64,000 bases of DNA. It comes from Betaproteobacteria bacterium (GTDB taxonomy: Bacteria; Pseudomonadota; Gammaproteobacteria; Burkholderiales; CAIKXV01). The stretch lies in contig CANGYF010000004.1 of assembly GCA_947458265.1 (NCBI GenBank), positions 62,001 through 126,000 on the forward strand. Reading direction: 5' to 3'. The position numbers and the translations under genes are program-made. Positions within the stretch are counted from its first letter, which is position 1. Each line of letters opens with the position of its first letter. Below the pieces are notes generated by a model. That model worked only from the letters and a program-made list of their open reading frames with translations. It was not told the DNA's origin and ran no database searches. Positions 1 through 64,000 of this stretch are shown here, piece after piece.

Positions 1-447
1 GTGGCGCTGGCGGTGTCGTTGCATGCACCGAACGACGCGCTGCGAGACAGGCTTGTCCCGATCAACAAGCGCTTCCCGATCCGCGAACTGCTGGCTGCAT
101 GCGTGCGCTACCTCGACTACGCGCCGCGCGACTTCATCATGTTCGAGTACGTGATGCTCGAGGGCGTCAACGATTCGGTCGAGCAGGCGCGCGAACTGGT
201 GCGCACCGTTGCATCGGTACCCTGCAAGATCAACCTGATCCCGTTCAATCCGTTCCCGCAGTCGGGTTTCCGCCGATCGCCGCCCGACGCGGTGCGGCGC
301 TTCGCCGAAGTGCTGCATGCGGCAGGCCTGATCGCAACCACGCGCAAGACGCGCGGGGACGACATCGATGCGGCCTGCGGACAACTCGCCGGGCAGGTGC
401 AGGATCGCACCCGACGTGTGATCCGCCGGCAGGGAGCGGTGCAGTGA
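1..447 (+). CDS. rlmN: RlmN, dual-specificity rRNA/tRNA adenine C2-methyltransferase (3' part only)
   Basis: This is the C-terminal 148 residues of a radical-SAM methyltransferase that modifies A2503 of 23S rRNA and A37 of some tRNAs. The real start lies before the window; the GTG at base 1 is only an internal codon. What remains shows the family's late motifs: VSLHAPND near the beginning, then [10 protein letters not shown], and a terminal [20 protein letters not shown] segment containing the cysteine that forms the protein-methyl intermediate. The radical-SAM CxxxCxxC cluster is upstream and not visible. The stop overlaps the next gene's GTG, and rlmN-pilW-rodZ-ispG is a common betaproteobacterial order. 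Confidence 0.93.
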
Positions 448-1298
448 ACGCGACCTCCATTTCTTTCATGCGCCGGGCAACCGCCGCAGCGCTGTGTGCG
501 ACGGGCCTGGTGCTGTCGGGCTGCACGACGTCCATGCTCGGCGGTTCGGCGGCGTCCTCTGCGGCCTCGGCGGCGGCGAACAAGGGCACGGTGTCACCAC
601 AGGCGCAGGTGCCCGACCAGAAGCCCGATCCGAAGGAAGCGGCCCGGCTGCGCGTCGAGCTCGCATCGCTGTACTTCTCGCGCGGGTCGATCGGTCCGGC
701 GCTGGACGAGGCGAACTCGGCGGCGAAGCTCGATCCGGAGAATGCGCAGGCATTCAACCTGCTCGGGCTGATCAACATGCAACTGAAGGAGGACGCGCAG
801 GCGAGCCTGAACTTCGAGCGTGCGCTTCGTCTCGCGGGCAACGATCCCGACATCAACAACAACTACGGCTGGTTCCTGTGCGAGCGCGGGCGGCATGCCG
901 AGTCGATCAAGTTCTTCATGGCGGCGGTGCGCAGCCCGCTTTACACGAACGTCGACCGTTCGCTGGTCAACGCGGGTACCTGTTCACGCCGGCGCGGCGA
1001 TGAAGCGGAAGCGCGCCGCTTCTTCGAACAGGCACTCGCGGTGCGCAGCAACCAGCCAGTGGCGCTGTTCAACCTGGCCGACATGTCGTTCGCGCGCGGC
1101 AACGTGCCTGAAGCGCGCCTGTTCCTGAACCGCTTCATGCAGGCTGCGCCGCCGACCGCCGAGGTGCTGTGGCTCGGCGTACGCGTCGAGCGCGCGCTCG
1201 GCGACCGGCAGGCGGAAGCACTCTATGCACAACAGTTGCGGCGCCTCTTTCCCGGCGCGCCGGAGACGCAGTTGCTGACCCAGCAAGGCGGGCGATGA
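444..1298 (+). CDS. pilW: PilW/PilF-type TPR lipoprotein (type IV pilus biogenesis)
   Basis: Outer-membrane pilotin-like lipoprotein that in its family is needed for secretin assembly or stability of type IV pili. The start is ambiguous: a GTG at 444 overlaps the rlmN stop (GTGA), while an ATG at 468 begins a compact lipoprotein signal [19 protein letters not shown] with a clear LSGC lipobox. The mature part is a chain of tetratricopeptide repeats with motifs such as [31 protein letters not shown] and [16 protein letters not shown]. From 468 the protein is 276 residues, slightly longer than typical PilF. It overlaps rodZ by four bases. Confidence 0.88.
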
Positions 1299-2329
1299 GC
1301 ATGGACATGAGCGAAGACTCGAAACACCCTGAATCCCGGTCGACGGTGGCCGATCCCGGCGCGCCCGGGCCGGACTTGCAGGAGGCGGCCGCGCCGTGCG
1401 GCGACAGCACGGCCGCGCCCGAGCCTGAGGCTGGGCCCGCGCCCGCGCCCGCGTCCGAGTCCCTTTCGGCCGGGGCGATGCTCGCCCAGGCTCGCGCACG
1501 CTGCAGCCTGTCCCTGGGCGAGGTGGCCAACCATCTCAAGCTGTCCATCCGCCAGGTAGAGGCACTGGAGAGCGACGCCTTCGACCGGCTGCCGTCGCCG
1601 ATGTTCATCCGCGGTTTCGCCCGCAGCTATGCACGTCTGGTGAAGGTCGATCCGGTGCCCGTGATGCGGGCGCTGGACCAGCACCTTCCGTTGCAGCCCG
1701 CGATCACGTCCGTGACGGCGCCGGTGCGCTCCTCGGCCACTCGGCAGCCGCCGCCCTCCGCCATCCCTTTCCCGTCGCCCGACCAGCCGTCGCGCCGCCT
1801 GCATTCGGTGGCGGCCCTGCTCGCGGCCGTGGTCGTCGGCTTCCTGGCGTTCGAATGGTTCGGGCCGGTCGGTGTTGTCGGGGTGCCCGGGCAGGGAGCG
1901 GGCGATCGGGCCCCGGCGGTCGCGGTGCCGCTGCAGCCGGGCGTGCCCGCAGCAGAGCCCTCCACGGCCGCAGTACCCGTGCCGGAGGGCACGGCCCCGG
2001 TACCTGCCGGCACCCTGCCGGCGGTGCCCCAGGCGCCGGTGGGCGCGTCGTCCTCCGCGCCTTCGGAGATCGGCGCTGCATTCGGCACTGCGCCGCGCTC
2101 GGTGCGCCTGTCGTTCGACCGCGAATCCTGGGTCGAGATTCGCGATGCCCGCGGCCGGCTGATCTTCTCGCAGTTGAATCCGCCTGGCTCGTCCCAGGTC
2201 GTGCAGGGTGAGCCGCCGCTCTCGCTGGTGGTCGGCAACGCGCGCAGCGTCAGGCTGGCCTACGGCGACCGCGATATCGACCTCGTCCCGTACACCCGCG
2301 TCGACGTCGCCCGCTTCACGCTGGACTGA
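1295..2329 (+). CDS. rodZ: RodZ-like helix-turn-helix membrane protein
   Basis: A 344-residue bitopic protein of the RodZ/DUF4115 type, a family linked to MreB and cell shape. An acidic, Pro/Ala-rich N-terminal extension of about 58 residues precedes a cytoplasmic HTH_25 domain (about 60-125, motif [20 protein letters not shown] and [12 protein letters not shown]). One transmembrane helix (about 171-187) follows, then a long Pro/Ala/Val linker and a C-terminal periplasmic DUF4115 beta domain ([18 protein letters not shown]). The chosen ATG at 1295 overlaps the pilW stop; in-frame ATGs at 1301 and 1307 are alternatives. Its place between pilW and ispG is the usual one. Confidence 0.86.
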
Positions 2330-2384
2330 ACTCGCCGGGCGCCGGGGTGGGGTAGAGTCGGGGATCGGATCTGGAGGAATGGCG

Positions 2385-3665
2385 ATGGAAACGGTCGGAG
2401 GAGTGTCTGTCGGGGAAACCGGGGTTGGCCCACGCGCGCGGCGGCAGACCCGGCAGGTCAGGGTAGGGCATGTGCGGATCGGCGGCGATGCCCCGATCAT
2501 GGTGCAGTCGATGACCAACACGGATACCGCGGATGCCGAAGCCACGGCGGTGCAGGTGGCGCAACTCGCGCGCGCCGGTTCCGAGGTGGTGCGCATCACC
2601 GTCAACAGCCCCGAGGCGGCGGCTCAGGTCCCGGCTATCCGGGCCCGCCTCGATGCGATGGGCTGCAACGTACCGCTGGTCGGCGACTTCCACTTCAACG
2701 GGCACCGGTTGCTCACCCAGTATCCCGACTGTGCCGAGGTACTCGACGCCTACCGGATCAACCCCGGCAACGTCGGCCGTGGATCGAAACGTGACGAGCA
2801 GTTCGGCACGATGATCGAGGCGGCCATCCGCTACGGCAAGCCAGTGCGCATCGGCGTCAACTGGGGCAGCCTCGACCAGGAACTGCTGGCCCGCCTGATG
2901 GACGAGAACGCGCAACTCCCCCGCCCGGCCGAGGCCGCGGCGGTGATGCGCGAGGCACTGGTGGTATCGGCGATCGACAGCGCACGCGAGGCCGAGGCGA
3001 TCGGTCTGCCGGGCGACCGTATCGTCCTGTCGGCCAAGGTCAGCGCCGTGCAGGACCTGATCACCGTCTACCGGGAACTGTCCCGCCGCTGCGACTACCC
3101 GCTGCACCTGGGCCTGACCGAGGCTGGCATGGGATCCAAGGGCATCGTCGCCTCCACGGCCGCGATGGCGGTGCTGCTGCAGGAGGGTATCGGCGACACC
3201 ATCCGGGTATCGCTGACCCCGGAACCGAACGGCGACCGCACGCGTGAGGTGATCGTCGCGCAGGAGATCCTGCAGACGATGGGGCTACGCTCGTTCACGC
3301 CGATGGTGGTCGCCTGTCCCGGGTGCGGCCGCACCAGCAGCACGTTCTTCCAGGAACTGGCCGATGGCATCCAGAGCTACCTGCGGGCGCAGATGCCAGT
3401 CTGGCGCGACCAGTATGCGGGGGTCGAGACGATGACCGTGGCGGTGATGGGCTGCGTCGTGAACGGGCCGGGCGAGAGCAAGCACGCGAACATCGGCATC
3501 AGCCTGCCCGGGTCGGGCGAGACCCCGGTCGCACCGGTGTTCGTCGACGGCCGCAAGACGGTCACGCTCAAGGGCGACGGCATCGCCGCCGAGTTCAAGG
3601 CGATCGTCGACGACTACGTCCGTTCCCACTATTCGGCACGCACCGAGGCGTCTGCAGGGGCCTGA
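2385..3665 (+). CDS. ispG: 4-hydroxy-3-methylbut-2-en-1-yl diphosphate synthase IspG (GcpE)
   Basis: Iron-sulfur enzyme of the MEP isoprenoid pathway that converts MEcPP to HMBPP. The N-terminal TIM-barrel motif [19 protein letters not shown] and GDFHFNG are present, as are the C-terminal 4Fe-4S cysteines in [11 protein letters not shown] and [19 protein letters not shown]. The 426-residue length fits the proteobacterial family. GGAGGA at 2373-2378 is 6 bases before the ATG at 2385 and almost touches the ATG at 2379, so 2385 is preferred. A 55-base gap separates it from rodZ. Confidence 0.96.
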
Positions 3666-3678
3666 CCCGCCGCCGCGC

Positions 3679-3684
3679 TATACT
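3679..3684 (+). promoter_or_regulatory. Possible -10 element upstream of hisS
   Basis: TATACT, five of six matches to the sigma-70 -10 consensus, lies 14 bases after the ispG stop and about 98 bases before hisS. No convincing -35 hexamer is seen at the right distance. It suggests hisS has its own promoter inside the operon. Confidence 0.4.
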
Positions 3685-3712
3685 TGGCGGCTTTGCCTTC
3701 GCATTGGTGGCT

Positions 3713-3751
3713 CACCGCAGTGGTGCACCGCAGTGCCCCACCGCAGGGCCC
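3713..3751 (+). repeat. Three 13-base direct repeats in the hisS leader
   Basis: Three contiguous 13-base units beginning CACCGCAG start at 3713, 3726 and 3739. The first eight bases are identical in all three and the last five vary. They lie between the candidate -10 and the hisS start, so would be transcribed in the leader. Confidence 0.7.
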
Positions 3752-3781
3752 CACTACTGGCGACCGAACAGAACCGTCCCG

Positions 3782-5047
<1,266 letters not shown>

Positions 5048-5092
5048 CCTCCCGATCCTTTCGTACACCGAATCCACAGACCCGGAAGACCG

Positions 5093-5731
5093 ATGGCCCA
5101 TTTCGACCTGGAACAGCAGGAGCAGATCGACGCGATCAAGACGTGGTGGGAACGCTACGGCAACCTGGTCACGATCGTGGTACTCGTGGTGGCGCTGGGG
5201 GTGACCGCCCTGTCCGGCTGGCGCTGGTACCAGAGCCGGCAGGCGGAGGGTGCGTCGCTGCTCTACCTGGCAGTGCAGGAAGGCCTGCAGGCGAACAACC
5301 AGACGCGCGTGCGCGAGGCGGCCGCGCAACTCACCGAGAAGTACCCCGGAACCGGCTATGCCGTCCTCGCCGCGCTGATCGCCGCGCGCATCGACTTCGA
5401 GGGCGGCGACAGCAAGACGGCGCGCACCCGCCTCGAGTGGGCGATCGCCAATGCGAAGCAGGACGAGTTCCGCGACCTCGCGCGCCTGCGGCTGGCTGCG
5501 GTGCTGGTCGATGACCGGGACCTGGTTGCCGCGCTGCGCGTGCTCGACGCGAAGCACGGCAACGCATTCGACGCGCTGTTCCTCGACCTGCGCGGTGACG
5601 TGCTGTTCGCGCAGGGCGACTCGAATGCCGCGCGCAACGCCTACCAGGCGGCGTTCGACAAGTTCGAGGAGAAGAGTCCGTACCGGGACCTGGTCCAGCT
5701 CAAGCTCGACGCGCTGGGCGAAGCGAGGTGA
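5093..5731 (+). CDS. yfgM: YfgM-like ancillary SecYEG translocon subunit
   Basis: A 212-residue tail-in inner-membrane protein with a short cytoplasmic segment (MAHFDLEQQEQIDAIKTWW), one transmembrane helix at about 25-45, and a periplasmic TPR-like domain (YLAVQEGLQANNQ, AVLAALIAARIDFEGGD, ALFLDLRGDVLFAQGD). In Enterobacteria YfgM associates with SecYEG and periplasmic chaperones; the role here is inferred from homology and from the conserved position between hisS and bamB. Its stop overlaps the possible bamB GTG start. Confidence 0.87.
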   Translation: MAHFDLEQQEQIDAIKTWWERYGNLVTIVVLVVALGVTALSGWRWYQSRQAEGASLLYLAVQEGLQANNQTRVREAAAQLTEKYPGTGYAVLAALIAARIDFEGGDSKTARTRLEWAIANAKQDEFRDLARLRLAAVLVDDRDLVAALRVLDAKHGNAFDALFLDLRGDVLFAQGDSNAARNAYQAAFDKFEEKSPYRDLVQLKLDALGEAR

Positions 5732-5736
5732 AGCGC

Positions 5737-6966
5737 ATGAGCGATCCGATCACTGCCTCCGGCATGGCCACCGTGCCGTCGATCCCCGCCCGGCGCAGCC
5801 TGTTGCGCGCGCTGTCTGTCGCCGGCCTGGCGCCGGCTGCGGTCGTCGGCTGCGGCACGGTCGGCAGTGCCTACGACCGCATGTTCTCCAAGGCAGTCGA
5901 TCCGCGCCTGAAGCCGGCCGAACTTGGCCCGATCCGGTCGAAGCTCTCGCTGCGCGTGCTCTGGCAGGGGCAGGTCGGGTCATCAGGACGCTATGTGTAC
6001 ATGCCTGCGGTGGACGGCGACTCGGTGTTCGCGATCGGCACCGACGGCAACCTGACCGGGTTCGAGTCGGCGACCGGCCGCGTCAGCTGGCGCCAGCAGG
6101 TGATCCGGCCGACGGCCGGCGGGGTAGGGGCCGGCAACGGACTGGTAGCGGTCGGCGGACAGAACGGCGAAGTGCAGGTCTACGCCCAGGGCGGCAAGCT
6201 GGCCTGGGAGACCCGGCTCTCGAGCGAGGTGCTGGCCGCACCGATGATCTCCGATGGCCTGGTGCTGGTGCGCACCGGAGACTCGCGCATCTGGGCCCTC
6301 GAGGCCGACAGCGGCCGACAGCGCTGGGTCTACCAGCGAGGTGCAGCACCCACGCTGGCGGTGCGTACCCATGTCGGCTTCACCGTGTCGCGCGGTGCCC
6401 TGTTCGCCGGCTTCGGCAATGGCCGCCTGGTCGGCCTCGACCTGAAGAGTGGCGCGGTCGGCCTCGACGTCGCAGTGGCGCTGCCGCGCGGCGCCACCGA
6501 ACTCGAGCGGGTGGTCGAGATCACCAGCCTGCCTTTGTTCGATAACAACGAGGTGTGTGCGGCGGCCTTCCAGGGCCGCGTCGCCTGCTTCGATGCGCAG
6601 CGCGGGTCGCTGCTCTGGTCGCGTGACATTTCCAGCATCTCCGGCGTCGAACTCGATTCCCGCGCGGTTTACGTGGTCGATGACCGCAGCGTCGTGCATG
6701 CACTCGATCGCAGCAGCGGGGCGAGCCTGTGGCGCCAGGCCGGGCTTCAGTTGCGCAACGTCGGTGCGCCGCGGCTGGTCGGCAAGGCGCTGGTGGTGGG
6801 CGACTTCCAGGGGTTCGTGCACCTGCTCGACCCCGAGGATGGCAGCTTCATCGCCCGGCTCCCGACCGACGGCAGCGCGATCTCGGTCGGTGCCCGGCCG
6901 GTCGACCGTGGCTTCGTGATCCAGACCCGTCGCGGTGGCGTTTTCGCCATGGGCGTGGCCGCCTGA
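5737..6966 (+). CDS. bamB: Outer membrane protein assembly factor BamB
   Basis: Lipoprotein subunit of the BAM complex, which inserts beta-barrel proteins into the outer membrane. The N-terminus has a signal segment [21 protein letters not shown] ending in a lipobox cysteine. The mature part is a PQQ-type beta-propeller with repeating [15 protein letters not shown], [30 protein letters not shown] and [14 protein letters not shown] blades. The ATG at 5737 has GAGG eight bases upstream; a GTG at 5728 overlapping the yfgM stop is the alternative. It is followed at once by der. Confidence 0.92.
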
Positions 6967-6970
6967 TCCG

Positions 6971-8323
6971 ATGCAACCTACCCTTGTGCTGGTCGGACGG
7001 CCGAATGTCGGCAAGTCCACGCTGTTCAACCGTCTCACCCAGTCGCGCGATGCGCTGGTTGCAGATTTCCCGGGACTGACCCGTGACCGTCACTACGGCC
7101 GCGGCTCGTTCAGCGGCCGGCAGTACCTGGTCGTCGACACCGGCGGTTTCGAGCCGGTCGTGCGCGAGGGCATCGTGCGCGAGATGGCCCGGCAGACCGA
7201 GCAGGCGATCGACGAAGCCGATGCGATCCTGTTCCTGGTCGACTATCGCACCGGCCTGACGCCGCTCGATCGCGAGATTGCCGCGCGCCTGCGGGTGACC
7301 GGGCGTCCCGTCTGGCTCGCGGTGAACAAGGCGGAGGGTATCCAGGATGCGATCGCCGGGGCCGACTTCCAGTCGCTCGGCATCGGCACGCCGTGGAGGC
7401 TCTCGTCGGCGCACGGCGAGGGGGTCGGCGACCTGCTCGCGGATGTGCTCGCCCGGTTCCCGGAGGACGAACCAGAGCCCCCGTCGTCCGAACCTGAAGC
7501 GCCCGACGCGCCGCGCATCGCGATCGTCGGCCGGCCGAACGTGGGCAAGTCGACGCTCGCCAATGCGCTGCTTGGCGAGGAGCGCATGCTGGTGTTCGAC
7601 CTGCCCGGGACCACCCGCGACAGCATCCCGGCCGACTTCGAGCGCGGCGGCAAGCGCTACACGCTGGTCGACACGGCGGGCATGCGCCGGCGCGCCCGGG
7701 TCGACGAGGTGATCGAGAAGTTCTCGGTGATCAAGACGCTGAAGGCGATCGACGACTGCAACGTCGCCATCCTGGTGCTCGACGGTACCGATTCCGTCAG
7801 TGACCAGGACGCACACATCGCCGGGTACATCCTGGAGGCGGGGCGTGCGCTGGTGGTCGTGGTGAACAAGTGGGACGGACTGCCGTCCGAGGCGCGGGCC
7901 CGGGTCAAGGAGGACCTGGAGCGGCGACTCGGTTTCCTGTCGTTCGCCCGTACCTTGTTCGTGTCGGCCAGACGCGGTACCGGGCTCAATGCGCTGCTGC
8001 CGGCGGTGGATGCAGCCTACCGGGCGGCGACGCTGCGGCTGCCCACGCCGAAACTCACCCGGGCGTTGCTGGCGGCCGTGGAGAAGCAGAATCCGCCGCG
8101 GTCCGGTTTCTCCCGCCCCAAGCTGCGCTACGCCCACCAGGGCGGGATGAATCCGCCGATCGTGGTCATCCATGGCAATTCGCTCGATTCGGTGCCGGCG
8201 AGCTATCGGCGCTACCTCGAACACATGTTCCGTTCGACCTTCCGGCTCGAAGGAACACCGCTGCGCATACAGTTCAAGAGCAGCACCAATCCGTATGAAG
8301 GCAGGCCGCGTACGCCGAAGTGA
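6971..8323 (+). CDS. der: Ribosome biogenesis GTPase Der (EngA)
   Basis: Double-GTPase needed for 50S subunit maturation, 450 residues. Two G domains are visible, each with a [10 protein letters not shown]-loop (about residues 8-16 and 186-194), [12 protein letters not shown] and [12 protein letters not shown] switch regions, and NKAEG and NKWDGLP as the guanine-specificity motifs. A C-terminal KH-like domain (about 350-450) ends the protein. It starts five bases after the bamB stop and precedes hfq. Confidence 0.97.
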
Positions 8324-8422
8324 AGGCGGAGGCTGGACATTGGCGTGTTGCGGCGCAGCGGGTGGCGACTGCACCCAAAATCCAGTACAGTGGTTTATCA
8401 AGAATAAGCGAGGTAAAGCCAC

Positions 8423-8662
8423 GTGAGCGCTAAAGGACAATTGCTGCAGGATCCTTTCCTGAACACGCTCCGCAAGGAGCATGTGCCGGTGTCGATCTAC
8501 CTGGTCAATGGCATCAAGCTGCAGGGACAGATCGAGTCGTTCGACCAGTATGTGGTGCTGCTCAAGAACACGGTGACGCAAATGGTCTACAAGCACGCCA
8601 TCTCGACAGTCGTGCCCGCGCGGGCCGTCAGCATCCACTACGATCCGCCGGCTGACAGCTGA
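8423..8662 (+). CDS. hfq: RNA chaperone Hfq
   Basis: Hexameric Sm-like RNA chaperone that pairs small RNAs with mRNAs, 79 residues. The start is a GTG; the protein begins [20 protein letters not shown] and includes the Sm1 motif ([19 protein letters not shown]) and Sm2 motif [10 protein letters not shown]. The C-terminal tail is very short, as usual in betaproteobacteria. About 100 bases separate it from der. hfq-hflX-hflK-hflC is a long-conserved order. Confidence 0.97.
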
Positions 8663-8701
8663 GTCCCGCATTGCACAACCCTTCGAGCCGATAGCCGCCG
8701 G

Positions 8702-9964
8702 ATGTTCGAACGGCCAGATACCGGCAGCCGAGCGCTGCTGGTCGCCCTCGGTACCTCCGAGCGCGACTACGACGAAAGCCTTGCCGAGCTTCGTGAACTG
8801 GCGGCATCGGCCTGCCTGGAAGTCGCGGGCGTGGTCGGTGGCGGTCGCAACCGGATCGACCCCTCGACCTATGCCGGGTCCGGAAAGGTCGCCGAGATAG
8901 CTGCACTGCGATCGGAACTCGATGTTTCGATCGTGATCTTCAACAACGAACTGTCGCCGGTGCAGGAGCGCAACCTGGAGCGGACACTGTGTTGCCGCGT
9001 GGTCGACCGCACGACGCTGATCCTCGACATCTTCGCGCAGCGCGCGCGTAGCCACGAGGGCAAGCTGCAGGTCGAACTCGCGCAGCTCGACCACCTGGCA
9101 ACGCGGCTGGTCCGTGGCTGGACCCACCTCGAACGGCAGAAGGGGGGCATCGGCCTGCGCGGACCGGGCGAGACCCAGCTCGAGACCGATCGCCGGCTGC
9201 TGGGCAAGCGCGTGAAGGTGCTGAAGGAGAAGCTGCAGAAGGTGGAGCGGCAGCGCGCGACGCAGCGCCGGTCGCGTGCGCGCGGTGCTGCGCTGTCGGT
9301 GTCGCTGGTGGGCTATACCAACGCCGGCAAGTCGACCCTGTTCAACGCGCTGACCCATGCCGGCACCTATGCCGCCGACCAGCTGTTCGCGACGCTCGAC
9401 ACCACCAGCCGGCGCATGTTCTCGCCAGCCGGGCGCAATATCGTGCTGTCGGATACGGTCGGTTTCATCCGCGACCTGCCGCATGAACTGGTGGCGGCGT
9501 TCCGTGCGACCCTGACCGAGACCGCGCAGGCGGACGTGCTGCTGCACGTGGTGGATTTCGCCAGCAACGACCGCGAGCGGCAGGTACGCGAGGTCAACCG
9601 TGTGCTGGCCGAGATCGGTGCCGATACGGTGCCGCAGATCCTCGTGTGCAACAAGATCGACCAGGTGTCGATCGATCCCAAGGTCGTCCACGACGACCTC
9701 GGTGGACTGACCAGCGTTTCGTTGTCGGCGCTCACCGGCGCCGGCGTCGACCTGCTGCGGGTGGCGCTGGACGATTTCTTTGATCGTGCTGAACGTGATC
9801 CGGCGTTTGAATCGGATGAGGAACGTGATCCGGCGTTTGGATCGGATGAGGAGGGCGACGTGTCGATGAGCGGGCTGCCACTGCCGCCCGCGTCGGCGAT
9901 CGTCGATGCGGAAACATGGACCATTGGTCCGGGAGGCGCCGCCACAGGCGCCAGGAGCAGGTAA
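8702..9964 (+). CDS. hflX: Ribosome-associated GTPase HflX
   Basis: GTPase that splits or rescues ribosomes, 420 residues. The N-terminal HflX domain carries GGGRNRIDPSTYAGSGKV and FNNELSPVQERNLE. A helical linker with GGIGLRGPGETQLETDRR follows, then a G domain with P-loop VGYTNAGKSTLFN, switch DTTSRRM and DTVGFIRDLPHELVAAFRATLTE, and NKID. The last 60 residues contain a duplicated ten-residue acidic unit (ERDPAFESDE, then ERDPAFGSDE). It runs two bases into the hflK start region. Confidence 0.96.
   Translation: MFERPDTGSRALLVALGTSERDYDESLAELRELAASACLEVAGVVGGGRNRIDPSTYAGSGKVAEIAALRSELDVSIVIFNNELSPVQERNLERTLCCRVVDRTTLILDIFAQRARSHEGKLQVELAQLDHLATRLVRGWTHLERQKGGIGLRGPGETQLETDRRLLGKRVKVLKEKLQKVERQRATQRRSRARGAALSVSLVGYTNAGKSTLFNALTHAGTYAADQLFATLDTTSRRMFSPAGRNIVLSDTVGFIRDLPHELVAAFRATLTETAQADVLLHVVDFASNDRERQVREVNRVLAEIGADTVPQILVCNKIDQVSIDPKVVHDDLGGLTSVSLSALTGAGVDLLRVALDDFFDRAERDPAFESDEERDPAFGSDEEGDVSMSGLPLPPASAIVDAETWTIGPGGAATGARSR
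9791..9850 (+). repeat. Two tandem 30-base repeats inside hflX
   Basis: Bases 9791-9820 and 9821-9850 differ by a single base (A/G). The unit is a multiple of three, so the reading frame is kept and the HflX tail gains one ten-residue acidic repeat. This looks like a recent in-frame duplication. Confidence 0.9.
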
Positions 9965-9966
9965 CG

Positions 9967-11223
9967 ATGGGCTTGAACGACAATCAGTGGGGAAATCGCG
10001 GCAGCGGCGGCGGCGGTGGAGGTGGGAACAACCAGGGTCCGCCTGACCTCGATGAGCTCTGGCGCCGGTTCAACCGCAAGCTGAACGAAGTGCTCGGCAA
10101 CCGCAAGCAGGGTCCGCGCGAGGTCGGTGGCGGATCCGGCGGCGGGTTCGGCGGTGGCGGTCTTTCTGCCGGACAATGGCGCAACGGCGGCCTGGTGATC
10201 GGCGTCATCGTGTTCCTGGTCTGGATGTCGAGCGGCGTCTACATCGTCGCGCCGGCAGAGCGCGGCGTGGTGCTGCGCTTCGGCAAGTTCGTCGAAGAGA
10301 CCAACCCCGGGCCGCGCTGGCACCTGCCGTGGCCGATCGAGCGCGCCGAAGTGGTCAACGTGTCGGGCGTGCGCACGGTCGAGATCGGCTACCGCAACAA
10401 TCCGCGCAACAAGGTGCTGCGCGAATCGCTGATGCTCACCGACGACGAGAACATCGTCGACGTGCAGTTCGCTGTGCAGTACACGTTGTCCTCCGGGCGC
10501 GACTTCCTGCTCAACGTGCGCAACCCCGACGAATCGGTGCTGCAGGCGGCCGAGACCGCGATCCGCCAGGTAGTCGGCGTGCGCCGGATGGATTCCGTGC
10601 TGTACGAGGACCGTGGCGGGGTGCAGGCCGACGTGCTGAAGGTGATGCAGAGCCTGCTCGACCGCTACAACCTGGGCATCGTGATCAGCAACGTCACCAT
10701 GCAGTCGGCGCAGCCGCCGGAGCAGGTGCAGGCCGCCTTCGACGACGCGGTAAGGGCAGGCCAGGACCGCGAGCGCCAGAAGAACGAGGGCGAGGCGTAC
10801 GCGAACGACGTGATCCCGCGTGCGCGCGGCGCGGCTGCGCGCTTGGCCGAGGAGGCCGAGGGCTACCGCCAGCGTGTGGTCGCTACGGCACAGGGCGAGG
10901 CGACACGCTTCCGGCTGGTGGTTGAGGAGTACAACCGCGCGCCGCGCGTCACCCGCGATCGTCTGTATATCGACGCGATGAACACGGTGATGACCAACGC
11001 TACCAAGGTGGTCGTCGACCAGCGCCAGGGCAGCAACCTGCTGTTCCTGCCGCTGGACAAGCTGATCGCCTCGGTCGGTGCCACGGCACCGGCTGTCAAT
11101 CCTGGCGATCCGGTCGCAGCCCCGGCGGCGGCCAAGCCGGCCCCGACGGAGCCGGCCGCGTCCCCCGAAACCGCACGCTCTCGTGATGCGTTCCGTAGCC
11201 GCGAGAGGGAGCAGCGTCAATGA
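9967..11223 (+). CDS. hflK: FtsH protease regulator HflK
   Basis: SPFH/prohibitin-family inner-membrane protein that forms the HflKC cage around FtsH and restrains it. Of 418 residues, the first 70 are Gly-rich (runs of seven and more glycines) with the conserved DLDELWRRFNRKL. A single membrane helix spans about 75-94, then the band-7 domain starts at VAPAERGVVLRFGKF. Coiled-coil motifs rich in Ala/Glu/Arg lie at about 285-330. The stop overlaps the hflC ATG. Confidence 0.95.
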   Translation: MGLNDNQWGNRGSGGGGGGGNNQGPPDLDELWRRFNRKLNEVLGNRKQGPREVGGGSGGGFGGGGLSAGQWRNGGLVIGVIVFLVWMSSGVYIVAPAERGVVLRFGKFVEETNPGPRWHLPWPIERAEVVNVSGVRTVEIGYRNNPRNKVLRESLMLTDDENIVDVQFAVQYTLSSGRDFLLNVRNPDESVLQAAETAIRQVVGVRRMDSVLYEDRGGVQADVLKVMQSLLDRYNLGIVISNVTMQSAQPPEQVQAAFDDAVRAGQDRERQKNEGEAYANDVIPRARGAAARLAEEAEGYRQRVVATAQGEATRFRLVVEEYNRAPRVTRDRLYIDAMNTVMTNATKVVVDQRQGSNLLFLPLDKLIASVGATAPAVNPGDPVAAPAAAKPAPTEPAASPETARSRDAFRSREREQRQ

Positions 11224-12098
11224 CCCCCCGTACATCCCTGACCCTTGTGGTCGTCCTCGTCCTTTTGATCGCGCTCAGCATGAGTGTGTTCGTCGTCGAC
11301 CAGCGCCAGACGGCCATCGTGCTGCGCCTGGGCACGATAGCGCAGGTCGTCGAGTCCCCCGGGCTCAAGTTCAAGATCCCGGTGCTCGACTCGGTACGCT
11401 ACTTCGACAAGCGCATCCTCACGATCGATGCGCCTGAACCCGAGCGCTACCAGACCTCCGAGAAGAAGAACGTGCTGGTCGATTCGTTCGTGAAGTGGCG
11501 CATCGTCGACGTGCGCCAGTACTTCATCGCGGTGCAGGGCAACGAGGCTGCCGCGGTGAACCGGCTGTCGCAGACCATCAACTCGGCGCTGCGCTCGGAG
11601 TTCGGATCGCGCACCGTGAATGACGTGATCTCGGGTGAACGCCAGAAGATCACCGAGATGGTGCGCGAGCGTGCGGACAAGGACGGCCGGGCGATCGGCA
11701 TCGAGGTGGTCGACGTGCGCATCAAGCGGGTCGACTACACGCAGGAGGTCAGCGAATCGGTGTATCGCCGGATGGAAGCCGAGCGCAAGAGCGTGGCGAA
11801 CGAGCTGCGTTCGACCGGTGCGGCCGAGGGCGAGAAGATCCGCGCCGATGCCGACCGGCAGCGCGAGATCATCCTGGCCGAGGCCTTCCGCGATGCGGAA
11901 CGGATCCGCGGCGAGGGCGATGCCAAGGCGTCGGCGCTGTACGCGACGGCGTTCCAGTCGAATGCGGAGTTCTTCGCGTTCTACCGCAGCCTCGAGGCCT
12001 ACAAGCGCAGCTTCGCGGGACGCAACAACGTGTTCGTGCTCGAGCCCAATTCCGAGTTCTTCCGCTACTTCCGCTCGCCGGGTTCGCCGCAGAAATGA
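11220..12098 (+). CDS. hflC: FtsH protease regulator HflC
   Basis: Partner of HflK in the periplasmic SPFH cage, 292 residues. An N-terminal membrane helix (about 8-27) is followed by FVVDQRQTAIVLRLG, typical of HflC, the band-7 domain, a charged coiled coil (RMEAERKSVANELRSTGAAEGEKIRADADRQ in outline, at about 182-212), and a C-terminal FFAFYRSLEAYKRSF motif. The ATGA overlap with hflK implies translational coupling. Confidence 0.95.
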   Translation: MTPRTSLTLVVVLVLLIALSMSVFVVDQRQTAIVLRLGTIAQVVESPGLKFKIPVLDSVRYFDKRILTIDAPEPERYQTSEKKNVLVDSFVKWRIVDVRQYFIAVQGNEAAAVNRLSQTINSALRSEFGSRTVNDVISGERQKITEMVRERADKDGRAIGIEVVDVRIKRVDYTQEVSESVYRRMEAERKSVANELRSTGAAEGEKIRADADRQREIILAEAFRDAERIRGEGDAKASALYATAFQSNAEFFAFYRSLEAYKRSFAGRNNVFVLEPNSEFFRYFRSPGSPQK

Positions 12099-12130
12099 CC
12101 GCCCGGACCACCGGTAATCGCTGACCCGGC

Positions 12131-12322
12131 ATGGACGCGGGCAGCGCGCTGCTTCTGGCACTGGCCTTGATGCTGGTGCTGGAGGGGCTGCTGCCCTTCC
12201 TGGCCCCGAAGCTGTGGCGCGAGACCTTTGCCCGGCTGGTGTCGCTGCCCGACCACCAGTTGAGGTTCTTCGGGCTGACCTCGATGCTGGCAGGCGTAGT
12301 GCTGCTCTACTGCGTCCATTAG
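12131..12322 (+). CDS. DUF2065 small membrane protein
   Basis: A 63-residue protein with two predicted membrane helices (about 3-24 and 43-61) and a short cytosolic or periplasmic loop containing LWRETFARLVSLPDHQLR. It matches the DUF2065 family, which almost always sits between hflC and purA or hisZ in beta- and gammaproteobacteria. Its function is not known; the constant location suggests a link to the HflKC complex. Confidence 0.8.
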   Translation: MDAGSALLLALALMLVLEGLLPFLAPKLWRETFARLVSLPDHQLRFFGLTSMLAGVVLLYCVH

Positions 12323-12436
12323 AATAGCGGGCTTGCCGCCGCGAGTTGTCCGTCGCGAGGCCGGCGCCCGATCCGGGCGTCCGGCAGCGGCGCGCCCGGT
12401 CCCGTCACGCCCCGTAACCTCCCAACCGTCCACACC

Positions 12437-14958
<2,522 letters not shown>

Positions 14959-15004
14959 CCCGCACGCCGGCGTTCCCGTCCAACGATCCACACTGGCAGC
15001 GAAG

Positions 15005-15535
15005 ATGGCCGACCTTTACGTCTCCTGGGATGAGTACCACCGCGACACCGAGCGCCTGGCGCTGGACGTGCTGCGCTCCGGCTGGTCGTTCGACCAGATC
15101 GTCTGCATCGCCAGGGGGGGGCTGCGGGTAGGCGACACGTTGTCGCGGATCTTCGACATCCCGCTGGCCATCATCTCGACCCAGTCCTACGGCGGGGAGG
15201 GCGGTACGGTGCGCGGGCACATCCGCGTGGCCGAGCACCTCACCATGACCACCGCGCGGCTGGGCACGCGCATCCTGCTGGTGGACGATCTCGTCGATTC
15301 CGGGATCACGCTGGACGTGGTCAAGCGCCACCTCGAAGGGGCATATGCCTCGACCGAGCAGGTACGTACTGCAGTGCTCTGGTACAAGGCAGTATCCATC
15401 GTCAAGCCGGATTACTTCGTGCACTACCTGCCCGAGAATCCCTGGATCCACCAGCCGTTCGAGCGCTACGACCTGATGGATCCCGAGGGCCTGCTCGACC
15501 CAGCCCAGACCATGTTGTCCTTGGAAAAACGATGA
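15005..15535 (+). CDS. Type I phosphoribosyltransferase family protein
   Basis: A 176-residue PRTase-fold protein with the PRPP-binding loop RILLVDDLVDSGITL (about residues 94-108) and an N-terminal VSWDEYHRDTERLALDVL region. The closest known types are bacterial hypoxanthine/xanthine phosphoribosyltransferases of the purine-salvage group, which often follow purA in betaproteobacteria; the substrate cannot be fixed from sequence. The stop overlaps the start of the following binding-protein gene by four bases. Confidence 0.82.
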   Translation: MADLYVSWDEYHRDTERLALDVLRSGWSFDQIVCIARGGLRVGDTLSRIFDIPLAIISTQSYGGEGGTVRGHIRVAEHLTMTTARLGTRILLVDDLVDSGITLDVVKRHLEGAYASTEQVRTAVLWYKAVSIVKPDYFVHYLPENPWIHQPFERYDLMDPEGLLDPAQTMLSLEKR

Positions 15536-16539
15536 TCCAGCCTACACTTCCCGCCTTCCGGCACCTGTCATGCGCGGCCGCGCTCCTGCTGCCCGCGCTC
15601 GCCCTGCCCATCGGTGGCGCATTCGCCCAGGACTTCCCGTCCAAGCCGGTACGTCTGGTGGTCACCTTTACGCCCGGGGGTGGCGCCGACACGACTGCGC
15701 GCGTGTTCGGCGAACGGCTGTCGGATCTCTGGAAGCAGCCGGTCCTGGTCGACAACCGCGCCGGTGCGGGCGGATCCATCGGTGCGGAGGTGGTGTACCG
15801 TGCCCCGGCCGATGGCTATACCCTGCTGCTGGGCACGAACACCCATATCATCAACCAGGTCGTGTACTCGAAGCTGCCGTTCGATTTCACGAAAGACTTC
15901 ACCTCGATCGCGATGGTCACGTCCGCTCCGATGGTGATCGCCGTCAATCCGGCGAAGGTCGCCGCACAGAACGTGCGCGACTTCACCTCGATGCTGGTGA
16001 AGGCCCCGGGCAAGTTCTCCTATGCGAGCTGCAACGTCGCCAGCCCGCACCACTTCGGGATGGAGATGTACAAGTTCGCGATGAAGATCGACGCGATGCA
16101 CATCCCGCACCGCGGCTGCGGGCCGGCGGTGGCCGATGCGGTCGCCGGACAGGTCGACATCGTGGTCGCGACGCTGCCGCCGGCGGTGCCGTTCTTCGCG
16201 ACCGGGCGCCTGCGGCCGATCGGGGTGCTCAGTGCGCAGCGCTCGTCGTCAGCGCCCGATATTCCGACGTTGCGTGAGTCGGGCATCCCTGAGCTGAAGG
16301 ACTTCTCGCTCGAGGCCTACTACGGATTCATGGCGCCGCCCAGGACGCCGGCCGGGGTCGCCGGGAAGATCGAGGCGGACGTGCTGAAGGTGGCCGCCGT
16401 GCCCGAACTGCGCACCAAGCTGTCCGGCGCAGGCATGGACATGATGGTACTCAACGCGGTCGCGATGACGAAGCTGATCCAGTCCGACTACGAGAAGTAC
16501 CTGAGGGCAGGCAAGGCGGCGAACATCAAGCCGGAGTAG
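15532..16539 (+). CDS. Bug-type (TctC family) tripartite tricarboxylate transporter substrate-binding protein
   Basis: Periplasmic solute-binding protein, 335 residues. A signal peptide of about 33 residues ends at AFAQ, followed by the hallmark DFPSKPVRLVVTFTPGGGAD, VDNRAGAGGSIGAEVV and DGYTLLLGTNTHIINQ. Such proteins are strongly expanded in Burkholderiales and bind small carboxylates and many other compounds; the ligand here is unknown. No TctA/TctB membrane genes are beside it, which is usual for the family. It overlaps the phosphoribosyltransferase gene (ATGA). Confidence 0.93.
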   Translation: MIQPTLPAFRHLSCAAALLLPALALPIGGAFAQDFPSKPVRLVVTFTPGGGADTTARVFGERLSDLWKQPVLVDNRAGAGGSIGAEVVYRAPADGYTLLLGTNTHIINQVVYSKLPFDFTKDFTSIAMVTSAPMVIAVNPAKVAAQNVRDFTSMLVKAPGKFSYASCNVASPHHFGMEMYKFAMKIDAMHIPHRGCGPAVADAVAGQVDIVVATLPPAVPFFATGRLRPIGVLSAQRSSSAPDIPTLRESGIPELKDFSLEAYYGFMAPPRTPAGVAGKIEADVLKVAAVPELRTKLSGAGMDMMVLNAVAMTKLIQSDYEKYLRAGKAANIKPE

Positions 16540-16830
16540 TACGGCGGCATCGGTTTCCCGTAGGGGCACGATGCCCGACTGCTGCACCTTCAAGCTCGCG
16601 CGGAGCCAGCCGGCCCGCCCCGCGGCAGCGGGGTGCCTGGCGCGTGCCCGGTTCAAGTTTCCGCTACCTGGGTCGTAATCTGTCCTGTCACTGTCTCGGG
16701 GATGACCTCCGAGAGTTGGCGGCGCGGCCCGGCGCGCGCCGTGGACCTGGGCGGATAAAGTCTCGGGCACGCTTCGGCAGCAGAGGCACGCGCGCGGCGA
16801 CCCTCAGCGCGACGGTCTCCAGAGGTATCG

Positions 16831-17757
16831 ATGCAGCTTCAATACATGCTTTCCTCGTTGCTGGCAGTCGTGGCCTTGCTGTTGCCGGCGTACGCGCCCG
16901 CCGCGAGTCTTGTCGGCGATCCTCGTACCACGCCGACGGAAGTCGAGGTAGCCGGTTTCGAGGCAGCCGTGCGCAAGTACGGCGGGACCGGACTGGAGAA
17001 TCTGTACGGTCCGGGCTGCGGACAACGCCTTCGCCCGCTGCTGACCGGCGGCAGGAAGGCGACCTGCGTCGTCAAGTACTCGGCCTCGCTCGACCAGCCG
17101 CTGGAACTGCCGGCCGTTCTGGTGTTCCAGCCGAACCACCACTACTGGGGCAGCCAGACCCCTGCAAGCCCGCCTCGGGAGCGCGGCATCTACCTGTACC
17201 GTTTCAGCGGCGGCGTGCTTGTCCCCGACCGGCTGGGTGCATACCGGACCAGCCACCCGGAGCAGGGCAGGCTGGTCGTGCGGCCCTCGCAGGTCGTTTC
17301 CTGGAGCGTGGTCGTCTCGAACGACGAGCGGTCTCCCGGCCATGAGTCGGTGCCGTTCATCGAGTCGCTGATCACGCCAGCCGGCACCCGTATCTTCCAC
17401 TGCAAGGTCCACGGGTTCCGCTGCGATCCGCCCAAAGTCACGCAGAGCAACCAGTGGGGTCTGTGCGAGGGGCTCACAAAGACCTACGACAACAGGGGCG
17501 CGTTGGCAAGGACCTCCGCGTACCCGCACGACCCGCTGCCTGGGACTGGCTGCGAAGCCAGCGCGATCATCGTGGGCGAGCGGTCCTGGGAGACGATGTT
17601 CCGCCGGTCCGTGTCTCCGCCACCTGGTAGATCGACCTTCACCTCGATCGGCAACTCCTGGCAGATCCAGGACAGCGATCCGCCTGGCGTCTACCGGATC
17701 GAAGTCCGGATATCCGGGCAACTGATCGGCGCGCTCGATTTCGAGGTGCAGCGATGA
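16831..17757 (+). CDS. Exported protein of unknown function (secreted cassette, gene 1)
   Basis: Not recognised. The 308-residue product begins with a classical signal peptide (MQLQYMLSSLLAVVALLLPAYAPAAS). The mature part holds six cysteines (GPGCGQ, KATCVV, FHCKV, GFRCDPP, WGLCEG, GTGCEA), consistent with disulfides in the periplasm or outside. The C-terminal segment (GVYRIEVRISGQLIGALDFEVQR) looks like a beta strand pair and echoes the end of the next protein. GAGG five bases before the ATG is a good ribosome site. It is the first of three genes with ATGA overlaps, all encoding exported products. Confidence 0.75.
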   Translation: MQLQYMLSSLLAVVALLLPAYAPAASLVGDPRTTPTEVEVAGFEAAVRKYGGTGLENLYGPGCGQRLRPLLTGGRKATCVVKYSASLDQPLELPAVLVFQPNHHYWGSQTPASPPRERGIYLYRFSGGVLVPDRLGAYRTSHPEQGRLVVRPSQVVSWSVVVSNDERSPGHESVPFIESLITPAGTRIFHCKVHGFRCDPPKVTQSNQWGLCEGLTKTYDNRGALARTSAYPHDPLPGTGCEASAIIVGERSWETMFRRSVSPPPGRSTFTSIGNSWQIQDSDPPGVYRIEVRISGQLIGALDFEVQR

Positions 17758-18440
17758 GCCTTACTTCAACACGGCGGCCAGCGCGCGCTCGTGCTCGCGC
17801 GTCGTGGTGTTGCCGCGCGCTGTTCGCATTCGCCGTTGCCATGGCGGCGGCCCTGCCACCGCTGCCGGCGCTGGCTCTGGTGCAGACCACCAACGAGAGG
17901 ACCCCGACCTGGATCACCTTTCCGCACCGGGTGAACTCCTCGGCGCCGGCTGACGCGGTCTACAGCGGCATGGCGTTGTTCTGCGAATTCCCCGAGCAGT
18001 TCGCCCCTCGCACCCCTAACCCGCGCTGGGCGGAGGAACGCCCCTGGCGACTGCATTTCGTCGAACGCATGAACCCTGCGTTCTCGCGCTGCCTGATACG
18101 CGTGTTCGCTACCTGGCCCGAGTTCGTCGATCCCGAAATCCAGGCGGTCTTGCGATTGACGTTCGAGAAGGCGCTGCCGCCGAAGATCGGCCTCGCGCCG
18201 GTGGGCGACCGGCAGGTAGAGATGAAGCAGTTCATCTTCCAGAGAGAGGGTACGCGCTTCCGGCTGCCGGACCTCACCGGTTCGCCCGACCAGGGCGTGA
18301 CCCTCCAGTTGACGATCCACGGCAAGCTGGTCGGGGAAGTCGGCATGCAGATCGACTCGAACCACGTGCTGCGCATCCGTGAAATCCGCCGCCAGGATCT
18401 CGACGACAGCCCGATCCGGCGCGGGTGGGACCTGCGATGA
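17754..18440 (+). CDS. Exported protein of unknown function (secreted cassette, gene 2)
   Basis: Not recognised. The 228-residue product has a long Arg-rich n-region followed by a hydrophobic stretch (ALFAFAVAMAAALPPLPALA) and a likely signal peptidase site near residue 42. The mature part contains FPHRVNSSAPADAVYSGMALFCEFPEQF and, near the end, GVTLQLTIHGKLVGEVGMQID, which resembles the terminal ISGQLIGALDFEV of gene 1. That similarity suggests a shared beta-sandwich module. The gene overlaps its neighbours at both ends by four bases. Confidence 0.72.
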   Translation: MSLTSTRRPARARARASWCCRALFAFAVAMAAALPPLPALALVQTTNERTPTWITFPHRVNSSAPADAVYSGMALFCEFPEQFAPRTPNPRWAEERPWRLHFVERMNPAFSRCLIRVFATWPEFVDPEIQAVLRLTFEKALPPKIGLAPVGDRQVEMKQFIFQREGTRFRLPDLTGSPDQGVTLQLTIHGKLVGEVGMQIDSNHVLRIREIRRQDLDDSPIRRGWDLR

Positions 18441-19003
18441 GCTACCCTCGGCGAAGGTTGGGAGCGCTGGCAGTCGCGCTGCTGGTGGGGGCGATCCTGC
18501 CGGCGCCCGCGCAGGCGAAGGGTGGACGCGGCACCGTTCGCCTGTACAGGGCCAACGGACGCTATGCCGGGCGCGTCGATCCCAGTGGGCGCTTCTACGG
18601 CGAGAATGGCCGCTACCTCGGACGGGTCGAGGGCAACCGCATCTACAGCGCCCAGGGCCGCTACATGGGTCGCTTCGAGGAGTCCGGCGTCTTCCATGAC
18701 GCGGCGGACATGCCGGCGGGCGGCAGCGGGGCGGGTACACCCCGAGTGGATGATCCGCGCAACGTCGCATCCAGACCCGACGGCGACCATGGCTCGCCGT
18801 CTGTCGTGGGCGATCGGGGCACTCAGCCAGCCGGCAACGCGAACACGGCCGTGATCGCCCCCGTCACACCGGTCCCTGCGGCAGCCGGGGGGAGTCCTGC
18901 GGGGGGAGTGGGCAGGATGCAGCCGCCTGCCGTGCTGTCATCCGACCCGTCGGCGGGCACGCCGCTGATCGAGATCGTCAGGCCGGACAGGGGAACTCGC
19001 TGA
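18437..19003 (+). CDS. Exported GRY-repeat protein of unknown function (secreted cassette, gene 3)
   Basis: A 188-residue product. The signal peptide (about residues 1-25, ending APAQA) is followed by three short repeats: YRANGRYAGRV, YGENGRYLGRV and YSAQGRYMGRF. Each is about 15-17 residues and beta-turn rich, like the small beta-flower/propeller repeat proteins. The remaining 110 residues are low-complexity Gly/Pro/Ala/Asp, perhaps a linker or surface-exposed tail. The start is the ATG overlapping gene 2; an upstream in-frame start at 18425 is less likely because it would spoil the signal peptide. Confidence 0.72.
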   Translation: MSYPRRRLGALAVALLVGAILPAPAQAKGGRGTVRLYRANGRYAGRVDPSGRFYGENGRYLGRVEGNRIYSAQGRYMGRFEESGVFHDAADMPAGGSGAGTPRVDDPRNVASRPDGDHGSPSVVGDRGTQPAGNANTAVIAPVTPVPAAAGGSPAGGVGRMQPPAVLSSDPSAGTPLIEIVRPDRGTR

Positions 19004-19083
19004 AGTAGCGTCTTGTCCTTGCCATCAGAGCGCCCAGGGCGCCACGGAGGGCGGGGAGGGCGGGGTGGTGCGGCGGGTCATGT

Positions 19084-21222
19084 TCATCCCAGGGCTGCGA
19101 TGATGCGCTCACGCGTGAGCGGCAGGTCGCGCACCCGCACGCCGAGCGCATGGGTCAGCGCGTTGGCCACCGCCGCAGCGGTAGGGCCGGTCGGGGTCTC
19201 GCCGGCGCCGAGCGGCTCTTCGTCGCGGCGGTCGATCAGGTGCACCTCGACCTGCGGCACCTCGGAGAAGGTCAGCACCGGATAGGTCTCCCAGTCGCGC
19301 GACAGGATGCGCTCGCGGTCGAACTGCACCTGTTCCTTCAGCGTCCAGCTCAGCGCCTGCAGGATGCCACCCTCGGTCTGGTTCAGGATGCCGTCCGGGT
19401 TAATCGCCAGTCCGACGTCGACCGCGGCGACCATGCGCGTGACCCTGAACTCGGGTTCGAGCACGACCTCGGCAACGATCGCGATGTAGCCGTAGCCGTT
19501 CTTGTACTGGGCGAAGGCGATGCCGCGCCCCCTCGTGCCGTCACTCTTCGCGTTCGGCACCCAGCCCGCCTTCTGCGCGGCCAGTTCGATCACCGCGCGG
19601 GCGCGCGGGTTCTGCATGTGGCGCAGCCGGTATTCGACCGGGTCGGCGCCGCAGGCTTCGGCCAGTTCGTCGATGAACGACTCGCCGGCGAACACGTTGG
19701 CATAGGCACCGAGCGCACGCAGCGTGGAGGCGCGCAGCGGCAGCTCGTCGACCCGGTGCGCGACCACCTTCTGGTTGGGCAGCGCATAGATCACCTCGGC
19801 ATTGCGCGCCATGCCGCCCCCGCCCGACATCGCCGGGTCGCCCTGCGGGATGCGTGGCACCGGCTCCGCCAGGTGCCAGGCGGCGAGCAGCGACACGCTC
19901 GGCTCGGTGGTGATCACCACGCCCGGCCGCTGGGTGTGGCCGTTGCTCCACAGGTCGAGCGACCAGTCGACGATGTTGCCCGCCGTATCGACCGCAGCGC
20001 GGGTCTTCACCACCATCGCCGGGCCGAGCGGCTCCCAGGCGAACTCGTCGTCGCGCATCCACTGCAGCATCACCGGCCGCCCCGGTACTGCGCGGGCGAG
20101 CAGCACCGCGTCCAGCGCCGCATCGTCGGCGCCGTTGTGGCCATAGCAGCCGGGACCGTCCACGTGGTGCGCGACCACCGACTCGACCGGCAGGTCGAAC
20201 ACCTCTGCCAGTTCGCGCTGCAGGGGGAACACGCCCTGGCTGTGCGTCCAGACCTCGATGCCACCAGCGTCGAAGGTGGCCAGCGCCGAGGACGGGCCGA
20301 GCGAGGCATGGGCGATGTAGGGCTTGGAGTAGCGCGACTCGAAGATCTTCGCCGATCGGGCCAGCGCCGCCTCGTCGCGGTGCTCGACGATCACCGTGTC
20401 GGTGGTGTCGCGCGTCTCGATGAACCGGTAGATGTCGGAAGCATCGGTCGGGATGCCGGGCTCGGTCCAGCGCGAACCGGCGATCATCGCCTTGCGTGCC
20501 TTCACTGCCTGCTCCTCTCGCTCGGCCACGACGCCGAGGAAGTCGCCGTCGCGCACGAAAGCCACCACGCCGGGCATGGCGAGGATGGTGGCCTCGTCGA
20601 TCGACTCCAGCTTCGCGCCGAACGAGGGCGGACGGGCGACCCGCCCATGCAGCATGCCGGGCAGCTTCATGTCGGCGACGAAGCGCGGCCGGCCGGTGAG
20701 CTTGTCGGGGATATCCAGCCGGCGTTCGCTGCGGCCGACCACGGTGTAGCGTGCGACCGGCTTCGGCGGCACCTGCCCGGTCGCTTCGCGAGCGAGCAGT
20801 TCTGCGTGCGGCAGGTCCCAGTAGCTGGTCTCGCGGATGCGGTCGGCGCCGGTGATCCGGCCGTCCTCGACTACCAGCCGGTCGGCCGGGATGTCGAGGC
20901 GGCGTGCGGCCTCGGCGAGCAGCACGGCACGCACCTCGGCACAGACGGAGCGCATCGCGCTGCCGCCTTCGGAGATCGAGCGGCTGCCCGAGGTATGGCC
21001 TTCGTCCGGGGTGAGGCGGGTGTCCGCGTCGACGATACGTACCTGCTCGAAGGACAGGTCGAGTTCCTCGGCCGCGATCTGCTTGATCGCGGTGATGATG
21101 CCCTGGCCGAGTTCGACCCGGCCGGTGAACACGGTCGCGGTCCGGTCGTCGTTGAACTTCACCCAGCGGTCGAGCCGCGGATTGGCCGACAGCATCGGCG
21201 GCACCTTCAGCGGGGCGCTCAT
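19084..21222 (-). CDS. Molybdenum hydroxylase, molybdopterin-binding large subunit (xanthine dehydrogenase/IorB family)
   Basis: Large subunit of a xanthine dehydrogenase-family oxidoreductase, 712 residues. Motifs include VFTGRVELGQGIITAIKQIAAEEL, TPDEGHTSGSRSISEGGSA, PPSFGAKLESIDEA, GCYGHNGADDAA, and near the end GAGETPTGPTAAAVANAL, whose glutamate corresponds to the catalytic one. No twin-arginine or other signal is seen, so it is probably cytoplasmic. The partner 2Fe-2S subunit gene overlaps its start by four bases. No FAD subunit gene is adjacent, which fits isoquinoline- or nicotinate-type two-subunit enzymes; the substrate is unknown. Confidence 0.87.
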   Translation of the reverse strand: MSAPLKVPPMLSANPRLDRWVKFNDDRTATVFTGRVELGQGIITAIKQIAAEELDLSFEQVRIVDADTRLTPDEGHTSGSRSISEGGSAMRSVCAEVRAVLLAEAARRLDIPADRLVVEDGRITGADRIRETSYWDLPHAELLAREATGQVPPKPVARYTVVGRSERRLDIPDKLTGRPRFVADMKLPGMLHGRVARPPSFGAKLESIDEATILAMPGVVAFVRDGDFLGVVAEREEQAVKARKAMIAGSRWTEPGIPTDASDIYRFIETRDTTDTVIVEHRDEAALARSAKIFESRYSKPYIAHASLGPSSALATFDAGGIEVWTHSQGVFPLQRELAEVFDLPVESVVAHHVDGPGCYGHNGADDAALDAVLLARAVPGRPVMLQWMRDDEFAWEPLGPAMVVKTRAAVDTAGNIVDWSLDLWSNGHTQRPGVVITTEPSVSLLAAWHLAEPVPRIPQGDPAMSGGGGMARNAEVIYALPNQKVVAHRVDELPLRASTLRALGAYANVFAGESFIDELAEACGADPVEYRLRHMQNPRARAVIELAAQKAGWVPNAKSDGTRGRGIAFAQYKNGYGYIAIVAEVVLEPEFRVTRMVAAVDVGLAINPDGILNQTEGGILQALSWTLKEQVQFDRERILSRDWETYPVLTFSEVPQVEVHLIDRRDEEPLGAGETPTGPTAAAVANALTHALGVRVRDLPLTRERIIAALG

Positions 21223-21698
21223 GCCGAGGCTCCGGTGCGTGCTGCACGCTGGATCGCACGGAGGATGCGCGCCTGCGTGCCGCAGCGACACAGGTTGCGG
21301 TCCATCGCCTCCTTGATCTGGTCGAGCGAGGGATCGGGGATGCGCTCGAGCAGGGCGGTGGCCGACATCAGCATGCCGGAGATGCAGTAGCCGCACTGCA
21401 CGGCCTGTTCATCGAGGAAGGCCTGCTGCAGCCGGGACATCGCGCCGCCCGAAGCCAGTCCCTCGACGGTGGTGACCGTCTTGTCTGCCGCGGCCCACAG
21501 TGGCGTGTCGCAGGCGTTGACCGCATGGCCGTCGAGCAGTACGGTGCAGGCACCGCATTGCCCCAGGCCGCAGCCGAACTTCGCGCCCTTCAGGTCGAGG
21601 TCGTTGCGCAGCACGTACAGAAGCGGGGTGTCGGGTTCGGCGCTGACCGAGTGCTCGGTACCGTTGACGGTGAAGCGGGTGCGTTCGGGTAGACTCAT
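21219..21698 (-). CDS. Molybdenum hydroxylase, 2Fe-2S small subunit
   Basis: Electron-transfer subunit with two 2Fe-2S centres, 159 residues. The plant-type ferredoxin domain carries GCGLGQCGACTVLLDG with an earlier cysteine-free approach, and the helical domain carries VQCGYCISGMLMSA and NLCRCGTQARIL. Electrons pass from the molybdopterin subunit encoded immediately downstream. The start chosen (MSLPERTRFTVNG) fits the family; an ATG 36 bases upstream (MPASSS) is possible. The gene is divergent from the hydrolase at 21.9 kb, sharing a 234-base spacer. Confidence 0.93.
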   Translation of the reverse strand: MSLPERTRFTVNGTEHSVSAEPDTPLLYVLRNDLDLKGAKFGCGLGQCGACTVLLDGHAVNACDTPLWAAADKTVTTVEGLASGGAMSRLQQAFLDEQAVQCGYCISGMLMSATALLERIPDPSLDQIKEAMDRNLCRCGTQARILRAIQRAARTGASA

Positions 21699-21932
21699 TG
21701 CGTATCTGGGAAGCCGGGAAGAGGATGCGGGCATGCCTCGGGAGTAGAAATGAAATCCCCTGCGTGCACAAGCGCCCGCATCCCTGATCGACGGCGACGA
21801 GCCCCCGCCCGTGCCTGCCGGTGCGTTCGTCGCGCGCGAGGCCCATGCGATGCGCTGACCGTCGCGCCGGGAGACGAGTTCCGCGGCGGCGACGCACTGC
21901 GGATATTCGGGATCTGACGAGGATTGGACGAG

Positions 21933-23675
21933 ATGGAACAGATGAAATCGGAAGTGCGCGACGGCATGCAGGTCGAGTGGAACGTGCCGATCACGATGGA
22001 CGATGGCGTGGTGCTGCGCGCGGACGTGTTCCGTCCGCTCGGCGGCGGCCAGCATCCGGTGATCCTGAGCAGCGGCCCCTACGCGAAGGGGCTCGAGTTC
22101 AAGGAAGGCTACCCGGCAAACTGGGCTCGGCTGGTGAAGTCCGCCCCGGAAGTACTCGAAGGTTCCAGCAACAAGTACCAGACCTGGGAGCTGGTCGATC
22201 CCGAGAAGTGGGTGCCGGACGGCTACGCCTGCGTGCGCGTGGACTCGCGCGGGGCAGGCTGCTCGCCCGGGGTGATCGACTGCTGGTCGGCGCTCGAAGC
22301 GCGCGACCTGGCGGGCTGCATCGAATGGGCGGGCGCGCAGGCCTGGAGCAACGGCAAGGTCGGCGTGAACGGCATCTCGTACTACGCGATGAACCAGTGG
22401 CAGGTCGCGGGGCTTCAGCCGAAGCACCTGGCCGCGCTTTGCCTGTGGGAGGGGTCCTCCGACTACTATCGCGAACTGTGCCGCCACGGCGGCATCCTGT
22501 GCGACTTCCTCGATGCCTGGTACCGGCGGCAGGTCACCTCGGTGCAGTACGGCGTCGGCGAGCGCGGCGCGAAGAGTGCCGTGACCGGCGATCCGGTGGC
22601 CGGCTCGATCACCCTGTCCGAGGCCGAACTCGCCGCCAACCGGGTCGACCTCGGCGGCGAGGCGCGCAACCGGACGCTGGTCGACGACTACTACCGCGCC
22701 CGCATGCCCGAGTTCGAGAAGATGGAAACGCCGATGCTCTCCTGCGGCAACTGGGGCGGCATGGGTCTGCACACGCGCGGCAACTTCGAGGGCTTCCTGC
22801 GTGCCGCCTCGCCGCAGAAATGGCTCGAGGTGCACGGTGATACCCATTTCACCCACTTCTACAGCAACTACGGCATCGCGTTGCAGAAGCGCTTCTTCGG
22901 CCACTTCCTGAAGGGCGAGGACACCGGCTGGGCGAAGCAGCCGAAGGTCTCGCTCAACGTACGCCACCCGGGCGAGCGGTTCGTGCTGCGCGGCGAGGAC
23001 GAATGGCCGCTTGCGCGCACGCAGTACACACGGTACTACCTCGATCCGCAGGGTATGGGCTTGTCGACCGACGTGCCGGCGCAGGCCAACAGGCTCGAAT
23101 ACGAGGCGATGGGCGACGGGCTCACCTTCCTGTCGCCGGCGATGACCGAGCCGCTGGAGATCACCGGACCGGTCGCCGCGCGGCTCTGGCTGTCTTCGAA
23201 GACCCGGGATGCCGACGTGTTCCTCGTGCTGCGGGTGTTCGACCCGGCCGGCCGGGAGGTCACCTTCATCGGATCGAACGACCCTCGCACGCCGGTCGGC
23301 CTGGGCTGGCTGCGCGCGTCGCAGCGCAAGGTCGACCCGGCGCTGAGCACGCCGTCGCGTCCATGGCATCCGCACGATGAGGCATGGCCGCTGCAGCCCG
23401 GGGTACCGGTGCCCCTGGACGTCGAGATCTGGCCGACCTGCATCGTGGTGCCGCCGGGCTATCGGTTCGGCCTGACGGTGCGTGGCCGCGACTACGAGTT
23501 CGACGGCACCGATTTCGGCGTCGCCAACGCAGCCTATCCGATGAAGGGGGTCGGCCCGTTCACCCATGACGACCCGGCCGACCGCCCGATGGAGGTGTTT
23601 GGCGGCGTCAACACGCTGCACTTCCCGATCGATGACGCCCCGTACCTGCTGCTGCCGGTGATCCCGTCACGCTGA
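21933..23675 (+). CDS. CocE/NonD family hydrolase
   Basis: An alpha/beta hydrolase with an X-Pro dipeptidyl-peptidase-type catalytic domain and a C-terminal jelly-roll (XPP_PepX C) domain, 580 residues. The nucleophile region is VNGISYYAMNQ, a variant of GxSYxG; the probable His is in EVHGDTHFTHFY; the segment usually holding the Asp reads CGNWGGMGLHTRGN. The PepX C-terminal domain begins near YYLDPQGMG and includes ITGPVAARLWLSSKTRDADVF. Substrates in the family are esters and amides; here it is unknown. The ATG at 21933 is preferred, with a TTG at 21924 and ATG at 21942 as alternatives. Confidence 0.88.
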   Translation: MEQMKSEVRDGMQVEWNVPITMDDGVVLRADVFRPLGGGQHPVILSSGPYAKGLEFKEGYPANWARLVKSAPEVLEGSSNKYQTWELVDPEKWVPDGYACVRVDSRGAGCSPGVIDCWSALEARDLAGCIEWAGAQAWSNGKVGVNGISYYAMNQWQVAGLQPKHLAALCLWEGSSDYYRELCRHGGILCDFLDAWYRRQVTSVQYGVGERGAKSAVTGDPVAGSITLSEAELAANRVDLGGEARNRTLVDDYYRARMPEFEKMETPMLSCGNWGGMGLHTRGNFEGFLRAASPQKWLEVHGDTHFTHFYSNYGIALQKRFFGHFLKGEDTGWAKQPKVSLNVRHPGERFVLRGEDEWPLARTQYTRYYLDPQGMGLSTDVPAQANRLEYEAMGDGLTFLSPAMTEPLEITGPVAARLWLSSKTRDADVFLVLRVFDPAGREVTFIGSNDPRTPVGLGWLRASQRKVDPALSTPSRPWHPHDEAWPLQPGVPVPLDVEIWPTCIVVPPGYRFGLTVRGRDYEFDGTDFGVANAAYPMKGVGPFTHDDPADRPMEVFGGVNTLHFPIDDAPYLLLPVIPSR

Positions 23676-23853
23676 CGGCTGCAGGCGGCCGGCAGATGGG
23701 TGTGACCGGGGCAGCAGAAAACCGGCCTGCAGGTGTTACCCTGAGGGTCGGATCTGCAACGTTTCCGTGCCATCGCGGCCAGGTCGGGCCACGAAGACCG
23801 GAACCCGCTGCCGCTGTCCACCAGAAGAATGCTGGCTGGACCTTCCTACGGAT

Positions 23854-23874
23854 CCCGGAGCAAGCCACTCCGGG
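23854..23874 (-). terminator. Hairpin just downstream of tRNA-Leu
   Basis: CCCGGAG (23854-23860) pairs with CTCCGGG (23868-23874) across a seven-base loop. It starts seven bases after the tRNA 3' end on the minus strand. No U-rich tail follows, so it may be a processing or factor-dependent termination signal. Confidence 0.4.
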
Positions 23875-23880
23875 AAACGA

Positions 23881-23967
23881 TGGTGCCGAGAAGAGGACTC
23901 GAACCTCCACAGTGTTGCCACCGCCAGGACCTGAACCTGGTGCGTCTACCAATTCCGCCATCTCGGC
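23881..23967 (-). tRNA. tRNA-Leu (anticodon CAG)
   Basis: An 87-base class II tRNA on the minus strand beginning GCCGAGA and ending with an encoded CCA. The anticodon stem is CCAGG/CCTGG with loop TTCAGGT, so the anticodon is CAG (bases 23931-23933), reading CUG. The T arm is GGAGGTTCGAGTCC and there is a long variable arm, as expected for leucine. It is divergent from rnr. No integrase or duplicated 3' end is nearby. Confidence 0.96.
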
Positions 23968-24008
23968 ATCGAGGCCGGGAATGTATTCAACCACGCAGGC
24001 TTTGTCAA

Positions 24009-26438
24009 TTGACCTCTCAATATCGTCGTCGTTCCGGACTCCGGACTTCGAATAAACCGGTCTTCACGACCATCGTCCCCGAGCGGGACAAGATCCTCGA
24101 AGCCCTGCGAGAAGCAGGCGTGCCGATGGAGCCCGAACGGCTGTCCGAGATCCTGGACGTCGCCCCGGAGTCCGCAGAAGGCTTCTCGCGCCGCCTCGCA
24201 GCCATGGAGCGCGAAGGCGAGGTGATCGCCAATCGGCGCGGCGCCCTCGGACTGCCGTCCAAGATGGACCTGATCCGCGGTCGGGTGCAGGGCCATCCCG
24301 ACGGCTTCGGTTTCCTGGTGCCGGACGATGCCACCGGCGACCTGTTCCTCGGCCCGGCCGAGATGCAGAAGGTGCTGCACGGCGACCGAGTGCTCGGCCG
24401 CGAGTGCGCGGCGCCGCGTCGCGGCAAGCGCGAGGCGGTAGTGGTCGAGGTGCTCGAGCGCGGCAACCAGCGCGTGGTCGGCCGACTCGAGGTCGAGCAT
24501 GGCGTGCGCTTCGTCGTCGCCGAAGACCGCCGGGTGAGCCAGGACATCCTGGTGTCTCCGGACGATTCATTCCCCGCGAAGTCCGGGCAGGTCGTGGTGG
24601 CCGAGATCATCGAGCAGCCGTCGCGCCACAGCCAGCCGATCGGGCGCATCGTCGAGGTGCTGGGCAACTATGCCGACCCGGGCATGGAGATCGAGATCGC
24701 GTTGCGCAAGCACGACCTGCCGCACGTGTTCAGCGCCGAGGTCGAGAAGCTGGCGGCGAAGTTCCCGAAAGAGCCGCGCAAGACAGACCTGCGCGGCCGG
24801 GTCGACCTGCGCGAACTGCCGCTGGTCACCATCGATGGCGAGACGGCGCGTGACTTCGACGACGCGGTGTACTGCGAGCCGGTGCCGCGGCCGGAACCGG
24901 GCAAGCCGGCGGCCAAGCGGGCGCGGCGGTCCATCGCGCAGACGGTCAGCGACATGGTGAAGGACGCCACTGGCTACGGCCAGGCACCGGCTGTGCCGGG
25001 CAGCGGCCCGAGCGGGCGCAAGGCAGTGCCGGACGCCGCATACAAGCTGTTCGTCGCGATCGCCGATGTCGGCCATTACGTGAAGCCGGGCGATGCACTG
25101 GACACCGAGGCGCTGGCGCGCGGCACTTCGGTGTACTTCCCGCGCCGGGTGATCCCGATGCTGCCGGAGGCGCTGTCCAACGGCCTGTGTTCCCTGAACC
25201 CGCAGGTCGACCGGCTGTGCATGGTGTGCGAGGTGGATGTCGGCGCCGACGGCAGCCTGCTTGCCTACCAGTTCTACAACGCGGTGATGAACTCGAAGGC
25301 ACGCCTGACCTACACCGAGGTGGCCGAGATCCTCGACGGCAGCCCGATGGCGCATGCGAAGAACTACCGCGACCTGGTGCCGCACCTCAAGGCGCTGGAG
25401 GCGGTGTTCCGGGTGCTCCTGAAGGCGCGCGCTCAGCGCGGCGCCATCGACTTCGAATCGTCCGAGACGAAGATGGAGTTCGACGACAACGGCAAGATCC
25501 GCCGGATCGTGCCGGTCGAGCGCAACGATGCACACCGGCTGATCGAAGAGTGCATGCTGGCGGCCAACGTCTGCGCGTCGCAGTTCCTGGCGAGCCACAG
25601 TCATCCGATGCTGTATCGGATCCACGCCGGCCCGAAGAAGGACCGTCTGGAGTCGCTGCGCGAGTTCCTGCGCGGGTTCGGCCTGTCGATCGGTGGCGGT
25701 GAATCGCCCCATGCGCGCGACTATGCGAAGGTGCTCGAGCAGATCCGCGACAGGCCTGACCGGCTGCTGCTGCAGACCGTGATGCTGCGCTCGCTGGCAC
25801 AGGCCGTGTACAGCCCGGACAACATCGGCCACTTCGGCCTGGCCTACGACGGGTACGGGCATTTCACCTCGCCCATCCGCCGCTATCCCGATCTCTCGGT
25901 GCACCGCGCGATCAAGGCGGTGCTGCTGAAGAAGACCTACAAGCCGACCGACATGGACTGGACGCAGCTTGGCCAGCACTGCTCGCAGGTCGAGCGACGC
26001 GCTGACGACGCATCGCGCGAAGTGGAGGCGTGGCTCAAGTGCTTCTACATGCTCGACCGTGTCGGCGAGAGCTTCAGCGGCACCATCAGCGGCGTCACAT
26101 CGTTCGGCGCGTTCGTCACGCTGGACGACCTGCATGTCGATGGCCTGGTGCACATCTCCGAACTTGGTACCGACTACTTCCACTTCGATGCGATCCGCCA
26201 CCAACTGCTGGGCGAGCGCACCGGCCAGCGCTATCGCATCGGCGACCGCATCGGCGTGCAGGTGGTGCGGGTGGACCTGTCCACGAGCAAGATCGACTTC
26301 GTGCTGGCCCCCGGCACCCAGTTGAAGGGCCCGCTCGCCACCAGTGGCGCCCGGGCGGGCAAGGACGTGAAGGAGGGCAGGGCTGCGGCCGCCCCGCCGT
26401 CCGATGCAGCGCCGAAGGGTGGGAAGAAGCGGCGATGA
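24009..26438 (+). CDS. rnr: Ribonuclease R
   Basis: Processive 3'-5' exoribonuclease of the RNB family. After an N-terminal helical region ([14 protein letters not shown] and [21 protein letters not shown]), cold-shock domains include [16 protein letters not shown]. The RNB core has [47 protein letters not shown] and [19 protein letters not shown]-terminal S1 domain and a basic tail (GGKKRR) follow. About 54 residues (24876-25037) are inserted in the core between VYCEP and [10 protein letters not shown]. The start is uncertain: homology begins before the ATG at 24126, so the TTG at 24009 (809 residues) is taken. rnr-rlmB is a conserved pair. Confidence 0.92.
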
Positions 26439-27202
26439 GTGCGCCGTTGCGAACGCTTTTCGGGTTGCATGCGGTCACCGCCCGGTTGCGCGCTGCGCCG
26501 CAGTCGATCCGCGAGCTCTATGTCGATGCGAAGCGGGCGGACGCCCGCACCCGTGACCTGCTGGCACTCGCGGCAGACAAGTCCGTCCGTGCGATGGCGG
26601 TCGATGCGGACCGCCTCGATGCGCTGGCCGGCGGCTCGGCCCGCCACCAGGGCGTGGTCGCGCGGATCGACGGCGACAGCCGGCGCAGCGTGCACTTCGA
26701 CGACATGGTTGAGGACCTGCCGGAGAATCCACTGCTGATCGTGCTCGACGGCGTTCAGGATCCGCACAACCTCGGGGCCATCCTGCGCGTGGCCGATGCG
26801 ATGGGTGTCGATGCAGTGATCGCGCCCAAGGATCGTGCGGTGGGCATCACGGCGACGGTGGAGAAGGTGGCCTCGGGCGCGGCCGAGACGGTGCAGTACG
26901 TCACCGTGACCAACCTCGCGCGCTCCATCGATACGCTGAAGGCACGCGGAATCTGGTGCATCGGCGCCGACGAATCCGGCAAGGGCGACCTGTTCGGCGC
27001 CAAGCTGACCGGGCCGCTGGCCTGGGTGATGGGTGCGGAGGGCGAAGGCCTGCGCCGCCTCACTCGCGAGCGCTGCGACGAACTGGTACGCATCCCGATG
27101 TTCGGGGTGGTGGAAAGCGTGAACGTATCGGTGGCCGCAGGCATCTGCCTGTTCGAGAGCCGACGTCAGCGCACTGGTGGGGGGGCTGGGGTCAGACCTT
27201 GA
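26435..27202 (+). CDS. rlmB: 23S rRNA (guanosine-2'-O)-methyltransferase RlmB
   Basis: SPOUT/TrmH-family methyltransferase acting on G2251 of 23S rRNA, 255 residues. The N-terminal substrate-binding domain begins [13 protein letters not shown]. The catalytic domain contains [39 protein letters not shown] and [16 protein letters not shown], the knot motifs of the family. It overlaps rnr by four bases. Its last residues (GGGAGVRP) are encoded by a GGGGTCAGAC repeat, so the C-terminus has probably been altered by that element. Confidence 0.95.
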
Positions 27203-27246
27203 GTGTTGCATCGATTGCAAACGGGGAGATGGCGAATCTGACCCCA
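27187..27246. repeat. Inverted TGGGGTCAGA / TCTGACCCCA repeat pair
   Basis: A perfect ten-base inverted repeat (27187-27196 and 27237-27246) bounds a 40-base spacer and includes the rlmB stop codon. The same core appears at 53.38 kb. The GGGGTCAGACCCC type of interspersed palindrome is widespread in proteobacterial genomes. Confidence 0.75.
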
Positions 27247-27274
27247 TGGACTACGAACCTGGAGGATGGGCAGC

Positions 27275-27997
27275 ATGGCGGGATGGGATGCGTTCCTGAC
27301 GGAACAGGATAAGCAGCATCTTGCGATATGGGGAAAGAAGGCGAACGACGGCTTCGGCGAGCGGCCCGTGCTGCTGGTGGTCGACGTGTTCCATGCCGCC
27401 CTGGGACACGAGCGCAAGCCGATCCTGGAATCGATCAGGGACTGGCCGATGAGCTGCGGCCTGGAGGGCTGGGAGGCGGTCGACCGCATGGTCGGCCTGA
27501 TCGCCGCCGCCCGTGCCAACGGCGTGCCGGTGATCCATGCGCGCGCGCTGGCGGGCTTCCCGAGCGACTGGTTCCGTCGGGGCGACAAGGGCGATCGGCG
27601 CAATCGTGCGATCGAACACCTGCCGCCGGAGATCCGGGCCCTGGCCAACGAGTTCGTGCCGCAGGTGGCACCGCTGCCTGGCGAACTGGTCATCGAGAAG
27701 GTCTGCGCGAGCGTCTTCGCAGGCACGCCGCTGCTGCACCACCTGCGCGCGATCGGTGCCGATACGGTGATCGTCTGTGGCGAGTCGACCAGTGGCTGCG
27801 TGCGCGCGGCGGTGGTCGACGCGGTTACCTACCGCTATCGTGTTGGCGTGGTAGGCGAGTGCTGCTTCGACCGTACCCAGGCATCGCACTGGATGAACCT
27901 GTTCGACATGCACCAGAAGTACGCCGACGTCATCGACGTGGCGGCAGCGGTGGAGTACTTCGTGGCAACTGAGCTCAGGCCTGACCCCCACGCCTGA
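27275..27997 (+). CDS. Isochorismatase-family cysteine hydrolase
   Basis: A 240-residue member of the cysteine-hydrolase superfamily that includes N-carbamoylsarcosine amidase and nicotinamidase. The catalytic triad can be placed: Asp in LLVVDVFHA, Lys in LVIEKVCASVF, and Cys in CGESTSGCVRAAVVDA, with the expected cis-peptide region before it. N-carbamoylsarcosine amidase-like enzymes carry the same TSGCVRA motif, but the substrate is not certain. GGAGG at 27261-27265 is nine bases before the ATG at 27275; the ATG at 27266 is too close to it. Confidence 0.85.
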   Translation: MAGWDAFLTEQDKQHLAIWGKKANDGFGERPVLLVVDVFHAALGHERKPILESIRDWPMSCGLEGWEAVDRMVGLIAAARANGVPVIHARALAGFPSDWFRRGDKGDRRNRAIEHLPPEIRALANEFVPQVAPLPGELVIEKVCASVFAGTPLLHHLRAIGADTVIVCGESTSGCVRAAVVDAVTYRYRVGVVGECCFDRTQASHWMNLFDMHQKYADVIDVAAAVEYFVATELRPDPHA

Positions 27998-28008
27998 TGC
28001 TGTGGGGG
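27985..28008. terminator. Hairpin between convergent genes
   Basis: CCCCCAC (27985-27991) pairs with GTGGGGG (28002-28008) over a ten-base loop that includes the hydrolase stop codon. It lies exactly where the hydrolase and the minus-strand signalling operon converge. There is no U tract, so it may act in both directions with Rho or as a transcript-end protector. Confidence 0.45.
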
Positions 28009-28009
28009 A

Positions 28010-28594
28010 CTAGAAGAGCTCCAGCTCCCCTGCATTGGCATCCTCGACGACGTCCGGTACATCGATGGAGAAGTCGAGCGGCTGTGCGGGATCCGAGCAG
28101 ACGCAGTAGCTGACCTCGATCAAGGGCGAGGGATCGTCAGCGGACGACACGATGAACGAGCGTGCGTGGTCCGGATGCATCTCGGGTATCTGCACTCGAC
28201 ATCTCGCGTCAAGGAAGAACGGTGTCGACATGCCAGTGTGCTTGAACAGCGGCGTCAGTGCGCCCTTCACCGTGCCGCAGGCCCGGTTTATGAACTCGGC
28301 TCCCCCCTCGGCCATGACTTCCGGGTCGAGGACCTGTTCCGGGAAGTGGAACCTCCGGCGAAACAACTGTACCGAGGTCTTGGCGTCGATGAAAGTGACG
28401 AAGACGACGATCCGGAAGTCGAAGGCGGCGATGCTGCAGGTGACCGACTGGAACTGGCCGGACGGGATCTGAGTGCCCTGGCCGCCCTCGAGCGGCGCCA
28501 CTACGCATCGTTCCTCGTCGGGGAAGGAGCAGAGGTCGACAAGCGCCGCGCTGAGGATGCGATCGAGGCATTCCGTCGTACGGTTGTTGATCAT
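28010..28594 (-). CDS. CheX-like protein with C-terminal GELELF tail
   Basis: A 194-residue protein that fits the CheX/CheC phosphatase fold. It carries ExxN (Glu100, Asn103 in [10 protein letters not shown]) followed 22 residues later by Pro125, close to the ExxN-x22-P signature of CheY-phosphate phosphatases. The final residues are acidic and end [11 protein letters not shown]. The same GELELF terminus is found on the CheX-domain protein encoded at 29873. It is the last gene of the operon and overlaps the MCP-like gene by four bases. No signal peptide or membrane segment is visible. A role in switching off the CheY-like regulator is inferred. Confidence 0.68.
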
Positions 28595-29367
28595 CCGTGC
28601 GACTCGATCTGTGACATGGAGGTGCGCAACCGCTCGCTGCTCGCGCCGAGGCCGTGCACGGCGGTGCGGATCATGTTGCCGCTTGCCTGGAGGTCCTGAA
28701 ACGTGGTCGTGGTGAGCAGGTCGTTCTTGTCGAGAACCCTCTGATACTCCTTCGCGAGTTTCTCGGACTGCGACGCAAGAAGGCGGACGCCGTCGGCGAC
28801 GACCGCAAAACCGCGGCCCGCTTCGCCCACGCGCGCAGCCTCGATCGACGCGTTCAGTGCCAGCAGACCGATCTGCTTGACCACCCGCGCAAACTGCTCG
28901 TTGTGGCGCCTCACTTCAAGGTTGTTCGCCAGGATCGACTGCAACTCGTCGTGCCACCTCGAGATGGTCTGCAGTAGCCCCTGCAGCGCGCCGGCGTCGC
29001 TACTCAGCAAGGCGTGGTCTTCGTTGAACTGCCTGCAGGCCAGCGCCAGGTTGCGCGCAGCGGTTTCCCGCAAGGCCGCGAATTCGGCATCGCGTGATGC
29101 AACGACCCGGGCCTCCATCTCGGCGAGGGCCTCGTGGTGTGCCTGCGCCTGTGCCTCCAGGCTCGACGAAAGGCGTGCGATCTCGTCGCGGAGCTCTGCC
29201 TCGGCGGCATCGACGACATCCTGCGGCATGCGGGCGGAGAGCTCTGCCACCTGTGCGTCGCGCAGGGCGATTTCCTTGACCAGCCCTCGGCGTGCCCGCA
29301 AGTGCAGGTAGTGGAGGACCACAAGGGCGAGAATCGCGCTGGCGCATGATCCGATAAGCAAGTACAT
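28591..29367 (-). CDS. Minimal membrane-anchored MCP-like signalling protein
   Basis: A 258-residue protein with a transmembrane helix at its extreme N-terminus ([21 protein letters not shown]), no periplasmic sensor, a long Ala/Glu-rich coiled coil (about 25-110) and the conserved tip of the methyl-accepting chemotaxis domain ([31 protein letters not shown] in outline, about residues 172-202). GGAGA six bases before the ATG at 29367 supports this start; an ATG at 29406 would add 13 residues and lacks such a site. Without a sensor domain it may act as a cytosolic-facing scaffold for the adjacent kinase. Confidence 0.8.
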
Positions 29368-29470
29368 CCCATTCTCCGATGTTGCCAGGGTTCCTGCGAC
29401 CGACATCTGCCGTGCGGGCCGCCGGGAAGGCGGCCGGAGCCGCTCCCCCCGCAGGCATGCCGACCGCGAA

Positions 29471-29836
29471 CTAGGCGGCCAGCTTCTTGAGCGATGCGAG
29501 CACCGCCGGACCGTTGAACGGCTTGACGATCCAGCCCTTGATGCCAGCAGCCTTGCCCCGCTCCTTCATCGCCGGGCTGTTCTCCGTCGTCAGCATGACG
29601 ATGTTGGTCGTCGTGTTCTTCAGCTCGCTACGGATCTTCTCGGCCATGGTGAGGCCGTCCATGTTCGGCATGTTGACGTCACTGACCACCAGCTTGATGC
29701 CAGGGTCTGCCTTGAGCTTCTCCAGCCCATCCTTGCCGTCGACAGCAGAGGAGACCGTCAGTCCGTTGGCGGTGAGGAAGTCGCAGAGTTCGTTGCGTAC
29801 CGTGCCGGAATCATCGACGACGAGTATCTGTGCCAT
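29471..29836 (-). CDS. CheY-like single-domain response regulator
   Basis: A 121-residue stand-alone receiver domain with every catalytic position present: Asp8-Asp9 (VVDDS), phospho-acceptor Asp53 ([12 protein letters not shown]), Thr83-Thr84 (VMLTTEN) and Lys105 (WIVKPF). No output domain follows. In its operon it is the only complete receiver and so the probable phosphate acceptor of the CheA-like kinase at 30.9 kb and the substrate of the two CheX-like proteins on either side. Confidence 0.93.
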
Positions 29837-29872
29837 TGCATTGCCCCTTTTCTGGGTTGTTGATGGTTGGGT

Positions 29873-30847
29873 TCAGAACAGTTCCAGCTCGCCGGACTCG
29901 AACATCGATTCGACCGCGGGCGACTCGACCATGTCTTCGGGGGACCAGTTCAGGTTGAAGACGAAGCGCTGGTAGACGTAGACCGGCTCCGCGTCGGGGT
30001 TCTTGCGGTCGCGGAACTGGTACTTCAGGCAGAGCTGCGGGTCCTCGGAGCCGAACGAGATGAAGCGGCGCTGGTGGTTGATGATGATCGGCACCTGAAC
30101 GGACGACGCGACGTTCGTTCCGCCCGTGTGGTTGGCGTAGCGGCTCTTGAAGCCGCCCCAGATCATGTTCGTCGCCTCGCCGAGGATGCTGTTGAGGTCG
30201 CGGAAGGTCAGGGCCTCCCCAGGGGCACGATCCCCCATGGCAAGCCCCAGGAAGTCCGATTCCCCAGTCTGGAGCATCATGTAGCCGCGGCACCAGTTCG
30301 TCTCGATGCCGATCAGCGTGAACACCTCACCGAAGATGATCCGGTCCTTGACGAGGTAGGGCGTCTCCATCACCAGGTCGCAGTGGGGGAGCAGGGCGCC
30401 GAGCGAGGCCTGCGTGATCTCGGCGATGCCGCGTACCAGGGCCGTCGGATAGACGCGGTTGAAGATCGACGAGTCCAGGCTCGCGCGCAGGGTCGACAGG
30501 TCGGCTGCCGTGTAGGCGCACCGGAACATCGCGGCGTCCTTTTCGGGTATCCCTGCGTTGCCCGACTGGCGGTCCCGGCGCAGGAAGATCGGAAGCTCCG
30601 GCCTGAGATCGTTGATGGATCGTGCCAGTGCCAGGCCCGCCATCGGGCCCCCGTAGTTCTCGTACAGCATGATGCCGCCGAGGTCGATGTTGGAGCCGAG
30701 GATCGAGAGCACGTTGGCTGCTCCCCCCTCCTGGGGGCGGATCGCGATCAGGGCGCTGTCTTCGCACAGCGCCTTGATCGTCTCGGAATCCTTCGCGAGG
30801 CTGTCTAGGACGAGGATCTTGCTGAACACGGTTGAAGTCGAGGACAT
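29873..30847 (-). CDS. Degenerate receiver plus CheX domain, C-terminal GELELF tail
   Basis: A 324-residue two-domain protein. Residues 8-120 look like a receiver (ILVLDS, MAGLALARSI) but the acidic pair and the phospho-acceptor are replaced (LYENYGGPMAG), so it is probably not phosphorylated. Residues 130-310 resemble CheX, with a good phosphatase signature Ser220-xxx-Glu224-xx-Asn227 (SILGEATN) and Pro253 at nearly the expected distance. The protein ends ESMFESGELELF, sharing its last six residues with the 194-residue CheX-like protein. GGAG nine bases upstream supports the ATG at 30847 over a longer open frame. Confidence 0.7.
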   Translation of the reverse strand: MSSTSTVFSKILVLDSLAKDSETIKALCEDSALIAIRPQEGGAANVLSILGSNIDLGGIMLYENYGGPMAGLALARSINDLRPELPIFLRRDRQSGNAGIPEKDAAMFRCAYTAADLSTLRASLDSSIFNRVYPTALVRGIAEITQASLGALLPHCDLVMETPYLVKDRIIFGEVFTLIGIETNWCRGYMMLQTGESDFLGLAMGDRAPGEALTFRDLNSILGEATNMIWGGFKSRYANHTGGTNVASSVQVPIIINHQRRFISFGSEDPQLCLKYQFRDRKNPDAEPVYVYQRFVFNLNWSPEDMVESPAVESMFESGELELF

Positions 30848-30878
30848 CTGGGTGTGCTCCGGAAGTGGGTGTCGGTTC

Positions 30879-33308
30879 TCAGGCGCGGGAACCGACCGTG
30901 TTGGTGGGATCCGCGCTGGCCGATGCGGCGGTGTTGGCCATCGGCGCCTGCCGCGCGCCGATGGCGCCATCGCCATGCAGGCCATCGACGCGCTCGCATA
31001 CCGCTGCGGGCAGCAGGATCACGGTCTCGAAATGGCGGAAGGGCGCGCCCTTACGATCGTCAGTGAAGCGGATCTCGATCGAGCCATGTTCCGCCTTGAT
31101 GAACTCGAGCGCCGCTTCCATGCCTACGCCGCGACCGGACACGTCCGTCACCGCGTTGGCTGTCGACAGCCCCGAGCTGAACACCAGTTGCGCGGCCTCT
31201 TCGTCGTCCAGCGTGCGCGAAGCGTGGATCAGCCCGACCGATGTGGCCTTCTCGCGGATCTTTTCGAGGGCGAGACCCCGGCCGTCGTCGCGCAATTTGA
31301 TCGCCAGCATGCCATCGGCGATGTCGAGGCGGATGGAAAGGGTGCCCGCAAGCGCCTTCCCGGCCGCCTTGCGTTCCTCCGGCGCTTCCAGCCCGTGGTC
31401 CATGGAATTGCGGATCAGGTGCGTAAAGACGTTCTTGACCATCCCCCCGACCTGGTTTCGCAGGACGATGTCGTTGTCCTCGATTTCGACCATCGGCGGG
31501 AGCTTCCCGAGGTCCTGGGCGAGCGAGGGCAGCGAAGCAAGGACACCATCCAGTACCTTGCCGATCGGCTCGGTACCCAGCAGCCGCAGGGTACGACGCA
31601 CCGCGTCGCGGGCGGCAAGCAGTTCGTGGATGTTGCCCGCGTTGACTTCCTCGAGACGATGCAAGGTTTCCGCGATCTGCTCGCGGTCGACCATCAGGAA
31701 GCGTTCCACGCCGGCACGGCGGCCCGGGCCGCGGCGGCCCAGGCTGACCGAATTGATCTTCGCGTAGTGCTCGATCGAAGCCTTGACCCGCGAGAGCTCG
31801 TCGAGCAACTGGGTCTGGTCCCAGGCGAGGCTGGGGCGCTGCTTGCGCAGTTCGTCGTAGGTCTGCTCGGCATCGTGCACGGTATCGGTCAGGTGCCGCA
31901 GACCGTACGTCCTGGCGTTGCCCTTGATCGTGTGCATGTTGCGGAAGAGCAGGGCTACGGCCCCCGGGTCGAAAGCGTCGTGCGCGCGGATCACGCGCTC
32001 GTTCTCGTCGATGAAGCGGATCGCGGAGTCGATGAACTCGTGGAACTTCTCCTGGGTGACGGCGAGGATCTCGCCGATGATCTCGAGCTCCCTCTTCTGC
32101 TGCTGCGCTTCGGCTGCGAGCGCGCGCAGTTCGGTGACATCGCGCACGCACAGCATGAGGCGGACCGTCACGTCGTTCTCGTCGGTGATCGGCGACCAGT
32201 TGAGATCGAGGAACTTCACGCGTCCGTCCGGCATCGACTTCTGGATCTCCCCGGCCAGCAGGTGCTCGTTGAACGCGAAGTTCATCGAATCCTCGCCCAC
32301 GCAGGCGCTGCAGGCCGTTTCGATCTGGGAAAGGCTGTCCGTCCCGAGGTTGGTGCTGGAGAAGATCAGGTCCATCAGGTCGCGGCCCGCGATATCCGGG
32401 GTTTCCAGGATCTGCTCGAGGTATGCCGAGTACTCGTGGTGGATCCTGTTGCCAGGGATGACGGTGAGAATGCCTTGCGGCATGTTCTGCAGCATCGACT
32501 GGATGTCGAGCGTCTTCTGCTTGAGCTGCTCCGAGCTTTCCTGGATCTTCTCGATCATGCTGTTGAAGGCGATGATCGAATTCCCGATCTCGTCCTTCTG
32601 CTCGACCGGTACGCGCCGGGTGAAGTCCTGACTATGTGCGATCTCGCCCATCGCGACCTGCATCCGGCTGATCGGGCGGGTTATTTGCCGGTACAGCAGC
32701 AGGCCGACCACGCCGAGCAGCACAACCATCAGGGTGGTCGCCCCGGCGGTTGCCTGGGTGGTCGCCGACAGGCGCTTGGCCAGGTTGGCGATCGCGTCGT
32801 CCTTGGCCCGGTTCTTCTCGACCCGGATCGCTTCGACGATCGATTCGATCGCGGTCTGGATCGGTGCGACGTTTCCGAAAAGGTTGGCGTTTGCCAGTTC
32901 ATGCTGGCCGGCAAGTTTCAGCCGGATCGTTTCGTTGATCGCGTCGACGTACCCTGCCAGGGTTTCCTTGGTCTCCTCGACGATGGCCCGCTGCTTCGGG
33001 TCGTTCGCCCCCGCTTCCTGGATCTTGAGGCTCTCCTTCAGCGGATCGAGCTTGGCGAGCAGTTGGTCCCTCAATTGCGGAAGCAGGGTGGGATTGGTCT
33101 CGGCTACGAAAACGTTCACGCCGAGCTGGACATCCTTGAGGCGGGAAACCAGGTCGGAGGAGGCCAGTGCGGTCGGGACGATCTTGCCAGTCACGAACCG
33201 TACCTCGGCTGCATCCTGCCTCGACTGGAGAACTGCATAACCGCCGATGGCGATGATTGCGGTAAGTGCTAGAGCGATGATCAGGATGATGCGCTGACTG
33301 ATATTCAT
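30879..33308 (-). CDS. Membrane-bound CheA-like histidine kinase (4HB sensor-HAMP-PAS-HPt-HATPase)
   Basis: An 809-residue sensor kinase. A first membrane helix (about 6-26), a helical periplasmic sensor (about 30-188) and a second helix (about 191-207) lead into a HAMP domain (RQITRPISRMQVAMGEIA). A PAS-like domain follows (about 270-395), then an HPt domain with phospho-acceptor His459 in NMHTIKGNARTYG, and a CheA-type ATPase with HLIRNSMDHGLE (N box, about 629-640), DDGRGL and VSGRGVGM. There is no DHp histidine and no CheW domain: the chain stops soon after the ATPase. It is the first gene of the five-gene signalling operon. Confidence 0.88.
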   Translation of the reverse strand: MNISQRIILIIALALTAIIAIGGYAVLQSRQDAAEVRFVTGKIVPTALASSDLVSRLKDVQLGVNVFVAETNPTLLPQLRDQLLAKLDPLKESLKIQEAGANDPKQRAIVEETKETLAGYVDAINETIRLKLAGQHELANANLFGNVAPIQTAIESIVEAIRVEKNRAKDDAIANLAKRLSATTQATAGATTLMVVLLGVVGLLLYRQITRPISRMQVAMGEIAHSQDFTRRVPVEQKDEIGNSIIAFNSMIEKIQESSEQLKQKTLDIQSMLQNMPQGILTVIPGNRIHHEYSAYLEQILETPDIAGRDLMDLIFSSTNLGTDSLSQIETACSACVGEDSMNFAFNEHLLAGEIQKSMPDGRVKFLDLNWSPITDENDVTVRLMLCVRDVTELRALAAEAQQQKRELEIIGEILAVTQEKFHEFIDSAIRFIDENERVIRAHDAFDPGAVALLFRNMHTIKGNARTYGLRHLTDTVHDAEQTYDELRKQRPSLAWDQTQLLDELSRVKASIEHYAKINSVSLGRRGPGRRAGVERFLMVDREQIAETLHRLEEVNAGNIHELLAARDAVRRTLRLLGTEPIGKVLDGVLASLPSLAQDLGKLPPMVEIEDNDIVLRNQVGGMVKNVFTHLIRNSMDHGLEAPEERKAAGKALAGTLSIRLDIADGMLAIKLRDDGRGLALEKIREKATSVGLIHASRTLDDEEAAQLVFSSGLSTANAVTDVSGRGVGMEAALEFIKAEHGSIEIRFTDDRKGAPFRHFETVILLPAAVCERVDGLHGDGAIGARQAPMANTAASASADPTNTVGSRA

Positions 33309-33723
33309 GCGGAGGATTGCCTTCCTGGCAGGTGACTACACTGGTTTCGAGTGTCCTTACGGCCTCGGTTGAGGATTCTTTAGAAGCAATCGCAAAATTG
33401 CTTCGGGTAGGTCATCGGAACAGTCCGGGCGGTGGTATCCGATTGTCACAAAAAGGAAATATAAGAGCGGTTGATGCGCGCCCGAGCAATCGAGTGCTGC
33501 CGTTGACGCCGCGCTGGTAAGGGTCTCCGCTTGCCGAAAGCATCCGGAACGTCCATACTTGAAGGCTTGCTTGCGTTTGTTGTTGCGCCCGGCGCGTCCG
33601 AAACGTACGTCCAGACGCGCAACCGATCAGGCAGGCAGCAGCGCGAAAGCGCCTGTATCCGACACGATCCTTGCCTCACCGGCTTCGCATTCCGGGAGGC
33701 CCCACAGTCCACAAGGAGAATCA
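33309..33723. other. 415-base divergent intergenic region
   Basis: This spacer separates the minus-strand signalling operon from the rpsF operon and must hold promoters for both. It is AT-richer than its surroundings around 33.38-33.47 kb. Visible elements are a perfect eight-base inverted repeat at 33383-33404 and a TATAAG hexamer at 33460-33465 with no well-placed -35. No gene or structured RNA is recognised. AAGGAG just before rpsF is a strong ribosome site. Confidence 0.6.
33383..33404. promoter_or_regulatory. GAAGCAAT-N6-ATTGCTTC inverted repeat
   Basis: Perfect eight-base arms separated by CGCAAA lie 75 bases upstream of the kinase start. The spacing and symmetry fit a dimeric regulator's operator or a small leader hairpin. 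Which one cannot be told from sequence. Confidence 0.5.
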
Positions 33724-34173
33724 ATGCGACATTACGAAATCGTCTTCATCGTCCACCCGGACCAGAGTGAACAGGTCCCGGGCATGGTCGAGCGCTACAG
33801 CACTCTGATCACCAGCAAGGGCGGCTTGATCCATCGGAAGGAAGATTGGGGCCGGCGCCAGCTGACGTTCCCGATCCAGAAGATGCACAAGGCGCATTAC
33901 CTGCTGATGAACATCGAGTGCGACCAGGCCACGCTTGACGAACTCGAACATGCGTTCAAGTTCAACGATGCCGTGCTGCGCCACATGACGGTCAAGATGA
34001 CCGAGGCAGTGACCACGCCGTCGCCGATGATGCGCGAACCCAAGCCTTCCGCCGAAGGTCGCGATCGCGATCGCGGTGATCGTGGCGACCGTCCGCGTCG
34101 CGAAGGTCCGCGCGACAGCGCCCCGGCACCGGCGGCTGCGCCGGCCGAGGCAACGTCCGCACCGGCTGCCTGA
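33724..34173 (+). CDS. rpsF: 30S ribosomal protein S6
   Basis: Small-subunit protein that pairs with S18. The 149-residue product has the S6 core ([48 protein letters not shown]-type strand) and an unusually long C-terminal tail: an Arg/Asp-rich stretch ([16 protein letters not shown]) followed by Ala/Pro repeats. AAGGAG lies five bases before the start. It opens the rpsF-priB-rpsR-rplI operon. Confidence 0.96.
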
Positions 34174-34209
34174 TCGCCAGCGGGCACGCTGCACAAGGCC
34201 ATCACGACA

Positions 34210-34539
34210 CTGAACCGGACCGTCATCTCGGGGCGCATCGTCGAACGCGACATGCAGCGCTACACCCCGGGCGGACTGCCGATCGTTCGCTTCTGCATCG
34301 AGCACCACTCGGTCCAGGTCGAGGCCGGAAGCGAACGCGAAGTGGCTTGCAGGGTAAATGCGGTGGCCATCGGAGACATTGCGACACGTGTCCCGGCTGC
34401 CGGTAGCGATGAACAGGTGGCAGTGCGCGGTTTCCTGAGCCGCACCGGGTTGAAGGATGAACGCCTGGTGCTGCACGTGGAGGCCCTGAAGATCGTGACT
34501 CCACCCGACGACAACGTAGAACCAACACATTCGGAGTAA
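34210..34539 (+). CDS. priB: Primosomal replication protein N (PriB)
   Basis: Single-stranded DNA-binding OB-fold protein of the replication-restart primosome. The family begins with a strand like NRLVLSGxI and here [13 protein letters not shown] lies directly after a CTG codon at 34210, while the first in-frame ATG (34252) would remove that strand. With the CTG start the protein has 109 residues, close to the E. coli 104; AAGG is 11 bases upstream. Other motifs are [24 protein letters not shown] and VAVRGFLSR. It sits in the invariant rpsF-priB-rpsR order. Confidence 0.85.
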
Positions 34540-34544
34540 ATGAC

Positions 34545-34829
34545 ATGGCATTCGGAGCCCGAGGCCGCGGAAAAGGCAAGGACGACAAGAAGAAGAAACG
34601 TGGCGGGCGGTCGCTGTTCCGCCGCCGCAAGTTCTGCCGCTTCACCGCAGAAGGCATCAAGCAGATCGACTACAAGGATGTCGACCTGCTGAAGGATTTC
34701 ATCAACGAGAACGGCAAGCTGATCCCGGCGCGGATCACCGGTACCAAGGCCCATTTCCAGCGCCAACTGTCGGTTGCGGTCAAGCGCGCGCGGTTCCTGG
34801 CGCTGCTCCCGTTCACCGACCTGCACTGA
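34545..34829 (+). CDS. rpsR: 30S ribosomal protein S18
   Basis: Partner of S6 in the platform of the small subunit, 94 residues. A basic N-terminal extension ([15 protein letters not shown]) precedes the conserved [23 protein letters not shown] and the C-terminal [26 protein letters not shown]. It starts five bases after the priB stop. Confidence 0.98.
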
Positions 34830-34839
34830 GAGGCCCGCG

Positions 34840-35286
34840 ATGCAGATCATCCTCCTTGAAAAGATCGTGAACCTCGGCCAGTTCGGCGACGTGGTGAAAG
34901 TGAAGGACGGCTACGCCCGCAACTTCCTGATCCCGACCGGCAAGGCCAAGCGTGCCACTCCCGCCAACCTGAAAGAGTTCGAGGCCCGCCGTGCGGAGCT
35001 CGAAAAAGAGTCGGCCGCCCTGCTGGCGGCCGCGCAGGCGCGCGGGCAGCAGCTCGAAGGCATGACGGTGCAGGTGCGCCAGAAGGCCGGCGTCGATGGC
35101 AAGCTGTTTGGTTCGGTCACCCCGGCGGACATCACCGAAGCGCTGCGCAAGAACGACTTTGCGGTCGAGCGCACGATGATCCGCATGCCCGATGGCCCGC
35201 TCAAGACGATCGGCGACTTCCCGGTCACCGTCGCGCTGCATACCGACGTTCATGTCGCGATCACGGTATCGGTGCTGGGCGAGTAA
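34840..35286 (+). CDS. rplI: 50S ribosomal protein L9
   Basis: Large-subunit protein bridging the L1 stalk region, 148 residues. The N-terminal rRNA-binding domain ([29 protein letters not shown] in outline), connecting helix rich in Glu/Ala, and C-terminal domain ([16 protein letters not shown]) are all present. A strong terminator follows 35 bases after the stop, so this closes the ribosomal protein operon. Confidence 0.98.
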
Positions 35287-35321
35287 GGCAGCAACCTGCC
35301 GGCCTTCGGGCTGTCGGATCG

Positions 35322-35349
35322 AAAAGGGCCTCCTCGGAGGCCCTTTTTT
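35322..35349 (+). terminator. Rho-independent terminator after rplI
   Basis: A GC-rich stem (GGGCCTC pairing with GAGGCCC, CTCG tetraloop) flanked by AAAA on one side and six T residues on the other. This is the clearest intrinsic terminator in the window. Confidence 0.93.
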
Positions 35350-35517
35350 CTGGCGCCCGGGCGCGACTCGATCGTCGAGGTGACGCGTGCCGCAAGGCAG
35401 GCAAAGAACGGGTTGGACTGAAGCAGTCGCGCACCAACCCGGGCAGGGGGCGCAAGAGTGAGCGGCGCTGCTGCAGCGTGGCGGCAGATCAACAGCGGTC
35501 GGTGATAAGCTTTCGGC

Positions 35518-38172
35518 ATGATCCAGATCGTTTCCGCAGAGGCATCCGACAGCGAACTGGCAGCCGTGCGCCATGCGCCGCACTCCATCGAGGCGGAGCA
35601 GTCCGTGCTCGGCGGCCTGCTGCTCGACAACAACGCCTGGGAGCGCATCGCCGATCTGCTCGGCGAGGGCGACTTCTACAGCGCCGACCATCGCACCATC
35701 TACAAGCACCTGGTCAAGCTGGTCGACGAGTCGCGCCCGGCGGACGTGATCACCGTGGCCGAGAGTCTCGAGCGTAACGGGGAACTTGCGCGCGTCGGCG
35801 GTCTGCCCTACCTGTCCGCGCTCGCCAACAACGTGCCGACCGCGGCCAATATCCGGCGCTATGCCGAGATCGTGCGCGAGCGGTCGCTGATGCGCGAACT
35901 CGCCCGCGTCGGCACCGAGATCGCCGAGTCCGCCTATGCGCCCAGCGGACGCGCGGCGAAGGTGCTGCTCGACGAGGCCGAAGCCAAGGTGCTGGCGATC
36001 GCCGAGGCGGGCAAGCGCACGTCGCAGGGCTTCCTCGACCTGAATTCGCTGGTGGCCGAGGTGGTCGAGCGGATCGACCAGTTGCATGCGCGCGGCGACA
36101 GCAGCGATGTCACCGGCGTGGCGACCGGCTTCGCCGACCTCGACCGGGATACGTCGGGCATGCAGGCGGGCGACCTGATCATCGTCGCTGGCCGTCCCAG
36201 CATGGGCAAGACCGCGCTCGCGCTGAACATGGCCGAGCATGTCGCCCTGACCGAGAAGCTGCCGGTAGTCATCTTCTCCATGGAGATGTCCGGTACCCAG
36301 CTCGTGATGCGACTGATCGGTTCCTCAGGCCGCATCGACCAGCAGCGGCTGCGCAGCGGCCGGCTGGAGGATTCGGACTGGCCGCGGCTGACCAGCGCGA
36401 TCGGTGCGTTGACCCAGGCACCGATCCTGATCGACGAGACCGGTGCGCTGACCGCGCTCGAACTGCGCTCGCGCGCGCGACGCGCGGCACGCAGTTTCGG
36501 CGGACGGCTCGGGCTGATCGTGATCGACTACCTGCAGCTGATGAGTTCCAGCGGCAGCGAGAACCGCGCCACCGAGATCTCCGAGATCTCGCGCTCGCTG
36601 AAGGCGCTGGCGAAGGAACTGCAGGTGCCGGTGATCGCACTGTCGCAGCTGAACCGAAGCCTCGAGCAGCGGCCGAACAAGCGGCCGGTGATGTCGGACC
36701 TGAGGGAGTGCGTGGTTGGAGACACGCTGGTGCTGTGCACCGACGGACGGCGCGTCCCCATCCGGGACCTGGTCGGCAGCACCCCCGAGGTCTGGGCGGT
36801 CGATGAAGCACGGCGCATCGTCGCGGCGCGTTCGGATGCGGTCTGGTGCGTCGGTCTCAAGCCGGTGTTCGACATGCATACCGCTAGCGGACGCCGGCTG
36901 CGCTCGACCGGCCAGCATCGGGTCTTGACCGGCACCGGATGGCAGGTGCTCGACGACCTGCGGCCGGGCATGCGCGTCGCGCTGGCCCGCGCCGTGCCGG
37001 CGCCTGCAGAACCGGTGGAGTGGCCGGATCATGAGATCGTGCTTCTGGGTCATCTCGTCGGCGACGGCAGTTACCTGCCGCACCAGCCTTTGCGCTACAC
37101 GACGGCCAGCGAGGAAAACAGCAGCGCGGTGACGGCAGCCGCGACCGCATTTGGCGCACGCGTGTCGCGCCATGCCGGGCGTGGTGCATGGCATCAGCTG
37201 GTGATCGCCGGCAACGGCAACCGCTGGCACCCGGCAGGTGTCGGACGCTGGCTGCGCGAACTGGGGCTGTTCGGCCAGCGTTCGCATGACAAGCATCTTC
37301 CGGCGGCCGTGTTCTCGTTCGGTGATCGCCAGGTTGGCCTTCTGCTGCGCCACCTGTGGGCGACCGACGGCTGTATCTCGCTGCGCAAGCCTGGCCAGAA
37401 GGGCGCGTCGAGGGTCTACTTCGCCACCTGCAGCGAGCGGCTGGCGCACGACGTGGCGGCGCTGCTGCTCAGGCTGGGTATCGTCGCGCGCCTGCGCAAG
37501 GTGGTCCAGCGGAATGCGCGCCCCGTGTACAACGTAGATGTGTCCGGCGGCGCGCAGCAGCGGGCTTTCCTCGATCGGGTTGGCGCATTCGGCCCGAGGG
37601 TGGCGCCGGCCCGGGCGCTCGCCGACAGACTGGCGGCGGCAAAGATGAATACCAACGTCGACACGTTGCCGCTGGAGGTGTTCGAACAGGTGCAGGCGCA
37701 GATGCGCGCCCAGGGCGTATCGCAGCGCCGGATGGCTTCGATGCGCGGCACGTCGTACGGCGGTTCGTCGCATTTCCGCTTCGCACCGTCCAGGGATGTG
37801 GTTGCCGACTACGCTCACCACCTCGGGGACGAGGACCTCGCACGCAAGGCTACCAGCGACCTGTTCTGGGACACGGTCGTCGCCATCGAACCGGCTGGCG
37901 AAGAACCGGTCTACGATCTCACCGTTCCCGGACCTGCTTCCTGGCTTGCAGACGGATTGGTCAGCCACAACTCAGGCGCGATCGAGCAGGATGCAGACGT
38001 CATCCTGTTCATCTATCGAGACGAAGTCTACAACCCCGATTCCGCCGACAAGGGCACCGCCGAGCTGATCATCGGCAAGCAGCGTAACGGCCCGATCGGC
38101 ACGGTGAAGCTCACCTTCCTCGGCAAGCACACCAAGTTCGAGAACTTCGCCCCGGTGCCCGGGCGGTTCTGA
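35518..38172 (+). CDS. dnaB: Replicative DNA helicase DnaB with an in-frame intein
   Basis: Hexameric replicative helicase. The 884-residue precursor comprises extein residues 1-397 and 819-884 (463 in the spliced product) around a 421-residue intein. Extein motifs are the N-terminal HSIEAEQSVLGGLLLDN, Walker A GRPSMGKTALALN (about residue 225), Walker B-type LGLIVIDYLQLM, LSQLNRSLEQRPNKRPVMSDLRE and, after the intein, SGAIEQDADVILFIYRDEVY. Splicing would restore the DLRESGAIEQDAD sequence normal for DnaB. The gene follows the ribosomal protein operon, separated by its terminator. Confidence 0.96.
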   Translation: MIQIVSAEASDSELAAVRHAPHSIEAEQSVLGGLLLDNNAWERIADLLGEGDFYSADHRTIYKHLVKLVDESRPADVITVAESLERNGELARVGGLPYLSALANNVPTAANIRRYAEIVRERSLMRELARVGTEIAESAYAPSGRAAKVLLDEAEAKVLAIAEAGKRTSQGFLDLNSLVAEVVERIDQLHARGDSSDVTGVATGFADLDRDTSGMQAGDLIIVAGRPSMGKTALALNMAEHVALTEKLPVVIFSMEMSGTQLVMRLIGSSGRIDQQRLRSGRLEDSDWPRLTSAIGALTQAPILIDETGALTALELRSRARRAARSFGGRLGLIVIDYLQLMSSSGSENRATEISEISRSLKALAKELQVPVIALSQLNRSLEQRPNKRPVMSDLRECVVGDTLVLCTDGRRVPIRDLVGSTPEVWAVDEARRIVAARSDAVWCVGLKPVFDMHTASGRRLRSTGQHRVLTGTGWQVLDDLRPGMRVALARAVPAPAEPVEWPDHEIVLLGHLVGDGSYLPHQPLRYTTASEENSSAVTAAATAFGARVSRHAGRGAWHQLVIAGNGNRWHPAGVGRWLRELGLFGQRSHDKHLPAAVFSFGDRQVGLLLRHLWATDGCISLRKPGQKGASRVYFATCSERLAHDVAALLLRLGIVARLRKVVQRNARPVYNVDVSGGAQQRAFLDRVGAFGPRVAPARALADRLAAAKMNTNVDTLPLEVFEQVQAQMRAQGVSQRRMASMRGTSYGGSSHFRFAPSRDVVADYAHHLGDEDLARKATSDLFWDTVVAIEPAGEEPVYDLTVPGPASWLADGLVSHNSGAIEQDADVILFIYRDEVYNPDSADKGTAELIIGKQRNGPIGTVKLTFLGKHTKFENFAPVPGRF
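36709..37971 (+). mobile_element. DnaB intein with LAGLIDADG homing endonuclease
   Basis: A 421-residue protein intron inserted between Glu397 and the downstream Ser of DnaB. It starts with Cys (CVVGDTLVLCTDGRRV, block A), has block B RRLRSTGQHRVLTGTGWQVL with its histidine, two dodecapeptide endonuclease motifs LLGHLVGDGSYL and LLRHLWATDGCI, and ends VYDLTVPGPASWLADGLVSHN, with the His-Asn pair followed by Ser as the first C-extein residue. All splicing residues are present, so it should be active. The reading frame is intact throughout. Confidence 0.95.
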
Positions 38173-38174
38173 CG

Positions 38175-38203
38175 GGGTGGCGGGGTGGGGCCCCCCGCCA
38201 CCC
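38175..38203. terminator. Hairpin between convergent dnaB and phoH-like genes
   Basis: GGGTGGCGGGG (38175-38185) pairs with CCCCGCCACCC (38193-38203) over a seven-base loop. It fills the 37-base gap between the two convergent stop codons. There is no clear U tract on either strand. Confidence 0.5.
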
Positions 38204-38209
38204 GCTCTT

Positions 38210-39646
38210 CTACAGCCGTTCGCCGGCGAAGTCCGCCAGCCGTGAGCGTTCGCCGCGTGCGAGCGTCACGTGGCCGCCATGTGCCCAGCCCTTCATGCGA
38301 TCGACGACGTAGCTCAGGCCGGAGCTCCCTTCGGTCAGGTAGGGCGTGTCGATCTGGGCGATGTTGCCCAGGCAGACGACCTTGGTACCCGGCCCGGCTC
38401 GGGTAATCAGCGTCTTCATCTGCTTGGGCGTGAGGTTCTGCGCCTCGTCGATGATCAGGAACTTGTTGAGGAAGGTGCGCCCGCGCATGAAGTTGAGCGA
38501 CTTCACCTTGATGCGCGAGCGGATCAGGTCGCGGGTGGCGGCACGTCCCCAGTCGCCCGCATCGTCGTCGGTCTTGTTGAGCACGTCGAGGTTGTCCTCG
38601 AGCGCGCCCATCCACGGGTTCATCTTCTCTTCCTCGGTGCCGGGCAGGAATCCGATGTCCTCGCCGACCGGCACCGTCACCCGCGTCATGATGATCTCGG
38701 AGTAGAGTTTTTCTTCGAGCGTCTGCGCGAGGCCGGCGGCAAGGGTCAGCAGCGTCTTGCCGGTGCCGGCCTGGCCGAGCAGTGTCACGCAGTCGATGTC
38801 CGGGTCCATCAGCAGGTTCAGTGCGAAGTTCTGCTCGCGGTTACGGGCCAGTACGCCCCAGATGCTGTTCTTCTGGTGCGAATAGTCGCGGATGGTCTGC
38901 AGGATGGCGGTCTTGCCGGACTGCTCCTTCACGATCGCGTAGAAGGGCTTGTCCGCCTCCATCCAGACGAACTCGTTCACCGCGAAGGACGCGCAGAGCG
39001 GCCCGCTCACCCGGTAGAACGTGCTGCCCGCCTGCTGCCAGGATTCCATCTCCTTGCCGTGCTTTTCCCAGAAGTCCGCCGGCAACTCGCGCACGCCGGT
39101 GTACAGCAGGTCGGTGTCCTCCAGCACCTTGTCGTTGAAGTAGTCCTCGGCGGCCAGTCCCAGCGCACGCGCCTTGATGCGCATGTTGATGTCCTTGCTG
39201 ACCAGGATCACCTGCCGGCGCGGATCGCGTTCCTGCAGCGCCTTGACCACTGCGAGGATCTGGTTGTCCGCCTTGCCGCTGGCCGGGATCGAGCTCGGCA
39301 GGGTGGCCTCCAGCGCCTCGGTCTGCAGCATCAGGTGCCCGGTGCCCTGGCGGATGCCGGTGTCGGTGAGCGGGATGCCTTCCCCGAGGTCCAGGCCTGG
39401 CGAGCGTGCGATCACCTCCTCCAGGTAGCGGCTGGCCTGACGGGCATTGCGCGCTACCTCGGTCATACCCTTCTTGTGGTCGTCCAGTTCCTCGAGCGTG
39501 ATCATGGGCAGGAACACGTCATGTTCCTCGAAGCGGAACAGGCTGGTCGGATCGTGCATCAGCACGTTGGTATCGACCACGAACAGCTTGGTCGAGTGCA
39601 GCCTGGTGACGCTGGTCTGGCCGGCCGGTCTGGTGCGCTGGATCAT
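38210..39646 (-). CDS. PhoH family protein (PIN domain-PhoH ATPase, PhoH2 type)
   Basis: A 478-residue fusion of an N-terminal PIN ribonuclease domain (LFVVDTNVLMHDP at about 21-33, then LEELDDHKKG and SKDINMRIKA acidic positions) and a C-terminal PhoH RNA helicase/ATPase with Walker A LLGQAGTGKTLLTL and Walker B KFLIIDEAQNLTPKQMK. PhoH2 proteins unwind and cleave RNA; in some species they are toxins paired with an upstream antitoxin, but none is seen here. A separate terminator isolates it from bcp upstream. Confidence 0.9.
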   Translation of the reverse strand: MIQRTRPAGQTSVTRLHSTKLFVVDTNVLMHDPTSLFRFEEHDVFLPMITLEELDDHKKGMTEVARNARQASRYLEEVIARSPGLDLGEGIPLTDTGIRQGTGHLMLQTEALEATLPSSIPASGKADNQILAVVKALQERDPRRQVILVSKDINMRIKARALGLAAEDYFNDKVLEDTDLLYTGVRELPADFWEKHGKEMESWQQAGSTFYRVSGPLCASFAVNEFVWMEADKPFYAIVKEQSGKTAILQTIRDYSHQKNSIWGVLARNREQNFALNLLMDPDIDCVTLLGQAGTGKTLLTLAAGLAQTLEEKLYSEIIMTRVTVPVGEDIGFLPGTEEEKMNPWMGALEDNLDVLNKTDDDAGDWGRAATRDLIRSRIKVKSLNFMRGRTFLNKFLIIDEAQNLTPKQMKTLITRAGPGTKVVCLGNIAQIDTPYLTEGSSGLSYVVDRMKGWAHGGHVTLARGERSRLADFAGERL

Positions 39647-39684
39647 CGTGTCTCCCGGGTTGGGTACTCGGCATGGTGGGACGG

Positions 39685-39721
39685 AAACAAAACGCCCCCA
39701 GCGGCAAGGCCGTGGGGGCGT
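39685..39721 (-). terminator. Rho-independent terminator downstream of bcp
   Basis: On the minus strand ACGCCCCCA pairs with TGGGGGCGT (39713-39721 and 39692-39700) and is followed by TTTGTTT. It ends bcp transcription before the phoH-like gene. Confidence 0.82.
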
Positions 39722-39887
39722 CGAATGCTGCGGCGTTCAGGGGCGGGTCGCCGGGTCAAGATGGACGACCGTTGCAGCGGCGGAGGGCGGGGCGCGCGGG
39801 CGGGCAGGGGCGCACTGTCATTGCGTGTCCGTCACCTTGGAGGCGTCATCCCGGGCTGATCCCCTGCGTGTTCGTCTCGACGGCACT

Positions 39888-40346
39888 CTACTTGAGGGTG
39901 GCAACGAATGCCAGCACCTCGTCGACATGCCCCGGAACCTTCACGCCTCGCCATTCACGCGCGATCGTGCCGTCCGCCGCGACCACAAAGGTGCTGCGTT
40001 CGATGCCCCGTACCTGCTTGCCGTACATGTTCTTCATCTTCATCACGCCCCACGCGGTGCAGGCGGTCTCGTCCGGATCGGACAGCAGGTCGAACGGCAG
40101 GCCGAGCTTTTCGCGGAACGATGCATGCGACTTCAGGCTGTCGCGCGAGACGCCGACGATGGCCGCGCCAGCCTTCGAGAAGACCTTGTACTGGTCCCGG
40201 AAGCCGGCCGCTTCCGTCGTGCAGCCAGGCGTGTTGTCCTTCGGGTAGAAGAACACCACCACTGGCGAGCCGTGCGCCGCGGACAGGTCGAAGGTGCCGC
40301 CGTCGGTCGAGGGCAGCTTGAGCGCGGGAGCTTTTGTCGCGGGCAT
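39888..40346 (-). CDS. bcp: Thioredoxin-dependent peroxiredoxin Bcp
   Basis: Peroxidase of the BCP/PrxQ class that reduces H2O2 and organic peroxides, 152 residues. The peroxidatic cysteine is in FFYPKDNTPGCTTEAAGFRD; a second cysteine lies further on (DPDETACTAWGV) rather than at the five-residue PrxQ spacing. RGIERSTFVV and the C-terminal VLAFVATLK complete the thioredoxin fold. It has its own terminator. Confidence 0.93.
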   Translation of the reverse strand: MPATKAPALKLPSTDGGTFDLSAAHGSPVVVFFYPKDNTPGCTTEAAGFRDQYKVFSKAGAAIVGVSRDSLKSHASFREKLGLPFDLLSDPDETACTAWGVMKMKNMYGKQVRGIERSTFVVAADGTIAREWRGVKVPGHVDEVLAFVATLK

Positions 40347-40433
40347 GTTGTCTCCAGTGGGTCCGGAAAGTAGTAAGTATGGCGACTGGACGTTACAGCG
40401 GCTGTATCGTCCGCTGCGACGAAACGCGTCCGC

Positions 40434-41435
40434 TCAGCCAGCGCCGGTGGCCATCGGTGGCTGGACATGCTGCGCGATGACGGCGCGATCGCGCGTCCAG
40501 CGGTAATCGGGTGGCGGCGCATCCGGCGCCAGGAACGCCGGCCCCTGCAGTGCCAGCAGGCCGCTGCGGCCGGGTACTTCGCCGAAAACCACCTCGTGGT
40601 GCGGCAACTGCTCGAGTTCCAGCCCGTCGCAGTAGTCGCGCAGCGACAGCAGTTCGTAGCCCTGCGCCTTCCAGCCGGCCAGCAGCCGTTCGAACGCGGG
40701 CGCCAGCTTCTGCCCTTCGAACTCGGCACGTAGCGTGTACACATGTCCGGTCGTGGGACAGTCGCTGCCGGTCAGGGCCAGCAGGTGGTCGGCGACGTTC
40801 TCCGCCGTGATGCCGTCGCTGCCGATCAGTTCGTCGAGCGTCGGCAGTGTCGTAGGGATCTGGGGACAGGCGATCAGCTCCGCGTTGTAGGTGGGCAGGA
40901 ACGGATGCGTGCCACGGGTGTCCGAGCTGTAGCCGAAGGCCAGCCGCTGGGTGTTGCGCAGCGCATGTACGTTCAGCTGCCAGCCGGCTGCGCCATGGGC
41001 GCGAGGGCGCACGCCGAACACCTCGTCGAAGCGGTCGTAGGCGAGCTGCATCTCGGCGCGCGTCCAGGCTTCGTCGGCGAGCCCGAGGCGACCCTGCCAG
41101 CGCATGTTGTCCCAGCAGTGGATGCCGCACTCGAAGCCGGCGTCACGCACCGCGCGCATCTGGTCGCCGCAGCGCAGGCCGATGTCGGGCCCGGGCAGCA
41201 GGGTGCCGTACAGCAGGGTGCGCAATCCGTAGTGCCCGAGCGCCGAGGTGCGCGACACCTTGTTCACGGAACCGCGGCGGAGCATGCGGCGTACCCCACG
41301 GCCGGTGTGGTCCGGCCCGAGGCTGAACAGGAAGGTCGCGCCAGCGCCCTCGCGCCGCAGCAGTTCGACGAGGCGCGGCACGCCTTCGCGCGTACCGCGA
41401 TAGGTGTCCACGTCGATCTTCAGGGCGAGCTTCAT
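40434..41435 (-). CDS. ArnD-like polysaccharide deacetylase family protein
   Basis: A 333-residue NodB-fold protein closest to ArnD, the deformylase that acts on undecaprenyl-phosphate-linked formamido-arabinose in lipid A modification. The start LALKIDVDTYRGTREGVPRLVELLRR matches ArnD, as do GPDHTGRG, AAGWQLNVHAL and YSSDTRGTHPF. In the metal-binding motif, ArnD has HAWDHHAWQ while this protein has HCWDNMRWQ, so the second histidine ligand is Asn. No other arn genes lie nearby. The actual substrate is uncertain. Confidence 0.8.
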   Translation of the reverse strand: MKLALKIDVDTYRGTREGVPRLVELLRREGAGATFLFSLGPDHTGRGVRRMLRRGSVNKVSRTSALGHYGLRTLLYGTLLPGPDIGLRCGDQMRAVRDAGFECGIHCWDNMRWQGRLGLADEAWTRAEMQLAYDRFDEVFGVRPRAHGAAGWQLNVHALRNTQRLAFGYSSDTRGTHPFLPTYNAELIACPQIPTTLPTLDELIGSDGITAENVADHLLALTGSDCPTTGHVYTLRAEFEGQKLAPAFERLLAGWKAQGYELLSLRDYCDGLELEQLPHHEVVFGEVPGRSGLLALQGPAFLAPDAPPPDYRWTRDRAVIAQHVQPPMATGAG

Positions 41436-41517
41436 CGGGGCGTGCGGTCCTTCAGGAGTAGCCGGGCGGCTGCATTGAGCAGCTCGTCGACCCGGAGCGA
41501 CGCTGAGCCGAGGCTGG

Positions 41518-42651
41518 TCATGCGGCCGCGGTGTCGGGTGTGCCCGGCACGGGCAGCGCCGGGCGGGCGGCGGCCCGGGGCACTGCCGCGACCAGTGCGC
41601 GTGCAGCAGCGGCTACCGAGGCTCCGTCGACGCCGGCCAGTTCTATCACCGGTGCGTCGAGGTGGCCGTTGTAGTTGCGGAACATCGAACGATCGTAGGC
41701 CTGGTCGTAGTGCTGCTCGAGCAGGGTGCAGACGAACTGCTCCCATTGCCCGGCATCGACCAGGGTCCGCCAGTGGCGCAGGGTCTCGCCGGAGTGCAGG
41801 CCGCGCAGGCATTCCAGCCGCTCGAGCAGTCGCGGTGCGTCCTGCACCAGGTGGTCGTACTCGCCGAGCAGCAGCCGGGTGCGGGTCTGCACCGAAGCCT
41901 CGACGCGCAGGGTGGGCGATTCGCGCATGCGGGCGATCAGTGCGTCGGGTACGTGCAGCACACCCACGCGCTTGCTCTCCGCCTCGACGTATACCGGCCG
42001 GGCCGGGTCGAAGCCGCGCAGGGCCTGCCAGAGCATCGACTCGAACAGCTTCTGCGCCGGCTGCGGGTCGCCAGGCAGGTCGCCCAGCACCGAGCCGCGG
42101 TGGCGTGCGATGGCTTCCAGGTCCAGGACCTGCTCGCCGAGCGAGTCCAGTTCGCGCAGCAGGCGGCTCTTGCCGCAGCCGGTGCGGCCGCACACCACCC
42201 GGAACGACAGGGCGGGCGGCAGCAGCGCCAGGTCGTCGATCACGCGGCGCCGGTAGGCCCGGTAGCCGCCTTCGAGCTGCATCGCCCGCCAGCCGATCTC
42301 GCGCAGCACATGCACGAACGATCGGCTGCGCTGCCCGCCGCGCCAGCAGTAGACGAGCGGCGCCCACTTGCGCGGCCGGTCGGCGAAGACGGTTTCCACG
42401 TGGTGGGCGATGTTGCGCGCAGCCAGGGCGCCGCCCACGCGGCGCGCCTCGAACGCGCCCTGCTGCTTGTACATCGTGCCCACCAGGGCGCGCTGGGCAT
42501 CGTCCAGAACCGGGCAGTTGATCGAGCCGGGCATGTGATCCTCGGCGAACTCCGCCGGCGAGCGCACGTCGATCAGTGCGTCGAAGCGCGCCGGGTCCGA
42601 GAGGGCGGCGTCGGTGCTGAGTATCGGAGAGGGTTCGGTCACGGGGGACAT
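41518..42651 (-). CDS. mnmH: tRNA 2-selenouridine synthase MnmH (SelU)
   Basis: Rhodanese-like enzyme that replaces sulfur by selenium at the wobble uridine of tRNAs for Lys, Glu and Gln, using selenophosphate. The 377-residue protein has the N-terminal rhodanese domain (FDALIDVRSPAEFAEDHMPGSINCPVL, with the active cysteine in VYCWRGGQRS) and a P-loop domain (VVCGRTGCGKSRLLREL). The start is the ATG at 42651, with a GTG at 42642 as alternative. It is divergent from selD, whose product supplies its selenium donor. Confidence 0.94.
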   Translation of the reverse strand: MSPVTEPSPILSTDAALSDPARFDALIDVRSPAEFAEDHMPGSINCPVLDDAQRALVGTMYKQQGAFEARRVGGALAARNIAHHVETVFADRPRKWAPLVYCWRGGQRSRSFVHVLREIGWRAMQLEGGYRAYRRRVIDDLALLPPALSFRVVCGRTGCGKSRLLRELDSLGEQVLDLEAIARHRGSVLGDLPGDPQPAQKLFESMLWQALRGFDPARPVYVEAESKRVGVLHVPDALIARMRESPTLRVEASVQTRTRLLLGEYDHLVQDAPRLLERLECLRGLHSGETLRHWRTLVDAGQWEQFVCTLLEQHYDQAYDRSMFRNYNGHLDAPVIELAGVDGASVAAAARALVAAVPRAAARPALPVPGTPDTAAA

Positions 42652-42769
42652 TCGTGGTCGGGAGCATCCCGATGGGCGCGGAGTGTACACTTCGGCCACG
42701 CGCCGGGCCATCTCGGTCGCGTAGTCGCATTCGTCGCATATCACGGAATTTTCAGGGTTTTTGCCAGAT

Positions 42770-42785
42770 TGCGCAGGCCTGCGCA
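42770..42785. promoter_or_regulatory. 16-base perfect palindrome between mnmH and selD
   Basis: TGCGCAGGCCTGCGCA is fully symmetric and lies about midway in the 201-base divergent spacer. It is a plausible operator controlling both selenium genes; no known regulator is recognised. Confidence 0.5.
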
Positions 42786-42852
42786 GTGATCTTCGACCGT
42801 CGCGCGGCGACACGCATCCGCCCCGTAGTGCATACATGCAGGATTCGCCCAG

Positions 42853-43977
42853 ATGTCCGCAAACGTTCCCGACCCGGCCGCAAAGATCGAAGCCGCATCG
42901 ACCATCGATGCGCGTCCCGTCCGCCTGAGCGAGCTTTCCCACGGCGGTGGGTGAGGCTGCAAACTCACGCCGGCGGTGCTGAGCGAAATCCTGGCCGCGT
43001 CGCCTGCGACAGCAGCGATCACGCGCGCCTTCCCGGACCTCATCGTCGGCCGCGAGTCGAGCGACGATGCGGCCGTCTATCGGCTGAACGACAGCCAGGC
43101 GCTGATCGCGACCACCGATTTCTTCATGCCGATCGTCGACGACCCGTTCGACTTCGGCCGCATCGCTGCAACCAATGCCATCTCGGATGTCTACGCGATG
43201 GGCGGCACGCCGATCATGGCGCTGGCACTGGTCGCGATGCCGGTGGCGAAGATCGGCGCGCCGGCGGTACAGCGCATCCTCGCCGGCGGCGAGGCGGTGT
43301 GCGCGGCGGCGGGTATCCCGATCGCCGGTGGCCACAGCATCGATTCGGTAGAGCCGATCTACGGGCTGGTCGTGCTCGGGCTGGTGCATCCTGCCAAGGT
43401 CAAGCGCAACGACCAGGCACGTGACGGCGATGCGCTGGTGCTGAGCAAGGGCCTGGGGGTGGGCATCCTGAGCGCAGCCCTGAAGAAGCAGGTGCTGGGC
43501 GACGCCGGCTATGGCCGGATGATCGCCAGCACCACGCAGCTCAATGCGATCGGCGCGCAGCTGGCCGCACGAGACAGCGTGCATGCGCTGACCGATGTCA
43601 CCGGATTCGGCCTGCTCGGCCATGCGCTCGAGATGGCGCGCGGCTCATCGCTGGCCGCATGCATCGACTGGGCCTCGGTGCCGGTGCTGCCCGAGGCGCT
43701 GCCGTTCGCTGAACAGGGCCTGGCCACCGGGGCATCCGGCCGCAACTGGCAGAGCTACGGCCACGACGTGGTGCTGCCGGCAGGGATGCCGGAGTGGCAG
43801 CGCAACCTGCTCACCGACCCTCAGACCAGTGGTGGCCTGCTGGTTGCCTGCGACGCGGCAAGCGCCGATGCACTGGTGGACGAGATGCGCGCAGCCGGCT
43901 TCAGCTTCGCCGCGCGCGTTGGCCGGCTGCAGTCGCCGGATGGGGGTACCGCCGCCGGGCAGGTCCTGGTGCGCTGA
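42853..43977 (+). CDS. selD: Selenophosphate synthetase SelD, selenocysteine-containing
   Basis: Makes selenophosphate from selenide and ATP, the donor for both Sec-tRNA and 2-selenouridine. The frame runs from ATG 42853 through an in-frame TGA at 42952-42954 to 43977 (374 residues including Sec34). Around the TGA the peptide is LSELSHGGG-Sec-GCKLTP, exactly the active-site loop where SelD has Cys or Sec, with Cys36 two residues on. Downstream are GRESSDDAAVYRL, DFFMPIVDDPFDFGRIAA, GGHSIDSVEP and LTDPQTSGGLL. AGGA lies ten bases before the start. Reading the TGA as stop would leave a protein lacking the active site. Confidence 0.94.
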
Positions 43978-44025
43978 ATGCGCTGAAGATGCCCGCGCGC
44001 TGGACAGGCTGGCCTGCCAGCGCGA

Positions 44026-44691
44026 TCAGCGGGCTTTCAGTACATTGCGGATCTCGGGCCAGAGCGTATCGAGCATCAGCGGTTGCGCCGCGACGGTCGG
44101 ATGGATGCCGTCGGGCTGGAAGAAGTCGCGTTTCTCCGCGAACGGCTCGAGGATGAACGGCACCAGTGGAGCCTTCGTGTTGCGCGCCGCTTCGACGAAC
44201 ACCTGCCGGAACTTTTCGCCGAATGTCCGGCCGTAGTTGGGTGGCAGCCGCACGCCGACCAGCAGCGGGCGGGCGTTGACCTTGCGGCTGGCAGTCACCA
44301 TGTATTCCAGGTTGGCGCGCGTGGTTTCGAGCGACACGCCGCGCAGACCGTCGTTGCCACCGAGGGCGATCACCACCGCCTGGGGACGATGGCGCACCAG
44401 TTCGGCATCGATGCGGTTGCGTCCCCCCAGGGTGGTTTCGCCGCTGATGCTGGCATTGACGACCTGCCAGCCGAGGTTCTCCGACTTCAACCGGCGTTCC
44501 AGCAACGCGACCCAGCCCGATCCCTGCGGCAGGCCATACTCGGCGGAGAGGCTGTCGCCGAACACCATCAGTACAGGCACGGCAGGCGGTTGCGCGGCAA
44601 GGGCGGAGGTCGTGGCGGGCAGCAGCAGGCACAGCAGCACGGCCGCACGACGGCACGAGAGACGGATCGAGGACGGGATGGACCAGGGCAT
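44026..44691 (-). CDS. tesA: GDSL-type multifunctional acyl-CoA thioesterase/arylesterase TesA
   Basis: Periplasmic SGNH hydrolase (thioesterase I/protease I/lysophospholipase), 221 residues from the ATG at 44691. A signal peptide ends near ALAAQ, then block I VFGDSLSAEYGLPQGSGWV, block II Gly in SGETTLGG, block III GGNDGLRG and block V DGIHPTVAAQP. An ATG at 44706 is also possible. The gene is divergent from the ABC transporter gene, and the two 5' ends overlap by about 14 bases. The tesA-ybbA-ybbP arrangement is the same as in E. coli. Confidence 0.92.
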   Translation of the reverse strand: MPWSIPSSIRLSCRRAAVLLCLLLPATTSALAAQPPAVPVLMVFGDSLSAEYGLPQGSGWVALLERRLKSENLGWQVVNASISGETTLGGRNRIDAELVRHRPQAVVIALGGNDGLRGVSLETTRANLEYMVTASRKVNARPLLVGVRLPPNYGRTFGEKFRQVFVEAARNTKAPLVPFILEPFAEKRDFFQPDGIHPTVAAQPLMLDTLWPEIRNVLKAR

Positions 44692-45481
44692 GAAAGACCA
44701 CGGCATGGTGGACGACAGGATGGATGACGACAAGCGGCACGCTCCGGCATTGAAGGCAGTCGATCTTACTAAACGGGTCACCACCGGGGAGTCTGCACTG
44801 CTGATCCTGTCCAACGTGAGTTTCGAGGTGGAGGCGGGCGCGTCCGTCGCCGTTCTCGGTGCCTCCGGTTCAGGCAAGACCACGCTGCTCGGCCTGCTGG
44901 CCGGTCTCGACACCCCGAGCTCGGGTCGGGTCGAGGTACACGGCGAGGACATCTTCCGCCTCGACGAGGACGGACGCGCCGCGCTGCGCCAGCGGCTGAT
45001 CGGCTTCGTGTTCCAGTCGTTCCAGCTGCTGCCCGCGCTGACCGCGCTCGAGAACGTGATGCTGCCACTCGAGCTGGCCGGCGTGCCCGATGCCCGCGCG
45101 CAGGCGCTGCCGCTGCTGGAGCGGGTCGGCCTGGCCGCGCGCGTCGGCCACTACCCGAAACAGCTGTCCGGGGGCGAGCAGCAGCGGGTCGCGCTCGCCC
45201 GTGCCTTCGTCACCCGGCCGAAGCTGCTGATGGCCGACGAACCGACCGGCAACCTGGATGCCGCCACCGGCAGTGGCGTGATCGAACTGATGTTCGAGTT
45301 GAACCGGGAGCAGGGCACGACGCTGGTGCTGGTCACCCATGATGAGCAGCTGGCGCGCCGCTGCAGCCGCCGGCTGCGCATCGCGGCCGGCGAACTGGTG
45401 TCCGATGAATCCGATGCGGTACGGCCGACGGCTGCGGCGAATACGGTCGCAGCGGCCGGCCTTGCGGTGCCATCGGCATGA
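44678..45481 (+). CDS. ybbA: YbbA-like ABC transporter ATP-binding protein (LolD/MacB type)
   Basis: ATPase subunit of a lipoprotein-release-type ABC system, 267 residues. Walker A LGASGSGKTTLLG, Q-loop FVFQSFQLLPALTALENVMLP, signature LSGGEQQRVALARAF and Walker B LLMADEPTGNLD are all intact. GAGG five bases upstream favours the ATG at 44678; the first 25 residues are Asp/Lys-rich and dispensable, and ATGs at 44690, 44705 and 44720 are alternatives. It overlaps its permease by four bases. Confidence 0.92.
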   Translation: MDQGMKDHGMVDDRMDDDKRHAPALKAVDLTKRVTTGESALLILSNVSFEVEAGASVAVLGASGSGKTTLLGLLAGLDTPSSGRVEVHGEDIFRLDEDGRAALRQRLIGFVFQSFQLLPALTALENVMLPLELAGVPDARAQALPLLERVGLAARVGHYPKQLSGGEQQRVALARAFVTRPKLLMADEPTGNLDAATGSGVIELMFELNREQGTTLVLVTHDEQLARRCSRRLRIAAGELVSDESDAVRPTAAANTVAAAGLAVPSA

Positions 45482-47991
45482 AGAGCCTGGGCAGCCTGCT
45501 CGTCCTGTCGGCCCGGCTGGTCGCGCGCGACTGGCGCGCTGGTGAACTGCGGGTGCTGGTCGCCGCGCTGGTGATCGCGATCGCCGCGGTGACCAGCGTC
45601 GGATTCTTCTCCGACCGGGTCCGCCTCGCGCTGCTCGAGCAGGCCAATGCACTGCTCGGCGCCGACCTGGTGGTGGTGTCCGACCGTGCACTTGGGCCCG
45701 AGGTGGTGCAGGAAGCCTCGCGCCTCGGGCTGTCGCAGGCATCGGTGCTGCGCTTCCCGAGCATGGTGGTGCTGGGCGATCGCGCCCAGTTGTCGGAAGT
45801 GCGTGCGGTCGGCGAAGGCTATCCGGTGAAGGGCGAGATCGCGCTGTCGCCGCGCCACCTGGAACCGCCGGTGCCCACGCGCGGCGTGCCCGAGCGCGGC
45901 ACGGTCTGGGTCGATACCCGCATGGTGGCACTGCTGGGCGTGGATGCCGGGCAGTCGATCGAACTCGGCGAGCGCTCGTTCCGTATCGCGGGCGTGTTCG
46001 AGCGCGATGCCGAGGCCAGCGTCGGCTTCCTCTCGATGTCGCCGCGCCTGCTGGTGAATGCACTGGACCTTCCGGAAACCGGGCTGGTGCAGCCGTCCAG
46101 CCGTATCAGCCATCGGCTGATGCTGGCCGGCGCGCCGGCCGACATCGCACGCTTGCGCGCTTTCATCACGCCGCGCCTGTCTGCCGGGCAGCGCGTCGAA
46201 GATGTGCGCGAGGCGCGCCCGGAACTGCGCAGCGCGATCGAGCGGGCCGAACGTTTCCTCGGCCTGGCCGCTCTGGTGAGCGTGATCCTGGCCGGTGTCG
46301 CGGTGGCGCTGGCCGCGCGGCGCTTCCTGCAGCGCCACCTCGATGCCTGCGCGATGATGCGCTGCCTCGGCGCGCCGCAGCGACAGATGATCGGCCTGTA
46401 CCTGACGCAGTTCCTGCTGCTGGGCGTGCTCGCCAGCGCCATCGGATGCGCGATCGGGGCTGCCGGGCAGCAGGTGCTGGTGCAGGTACTGGGCTCGCTG
46501 GTGTCGGCCTCCCTGCCGCCGCCCACGCCCTGGCCAGCGGTGAAGGGCATGGTGACCGGCGTGGTATTGCTGCTGGGCTTCGGGCTGCCGCCGCTGATCG
46601 CCCTGGCATCGGTGCCGACGCTGCGCGTGCTGCGGCGCGACCTCGGTACACCGGGGCGCGGCAGCCTGCTGTCCTGGTTCGCGGCTTTCGTGGCGATCGG
46701 GTCCATGGTGCTGTGGGAGGCAGAGGACCTCAAGCTCGGGCTGGCGATGCTCGGAGGCACAGTGGTGATGGTGGCCGTGTGCGCCGGCTGCGCCTGGCTG
46801 GCGATGCGAGCCGCCGGACGTCTGGCCGGTGGTGGCCGCGGTCGCGGGGCGTTCACCTGGCGCTACGGCATCGCCAACCTGAACCGGCGTGCGCTCGGCA
46901 GCATCGTGCAGATGACCGCCCTCGGTCTGGGCCTGATGGCGCTGCTGCTGCTCACGCTGGTGCGCGGCGAACTGCTCGACAACTGGCGCCGTTCGCTGCC
47001 GGCGGACACGCCGAACCAGTTCCTGGTGAACATCCAGCCCGACCAGGTCGAGCGGGTGCGTGCCTTCCATGCGCAGGAAGGGCTGGCGAAGCCGGTGGTG
47101 CAGCCGATGGTGCGCGGCCGGCTGGTGTCGCTGAACGGCAAGCCGGTGCAGCCGTCCGACTATGCAGACGAGCGCACGCGGCGACTGGTCGACCGCGAGT
47201 TCAACATGTCGTTCACGGCAGACCTGCCGAGTGACAATCGCATCCTGGCCGGGCGCTGGTGGACGCCGGCGGACGAGGGCGCGAAGCTGCTATCGTTCGA
47301 GCAGGGCATCGCCGAACGCATCGGCATTCGGCTCGGCGACACGGTGGTCTACGATTTCGCGGGCGTGCGCCGCGAGTTCATCGTCGCCAGCCTGCGCAGG
47401 GTCGACTGGGATTCGTTCCGCACCAACTTCTTCGTCGTCGCGGCACCGGGCGCGCTCGACGGGCTGCCGGTCAGCTACATCACCGCCTTCCGGCTGCCGG
47501 AGGGGCGCGAGGGTTTCACCAACGCCCTGATCAGGGAATTCCCGAACCTGCTGGTGATCGACGTCGCCTCCGTCCTGTCGCGCGTGCAGGCGATGATCGA
47601 CCAGGTCTCCAAGGCGGTCGAGTTCCTCTTCCTGTTCACGCTGCTGGCCGGCCTGGTGGTGCTCTATGCGGCGATCGCCTCGACCCGCGACGAACGGGTG
47701 TTCGAAGGTGCGATCATCCGCACGCTCGGCGGATCCAGGCGCCAGTTGCAGGTGGTGCAACTGGCCGAGTTCACCGCCATCGGTGCGCTGTCCGGACTGG
47801 TTGCAGCGTTCGGTGCCAGTGCACTCGCCTGGGCGCTGGGCCGATTCGTGCTCGGCGTCCCGTTCACCTTCGATCCATGGGTCTGGGTGGCCGGGCTCGT
47901 CGGTGGAGGGCTGCTGGTGGGCGCCGCCGGCTGGATCGGGACGATCAGCACGATCAATGCTTCGCCGCTCGCCACGCTCAGGCGGGTCTAG
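45478..47991 (+). CDS. ybbP: YbbP-like FtsX-domain ABC permease
   Basis: An 837-residue permease with duplicated FtsX/MacB-type halves. An N-terminal helix (about 25-45) leads to a large periplasmic domain (about 50-255), a four-helix FtsX block (about 260-440), a further helix pair, a second periplasmic domain (about 495-690) and a final FtsX block (about 705-830) containing VFEGAIIRTLGGSRRQL. Such proteins use mechanotransmission rather than solute transport; the cargo of the YbbAP-TesA system is not firmly known. Confidence 0.9.
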   Translation: MKSLGSLLVLSARLVARDWRAGELRVLVAALVIAIAAVTSVGFFSDRVRLALLEQANALLGADLVVVSDRALGPEVVQEASRLGLSQASVLRFPSMVVLGDRAQLSEVRAVGEGYPVKGEIALSPRHLEPPVPTRGVPERGTVWVDTRMVALLGVDAGQSIELGERSFRIAGVFERDAEASVGFLSMSPRLLVNALDLPETGLVQPSSRISHRLMLAGAPADIARLRAFITPRLSAGQRVEDVREARPELRSAIERAERFLGLAALVSVILAGVAVALAARRFLQRHLDACAMMRCLGAPQRQMIGLYLTQFLLLGVLASAIGCAIGAAGQQVLVQVLGSLVSASLPPPTPWPAVKGMVTGVVLLLGFGLPPLIALASVPTLRVLRRDLGTPGRGSLLSWFAAFVAIGSMVLWEAEDLKLGLAMLGGTVVMVAVCAGCAWLAMRAAGRLAGGGRGRGAFTWRYGIANLNRRALGSIVQMTALGLGLMALLLLTLVRGELLDNWRRSLPADTPNQFLVNIQPDQVERVRAFHAQEGLAKPVVQPMVRGRLVSLNGKPVQPSDYADERTRRLVDREFNMSFTADLPSDNRILAGRWWTPADEGAKLLSFEQGIAERIGIRLGDTVVYDFAGVRREFIVASLRRVDWDSFRTNFFVVAAPGALDGLPVSYITAFRLPEGREGFTNALIREFPNLLVIDVASVLSRVQAMIDQVSKAVEFLFLFTLLAGLVVLYAAIASTRDERVFEGAIIRTLGGSRRQLQVVQLAEFTAIGALSGLVAAFGASALAWALGRFVLGVPFTFDPWVWVAGLVGGGLLVGAAGWIGTISTINASPLATLRRV

Positions 47992-48027
47992 CTTCATTGG
48001 CCGCCTGGCGGGCGCCGCAGGACCCTT

Positions 48028-48036
48028 TGCTATACT
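48028..48036 (+). promoter_or_regulatory. Extended -10 promoter of rmuC
   Basis: TGCTATACT combines the TGn extension with a near-consensus -10. A start site about seven bases downstream would fall only about three bases before the ATG at 48046. No -35 is apparent, as expected for an extended -10 promoter. Confidence 0.5.
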
Positions 48037-48045
48037 GGTTTCGCC

Positions 48046-49524
48046 ATGTCCCCAGCAATGCCTGCAATGATGATCGAAGTACTGCTCGCGCTGCTCGCTC
48101 TCTTCGCGCTGGTGGCCTTCGTCTGGCTCGCACTGAAGCTGGGACAGCTCCAGCGCTCCCTGGCACGTGCGCCCGAGGAACTTGCGACGCTGCTCGACGA
48201 GAAGCACCGCGCGATGCTGGTGGACCTCAACCAGGCCCTTGCCGGCTCGGCCGACCGGATCGCGCTCAGCCAGGCGGCGCAAGCCGACCTGGTGCGTGCC
48301 AGCGTATCGCAGGAACTGCAGCAGACGCGCGAGTCGATCCAGATCCTGCAGCTGGCGCAGGGCAGGGAGCTTTCGGCCAACCGCGAGTCGCTGGCGCAGC
48401 GGCTGGCAGAGATGTCGGCAGCGGTGCAGGCGAGGCTCGACGGCTTGCGCACCGAGACCCTGACGCAGCTGCACGAGACGCTGTCGGCACAGGGGCGTGC
48501 GCAGAGCGAGTCGGCGCAGTCGATGGTGCGCAACCTCACCGAACAGCTGGTCACCCAGGTCGATGCGCTGTCGAAGGCCGTCGAGGGGCGACTCGGCGAG
48601 ATCAGCGGCAAGGTCGGCGAGCGGCTGGACGAAGGGTTCAAGCGCACCAACGAGACCTTCGCCAGCGTGATGGCGCGCCTGGCCACCATCGACGAGGCGC
48701 AGAAGAAGATCGACGGTCTCACCACCAACGTGGTGAGCCTGCACGAACTGCTCGGCGACAAGCGCTCGCGCGGTGCATTCGGCGAAGTGCAACTCGAGGC
48801 CATCGTGCGCAACAGCCTGCCGCCGGGGTCGTTCGAGATGCAGAGCACGCTGTCGAACCACGCGCGCGTCGATTGCCTGCTCCGGCTGCCGGAGCCGACC
48901 GGCACGGTCGCGGTCGATTCGAAGTTTCCGCTCGAGAACTACCGCGCCGGCTTCGATGCAGACCAGCCCGAGTCCGAACGGCAGGCAGCGCTGCGCCGCT
49001 TCAAGGTCGACGTGAAGAAACACATCGACGACATCGCGGACAAGTACATCATCCCCGGCGAGACCAGCGACGGCGCTGTGATGTTCGTGCCGGCAGAAGC
49101 GGTGTTCGCGGAGATCCACGCCCACCATCCCGAACTGGTCGAACATGCGCAGAGGCGCCATGTCTGGGTGACCTCGCCGACCACGCTGATGGCGATCCTG
49201 AACACCGCGCGTGCGGTGATCAAGGACTTCGAGACGCGGCGCCAGGTGCATGTGATCAAGGATGCGCTGTCGAAACTGGCGCGCGACTTCGAGCGCTTCG
49301 ATCACCGCATGCAGCAGCTGGCCAACCATATCCGCCAGGCGAACGAGGACGTGCAGCAGGTGCATGTGAGCAGCCAGAAGATCACGCACCGCTTCCGCCA
49401 CATCGAGCAGGTCGACATCGACCGTGCGCTGGGCGCCGAGCCGGTCGCCGCGTCTGCGGTCCAGCCGCTGGCCGAGCCGTTGCCTGCAGCCCCGGTGCTC
49501 GCCGTCGTTCCGGGCGGGGGCTGA
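48046..49524 (+). CDS. rmuC: DNA recombination protein RmuC
   Basis: Limits inversions and rearrangements between repeats; it carries a nuclease-like core. The 492-residue protein has an N-terminal membrane helix (about 8-28), a long coiled coil rich in Leu/Gln/Glu/Ala (about 30-230), and the RmuC domain with RGAFGEVQLEAIVRNSLP, VAVDSKFPLENY, DKYIIPGETSDGAVMFVPAEAVFAEI. The ATG at 48046 sits almost on the predicted transcription start, so translation may begin there without a leader or at ATG 48058, 48067 or 48070. Confidence 0.94.
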   Translation: MSPAMPAMMIEVLLALLALFALVAFVWLALKLGQLQRSLARAPEELATLLDEKHRAMLVDLNQALAGSADRIALSQAAQADLVRASVSQELQQTRESIQILQLAQGRELSANRESLAQRLAEMSAAVQARLDGLRTETLTQLHETLSAQGRAQSESAQSMVRNLTEQLVTQVDALSKAVEGRLGEISGKVGERLDEGFKRTNETFASVMARLATIDEAQKKIDGLTTNVVSLHELLGDKRSRGAFGEVQLEAIVRNSLPPGSFEMQSTLSNHARVDCLLRLPEPTGTVAVDSKFPLENYRAGFDADQPESERQAALRRFKVDVKKHIDDIADKYIIPGETSDGAVMFVPAEAVFAEIHAHHPELVEHAQRRHVWVTSPTTLMAILNTARAVIKDFETRRQVHVIKDALSKLARDFERFDHRMQQLANHIRQANEDVQQVHVSSQKITHRFRHIEQVDIDRALGAEPVAASAVQPLAEPLPAAPVLAVVPGGG

Positions 49525-49526
49525 AC

Positions 49527-49958
49527 ATGGGCGCCGGTGCATTGCGTACGTTCGCGTCGGCATCCGCCTGTGCGTTGCTGCTGGCCGCATGCGGCGCACC
49601 CGACCCGGAGCGCATCGCGCGCGAGCGCGAGATCGCCGATGCGATCGACAAGGCGGCGGCCCGCGTCTACAAGCGACCGTTCGATGTGATCTGGAGCGCG
49701 CTGCTGGCCTCGGCCGCCGAACGCAGGATGACCATCGTTCAGGCCGATGCGGTCGACGGGGTGATCGAGCTTCGCCATGCTGCCTCGACCTCCAGTGCCG
49801 GCGAGCGGATCGACATCCGGGTGACTGCCACGACGGAGGGCGCGGTGCGCGTGGAGATCCGGTCGCGGCCGCTGGTGGCGGTGTCGCTGCCGCGCGACTG
49901 GCAGCGCGTGCTGTTCGGCGATCTCGAGCAGAAGATCGCGCCTCGCCGCCATCCCTGA
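49527..49958 (+). CDS. Small lipoprotein of unknown function
   Basis: A 143-residue predicted lipoprotein: the signal MGAGALRTFASASACALLLAAC ends with an LLAAC lipobox. The mature part contains ADAIDKAAARVYKRPFDVIWSALLASAAERRMTIVQAD (in outline) and resembles bacterial proteins in which a short alpha/beta domain follows an outer-membrane anchor, but no family is firmly recognised. It starts two bases after the rmuC stop and ends three bases before the next gene, so it is co-transcribed with both. Confidence 0.75.
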   Translation: MGAGALRTFASASACALLLAACGAPDPERIAREREIADAIDKAAARVYKRPFDVIWSALLASAAERRMTIVQADAVDGVIELRHAASTSSAGERIDIRVTATTEGAVRVEIRSRPLVAVSLPRDWQRVLFGDLEQKIAPRRHP

Positions 49959-49961
49959 CCG

Positions 49962-50840
49962 ATGTTCGGCTTTGGAGGGTGGTTTCGCCGCCGCGCGCTC
50001 ACGCGTGCGGCCATCGAAGAGGACAGCTGGCAGCGTGCGCTGGAACGCTGTCGGGTGGCCAGCCACCTCGATGCCGCGGCCATCGCCCGGTTGCGGGATC
50101 TGGTCACGCTGTTCGTCGATTCGAAGCAGTTCACCGCCGCCGGCGGGCTGGAACTCGACGAGGCCATGCGCCTGGCGATCGCGCTGCAGGCCTGCGTGCC
50201 GATCCTCGAACTGGGCATCGACAGCTACGCGCCATGGGCGGAAGTGATCGTCTATCCGGACGAGTTCATCGTCGAACGCGAACATGTGGATGAAGCCGGC
50301 GTCGTGCACTCGGTGCGAGAGCCGCTTTCGGGCGAGTCGTGGGCGGGCGGCCCGGTGATTCTGTCCTGGGCCGATGTCGAGGCCTCCAACCCGGACGAGC
50401 CCTACAACGTCGTGCTGCACGAGTTCGCGCACAAGCTCGATATGCTCGATGGAGAGGCCGACGGCATCCCGCCGCTGCATGCGGGGATGAGTCGCGCGTC
50501 ATGGCACGCCGCCTTCAGCGAGGCGTTCGACGATTTCGTCGATCGCGTGGAGCGACTTGAACGGCTGGAGCACCGGGCGGCGGGTTCCCGCCGGCGCGGC
50601 CGGTCGGCGGAGGTGGACGCTGCGTCCCTGGACGCACAGTGGGCCGCGCTCCCGCTCGATCCCTATGCCTGCAAGGATGCGGGCGAGTTCTTCGCCTGTG
50701 CCAGCGAAGCGTTCTTCGAGGCGCCGGGACGGCTGGACGCGGTGTATCCGGCGGTTTATAGACAGCTGGCTGACTTCTATCGCCAGCATCCGCTGGCGGG
50801 CGGTGCGCAGGGCTCAACTTTTCCGGTTCCCGGACGATAA
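49962..50840 (+). CDS. mtfA: MtfA-like zinc peptidase (M90 family)
   Basis: A 292-residue cytosolic metallopeptidase of the MtfA class, whose E. coli member binds the Mlc repressor and modulates glucose PTS expression. The zinc motif is HEFAHKLDMLDG (about residues 152-163), with more distant ligands in the C-terminal region (YACKDAGEFFACASEAFFE). The N-terminal half contains VYPDEFIVEREHVD and GPVILSWADVEASNPDE. An Arg-rich insertion occurs at about 205-218. Glucokinase is encoded 2.6 kb downstream, a loose thematic link only. Confidence 0.88.
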   Translation: MFGFGGWFRRRALTRAAIEEDSWQRALERCRVASHLDAAAIARLRDLVTLFVDSKQFTAAGGLELDEAMRLAIALQACVPILELGIDSYAPWAEVIVYPDEFIVEREHVDEAGVVHSVREPLSGESWAGGPVILSWADVEASNPDEPYNVVLHEFAHKLDMLDGEADGIPPLHAGMSRASWHAAFSEAFDDFVDRVERLERLEHRAAGSRRRGRSAEVDAASLDAQWAALPLDPYACKDAGEFFACASEAFFEAPGRLDAVYPAVYRQLADFYRQHPLAGGAQGSTFPVPGR

Positions 50841-50927
50841 GAAGGGTAGGCCGTTCAGGCGCCGCAGATCACCCGTGGGCGCTGGCCGGATCCGCCCCTC
50901 CGCCCTCCGCCTGCCGACATACGCCCG

Positions 50928-53336
50928 ATGACCGAAGCCTGGTTCAACCGTATCGCCATGCGAACCCTGGCGGTGGTGTTCTCGGTGGTGCTCGCGGCAC
51001 TGCTGGTGGCCACCGGCCTGGGCATCGCGCACATGCAGGACCGGTCGCGCGACGCGGCGGATCGGGCGGCAGTGCGCGCCGCCGCTGCTGCGCGCGTGGA
51101 GGCTGCGGTGACGCTGTCGCGCAACCGCGATGAGGCCCTGCGCGCGGTCCTGGCCGGTACGACGGTGCCGGCGCGGGCAGTGGCGGAACGCCGTCTCGCC
51201 GGCGTGACGCGACAATGGCAGGCGGCGATCGGGGCGCTGCGCTCCACGTCGGAGGGCAGTGCCGAGGCGCTGCTGGTCGACGAACTGCTCGCCGCCGCCG
51301 GCCGGGTGATCGATGCCCAGGCTGACGTGCTGCAGGCGCTCGGACGGGACGGCGCCGCGGCCGCGCAGCGTGCGTACATCGAGCTCGAGGTGGAGGCCGA
51401 GGCAGCACTGCAGGCCTTGATGGGGCGTCTCACCGAAAGCCACCGGGTCGCCTCCGCAGCGATCGCGGCCGACACCGCCGAGCGCGCGCGGAGCTTGTTG
51501 TTGCTGCTCGCCGCAGCCGTCGCGCTGGTGATCGCCGGGTTGGGGATGGCCGGCTTCGCGCTGATCCGGCGCGCGACCCGGAAGGAATCGGACCTGCATC
51601 GCGAACGATCGCTGTCCGACGTCACACTGCATTCGATCCATGATGGGGTCATCACCGTCGATCGCGAGGGCCGGGTCGAGTTCATGAACCCGGTCGCCGA
51701 GTCCCTGACCGGATGGCGGATCGACGACGCACGGCAGCGACCGCTCGCTGAGGTCTATGCGCTGGTCGACGAGCATACGCGCTCGATCCGCTGCTTCGAA
51801 CCGTGGCTCGCCTCGGCGGCGCCGCAGCGCCGGCACGAGGGCGAGGCGCGGTTGCGGCTGGCCTCGCGCGACGGACGCGAGGTATCGATCCGCCATTCGT
51901 TCTCGCAGGTGGTCGACCTGCAGGGGGCCATTGGTGGCGCGATCATCGTGTTCCATGACGACACCAGCCTGCGCACGCTGGCCCAGCAGCTGTCCTGGCA
52001 GGCGAGCCACGACGCGCTCACCGGGCTCGCGAACCGCCGCGAGTTCGAGCGTGTGCTGACCGAGCGGCTGGCTTCCGCAGCCGGTGGCCACAGGACGCAT
52101 GCGCTGCTCTATATCGACCTCGACCACTTCAAGTCGGTCAACGACATCGGCGGCCATGCAGCTGGCGATGAACTGCTGCGCCAGTTGGCCGGAGTGATGC
52201 AGGCCCGGATGCGCGCGAGCGACCTGCTGGCAAGGCTCGGTGGTGACGAGTTCGGCGTGTTGCTGGAGGCCTGCCCGGCCGACCAGGCGTTGCGCATCGC
52301 CAACGCGCTGCGCGACGCGGTCAATGACTTCACCTTCGTCTGGCATGGGCGGCCGTTCAAGGTGGGCGTGACCATCGGGCTGCTGCCGATCGATGCCGCC
52401 AGCGGATCGGTGGCGCAGGTGATCGCGGCAGCCGATACCCTGTGCTACCAGGCCAAGGCGGACGGCCGGGACCGGGTACATGTGTACCGCCCGGACGAAG
52501 AGTCCGACCAGCGCCGTTCCTCCGATGCACGAATGATCACCCAGATCAGCGAGGCGTTCGAGATGGGCCGCTTTGTGCTCTACCTGCAGCCGGTGTCGCC
52601 GCTGAGGGTCGAGCTTGCCGGAAGCGAGCATCGCGAGGTGCTGGTACGCATGCTCGACGCGAACGACAACCTGCTGCTGCCATCGACCTTCCTGCCTGCC
52701 GCGGAGCGCTACGACCTGCTGGGGTCGATCGATCGATGGGCGCTGCGTACGCTGGCCAGCCACCTCGTCGAACGGCGCGCGCGCGAGGGTGAACATGCCG
52801 CGCGGCCCTTGCGCCACAGCCTCAACGTGTCCTCCGCCAGCCTGCAGGATCCCGAGTTCCGTGCGTTCGTGCGCACGCTGGTGGAGAGCCATCGCCTGCC
52901 GCCGGGCCAGTTGTGCCTGGAACTGAGCGAGGTCGGCGCGATGGCGAACCTCACGCGCGTCGCCGATGCGATGCAGGAACTGCGTGCCGCGGGCTGCAGC
53001 TTCGCGCTGGACGACTTCGGCATCGGCCTGTCGTCCTTCTCCTACCTGCGCTACCTGCCGATCGACTACCTGAAGATCGAGGCCAGGTTCGTCCGCGACA
53101 TGATCGACGATCCAATGGACTGCGCCATCGTCGACTCGATCGCGCGCATCGGGCATGTACTCGGCATCCATACAGTCGCACAGGGTGTCGACGACGTGGC
53201 CATCGCGCAGAAGCTGGGTGCGATGGGCGTCGACTATGCGCAGGGCACCCAGTACGGGGTACCGCGCCCGATGGTGGACGCCACGGCCCGGCCGGAGCGG
53301 GCTACGCCGATCCCGGCGATGTCGCTGGCACCGTAG
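50928..53336 (+). CDS. Membrane PAS-GGDEF-EAL protein with degenerate EAL domain
   Basis: An 802-residue cyclic-di-GMP-type protein. Two membrane helices (about 12-33 and 188-208) bracket a periplasmic helical domain; a PAS domain (about 225-335) precedes a GGDEF domain with an intact GGDEF motif at residues 438-442 and DHFKSVND. The C-terminal EAL-like domain (about 540-785) keeps NVSSASL and DDFGIGLSSFSYLRYLP, but reads LKIEARFV instead of LKID, and VAQGVD (Gln752, Asp755) instead of AEGVE. Loss of that catalytic base suggests a c-di-GMP sensor or allosteric domain, with the GGDEF half probably an active cyclase. Confidence 0.9.
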   Translation: MTEAWFNRIAMRTLAVVFSVVLAALLVATGLGIAHMQDRSRDAADRAAVRAAAAARVEAAVTLSRNRDEALRAVLAGTTVPARAVAERRLAGVTRQWQAAIGALRSTSEGSAEALLVDELLAAAGRVIDAQADVLQALGRDGAAAAQRAYIELEVEAEAALQALMGRLTESHRVASAAIAADTAERARSLLLLLAAAVALVIAGLGMAGFALIRRATRKESDLHRERSLSDVTLHSIHDGVITVDREGRVEFMNPVAESLTGWRIDDARQRPLAEVYALVDEHTRSIRCFEPWLASAAPQRRHEGEARLRLASRDGREVSIRHSFSQVVDLQGAIGGAIIVFHDDTSLRTLAQQLSWQASHDALTGLANRREFERVLTERLASAAGGHRTHALLYIDLDHFKSVNDIGGHAAGDELLRQLAGVMQARMRASDLLARLGGDEFGVLLEACPADQALRIANALRDAVNDFTFVWHGRPFKVGVTIGLLPIDAASGSVAQVIAAADTLCYQAKADGRDRVHVYRPDEESDQRRSSDARMITQISEAFEMGRFVLYLQPVSPLRVELAGSEHREVLVRMLDANDNLLLPSTFLPAAERYDLLGSIDRWALRTLASHLVERRAREGEHAARPLRHSLNVSSASLQDPEFRAFVRTLVESHRLPPGQLCLELSEVGAMANLTRVADAMQELRAAGCSFALDDFGIGLSSFSYLRYLPIDYLKIEARFVRDMIDDPMDCAIVDSIARIGHVLGIHTVAQGVDDVAIAQKLGAMGVDYAQGTQYGVPRPMVDATARPERATPIPAMSLAP

Positions 53337-53378
53337 TCGCTCCGCCTGGGTAGCGGCACGGCAGGGCCAGGGGGGGCT

Positions 53379-53397
53379 GACCCCGGGGTCTGACCCC
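53379..53397. repeat. GACCCCGGGGTCTGACCCC palindromic repeat
   Basis: GACCCCGGGGTC (53379-53390) is a perfect 12-base palindrome, and GGGGTC-T-GACCCC (53385-53397) is a second overlapping one. The core matches the inverted repeat at 27187-27246. It lies in the gap between the GGDEF gene and glk. Confidence 0.7.
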
Positions 53398-53470
53398 GGC
53401 CGCTTGCTGCAGCCGTTCGCATCAGCCACACTGCTGGCGGGAAGTCGAACCGGAGCAGGAGCCTGCCGCG

Positions 53471-54469
53471 ATGTCCGAACGCCTGATTCTTGCCGCCGAC
53501 ATCGGTGCGACCAATACCCGGGTGATGGCCGAGACCGTGTCGACGCGCGCGGTCGTGCACGAGGCAGTGTTCCGCAACACGCAGCATCCCTCGCTGCAGG
53601 ACATCCTCGCCGGCTTCCTCGCCTTGCCCGAGGTGGTTGCCTCCGGCGGCGATTTCGCCAGCGCTGCGCTGGCGGTGGCCGGTCCCACCGATGGCCTGCA
53701 TTGCCGGATGACCAACCTGTCCTGGGAGATCGACGCGCGCGACCTTGCGCAGAAGCTTGCGCTGCCGGCGGTACGGTTGCTGAACGACGTCCAGGCCGCT
53801 GCCTACGGCGTCGGGCAGGTCACCGCGTCGCAGAGGGTGCGGTTGCAGGCCGGCATCGGCGTGCCCGGTGCGCCGCGTCTGGTGATCGCACCCGGCAGCG
53901 GCCTGGGCGTGGGTTACGCGATCAGCCAGCCGGCGGGCTACCTGGCCTATCCGTCCGAGGCCGGCCATGCCGACTTCGCGCCCTCGGACGACACGCAGAT
54001 CGAACTGCTCGAGCACCTGCGCGGGCGCTTCGGCCATGTCTCCTGGGAGCGCGTCCTGTCCGGTCCGGGCCTTGCCAGCATCTTCGAGTTCCTGGTCATC
54101 CGCAGGCATGCGACCGTCACCTCCGACATCGTGCAGGACGTCGAACGACGCGGCGGGGTGGCGGTGACCGAGGCGGCGCTGAACGGAGGCCATGTCGTCG
54201 CGCGCCATGCGCTTGGCATCTTCATGGGCGCCTACGGTGCGCTGGCCGGCAACCTCGCGCTGACCCTGATGCCGCGCGGCGGCATATACCTTGCCGGGGG
54301 CATCACCCCGCAGATCATGGAAGCGATGCGCGACGGCACCTTCATGCAGGCATTCACGGCGAAGGGACGCTTCGGCGACCTGCTGGCGCAGTTCCCGCTG
54401 CAAGTGGTGATCGGGTGCAACCCGAACCTGCTGGGTGCGGCGATGATCGCGCGCCGCTTCGCCAGCTAG
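53471..54469 (+). CDS. glk: Glucokinase
   Basis: ATP-dependent hexokinase of the bacterial Glk family, 332 residues, producing glucose-6-phosphate. Motifs are the N-terminal phosphate loop LAADIGATNTRVM, the substrate region LLNDVQAAAYG, GSGLGVGYAI, and PSEAGHADFAP, with a C-terminal GGIYLAGGITPQI. Purine-rich GGAGCAGGAG is upstream of the ATG. It is a single gene followed by the convergent peptide transporter operon. Confidence 0.93.
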   Translation: MSERLILAADIGATNTRVMAETVSTRAVVHEAVFRNTQHPSLQDILAGFLALPEVVASGGDFASAALAVAGPTDGLHCRMTNLSWEIDARDLAQKLALPAVRLLNDVQAAAYGVGQVTASQRVRLQAGIGVPGAPRLVIAPGSGLGVGYAISQPAGYLAYPSEAGHADFAPSDDTQIELLEHLRGRFGHVSWERVLSGPGLASIFEFLVIRRHATVTSDIVQDVERRGGVAVTEAALNGGHVVARHALGIFMGAYGALAGNLALTLMPRGGIYLAGGITPQIMEAMRDGTFMQAFTAKGRFGDLLAQFPLQVVIGCNPNLLGAAMIARRFAS

Positions 54470-54500
54470 GGTCGAGCAGGGGCCCGCTCGGCGCCGCGCT

Positions 54501-55484
54501 TCAGGCTGCAGCCACTTCGCCGGACAGCGGAAACAGGCACGCGACCAGCCGTCGGCCGTCGAGTGCTCGGGCTACCGGGTCTGCCTCCGTGCACTGCGGT
54601 TGCACGCAGGGACAGCGGCTCGCGAACCGGCAGCCGGCCGGCAGGTCGACCGGGCTCGGGATCTCCCCGCGCAGCGGCGCGCGCAGCGGACGGTCGAAGC
54701 GCGGGAAGGACTCGAGCAGGCCGCGGGTGTACGGATGGGCGGGGCCCTGCAGGATCGAATCCACCGGGCCGGTCTCCAGGATCCGGCCCAGGTACATGAC
54801 CGCTATCCGGTTGCACAGGTAGCTGGCCACGCCCAGGTCGTGGGTCACGAACACCAGTGTCACCTTCAGTTCGGCGACCAGTTCGCGCAGCAGGTTGAGC
54901 AGCGAAGCCTGCACCGACACGTCGAGTCCGGCGACCGCCTCGTCGGCCATGATCACGCGCGGCTCCTGTGCCAGGGCGCGCGCCACCGCGACGCGCCTCA
55001 CCTGGCCACCCGAAAGCTGGTGCGGGTAACGCACGGCCACCGATGCCGGAAGCCCGACGCGCTCGAGCAGCAAGGCGACGCGCCGCGGGATGTCCTGCGC
55101 AGGATGCAGGCGATGCACGCGCATCGGTTCGCCGATGATCTCGCCGATCGTGAAGCGCGGATTCATGGAACCGCGTGCATCCTGGTACACGAAGGCGACT
55201 TCGCGCGCGAAGCGGCTACGGTCGCGCGCCAGCACCTGCTGCAGGTCGATGCCGTCGTACAGCACGCGCCCCTCGCCGGGACGGTCCAGTCCGAGCAGCA
55301 TGCGCACCAGCGTCGACTTGCCGGAACCGCTCTCGCCGACCAGTGCGACCGAACTGCCCGCTTCGATGTCCAGGCGCACACCGTCGAGCGCGCGCAGTTC
55401 CACCGGGCCGCCGCGACCCTTGCGCAGCAGGAACCGCTTCTCGACATCGAGCACCGAGAACACCGGCACCGTGGATTCGTTCAT
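54501..55484 (-). CDS. Peptide ABC transporter ATP-binding protein (DppF/OppF type)
   Basis: Second ATPase of a dipeptide/oligopeptide-type importer, 327 residues. Walker A VGESGSGKSTLVRM, Q-loop VYQDARGSMNPRFT, signature LSGGQVRRVAVARAL and the C-terminal oligopeptide extension with CRFASRCPCVQPQC (iron-sulfur-type cysteines of this family) are present. Walker B reads VIMADEAVAGLD, where most relatives have DEPxSxLD. The start at 55484 lies 13 bases after the preceding gene's stop; an ATG at 55505 is possible. Confidence 0.9.
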   Translation of the reverse strand: MNESTVPVFSVLDVEKRFLLRKGRGGPVELRALDGVRLDIEAGSSVALVGESGSGKSTLVRMLLGLDRPGEGRVLYDGIDLQQVLARDRSRFAREVAFVYQDARGSMNPRFTIGEIIGEPMRVHRLHPAQDIPRRVALLLERVGLPASVAVRYPHQLSGGQVRRVAVARALAQEPRVIMADEAVAGLDVSVQASLLNLLRELVAELKVTLVFVTHDLGVASYLCNRIAVMYLGRILETGPVDSILQGPAHPYTRGLLESFPRFDRPLRAPLRGEIPSPVDLPAGCRFASRCPCVQPQCTEADPVARALDGRRLVACLFPLSGEVAAA

Positions 55485-55497
55485 CGGTTGCACTCCA

Positions 55498-56463
55498 TCA
55501 GGCATGCCAGCAGGCGACGCTGCGTATCCCGTCGGACACCAGCGGCGGCGTCTGCGCGCATTGCGCACTGGCGCGATCGCAGCGGGGCGCGAACCGGCAG
55601 CCGGCGGGCAGATCTTCCAGGCCGGGCACGCTGCCCGGGATCGGTGCCAGCACCTGTTCCTGCCCGAGTTCGATCGAGCAGGCACGCAGCGCACGCGTGT
55701 AGGGATGGCGGGGGGCGGCGAACAGTTCGCCGGCTGGCGCCACCTCGACCACCTGTCCGGCGTAGAGCACTACCACCCGGTCGCAAACCTGCGCGGCGAG
55801 GGCGAGGTCGTGCAGCACGAAGATCGCGCTCGCCGAGCGCGCACGGACCCGTTCCAGGATCAGTTCCATGATCTGTGCCTGGATGGTGACGTCGAGTGCA
55901 CTCGTCGGTTCGTCCGCGATCAGGAGCTGCGGGTCGCAGGCAAGCGCCATCGCGATCATCACGCGTTGCTGCATGCCGCCGGAGAGTTCATGCGGGAAGG
56001 CATCGAGGCGGAGCGCAGCCTCGCCGATGCCCACGCTCTCGAGCAGCTCGATCGAACGCTGCCGCCGCTCGTTACCGCGCAGGCCGAGGTGGCGCGACAA
56101 CGGCTCGGCCAGTTGCGCGCCGACGGTGAAGCAGGGGTTGAGCGCCGCGGTGGCATCCTGGAACACCAGGCCGATGCGGTTGCCGCGCAGCTGCCGGTAC
56201 TGCGCCTCGGCAAGACCGGTCAGTTCAACGCCATCGAAGCGTATCGATCCGCGCAGGGCGACCTCCGGCGGCCGGAGCAGGCCGATGATCGCCAGCGCAA
56301 TCGTCGACTTGCCCGCCCCGGATTCACCGATCAGCCCGATCGTCTGTCCGCGGCCGAGTTCGAAGGCCACGTTGTCGAGCACGTCCACCTTGCCGCGGGC
56401 GAGACTGAACGCCTGCAGCGAGAGCAGGGGTACATCCTCTTCGGCAACTGCCGGATGATCCAT
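55498..56463 (-). CDS. Peptide ABC transporter ATP-binding protein (DppD/OppD type)
   Basis: First ATPase of the importer, 321 residues. Walker A IGESGAGKSTIALA, Q-loop VFQDATAALNPCFT, signature LSGGMQQRVMIAMAL, Walker B LLIADEPTSALD, His switch FVLHDLALA and the terminal CRFAPRCDRASAQC cysteine motif are intact. Its ATG overlaps the upstream permease stop by one base (TGATG), a coupling arrangement. Confidence 0.92.
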   Translation of the reverse strand: MDHPAVAEEDVPLLSLQAFSLARGKVDVLDNVAFELGRGQTIGLIGESGAGKSTIALAIIGLLRPPEVALRGSIRFDGVELTGLAEAQYRQLRGNRIGLVFQDATAALNPCFTVGAQLAEPLSRHLGLRGNERRQRSIELLESVGIGEAALRLDAFPHELSGGMQQRVMIAMALACDPQLLIADEPTSALDVTIQAQIMELILERVRARSASAIFVLHDLALAAQVCDRVVVLYAGQVVEVAPAGELFAAPRHPYTRALRACSIELGQEQVLAPIPGSVPGLEDLPAGCRFAPRCDRASAQCAQTPPLVSDGIRSVACWHA

Positions 56464-57359
56464 CAGCGTGCCTCCCCGCTGCGCGGGTCGAGGGCGTCGC
56501 GCAGCCCGTCGGCGAGCAGGTTCAGTGCTACCAGCAGGATTGCCAGCGCCACGCCCGGGATGCCGGCGATCCACGGAGCCATCGTGATGAAGGCACGGCC
56601 TTCGGCGATCATCAGCCCCCAGTCGGGCGTGGGCGGAGCCACACCGACGCCGAGGAAGGACAGACCCGACTCGAGCAGGATGGCGATCGACACCCGGATG
56701 CCCGCCTGCACGACGATGCCCGGCGCCACGTTGAGCAGTACATGGCGCACCACGATCTCGCGCATCGGCACGCCCATCAGCCGCGCAGCCTCGACATAGG
56801 GTTGCGCGCGCACCTGCAGCACGTCGGAGCGCACCGTGCGTGCGAACGGGCCGACGAAGGACAGCGCAAGCGCGTACACCAGGTTGTCGACACCCGGTCC
56901 CAGCACCGCCAGGAAGGCCATCGCCAGGATCAGTTCCGGGAAGGCGAGCAGGCCGTCGACCACGCGCATTATCGCCCACTCGGTCCTGCCGCCTGCAAGC
57001 CCCGCAAGCAGGCCCAGCGCGACGCCGGCCACCATCCCGAGCAGCACCGAGCCGAAGCCGATGGCCAGCGCAAGGCGTGCCCCGTACAGCAGGCGTGAAT
57101 AGATGTCCTGCCCGAACGAGTCGGTGCCCAGCCAGTGCGCCGCCGAGGGCGGCTGCATCGATGCTTCGACCGCCTGGTGTACCGGGTCGTGCGTCGCCAG
57201 CCAGGGGGCGAACAGCGCGGCGAGCACGTAGGCGAGCACGATGCCCATGCCCCATCGTGCGCTGCGCTGCGCCCAGACGGCTGACCAGCCCTCGGCCAGC
57301 GCACTGCGGCGCGTGGCCATCGGCATCGTCGGTACCTGGATGGAAGGCGGGGCGCTCAT
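56463..57359 (-). CDS. Peptide ABC transporter permease (DppC/OppC type)
   Basis: Inner-membrane permease, 298 residues with six predicted helices. Characteristic are HWLGTDSFGQDIYSRLLYGARLAL near the first periplasmic loop and the EAA loop EAARLMGVPMREIVVRHVLLN, followed by GLSFLGVGVAPPTPDWG. It overlaps its permease partner upstream by four bases. Confidence 0.94.
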   Translation of the reverse strand: MSAPPSIQVPTMPMATRRSALAEGWSAVWAQRSARWGMGIVLAYVLAALFAPWLATHDPVHQAVEASMQPPSAAHWLGTDSFGQDIYSRLLYGARLALAIGFGSVLLGMVAGVALGLLAGLAGGRTEWAIMRVVDGLLAFPELILAMAFLAVLGPGVDNLVYALALSFVGPFARTVRSDVLQVRAQPYVEAARLMGVPMREIVVRHVLLNVAPGIVVQAGIRVSIAILLESGLSFLGVGVAPPTPDWGLMIAEGRAFITMAPWIAGIPGVALAILLVALNLLADGLRDALDPRSGEAR

Positions 57360-58306
57360 GCGAGCCGCCGCAGGCGCGGATCGAGCCAGGTGTAGAGCTG
57401 GTCGACCATCAGGTTCACTAGGACGAACAGCAGGCCGCTCAGCATCACGCCAGCCTGTACCACGGTGTATTCGCGGTTGAGCGTCGCGGCGGTGATCATC
57501 ATGCCCAGGCCGGGCAGGGCGAACACGACCTCGGTCATCACCGCGCCGCGCAGCATGCCGCCCAGTTGCAGGCCCAGCGTGGTGGTCAGGGGCATCAGGA
57601 CGTTACGCATCGCGTGCACCCAGACGACGCGCGTGGCGCCTTCGCCGCGCGCGCGCGCAGCCAGGATGTAGCTGTGCCCGAGCACGTCGAGCAGGCTGGC
57701 GCGCGTGACCCGGGCGATCAGGCCGATGTACCAGGCGGCGAGCGTGATCGCCGGCAGGGTGAGGTACCAGAGTCCCTCGAGCGGATCTTCCCACGGCGCT
57801 ACGAAGCCCAGCGTCGGGAACCAGCCGAGGCCGACCCCGAATACCCAGATCAGGACGATACCCAGGTAGAAGCTCGGGAAGGCGTTGCCGAACACCGCGA
57901 CGCCGGTGGCGCACAGGTCCATCCAGGTGTCGCGTTTGAGCGCGGAGAGCACGCCGGCCGGGATACCCACCAGCAGCGCGAGCACCATCGCGTAGGCGGC
58001 CAGGCACAGGGTCACCGGCAATGCCTGCATCACCGCGAGGCGGAAGATGTCCTCATTTGAGACGAACGAGCGTCCCCAGTCCCCCGTGACGAAGTTGCCC
58101 AGCCAGGTGGTGTACTGGACCATCCATGGCCGGTCCAGGCCGAGTTCGGTGAACAGCCTGTCGTAGGAGTCCTTGTTGTAGTCGGACCCCAGCATCAATG
58201 AGACGGGGTCGCCAGGCGCGAGTTTCAGGAACACGAAGCTCGCGACGGAGACGAAAAAAAGCACCAGCGCAGTCTGGCCGACCTGCGCGAGGAATCGGTT
58301 TGGCAT
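57356..58306 (-). CDS. Peptide ABC transporter permease (DppB/OppB type)
   Basis: Inner-membrane permease, 316 residues, six predicted helices. Typical features are FLKLAPGDPVSLMLG, LGLDRPWMVQYTTWLGNFVTGDWGRSF, the EAA-type loop VLGHSYILAARARGEG and a C-terminal hydrophobic region ending in LDPRLRRLA. The ATG at 58306 is preferred to a TTG two codons upstream. Confidence 0.94.
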   Translation of the reverse strand: MPNRFLAQVGQTALVLFFVSVASFVFLKLAPGDPVSLMLGSDYNKDSYDRLFTELGLDRPWMVQYTTWLGNFVTGDWGRSFVSNEDIFRLAVMQALPVTLCLAAYAMVLALLVGIPAGVLSALKRDTWMDLCATGVAVFGNAFPSFYLGIVLIWVFGVGLGWFPTLGFVAPWEDPLEGLWYLTLPAITLAAWYIGLIARVTRASLLDVLGHSYILAARARGEGATRVVWVHAMRNVLMPLTTTLGLQLGGMLRGAVMTEVVFALPGLGMMITAATLNREYTVVQAGVMLSGLLFVLVNLMVDQLYTWLDPRLRRLA

Positions 58307-58373
58307 CGTCAAGGTGGACGCAGCACCGCGCAGCGGCGGTGCTGCGTCCCGCTCCAGGGCGGGTAAGGCTCGG

Positions 58374-60029
58374 TCAGCCGAGCGAAACGGTGTGCAGGTT
58401 CAGAAGGTCGACCGGGACGTACTGGAAGCCGCGGACCCGTTTCGTGAATGCCTTGAACACCTTCATGTGCGCGAGCATCGCCAGCGGTGCGTCGTCGAGC
58501 AGTACGTCGACCGCACGGTTGTAGAGCACTACCCGGCGCTTGGTGTCCAGGGTGTCGGAGGCTTCGCCGACCAGCTTGTCGAACTCGGGGTTCGAGTAGC
58601 CGACGAAATTCCACTGGCGTCCGGTCGACCACTCGGGGGTGATCGTCTCGTGCGGATCCAGGTCGGCGATCCAGGCCTCGTCGAACATGTCGAAGTCGCC
58701 GGTATTGCGCCGCTTCAGCCAGGCGGCGCGGTCCGACAGTTCGACCTTCGGCTTGACGCCGATCTTCGCCAGCATCGGCGCAAGCAACTGGGAGATCCGG
58801 GTGCCGCTGCCCCCTGAGCCAGTGAAGCCCTCGGCAACGATGTACACCGGAGCGACTTCGCCCTGGTCTGCCGCCTTCTTGCGGAACTCCATCGCCTTCT
58901 TCAGGTCGAGGCGGTGGCCGCGCGTGGTCTTCGCGATGTTCGGGTCGTAGAACGGCGCCATCGGCGGGGAGATCGGGGTGAATGCAGGGATCGCTTCGCC
59001 GAAGTAGCCCTGCTTGACGATCACGTCGCGGTCGATCGCGAAGGCCACCGCGCGGCGCAGGTTCGCGTCCATGAACGGGCCCTTGCGGTTGTTCATGCCG
59101 ACGTAGCTGTAGTTGCCCTCGACCTGGCCGTAGAGCGCGATGTTCGGCGACTTGCGCAGCTCGGGCACGAACTGGAACGGCACCAGCGAGAGGCCGTCGA
59201 CCTGGCCACCCAGCAGGGCGGCCACGCCGGAGCTGGGTTCGCGGATCAGGCGGATCTCGACGCGGTCGAGGTAGGGCAGGTCCTTCTCGAAGTAGTCGGG
59301 GTTGCGCTCCAGGACGATGGAATCGTTCTCGCGCCAGCTGACGAACTTGAACGGGCCGGTGCCGACCGGGCTGCGGCCGTAGTCGCGGCCGAGCTTCTCG
59401 ATCGCCGAGCGGCATACGATCGTGCCGGCGCGGCCGGTGCTGCCGGTCAGTGCGACCGGCAGGAATGCGTAGGGCTTGCTGAACGTGAAACGGACGGTGA
59501 GCTCGTCGACCACGTCGACCGAGCTCAGGTCCTCATAGTGGTAACCGTGCTGCGACTTGTTGGCCGGGTCGCGCACGCGCTCGACGCTCCATTTCACCGC
59601 TTCGGCATTCAGCGGATCGCCGTTGTGGAACTTCACGCCCTTGCGCAGGCGGAACACATGCACTCGGTCGCTGATGGCATCCCACTTCTCGGCGAGGTCG
59701 GGTTCGAAACCCACCTTCTTGCCGTCCCAGGTGACCTTCAGCAGGCCGTTGAAGACGTTGTTGATGACCTTGATCGAGCCGAGCGACGACGTGTAGTGCG
59801 GATCGAGGGTGTCGAGCGCATCGATCCAGCCCAGCCGGATCGTGCCGCCGCGCTTGACCGGCTGGCCCTGCGCATGGGCGTCCGACACCAGTGCAGCGCT
59901 GCCGACACCGATGCCGGCGAGGCCCAGTGCCCCTGCGGCGGCACCGGCACCCAGCAGCGAGCGGCGGCCCTGGCTGAAGTCCTTCGCCATCCGGGCGGCG
60001 AGCAGGGAACGGTGATCGATCTTCGTCAT
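58374..60029 (-). CDS. Peptide/nickel-type ABC transporter substrate-binding protein (SBP family 5)
   Basis: Periplasmic binding protein of the importer, 551 residues. The N-terminus carries a twin-arginine-like signal (FSQGRRSLLGAGAAAGALGLAG, cleavage near DAHAQ). The mature part has RGGTIRLGWIDALDTLDPHYTS, VFRLRKGVKFHNGDPLNAEAVKWSVERV (in outline) and GTGPFKFVSW, the family 5 core. A good GGAG lies six bases before the start. It heads the operon; the ligand may be a dipeptide or another small molecule. Confidence 0.92.
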   Translation of the reverse strand: MTKIDHRSLLAARMAKDFSQGRRSLLGAGAAAGALGLAGIGVGSAALVSDAHAQGQPVKRGGTIRLGWIDALDTLDPHYTSSLGSIKVINNVFNGLLKVTWDGKKVGFEPDLAEKWDAISDRVHVFRLRKGVKFHNGDPLNAEAVKWSVERVRDPANKSQHGYHYEDLSSVDVVDELTVRFTFSKPYAFLPVALTGSTGRAGTIVCRSAIEKLGRDYGRSPVGTGPFKFVSWRENDSIVLERNPDYFEKDLPYLDRVEIRLIREPSSGVAALLGGQVDGLSLVPFQFVPELRKSPNIALYGQVEGNYSYVGMNNRKGPFMDANLRRAVAFAIDRDVIVKQGYFGEAIPAFTPISPPMAPFYDPNIAKTTRGHRLDLKKAMEFRKKAADQGEVAPVYIVAEGFTGSGGSGTRISQLLAPMLAKIGVKPKVELSDRAAWLKRRNTGDFDMFDEAWIADLDPHETITPEWSTGRQWNFVGYSNPEFDKLVGEASDTLDTKRRVVLYNRAVDVLLDDAPLAMLAHMKVFKAFTKRVRGFQYVPVDLLNLHTVSLG

Positions 60030-60376
60030 GTACGACTCCGTGGTGGGTATCTGGTATGCGTAGACCTCGTGTGCAAAGTCCGTGCCACCCCGTTCGCGTT
60101 CCCTCTGCGGGGCTGCAGTACCCTGACCGCGAATGGTCGTGCGCCCGGGCATCCGTCCGTGGCGAACGCCTGGCCGGGCTTCACTTCGGATCCGGCGTGC
60201 AACGTCGGCAGTGCGCGGCACCGCAGGGTGCGCTGCAAGGGAGCATGCGCGCACCGTTTCCGTGCCTCGGGCGGGGTCGGCCCGGAGGGAGGGTCGCCCG
60301 CGATGGCCCGTCAGCCGAAATGCCCGGCTTGCGCTGGCGTGTCGACCGGCTGCCTCACGCCAGGGCCGGCTGGTGG
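60030..60376. other. 347-base intergenic region without a gene
   Basis: It separates the mobA 3' end from the 5' end of the binding-protein gene, both on the minus strand, and so should contain the importer's promoter. Apart from the ribosome site next to 60029 nothing is recognised: no hairpin with a U tract, no convincing hexamer pair and no repeat. Confidence 0.6.
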
Positions 60377-60991
60377 TCAGCCCCGGCCGGCGGCGGCCTG
60401 CAGTTCGTCCCGCGTGTTCAGGTTGTCGAAGGCCGCAGCCTCGTCAGCGAAGTCGACCTCGACCACGTGCAGCGACGAGTACCAGTGGTCGATCTTGCGG
60501 CCGCCGCCTGCGAGGTAGGCCGCGAGGTTCGCATGCAGTTCGCGCCGGCAGAGGCAGAACACCGGATGCGGCTGGCTGCCGGTGCGCGCGACTGCGAGGT
60601 CCGCGCCGCCGGTGGCCAGCGCCTCGTACAGGCGGATGACCAGGTCGGCCGGCAGGAACGGGGAATCGCAGGGTACGGTTGCGACCAGCCCGTGCGTGGC
60701 GTTCGCCAGGCCGCGCTCGAGCCCGGCCAGCGGGCCGGCGAAGCCTGCGATCGCATCGGGCACCACCCGGTGGCCGAAGGCCGCATAGCGGTCGAGGTTC
60801 TGGTTGGCGTTGATCAGCAGTTCGTCCACCTGCGGCTGCAGGCGCTCGATGACCTGCGCGACCATCGGCCGACCGTCGAGCAGTTGCAAGCCCTTGTCGA
60901 CGCCGCCCATCCGGCGGCCGAGCCCGCCGGCGAGCACCACGCCGGTGACCGGCACCGTGCCGGGCGTGCGCCGTGCAACCGGTTCGCTCAT
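60377..60991 (-). CDS. mobA: Molybdenum cofactor guanylyltransferase MobA
   Basis: Attaches GMP to molybdopterin to form the bis-MGD cofactor used by formate dehydrogenases and related enzymes. The 204-residue protein has the nucleotide-binding VVLAGGLGRRMGGVDKGLQ and the metal/nucleotide ATVPCDSPFLP motif. Its ATG overlaps the fdhD stop by four bases, so it is the last gene of the moaA-moeA-fdhD-mobA operon. Confidence 0.94.
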   Translation of the reverse strand: MSEPVARRTPGTVPVTGVVLAGGLGRRMGGVDKGLQLLDGRPMVAQVIERLQPQVDELLINANQNLDRYAAFGHRVVPDAIAGFAGPLAGLERGLANATHGLVATVPCDSPFLPADLVIRLYEALATGGADLAVARTGSQPHPVFCLCRRELHANLAAYLAGGGRKIDHWYSSLHVVEVDFADEAAAFDNLNTRDELQAAAGRG

Positions 60992-61839
60992 CGGTCGAAG
61001 CGAGCTTCGCCGGTGAACAGCAGGTAGCGGGTATTCGCCGCGCGGCCGATCATCGTCAGGCCGACCTGGCGGGCGATGCGGTAGCCCATCTCGGTGAGGC
61101 CGGAGCGCGAGACCAGGAACGGTACGCCCATCTGCGCGCACTTGATCACCATCTCCGAGGTCAGGCGCCCGGTGGTGTAGAACACCTTGTCGCCGCCATC
61201 GACCCGGTCGAGCCACATGTGACCGGCGATGGCATCCACCGCATTGTGCCGGCCGACATCCTCGACGTAGTAGAGCACCTCGGCATCGGCCGTTGACGTC
61301 TGCGCGTCGTCGCTGCAGCGCACGAGCGCGCAACCATGGACCGCGCCGGCCTGCTTGTAGATGGTCTCGCACCGGCGCACCGCATCGAGCAGCGCGTACA
61401 GGCCACGCTGCGACAGGCGCGCGTGCTGCGGCAGTCGGATCGCATCGATCTCCTCCATCAGGTCACCGAACACCGAGCCCTGGCCGCAGCCGGTGGTGAC
61501 CGTGCGCTTCGCGGTGCGCGCCGAGAAGTCGGCCGCCCCGGCGCGCGTGGTGACCGCGACGGCATCGACCTCCCAGTCGACATGGACCGCGGCGATCTCG
61601 TCGATGCCGCCGACCAGGCGCTGGTTGCGCAGGAAGCCGAGCGCCAGGGCCTCCGGTGCCTGGCCGAGCGTCATCAGCGTCACCAGTTCGCGCTTGTCGA
61701 CGTACAGCGTCAACGGATGCTCGCCGGCGATGGCCACGGTCGAACGCTGGCCATGCTCGTCGAGTGCCTCGACGCCGAAGGTGAGGTCGCGCCGTGCGGC
61801 GGTGAGTTGCGGCCGTGCGGCGGGCGCGGCCGGCAGCAT
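60988..61839 (-). CDS. fdhD: Formate dehydrogenase accessory sulfurtransferase FdhD
   Basis: Sulfurtransferase that delivers sulfur from IscS to the Mo/W-bis-MGD cofactor and is needed for formate dehydrogenase activity. The 283-residue protein has the flexible cysteine loop TVTTGCGQGSVFGDL and the conserved VHGCALVRC, EDVGRHNAVDAIAGHMWL, FYTTGRLTSEMVIKCAQMG and FLVSRSGLT segments. Only one cysteine is in the loop, where the E. coli protein has a CxxC pair. Its start overlaps the moeA stop by one base. Confidence 0.93.
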   Translation of the reverse strand: MLPAAPAARPQLTAARRDLTFGVEALDEHGQRSTVAIAGEHPLTLYVDKRELVTLMTLGQAPEALALGFLRNQRLVGGIDEIAAVHVDWEVDAVAVTTRAGAADFSARTAKRTVTTGCGQGSVFGDLMEEIDAIRLPQHARLSQRGLYALLDAVRRCETIYKQAGAVHGCALVRCSDDAQTSTADAEVLYYVEDVGRHNAVDAIAGHMWLDRVDGGDKVFYTTGRLTSEMVIKCAQMGVPFLVSRSGLTEMGYRIARQVGLTMIGRAANTRYLLFTGEARFDR

Positions 61840-63134
61840 CAGACCAGGCCTTCGAACATCTGCACGTCGACGACGGTCCCGGCCGGTGCATTGCCCTGGT
61901 CGACCGGCAGCACGATGAAGCAGTTCGCGAGCGACATCGAGGACAGGATGCCCGAGCCCTGTTCGCCGGTGGGTTTCACCTGCCAGCCGCCGTCCGCGCC
62001 GGCCGACAGCACGCCGCGCTGGAACTCGGTGCGCCCCGGTGCCTTCTTCAGCGGCGCGGTGCAGGTGGCCTTGAACATGGGCAGCAGCGGCATCGGGTCG
62101 CGGCCCATCATCTTCAGCAGCGGCTCGCGCACGAACTGGTAGAAGGTGGCCATCACCGCGACCGGGTTGCCCGGCAGCCCGAAGAAGTGCGCGCCACCGA
62201 TGCGGCCATAGGCGAGCGGCCGTCCGGGCTTCATCGCGATCTTCCAGAACACGACCTCGCCCATGCGGTCGAGCATCTGCTTGATGAAGTCGGCCTCGCC
62301 CACGGACACGCCGCCGCTGGTGATGATCACGTCGGCCATCCGCGCTGCTTCGGCGAAATGCGCTTCCAGCTTCGCCGGTTCGTCTCGCACCACGCCCATG
62401 TCGATCAGGTCCACGCCAAGGCGGGACAGCATGCCGTGGATCGTGTAGCGGTTGCTGTCGTAGACCTGGCCTTCGCCGAGGCTGCCGCCGATCGACACCA
62501 GTTCGTCGCCGGTGGAGAAGAACGCCACCCGCAGGCGGCGGTACACCGTCGCGTCGCCGATGCCCAGCGAAGCGAGCAGCCCGACCTCGGCAGGGCGCAT
62601 CCACTGGCCCCGGCGCAGCACGACCGCACCACGGCGGATGTCCTCCCCGGCATAGCGTACGTTCTGCGCGCGGCGCAGGCCGGCCCCGAAGGTGACCACG
62701 CCGTCCCCCGGACGGGTGTGTTCCTGCGGTACCACGCAGTCGAGCGGCGCCGGCACGACGCCGCCGGTCATGATGCGTATGCATTCGCCCGGTGCGACCT
62801 CGCCATTGAACGTGCGCCCCGCAAAGGCGGTACCCACCACCTTCAGCGTCACGCCCTCGCGGCCGTCGACGTCCGAATGGCGCAGGGCATACCCGTCCAT
62901 CGCCGAGTTGTCGGCCAGCGGCACGTCGAACGGCGAAACGATGTCCTCGGCGAGCACCTGGCCCAGCGCGTCGCGCACCGGCACGCGACGGGTGCCGGTG
63001 ATCGGCGCGACGAAGCGGTCGATGAAGGCGCGTGCCTTGTCGACCGGCATCGAGTTCGGATCGTAGTCGTCGGCGCAGGAGGCGGCGCGGATCGAGTCGC
63101 TGCCGGCGGGTGCTGCGCTATCGGGGTCGGTCAT
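61839..63134 (-). CDS. moeA: Molybdopterin molybdenumtransferase MoeA
   Basis: Inserts molybdate into adenylylated molybdopterin, 431 residues. Motifs are VPLADNSAMDGYALR, GECIRIMTGGVVP, FFSTGDELVSIG and the Mo-binding TSGGVSVGEADFIK, with FGLPGNPVAVMATFYQFV in the C-terminal half. An acidic N-terminal extension of about 25 residues precedes the fold. A run of 14-base repeats lies just upstream. Confidence 0.95.
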   Translation of the reverse strand: MTDPDSAAPAGSDSIRAASCADDYDPNSMPVDKARAFIDRFVAPITGTRRVPVRDALGQVLAEDIVSPFDVPLADNSAMDGYALRHSDVDGREGVTLKVVGTAFAGRTFNGEVAPGECIRIMTGGVVPAPLDCVVPQEHTRPGDGVVTFGAGLRRAQNVRYAGEDIRRGAVVLRRGQWMRPAEVGLLASLGIGDATVYRRLRVAFFSTGDELVSIGGSLGEGQVYDSNRYTIHGMLSRLGVDLIDMGVVRDEPAKLEAHFAEAARMADVIITSGGVSVGEADFIKQMLDRMGEVVFWKIAMKPGRPLAYGRIGGAHFFGLPGNPVAVMATFYQFVREPLLKMMGRDPMPLLPMFKATCTAPLKKAPGRTEFQRGVLSAGADGGWQVKPTGEQGSGILSSMSLANCFIVLPVDQGNAPAGTVVDVQMFEGLV

Positions 63135-63156
63135 CGTGCGTTCTCGCGGGCGGTGG

Positions 63157-63212
63157 GTCGTCGATTCGGGGTCGTCGATTCGGGGTCGTCGATTCGGGGT
63201 CGTCGAATCCGG
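63157..63212. repeat. Four tandem 14-base repeats between moeA and moaA
   Basis: Units GTCGTCGATTCGGG begin at 63157, 63171, 63185 and 63199; the first three are identical and the fourth has two changes. The array sits in the 108-base spacer, 22 bases upstream of the moeA start. Confidence 0.9.
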
Positions 63213-63242
63213 GTCTGTCGGATCGTCTGTCGCGGCGCGCGG

Positions 63243-64000
63243 TCAGCCGCCGATGTAGGACATCTCGATCTTGTGCGCTTTCGTGGTTTCGGCACTGCGC
63301 AATTCGGAGTAGCGGTCGCCGCGCGCCGACCACACGCTGCGGATCAGCGCGGACAGTTCGACGTCGGAGGTATCGGCGCGCAGCGGTGCGCGGAAGTCGG
63401 TGCCGCGGGTGGCAAACAGGCAGGTGTACAGCTTGCCCTCGGCGGACAGGCGCGCCCGGGTGCAGTCGCTGCAGAAGGCCTGGGTCACCGACGAGATGAA
63501 GCCGACCTCGCCGCTGCCGTCGAGGTAGCGCCAGCGTTCGGCGACCTCGCCGCGGTAGTTGGACGGCACCGGCTGGATCGGAAGCTCCGCGCCGATGCGC
63601 GTGGCCAGTTCTGCCGAGGGCACCACGGAGTCGAGCTTCCAGCCGTTCGTATGGCCGACGTCCATGAATTCGATGAAGCGCAGGATGTGGCCGCTGCCCT
63701 TGAAGTGGCGCGCCATCGCGACCGCGTCCTGGTCGTTGACCCCGCGCTTGACCACCATGTTCACCTTGACCGGCAGGCCGACCCGGTTCGCCTCGTCGAT
63801 GCCCTCGAGCACCTTGGCCACCGGGAAATCGACATCGTTCATCTGCCTGAAGGTCGCATCGTCGAGCGAATCGAGGCTGACCGTAACCCGCTTGAGGCCC
63901 GCATCCTTCAACGCCTGCGCCTTCAGCTTCAGCAGCGAGCCGTTGGTCGTCAACGTGAGGTCGAGGTCGTCGTGCCAGGCCAGCATCTCGATCAGCCGCT
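63243..64000 (-). CDS. moaA: GTP 3',8-cyclase MoaA (3' part only)
   Basis: Radical-SAM enzyme for the first step of molybdenum cofactor synthesis. The window end cuts off the N-terminal part with the CxxxCxxC motif. What remains (about 252 residues) includes [45 protein letters not shown], the second 4Fe-4S site [21 protein letters not shown] and the essential terminal Gly-Gly. It is the first gene of the Moco/FdhD operon visible here. Confidence 0.95.

Follow-up and report, generated by a model that had tools for sequence, protein, structure and literature searches.

A conserved chemosensory gene cluster combining a CheA-like membrane kinase without a CheW domain and two CheX-type proteins with a common C-terminal tail

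How does a CheA-like kinase without a CheW domain operate when it is encoded together with a CheY, two CheX-type proteins and an MCP-like protein, and what does such a pathway control? The question is posed by five open reading frames on the minus strand of the window, that is, the whole stretch of 64,000 nucleotides analysed here, which run from position 33308 to position 28010 with the following features:

30879..33308, minus strand: membrane HPt kinase, 809 residues (Pfam; homologue scan; alignment to E. coli CheA)
32793..33308, minus strand: 4HB_MCP sensor module, kinase residues 1-172 (Pfam, 30.8 bits, cut-off 27)
31779..32009, minus strand: HPt domain, kinase residues 434-510 (Pfam), with phospho-acceptor His459 at 31932-31934
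31047..31433, minus strand: CheA-type HATPase, kinase residues 626-754 (Pfam; N box, G1 and G2 motifs)
29873..30847, minus strand: receiver-CheX, 324 residues, ExxN motif E224/N227 (Pfam CheX; predicted fold; alignment)
29876..29893, minus strand: C-terminal GELELF tail of receiver-CheX (tail pattern match)
29471..29836, minus strand: CheY, 121 residues, with D8, D9, D53, T83 and K105 (Pfam; alignment)
28591..29406, minus strand: MCP-like protein, 271 residues (Pfam MCPsignal, E 5.5e-19; conserved NDLxTTxTFQDxQ)
28010..28594, minus strand: small CheX, 194 residues, ExxN motif E100/N103 (predicted CheX/CheC fold; alignment)
28013..28030, minus strand: C-terminal GELELF tail of small CheX (tail pattern; low-confidence model end)

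The start of receiver-CheX was placed at the methionine ahead of the conserved part, in a frame that is open to 30985. With the chosen starts the intergenic gaps amount to 31, 36, 64 and -4 bases; of the range of -4 to 103 bases in the initial annotation the lower value was kept, and the upper one is obtained with a later methionine of the MCP-like gene.

The search for the five families as a conserved gene neighbourhood that had been suggested with the initial annotation was carried out and revealed the cluster far beyond this genome. All five families occur together in 81 of 89 loci, mostly from organisms labelled as Betaproteobacteria, and the cluster is also present in other orders of the class to which the window belongs. 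Chance is therefore no explanation for the five-gene arrangement, and its description as one compact conserved unit is borne out. The count of 89 leaves out L046, whose contig is identical to that of L065, and L013, an orphan paralogue. Among 300 genomes drawn from the order, ten gave a full-length match to the receiver-CheX profile; of the 28 genomes that matched at E≤0.001, the other 18 gave weak matches (48-127 of 321 positions, best E 3.4e-5), which were rejected as partial-domain matches. A sixth conserved gene was sought among the 40 largest neighbour groups of the 89 loci and did not emerge: the two largest, a LysR-like regulator (18/89) and an ABC-type ATPase (14/89), are common kinds of gene in varying places, and the others of these 40 are common mainly to close relatives. 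One MCP family lies near the cluster in 7 of the 89 loci. Among open-access papers judged by title or the beginning of the abstract, none was found that describes such a module.

The kinase had been annotated as a protein with its own membrane sensor, HAMP, PAS, HPt and CheA-type ATPase domains and without a CheW domain. Sensor, HAMP, HPt and ATPase all exceed the Pfam cut-offs (4HB_MCP, residues 1-172; HAMP, 204-257; Hpt, 434-510; HATPase_c, 626-754), and the CheW (P5) domain is indeed missing by Pfam from the window kinase and from all 38 homologues scanned. Only the PAS domain has to be qualified; it stays below threshold (14.9 bits, cut-off 22.6), and PF00989 was detected in 3 of the 38 homologues. 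HATPase and Hpt are both present in 38 of 38. The phospho-acceptor His459 is located within FRNMHTIKGN, and this HPt motif as well as the N box, G1 and G2 motifs of the ATPase are kept in 83 of 83 kinase homologues. Residues 538-749 align to residues 281-494 of E. coli CheA (E 1.1e-33 for the whole match); despite this P3-P4 alignment Pfam H-kinase_dim was found in none of the 38 homologues. Judged by its sequence, the kinase is CheA-derived (P1, P3-P4). Homologues of the kinase are also found on 58 records of a plasmid collection, seven of them with at least 80% cover, from Burkholderia, Caballeronia and Ideonella.

The catalytic motifs of CheY and of the two CheX-type proteins, the presumed partners of the kinase, are intact. 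The complete CheY-like receiver (29471-29836) was correctly recognized, and each of the residues D8, D9, D53, T83 and K105 is found in 85 of 85 aligned sequences. Likewise, both CheX-type proteins carry ExxN, the catalytic motif of CheX/CheC proteins, which is present in 89 of 89 receiver-CheX sequences and in all 84 small CheX sequences with letters at this position (one gap). Receiver-CheX exceeds the Pfam cut-off for CheX, and its predicted model combines a CheX fold (Foldseek E 1.5e-8, TM to target 0.77) with an N-terminal receiver fold, the latter a feature absent from the initial annotation. Small CheX has no Pfam match; its predicted model matches the CheX/CheC fold (Foldseek E 3.2e-8, TM about 0.5). 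The solved CheX-CheY complex 3hzh is among the structure matches of both models. Since the phospho-site residues of the receiver half of receiver-CheX appear to be replaced, this half probably has a role in regulating or positioning the enzyme and not in taking up phosphate.

The MCP-like protein (271 residues; MCPsignal 69.1 bits, cut-off 34.6) consists of an N-terminal hydrophobic stretch, recognized by eye, followed by the hairpin of a receptor tip; a ligand-binding domain or HAMP was not found in it, nor does a second Pfam family exceed its cut-off. Tip residues N185, E189 and G194 are invariant (85/85) and R192 is present in 84 of 85 sequences. QTN, which is part of the canonical receptor tip, is not conserved in this family. 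Our guess is that the hairpin probably serves to anchor or organise the module.

Both CheX families share a GELELF-like C-terminal tail. Defined as G[ED][LIV][ED][LF]F at the end of the protein, the pattern was detected in 81 of 89 receiver-CheX and 64 of 85 small CheX sequences as opposed to 4 of 8265 other open frames, namely one fragment of a small CheX and three GGDEF proteins. Nearly all remaining CheX ends deviate from it at a single position, with M, V or an altered acidic residue. Similar tails, also in genomes without the cluster, are carried by CheD, by CheZ-like proteins encoded ahead of cheY and by GGDEF cyclases. In 12 genomes the pattern matched 34 times: 23 cluster CheX, one orphan receiver-CheX, two CheD, one CheZ-like, three MCP-CheZ-like and two GGDEF proteins; two matches were judged spurious. 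The search of the 300 genomes led to 26 inspected loci with six CheD, eight MCP-CheZ-like, three CheZ-like and two GGDEF proteins and one cluster; the remaining six were spurious or lacked an open frame. Tail bearers were named mostly by eye, and nine non-cluster tail proteins were scanned with Pfam, five of these also with NCBIfam. Pfam CheZ reached 18.8 and 15.7 bits (cut-off 30.7) in CheZ-like tail proteins and gave no match in L168, L178 and L189; a FQDxTxQ-like motif was seen by eye in the tailed CheZ-like proteins encoded next to cheY. Of 15 inspected genes for tailed CheZ-like or MCP-CheZ-like proteins, 14 are situated directly 5' of a CheY gene; these CheY proteins are 40.5-50.5% identical to the cluster CheY, and 7 of the 14 stem from the genus of the window. 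In L170 a tailed MCP-CheZ-like gene has no such CheY gene adjoining, and in L175 no tailed gene was found ahead of CheY. Among the cluster-free genomes of the 300, the tail occurs in 109 of 189 with FliM as compared to 15 of 101 without it.

What might the tail be for? The C-terminus of CheZ is a CheY-docking peptide, and by analogy the tail most likely docks the proteins that bear it on CheY. In the small CheX model the final 14 residues are of low confidence, as expected for a flexible tail; the tail of receiver-CheX is modelled as a strand with a confidence of 87, and it may therefore pack on its own protein. Since CheD and GGDEF cyclases carry it as well, the tail is not a feature of phosphatases only. 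Somewhat doubtful in our opinion is the alternative that it does not dock on CheY at all and instead tethers CheR or CheB in the manner of the receptor pentapeptide NWETF, or acts as a tag for localisation or turnover: its position at the extreme C-terminus, the acid at -2, the final Phe and its presence on CheD, which acts on receptors, all suit a tether; however, the tail has no Trp at -3, it is found on CheX and CheZ-like proteins, the expected substrate of which is CheY, and its genes adjoin cheY. Extending the docking interpretation, G[ED]x[ED]xF-COOH could tentatively be regarded, with less than even confidence, as a general CheY docking code in Betaproteobacteria and their relatives that links phosphatases (CheX and CheZ-like proteins), the receptor deamidase CheD and c-di-GMP cyclases directly to CheY-P, the CheW-less module then being a side input to this CheY-centred network. 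Such a code would give CheY-P feedback to receptor adaptation and c-di-GMP synthesis. None of six tail sequences was found in the open-access papers searched.

Computation established the conservation of the genes, their domains and predicted folds, the catalytic motifs, the tail and a link to FliM. As to how the parts work together, we give an even chance to an accessory chemosensory module in which the membrane kinase signals to the cluster CheY, the two tailed CheX proteins reset CheY and the output feeds into flagellar chemotaxis. The kinase would sense directly via its own membrane sensor domain, its CheA-type ATPase would phosphorylate His459, and the phosphoryl group would pass on to Asp53 of the partner CheY. 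The two phosphatases would then reset CheY through their ExxN motifs, with the GELELF tails serving as docking peptides like the CheZ C-terminus, and the output would most likely enter the flagellar chemotaxis network.

The initial annotation had proposed that the module controls something other than flagella, and this is not supported. FliM and CheW were both found in 50 of 50 cluster genomes (ten from the order draw and 40 chosen among 80 loci) as compared to FliM in 199 of the 300 genomes of the order; within the draw all ten cluster genomes have FliM (hypergeometric probability 0.015), a link that may partly be due to shared ancestry. Moreover, the closest paralogue of the cluster CheY in its own genome is the CheY encoded next to cheA on contig 29 (47%). 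The FliM counts, this paralogue and the sharing of the tail with CheD and CheZ-like proteins speak against an insulated pathway with output to biofilm, pili or c-di-GMP that occurs in motile species only because both typify versatile genomes. We consider such a pathway unlikely, although a kinase without a CheW domain cannot join an array through one, a PilZ-like gene (by eye) lies 3' of the cluster in one genome (L010), tailed GGDEF cyclases tie the tail to c-di-GMP, and CheW and FliM are both absent from the vicinity of the cluster in its own genome. CheW had been reported missing from the window, and rightly so: the eight CheW matches of the genome are elsewhere, the nearest at C4:171055 on the same contig, about 76 kb away (the window is C4:62001-126000). 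The universal presence of CheW in the tested cluster genomes and the invariant or nearly invariant tip residues of the MCP-like protein would also agree with a recruitment in trans of the CheW and CheA that belong to the main arrays, such that the module modulates existing arrays and is not a separate kinase pathway. We regard this as still less likely, as the catalytic motifs of the kinase are kept throughout, as expected of an active enzyme, and the QTN part of the tip is not.

The module thus proposed, with its own kinase acting on CheY, is of the chemosensory kind and not a CheA-CheW array. With the CheA-CheW-MCP arrays of the F, Tfp and ACF classes it shares the CheA-type HPt, P3-like and P4 domains, CheY, CheX-type phosphatases and the MCP hairpin; its kinase differs in that it lacks a CheW domain, has no CheW beside it in its own genome and possesses its own membrane sensor and HAMP, and in the MCP-like protein a ligand-binding domain is not seen. 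According to a survey, all of 13673 CheA proteins (100%) contain a CheW domain (PMC10542144). CheA is marked by this domain, which ties it to arrays; here, a CheA-derived kinase appears as a stand-alone membrane sensor that has stayed together with a CheY and two putative phosphatases of the CheX type in a single conserved unit. The Che/Flm systems of Comamonas testosteroni likewise include a second chemosensory pathway in a betaproteobacterium, and the locus numbers of cheY1 and cheA adjoin there; the CheA-like kinase of Flm, however, comes with a CheW-like adaptor and belongs to the Tfp class, and the word CheX is absent from that text (PMC6391922). Compared to CheX from T. maritima, B. burgdorferi and V. 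vulnificus, fold and ExxN motif are the same, but each operon of the module encodes two CheX proteins that are unlike each other, one of them fused to an altered receiver and both with GELELF-like tails. Like the docking peptide of CheZ, the tail is a short acidic-hydrophobic C-terminus that ends a CheY phosphatase; unlike it, the tail is no longer helix but comprises just the terminal six residues, and it is found on CheD, CheX and GGDEF proteins alike. It thereby bears on the coupling of chemotaxis and c-di-GMP and offers a testable route to the possible gathering of phosphatases, CheD and diguanylate cyclases on one messenger.

From 33308 down to 28010, the minus strand of the window holds five consecutive genes, which the initial annotation had recognized as a chemosensory-like cluster. 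This observation stands on Pfam domains, predicted folds and cross-genome conservation.

First in the cluster, minus strand: membrane kinase, 809 aa; Pfam four-helix sensor, HAMP, Hpt and HATPase
Second, minus strand: receiver-CheX protein, 324 aa; Pfam CheX
Third, minus strand: CheY, 121 aa; Pfam Response_reg
Fourth, 28591-29406, minus strand: MCP-like protein, 271 aa; Pfam MCPsignal
Fifth, minus strand: small CheX, 194 aa; no Pfam family matched

In the MCP-like protein, NDLxTTxTFQDxQ is near-invariant and lies in the descending arm of the hairpin; its FQD resembles a CheZ-like motif, with different spacing. At 35518-38172 the window also contains a dnaB-like frame with a long insertion that by eye is intein-like in appearance.

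A full-length receiver-CheX protein is encoded in 10 of 300 genomes of the order, spanning 8 families, and the other four families lie near it in all nine non-window genomes of this draw (in G129 a contig edge cuts the kinase). Matches occurred in 4/369 genomes of the class, the window's own one counted; of the other three, two carry the full set of five and the third four families, its kinase not being found within the stretch read. The phylum draw gave 5/398, all in the window's class. None of 10 other sampled species of the window's genus, several with incomplete genomes, yielded the protein. A scan of public genomes returned 343 relatives, and the 80 kept are, by record title, mostly Betaproteobacteria with some Gammaproteobacteria (e.g. 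Pseudomonas and Methylovulum MAGs). The complete set of five families clusters in 72 of the 80 relatives kept, and in 81 of the 89 loci overall. Among the eight others, L094 and L111 have only the receiver-CheX gene, the MCP-like and small CheX genes are missing from L061, and in five the sequence ends near the match. Read on the plus strand, 46 of 91 loci have exactly the gene order kinase-MCP-CheX-receiverCheX-CheY and 14 exactly kinase-receiverCheX-CheY-MCP-CheX, the latter being the window's order. The remaining loci run in reverse, are truncated, show additional hits or place the kinase behind CheY.

In L013 (6270-7241, contig 14 of the window's genome), L226 (5897-6871), L094 and L111, the stretch read contains a receiver-CheX gene but none of the other four families; the proteins of L013 and L226 end in GELEFF. 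In G129 (L046/L065, 1751-2722) the receiver-CheX match contains one in-frame TGA, a sequencing error or decay. Seven large records of a plasmid collection (H1-H7; Caballeronia, Burkholderia, Ideonella) carry homologues of the kinase that span at least 80% of the query.

In the window's genome, CheW matches eight times and FliM once, always away from the cluster. FliM and CheW were each found in 50 of the 50 cluster genomes searched, against a FliM background of 199/300 in the order; in the order draw 10/10 cluster genomes are FliM-positive (probability 0.015 if independent, kinship ignored). With kinship ignored, this association weighs against a cluster unrelated to flagella, and the proposed non-flagellar output is unsupported and perhaps wrong.

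The predicted structure of the small CheX protein (mean confidence 89) has TM-scores near 0.5 against CheX and CheC structures, the CheX-CheY complex 3hzh being one of them; that of the receiver-CheX protein (confidence 81) matches CheX structures, with receiver domains lower in the list. The catalytic ExxN motif is present in 89/89 receiver-CheX proteins and in 84/84 small CheX proteins with letters at the site. By sequence, the usual phospho-site stretch is replaced in the receiver half of the former: as we read the alignment, Glu63 (85/89) takes the place of the phospho-Asp and Arg90 (89/89) that of the Thr. The CheY pocket is intact in 85/85. Given the established chemistry of CheA and CheX, the sensor would govern putative phosphotransfer from the kinase HPt to Asp53 of CheY, which would be reset by the two CheX proteins as putative phosphatases. 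Within the same genome, the CheY nearest to that of the cluster (47%) is a paralogue encoded on contig 29, immediately ahead of a CheA. The locus numbers of cheY1 and cheA adjoin in Comamonas testosteroni, for whose CheY1 a phosphate-sink role has been suggested (PMC6391922).

The lead of greater interest is a C-terminal tail shared by both CheX families, which have similar ends though they are only remotely alike otherwise. The exact end GELELF occurs in 65/89 receiver-CheX and 57/85 small CheX proteins, and G[ED][LIV][ED][LF]F in 81/89 and 64/85, as opposed to 4 of 8265 other open frames of the same loci (one small-CheX fragment, three GGDEF cyclases). None of six tail versions was found in the open-access papers searched. 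In 12 cluster genomes a DNA pattern for the tail matched 34 places versus 1 for the reversed pattern; bearers outside the cluster are CheD, one CheZ-like protein, MCP-CheZ-like membrane proteins and GGDEF cyclases, two further matches being judged spurious frames. Across the 300 genomes of the order there were 219 hits versus 25 for the reversed pattern. FliM-positive genomes without the cluster had hits in 109/189 (172 hits; control, 9 hits over all FliM-positive genomes), FliM-negative ones in 15/101 (19 hits, close to the 16 of the control in these genomes; Fisher p 4.6e-13, kinship ignored).

Fifteen tailed CheZ-like or MCP-CheZ-like genes were examined: 14 (seven from the window's genus) lie immediately before a CheY that shares 40.5-50.5% identity with the cluster CheY; L170 lacks such a CheY. 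Four more chemotaxis loci without the exact pattern have near variants (SDIELF, GSIDLF, SLTFF) at the same place in three, and in L175 no tailed gene was found before CheY. On contig 29 of the window's genome (L164, 4209-5432, minus strand) an MCP-CheZ-like membrane protein ending in GDVDLF is encoded directly upstream of cheY, followed by cheA; the pairing of a tailed gene with a cheY behind it is seen again in six sampled genomes of the genus (L197-L202). CheD proteins ending in GEIDLF, GEVDLF, GDIDLF or GDIELF are encoded in L166 (2139-2750), L167 (2491-3096), L186, L188, L191, L192, L194 and L195, the first identified by Pfam and NCBIfam and the others by eye; their sequences hint that receptor deamidation may be coupled directly to the tail's partner. 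Tailed GGDEF diguanylate cyclases occur in L169 (2178-3278), L173 (5673-6773), L177 (1216-2217) and L185 (490-1521), directly after a receiver gene in L173 and L185; no receiver gene was found in the stretch around the other two.

CheY-P is the target of CheX and CheZ, and the CheY-docking peptides known best (C-terminal in CheZ, N-terminal in FliM) are short and acidic-hydrophobic. The parsimonious reading is therefore that the tail would dock its bearers on CheY, and in the small CheX model it closes a stretch of low confidence, as expected of a docking peptide. In the receiver-CheX model, however, it forms a strand of good confidence, so that there it may possibly pack on its own protein instead. 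It also counts against docking on CheY that CheD and cyclases carry the tail and that the CheZ-like bearers either score under the cut-off of Pfam or give no hit.

HPt and ATPase motifs are present in 83/83 kinases, and Pfam matched Hpt and HATPase in 38/38. The sensor end varies (28 4HB_MCP, 3 7TM-DISM, 2 GAF and 1 TarH among the 38), so the input changes while the core is kept. The same scan found a CheW domain in 0/38, which, with five families in 81/89 loci, upholds the earlier description of a compact conserved unit without CheW. Residues 281-494 of E. coli CheA (P3-P4) align with kinase residues 538-749 and the match ends ahead of P5; judged by sequence, the kinase is clearly related to CheA. 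In contrast, all of 13673 CheA proteins in a survey have a CheW domain (PMC10542144), and if CheA is defined in this way the cluster kinase is not a CheA. The cluster would therefore be a variant working in the manner of a chemosensory system, not a member of the array family.
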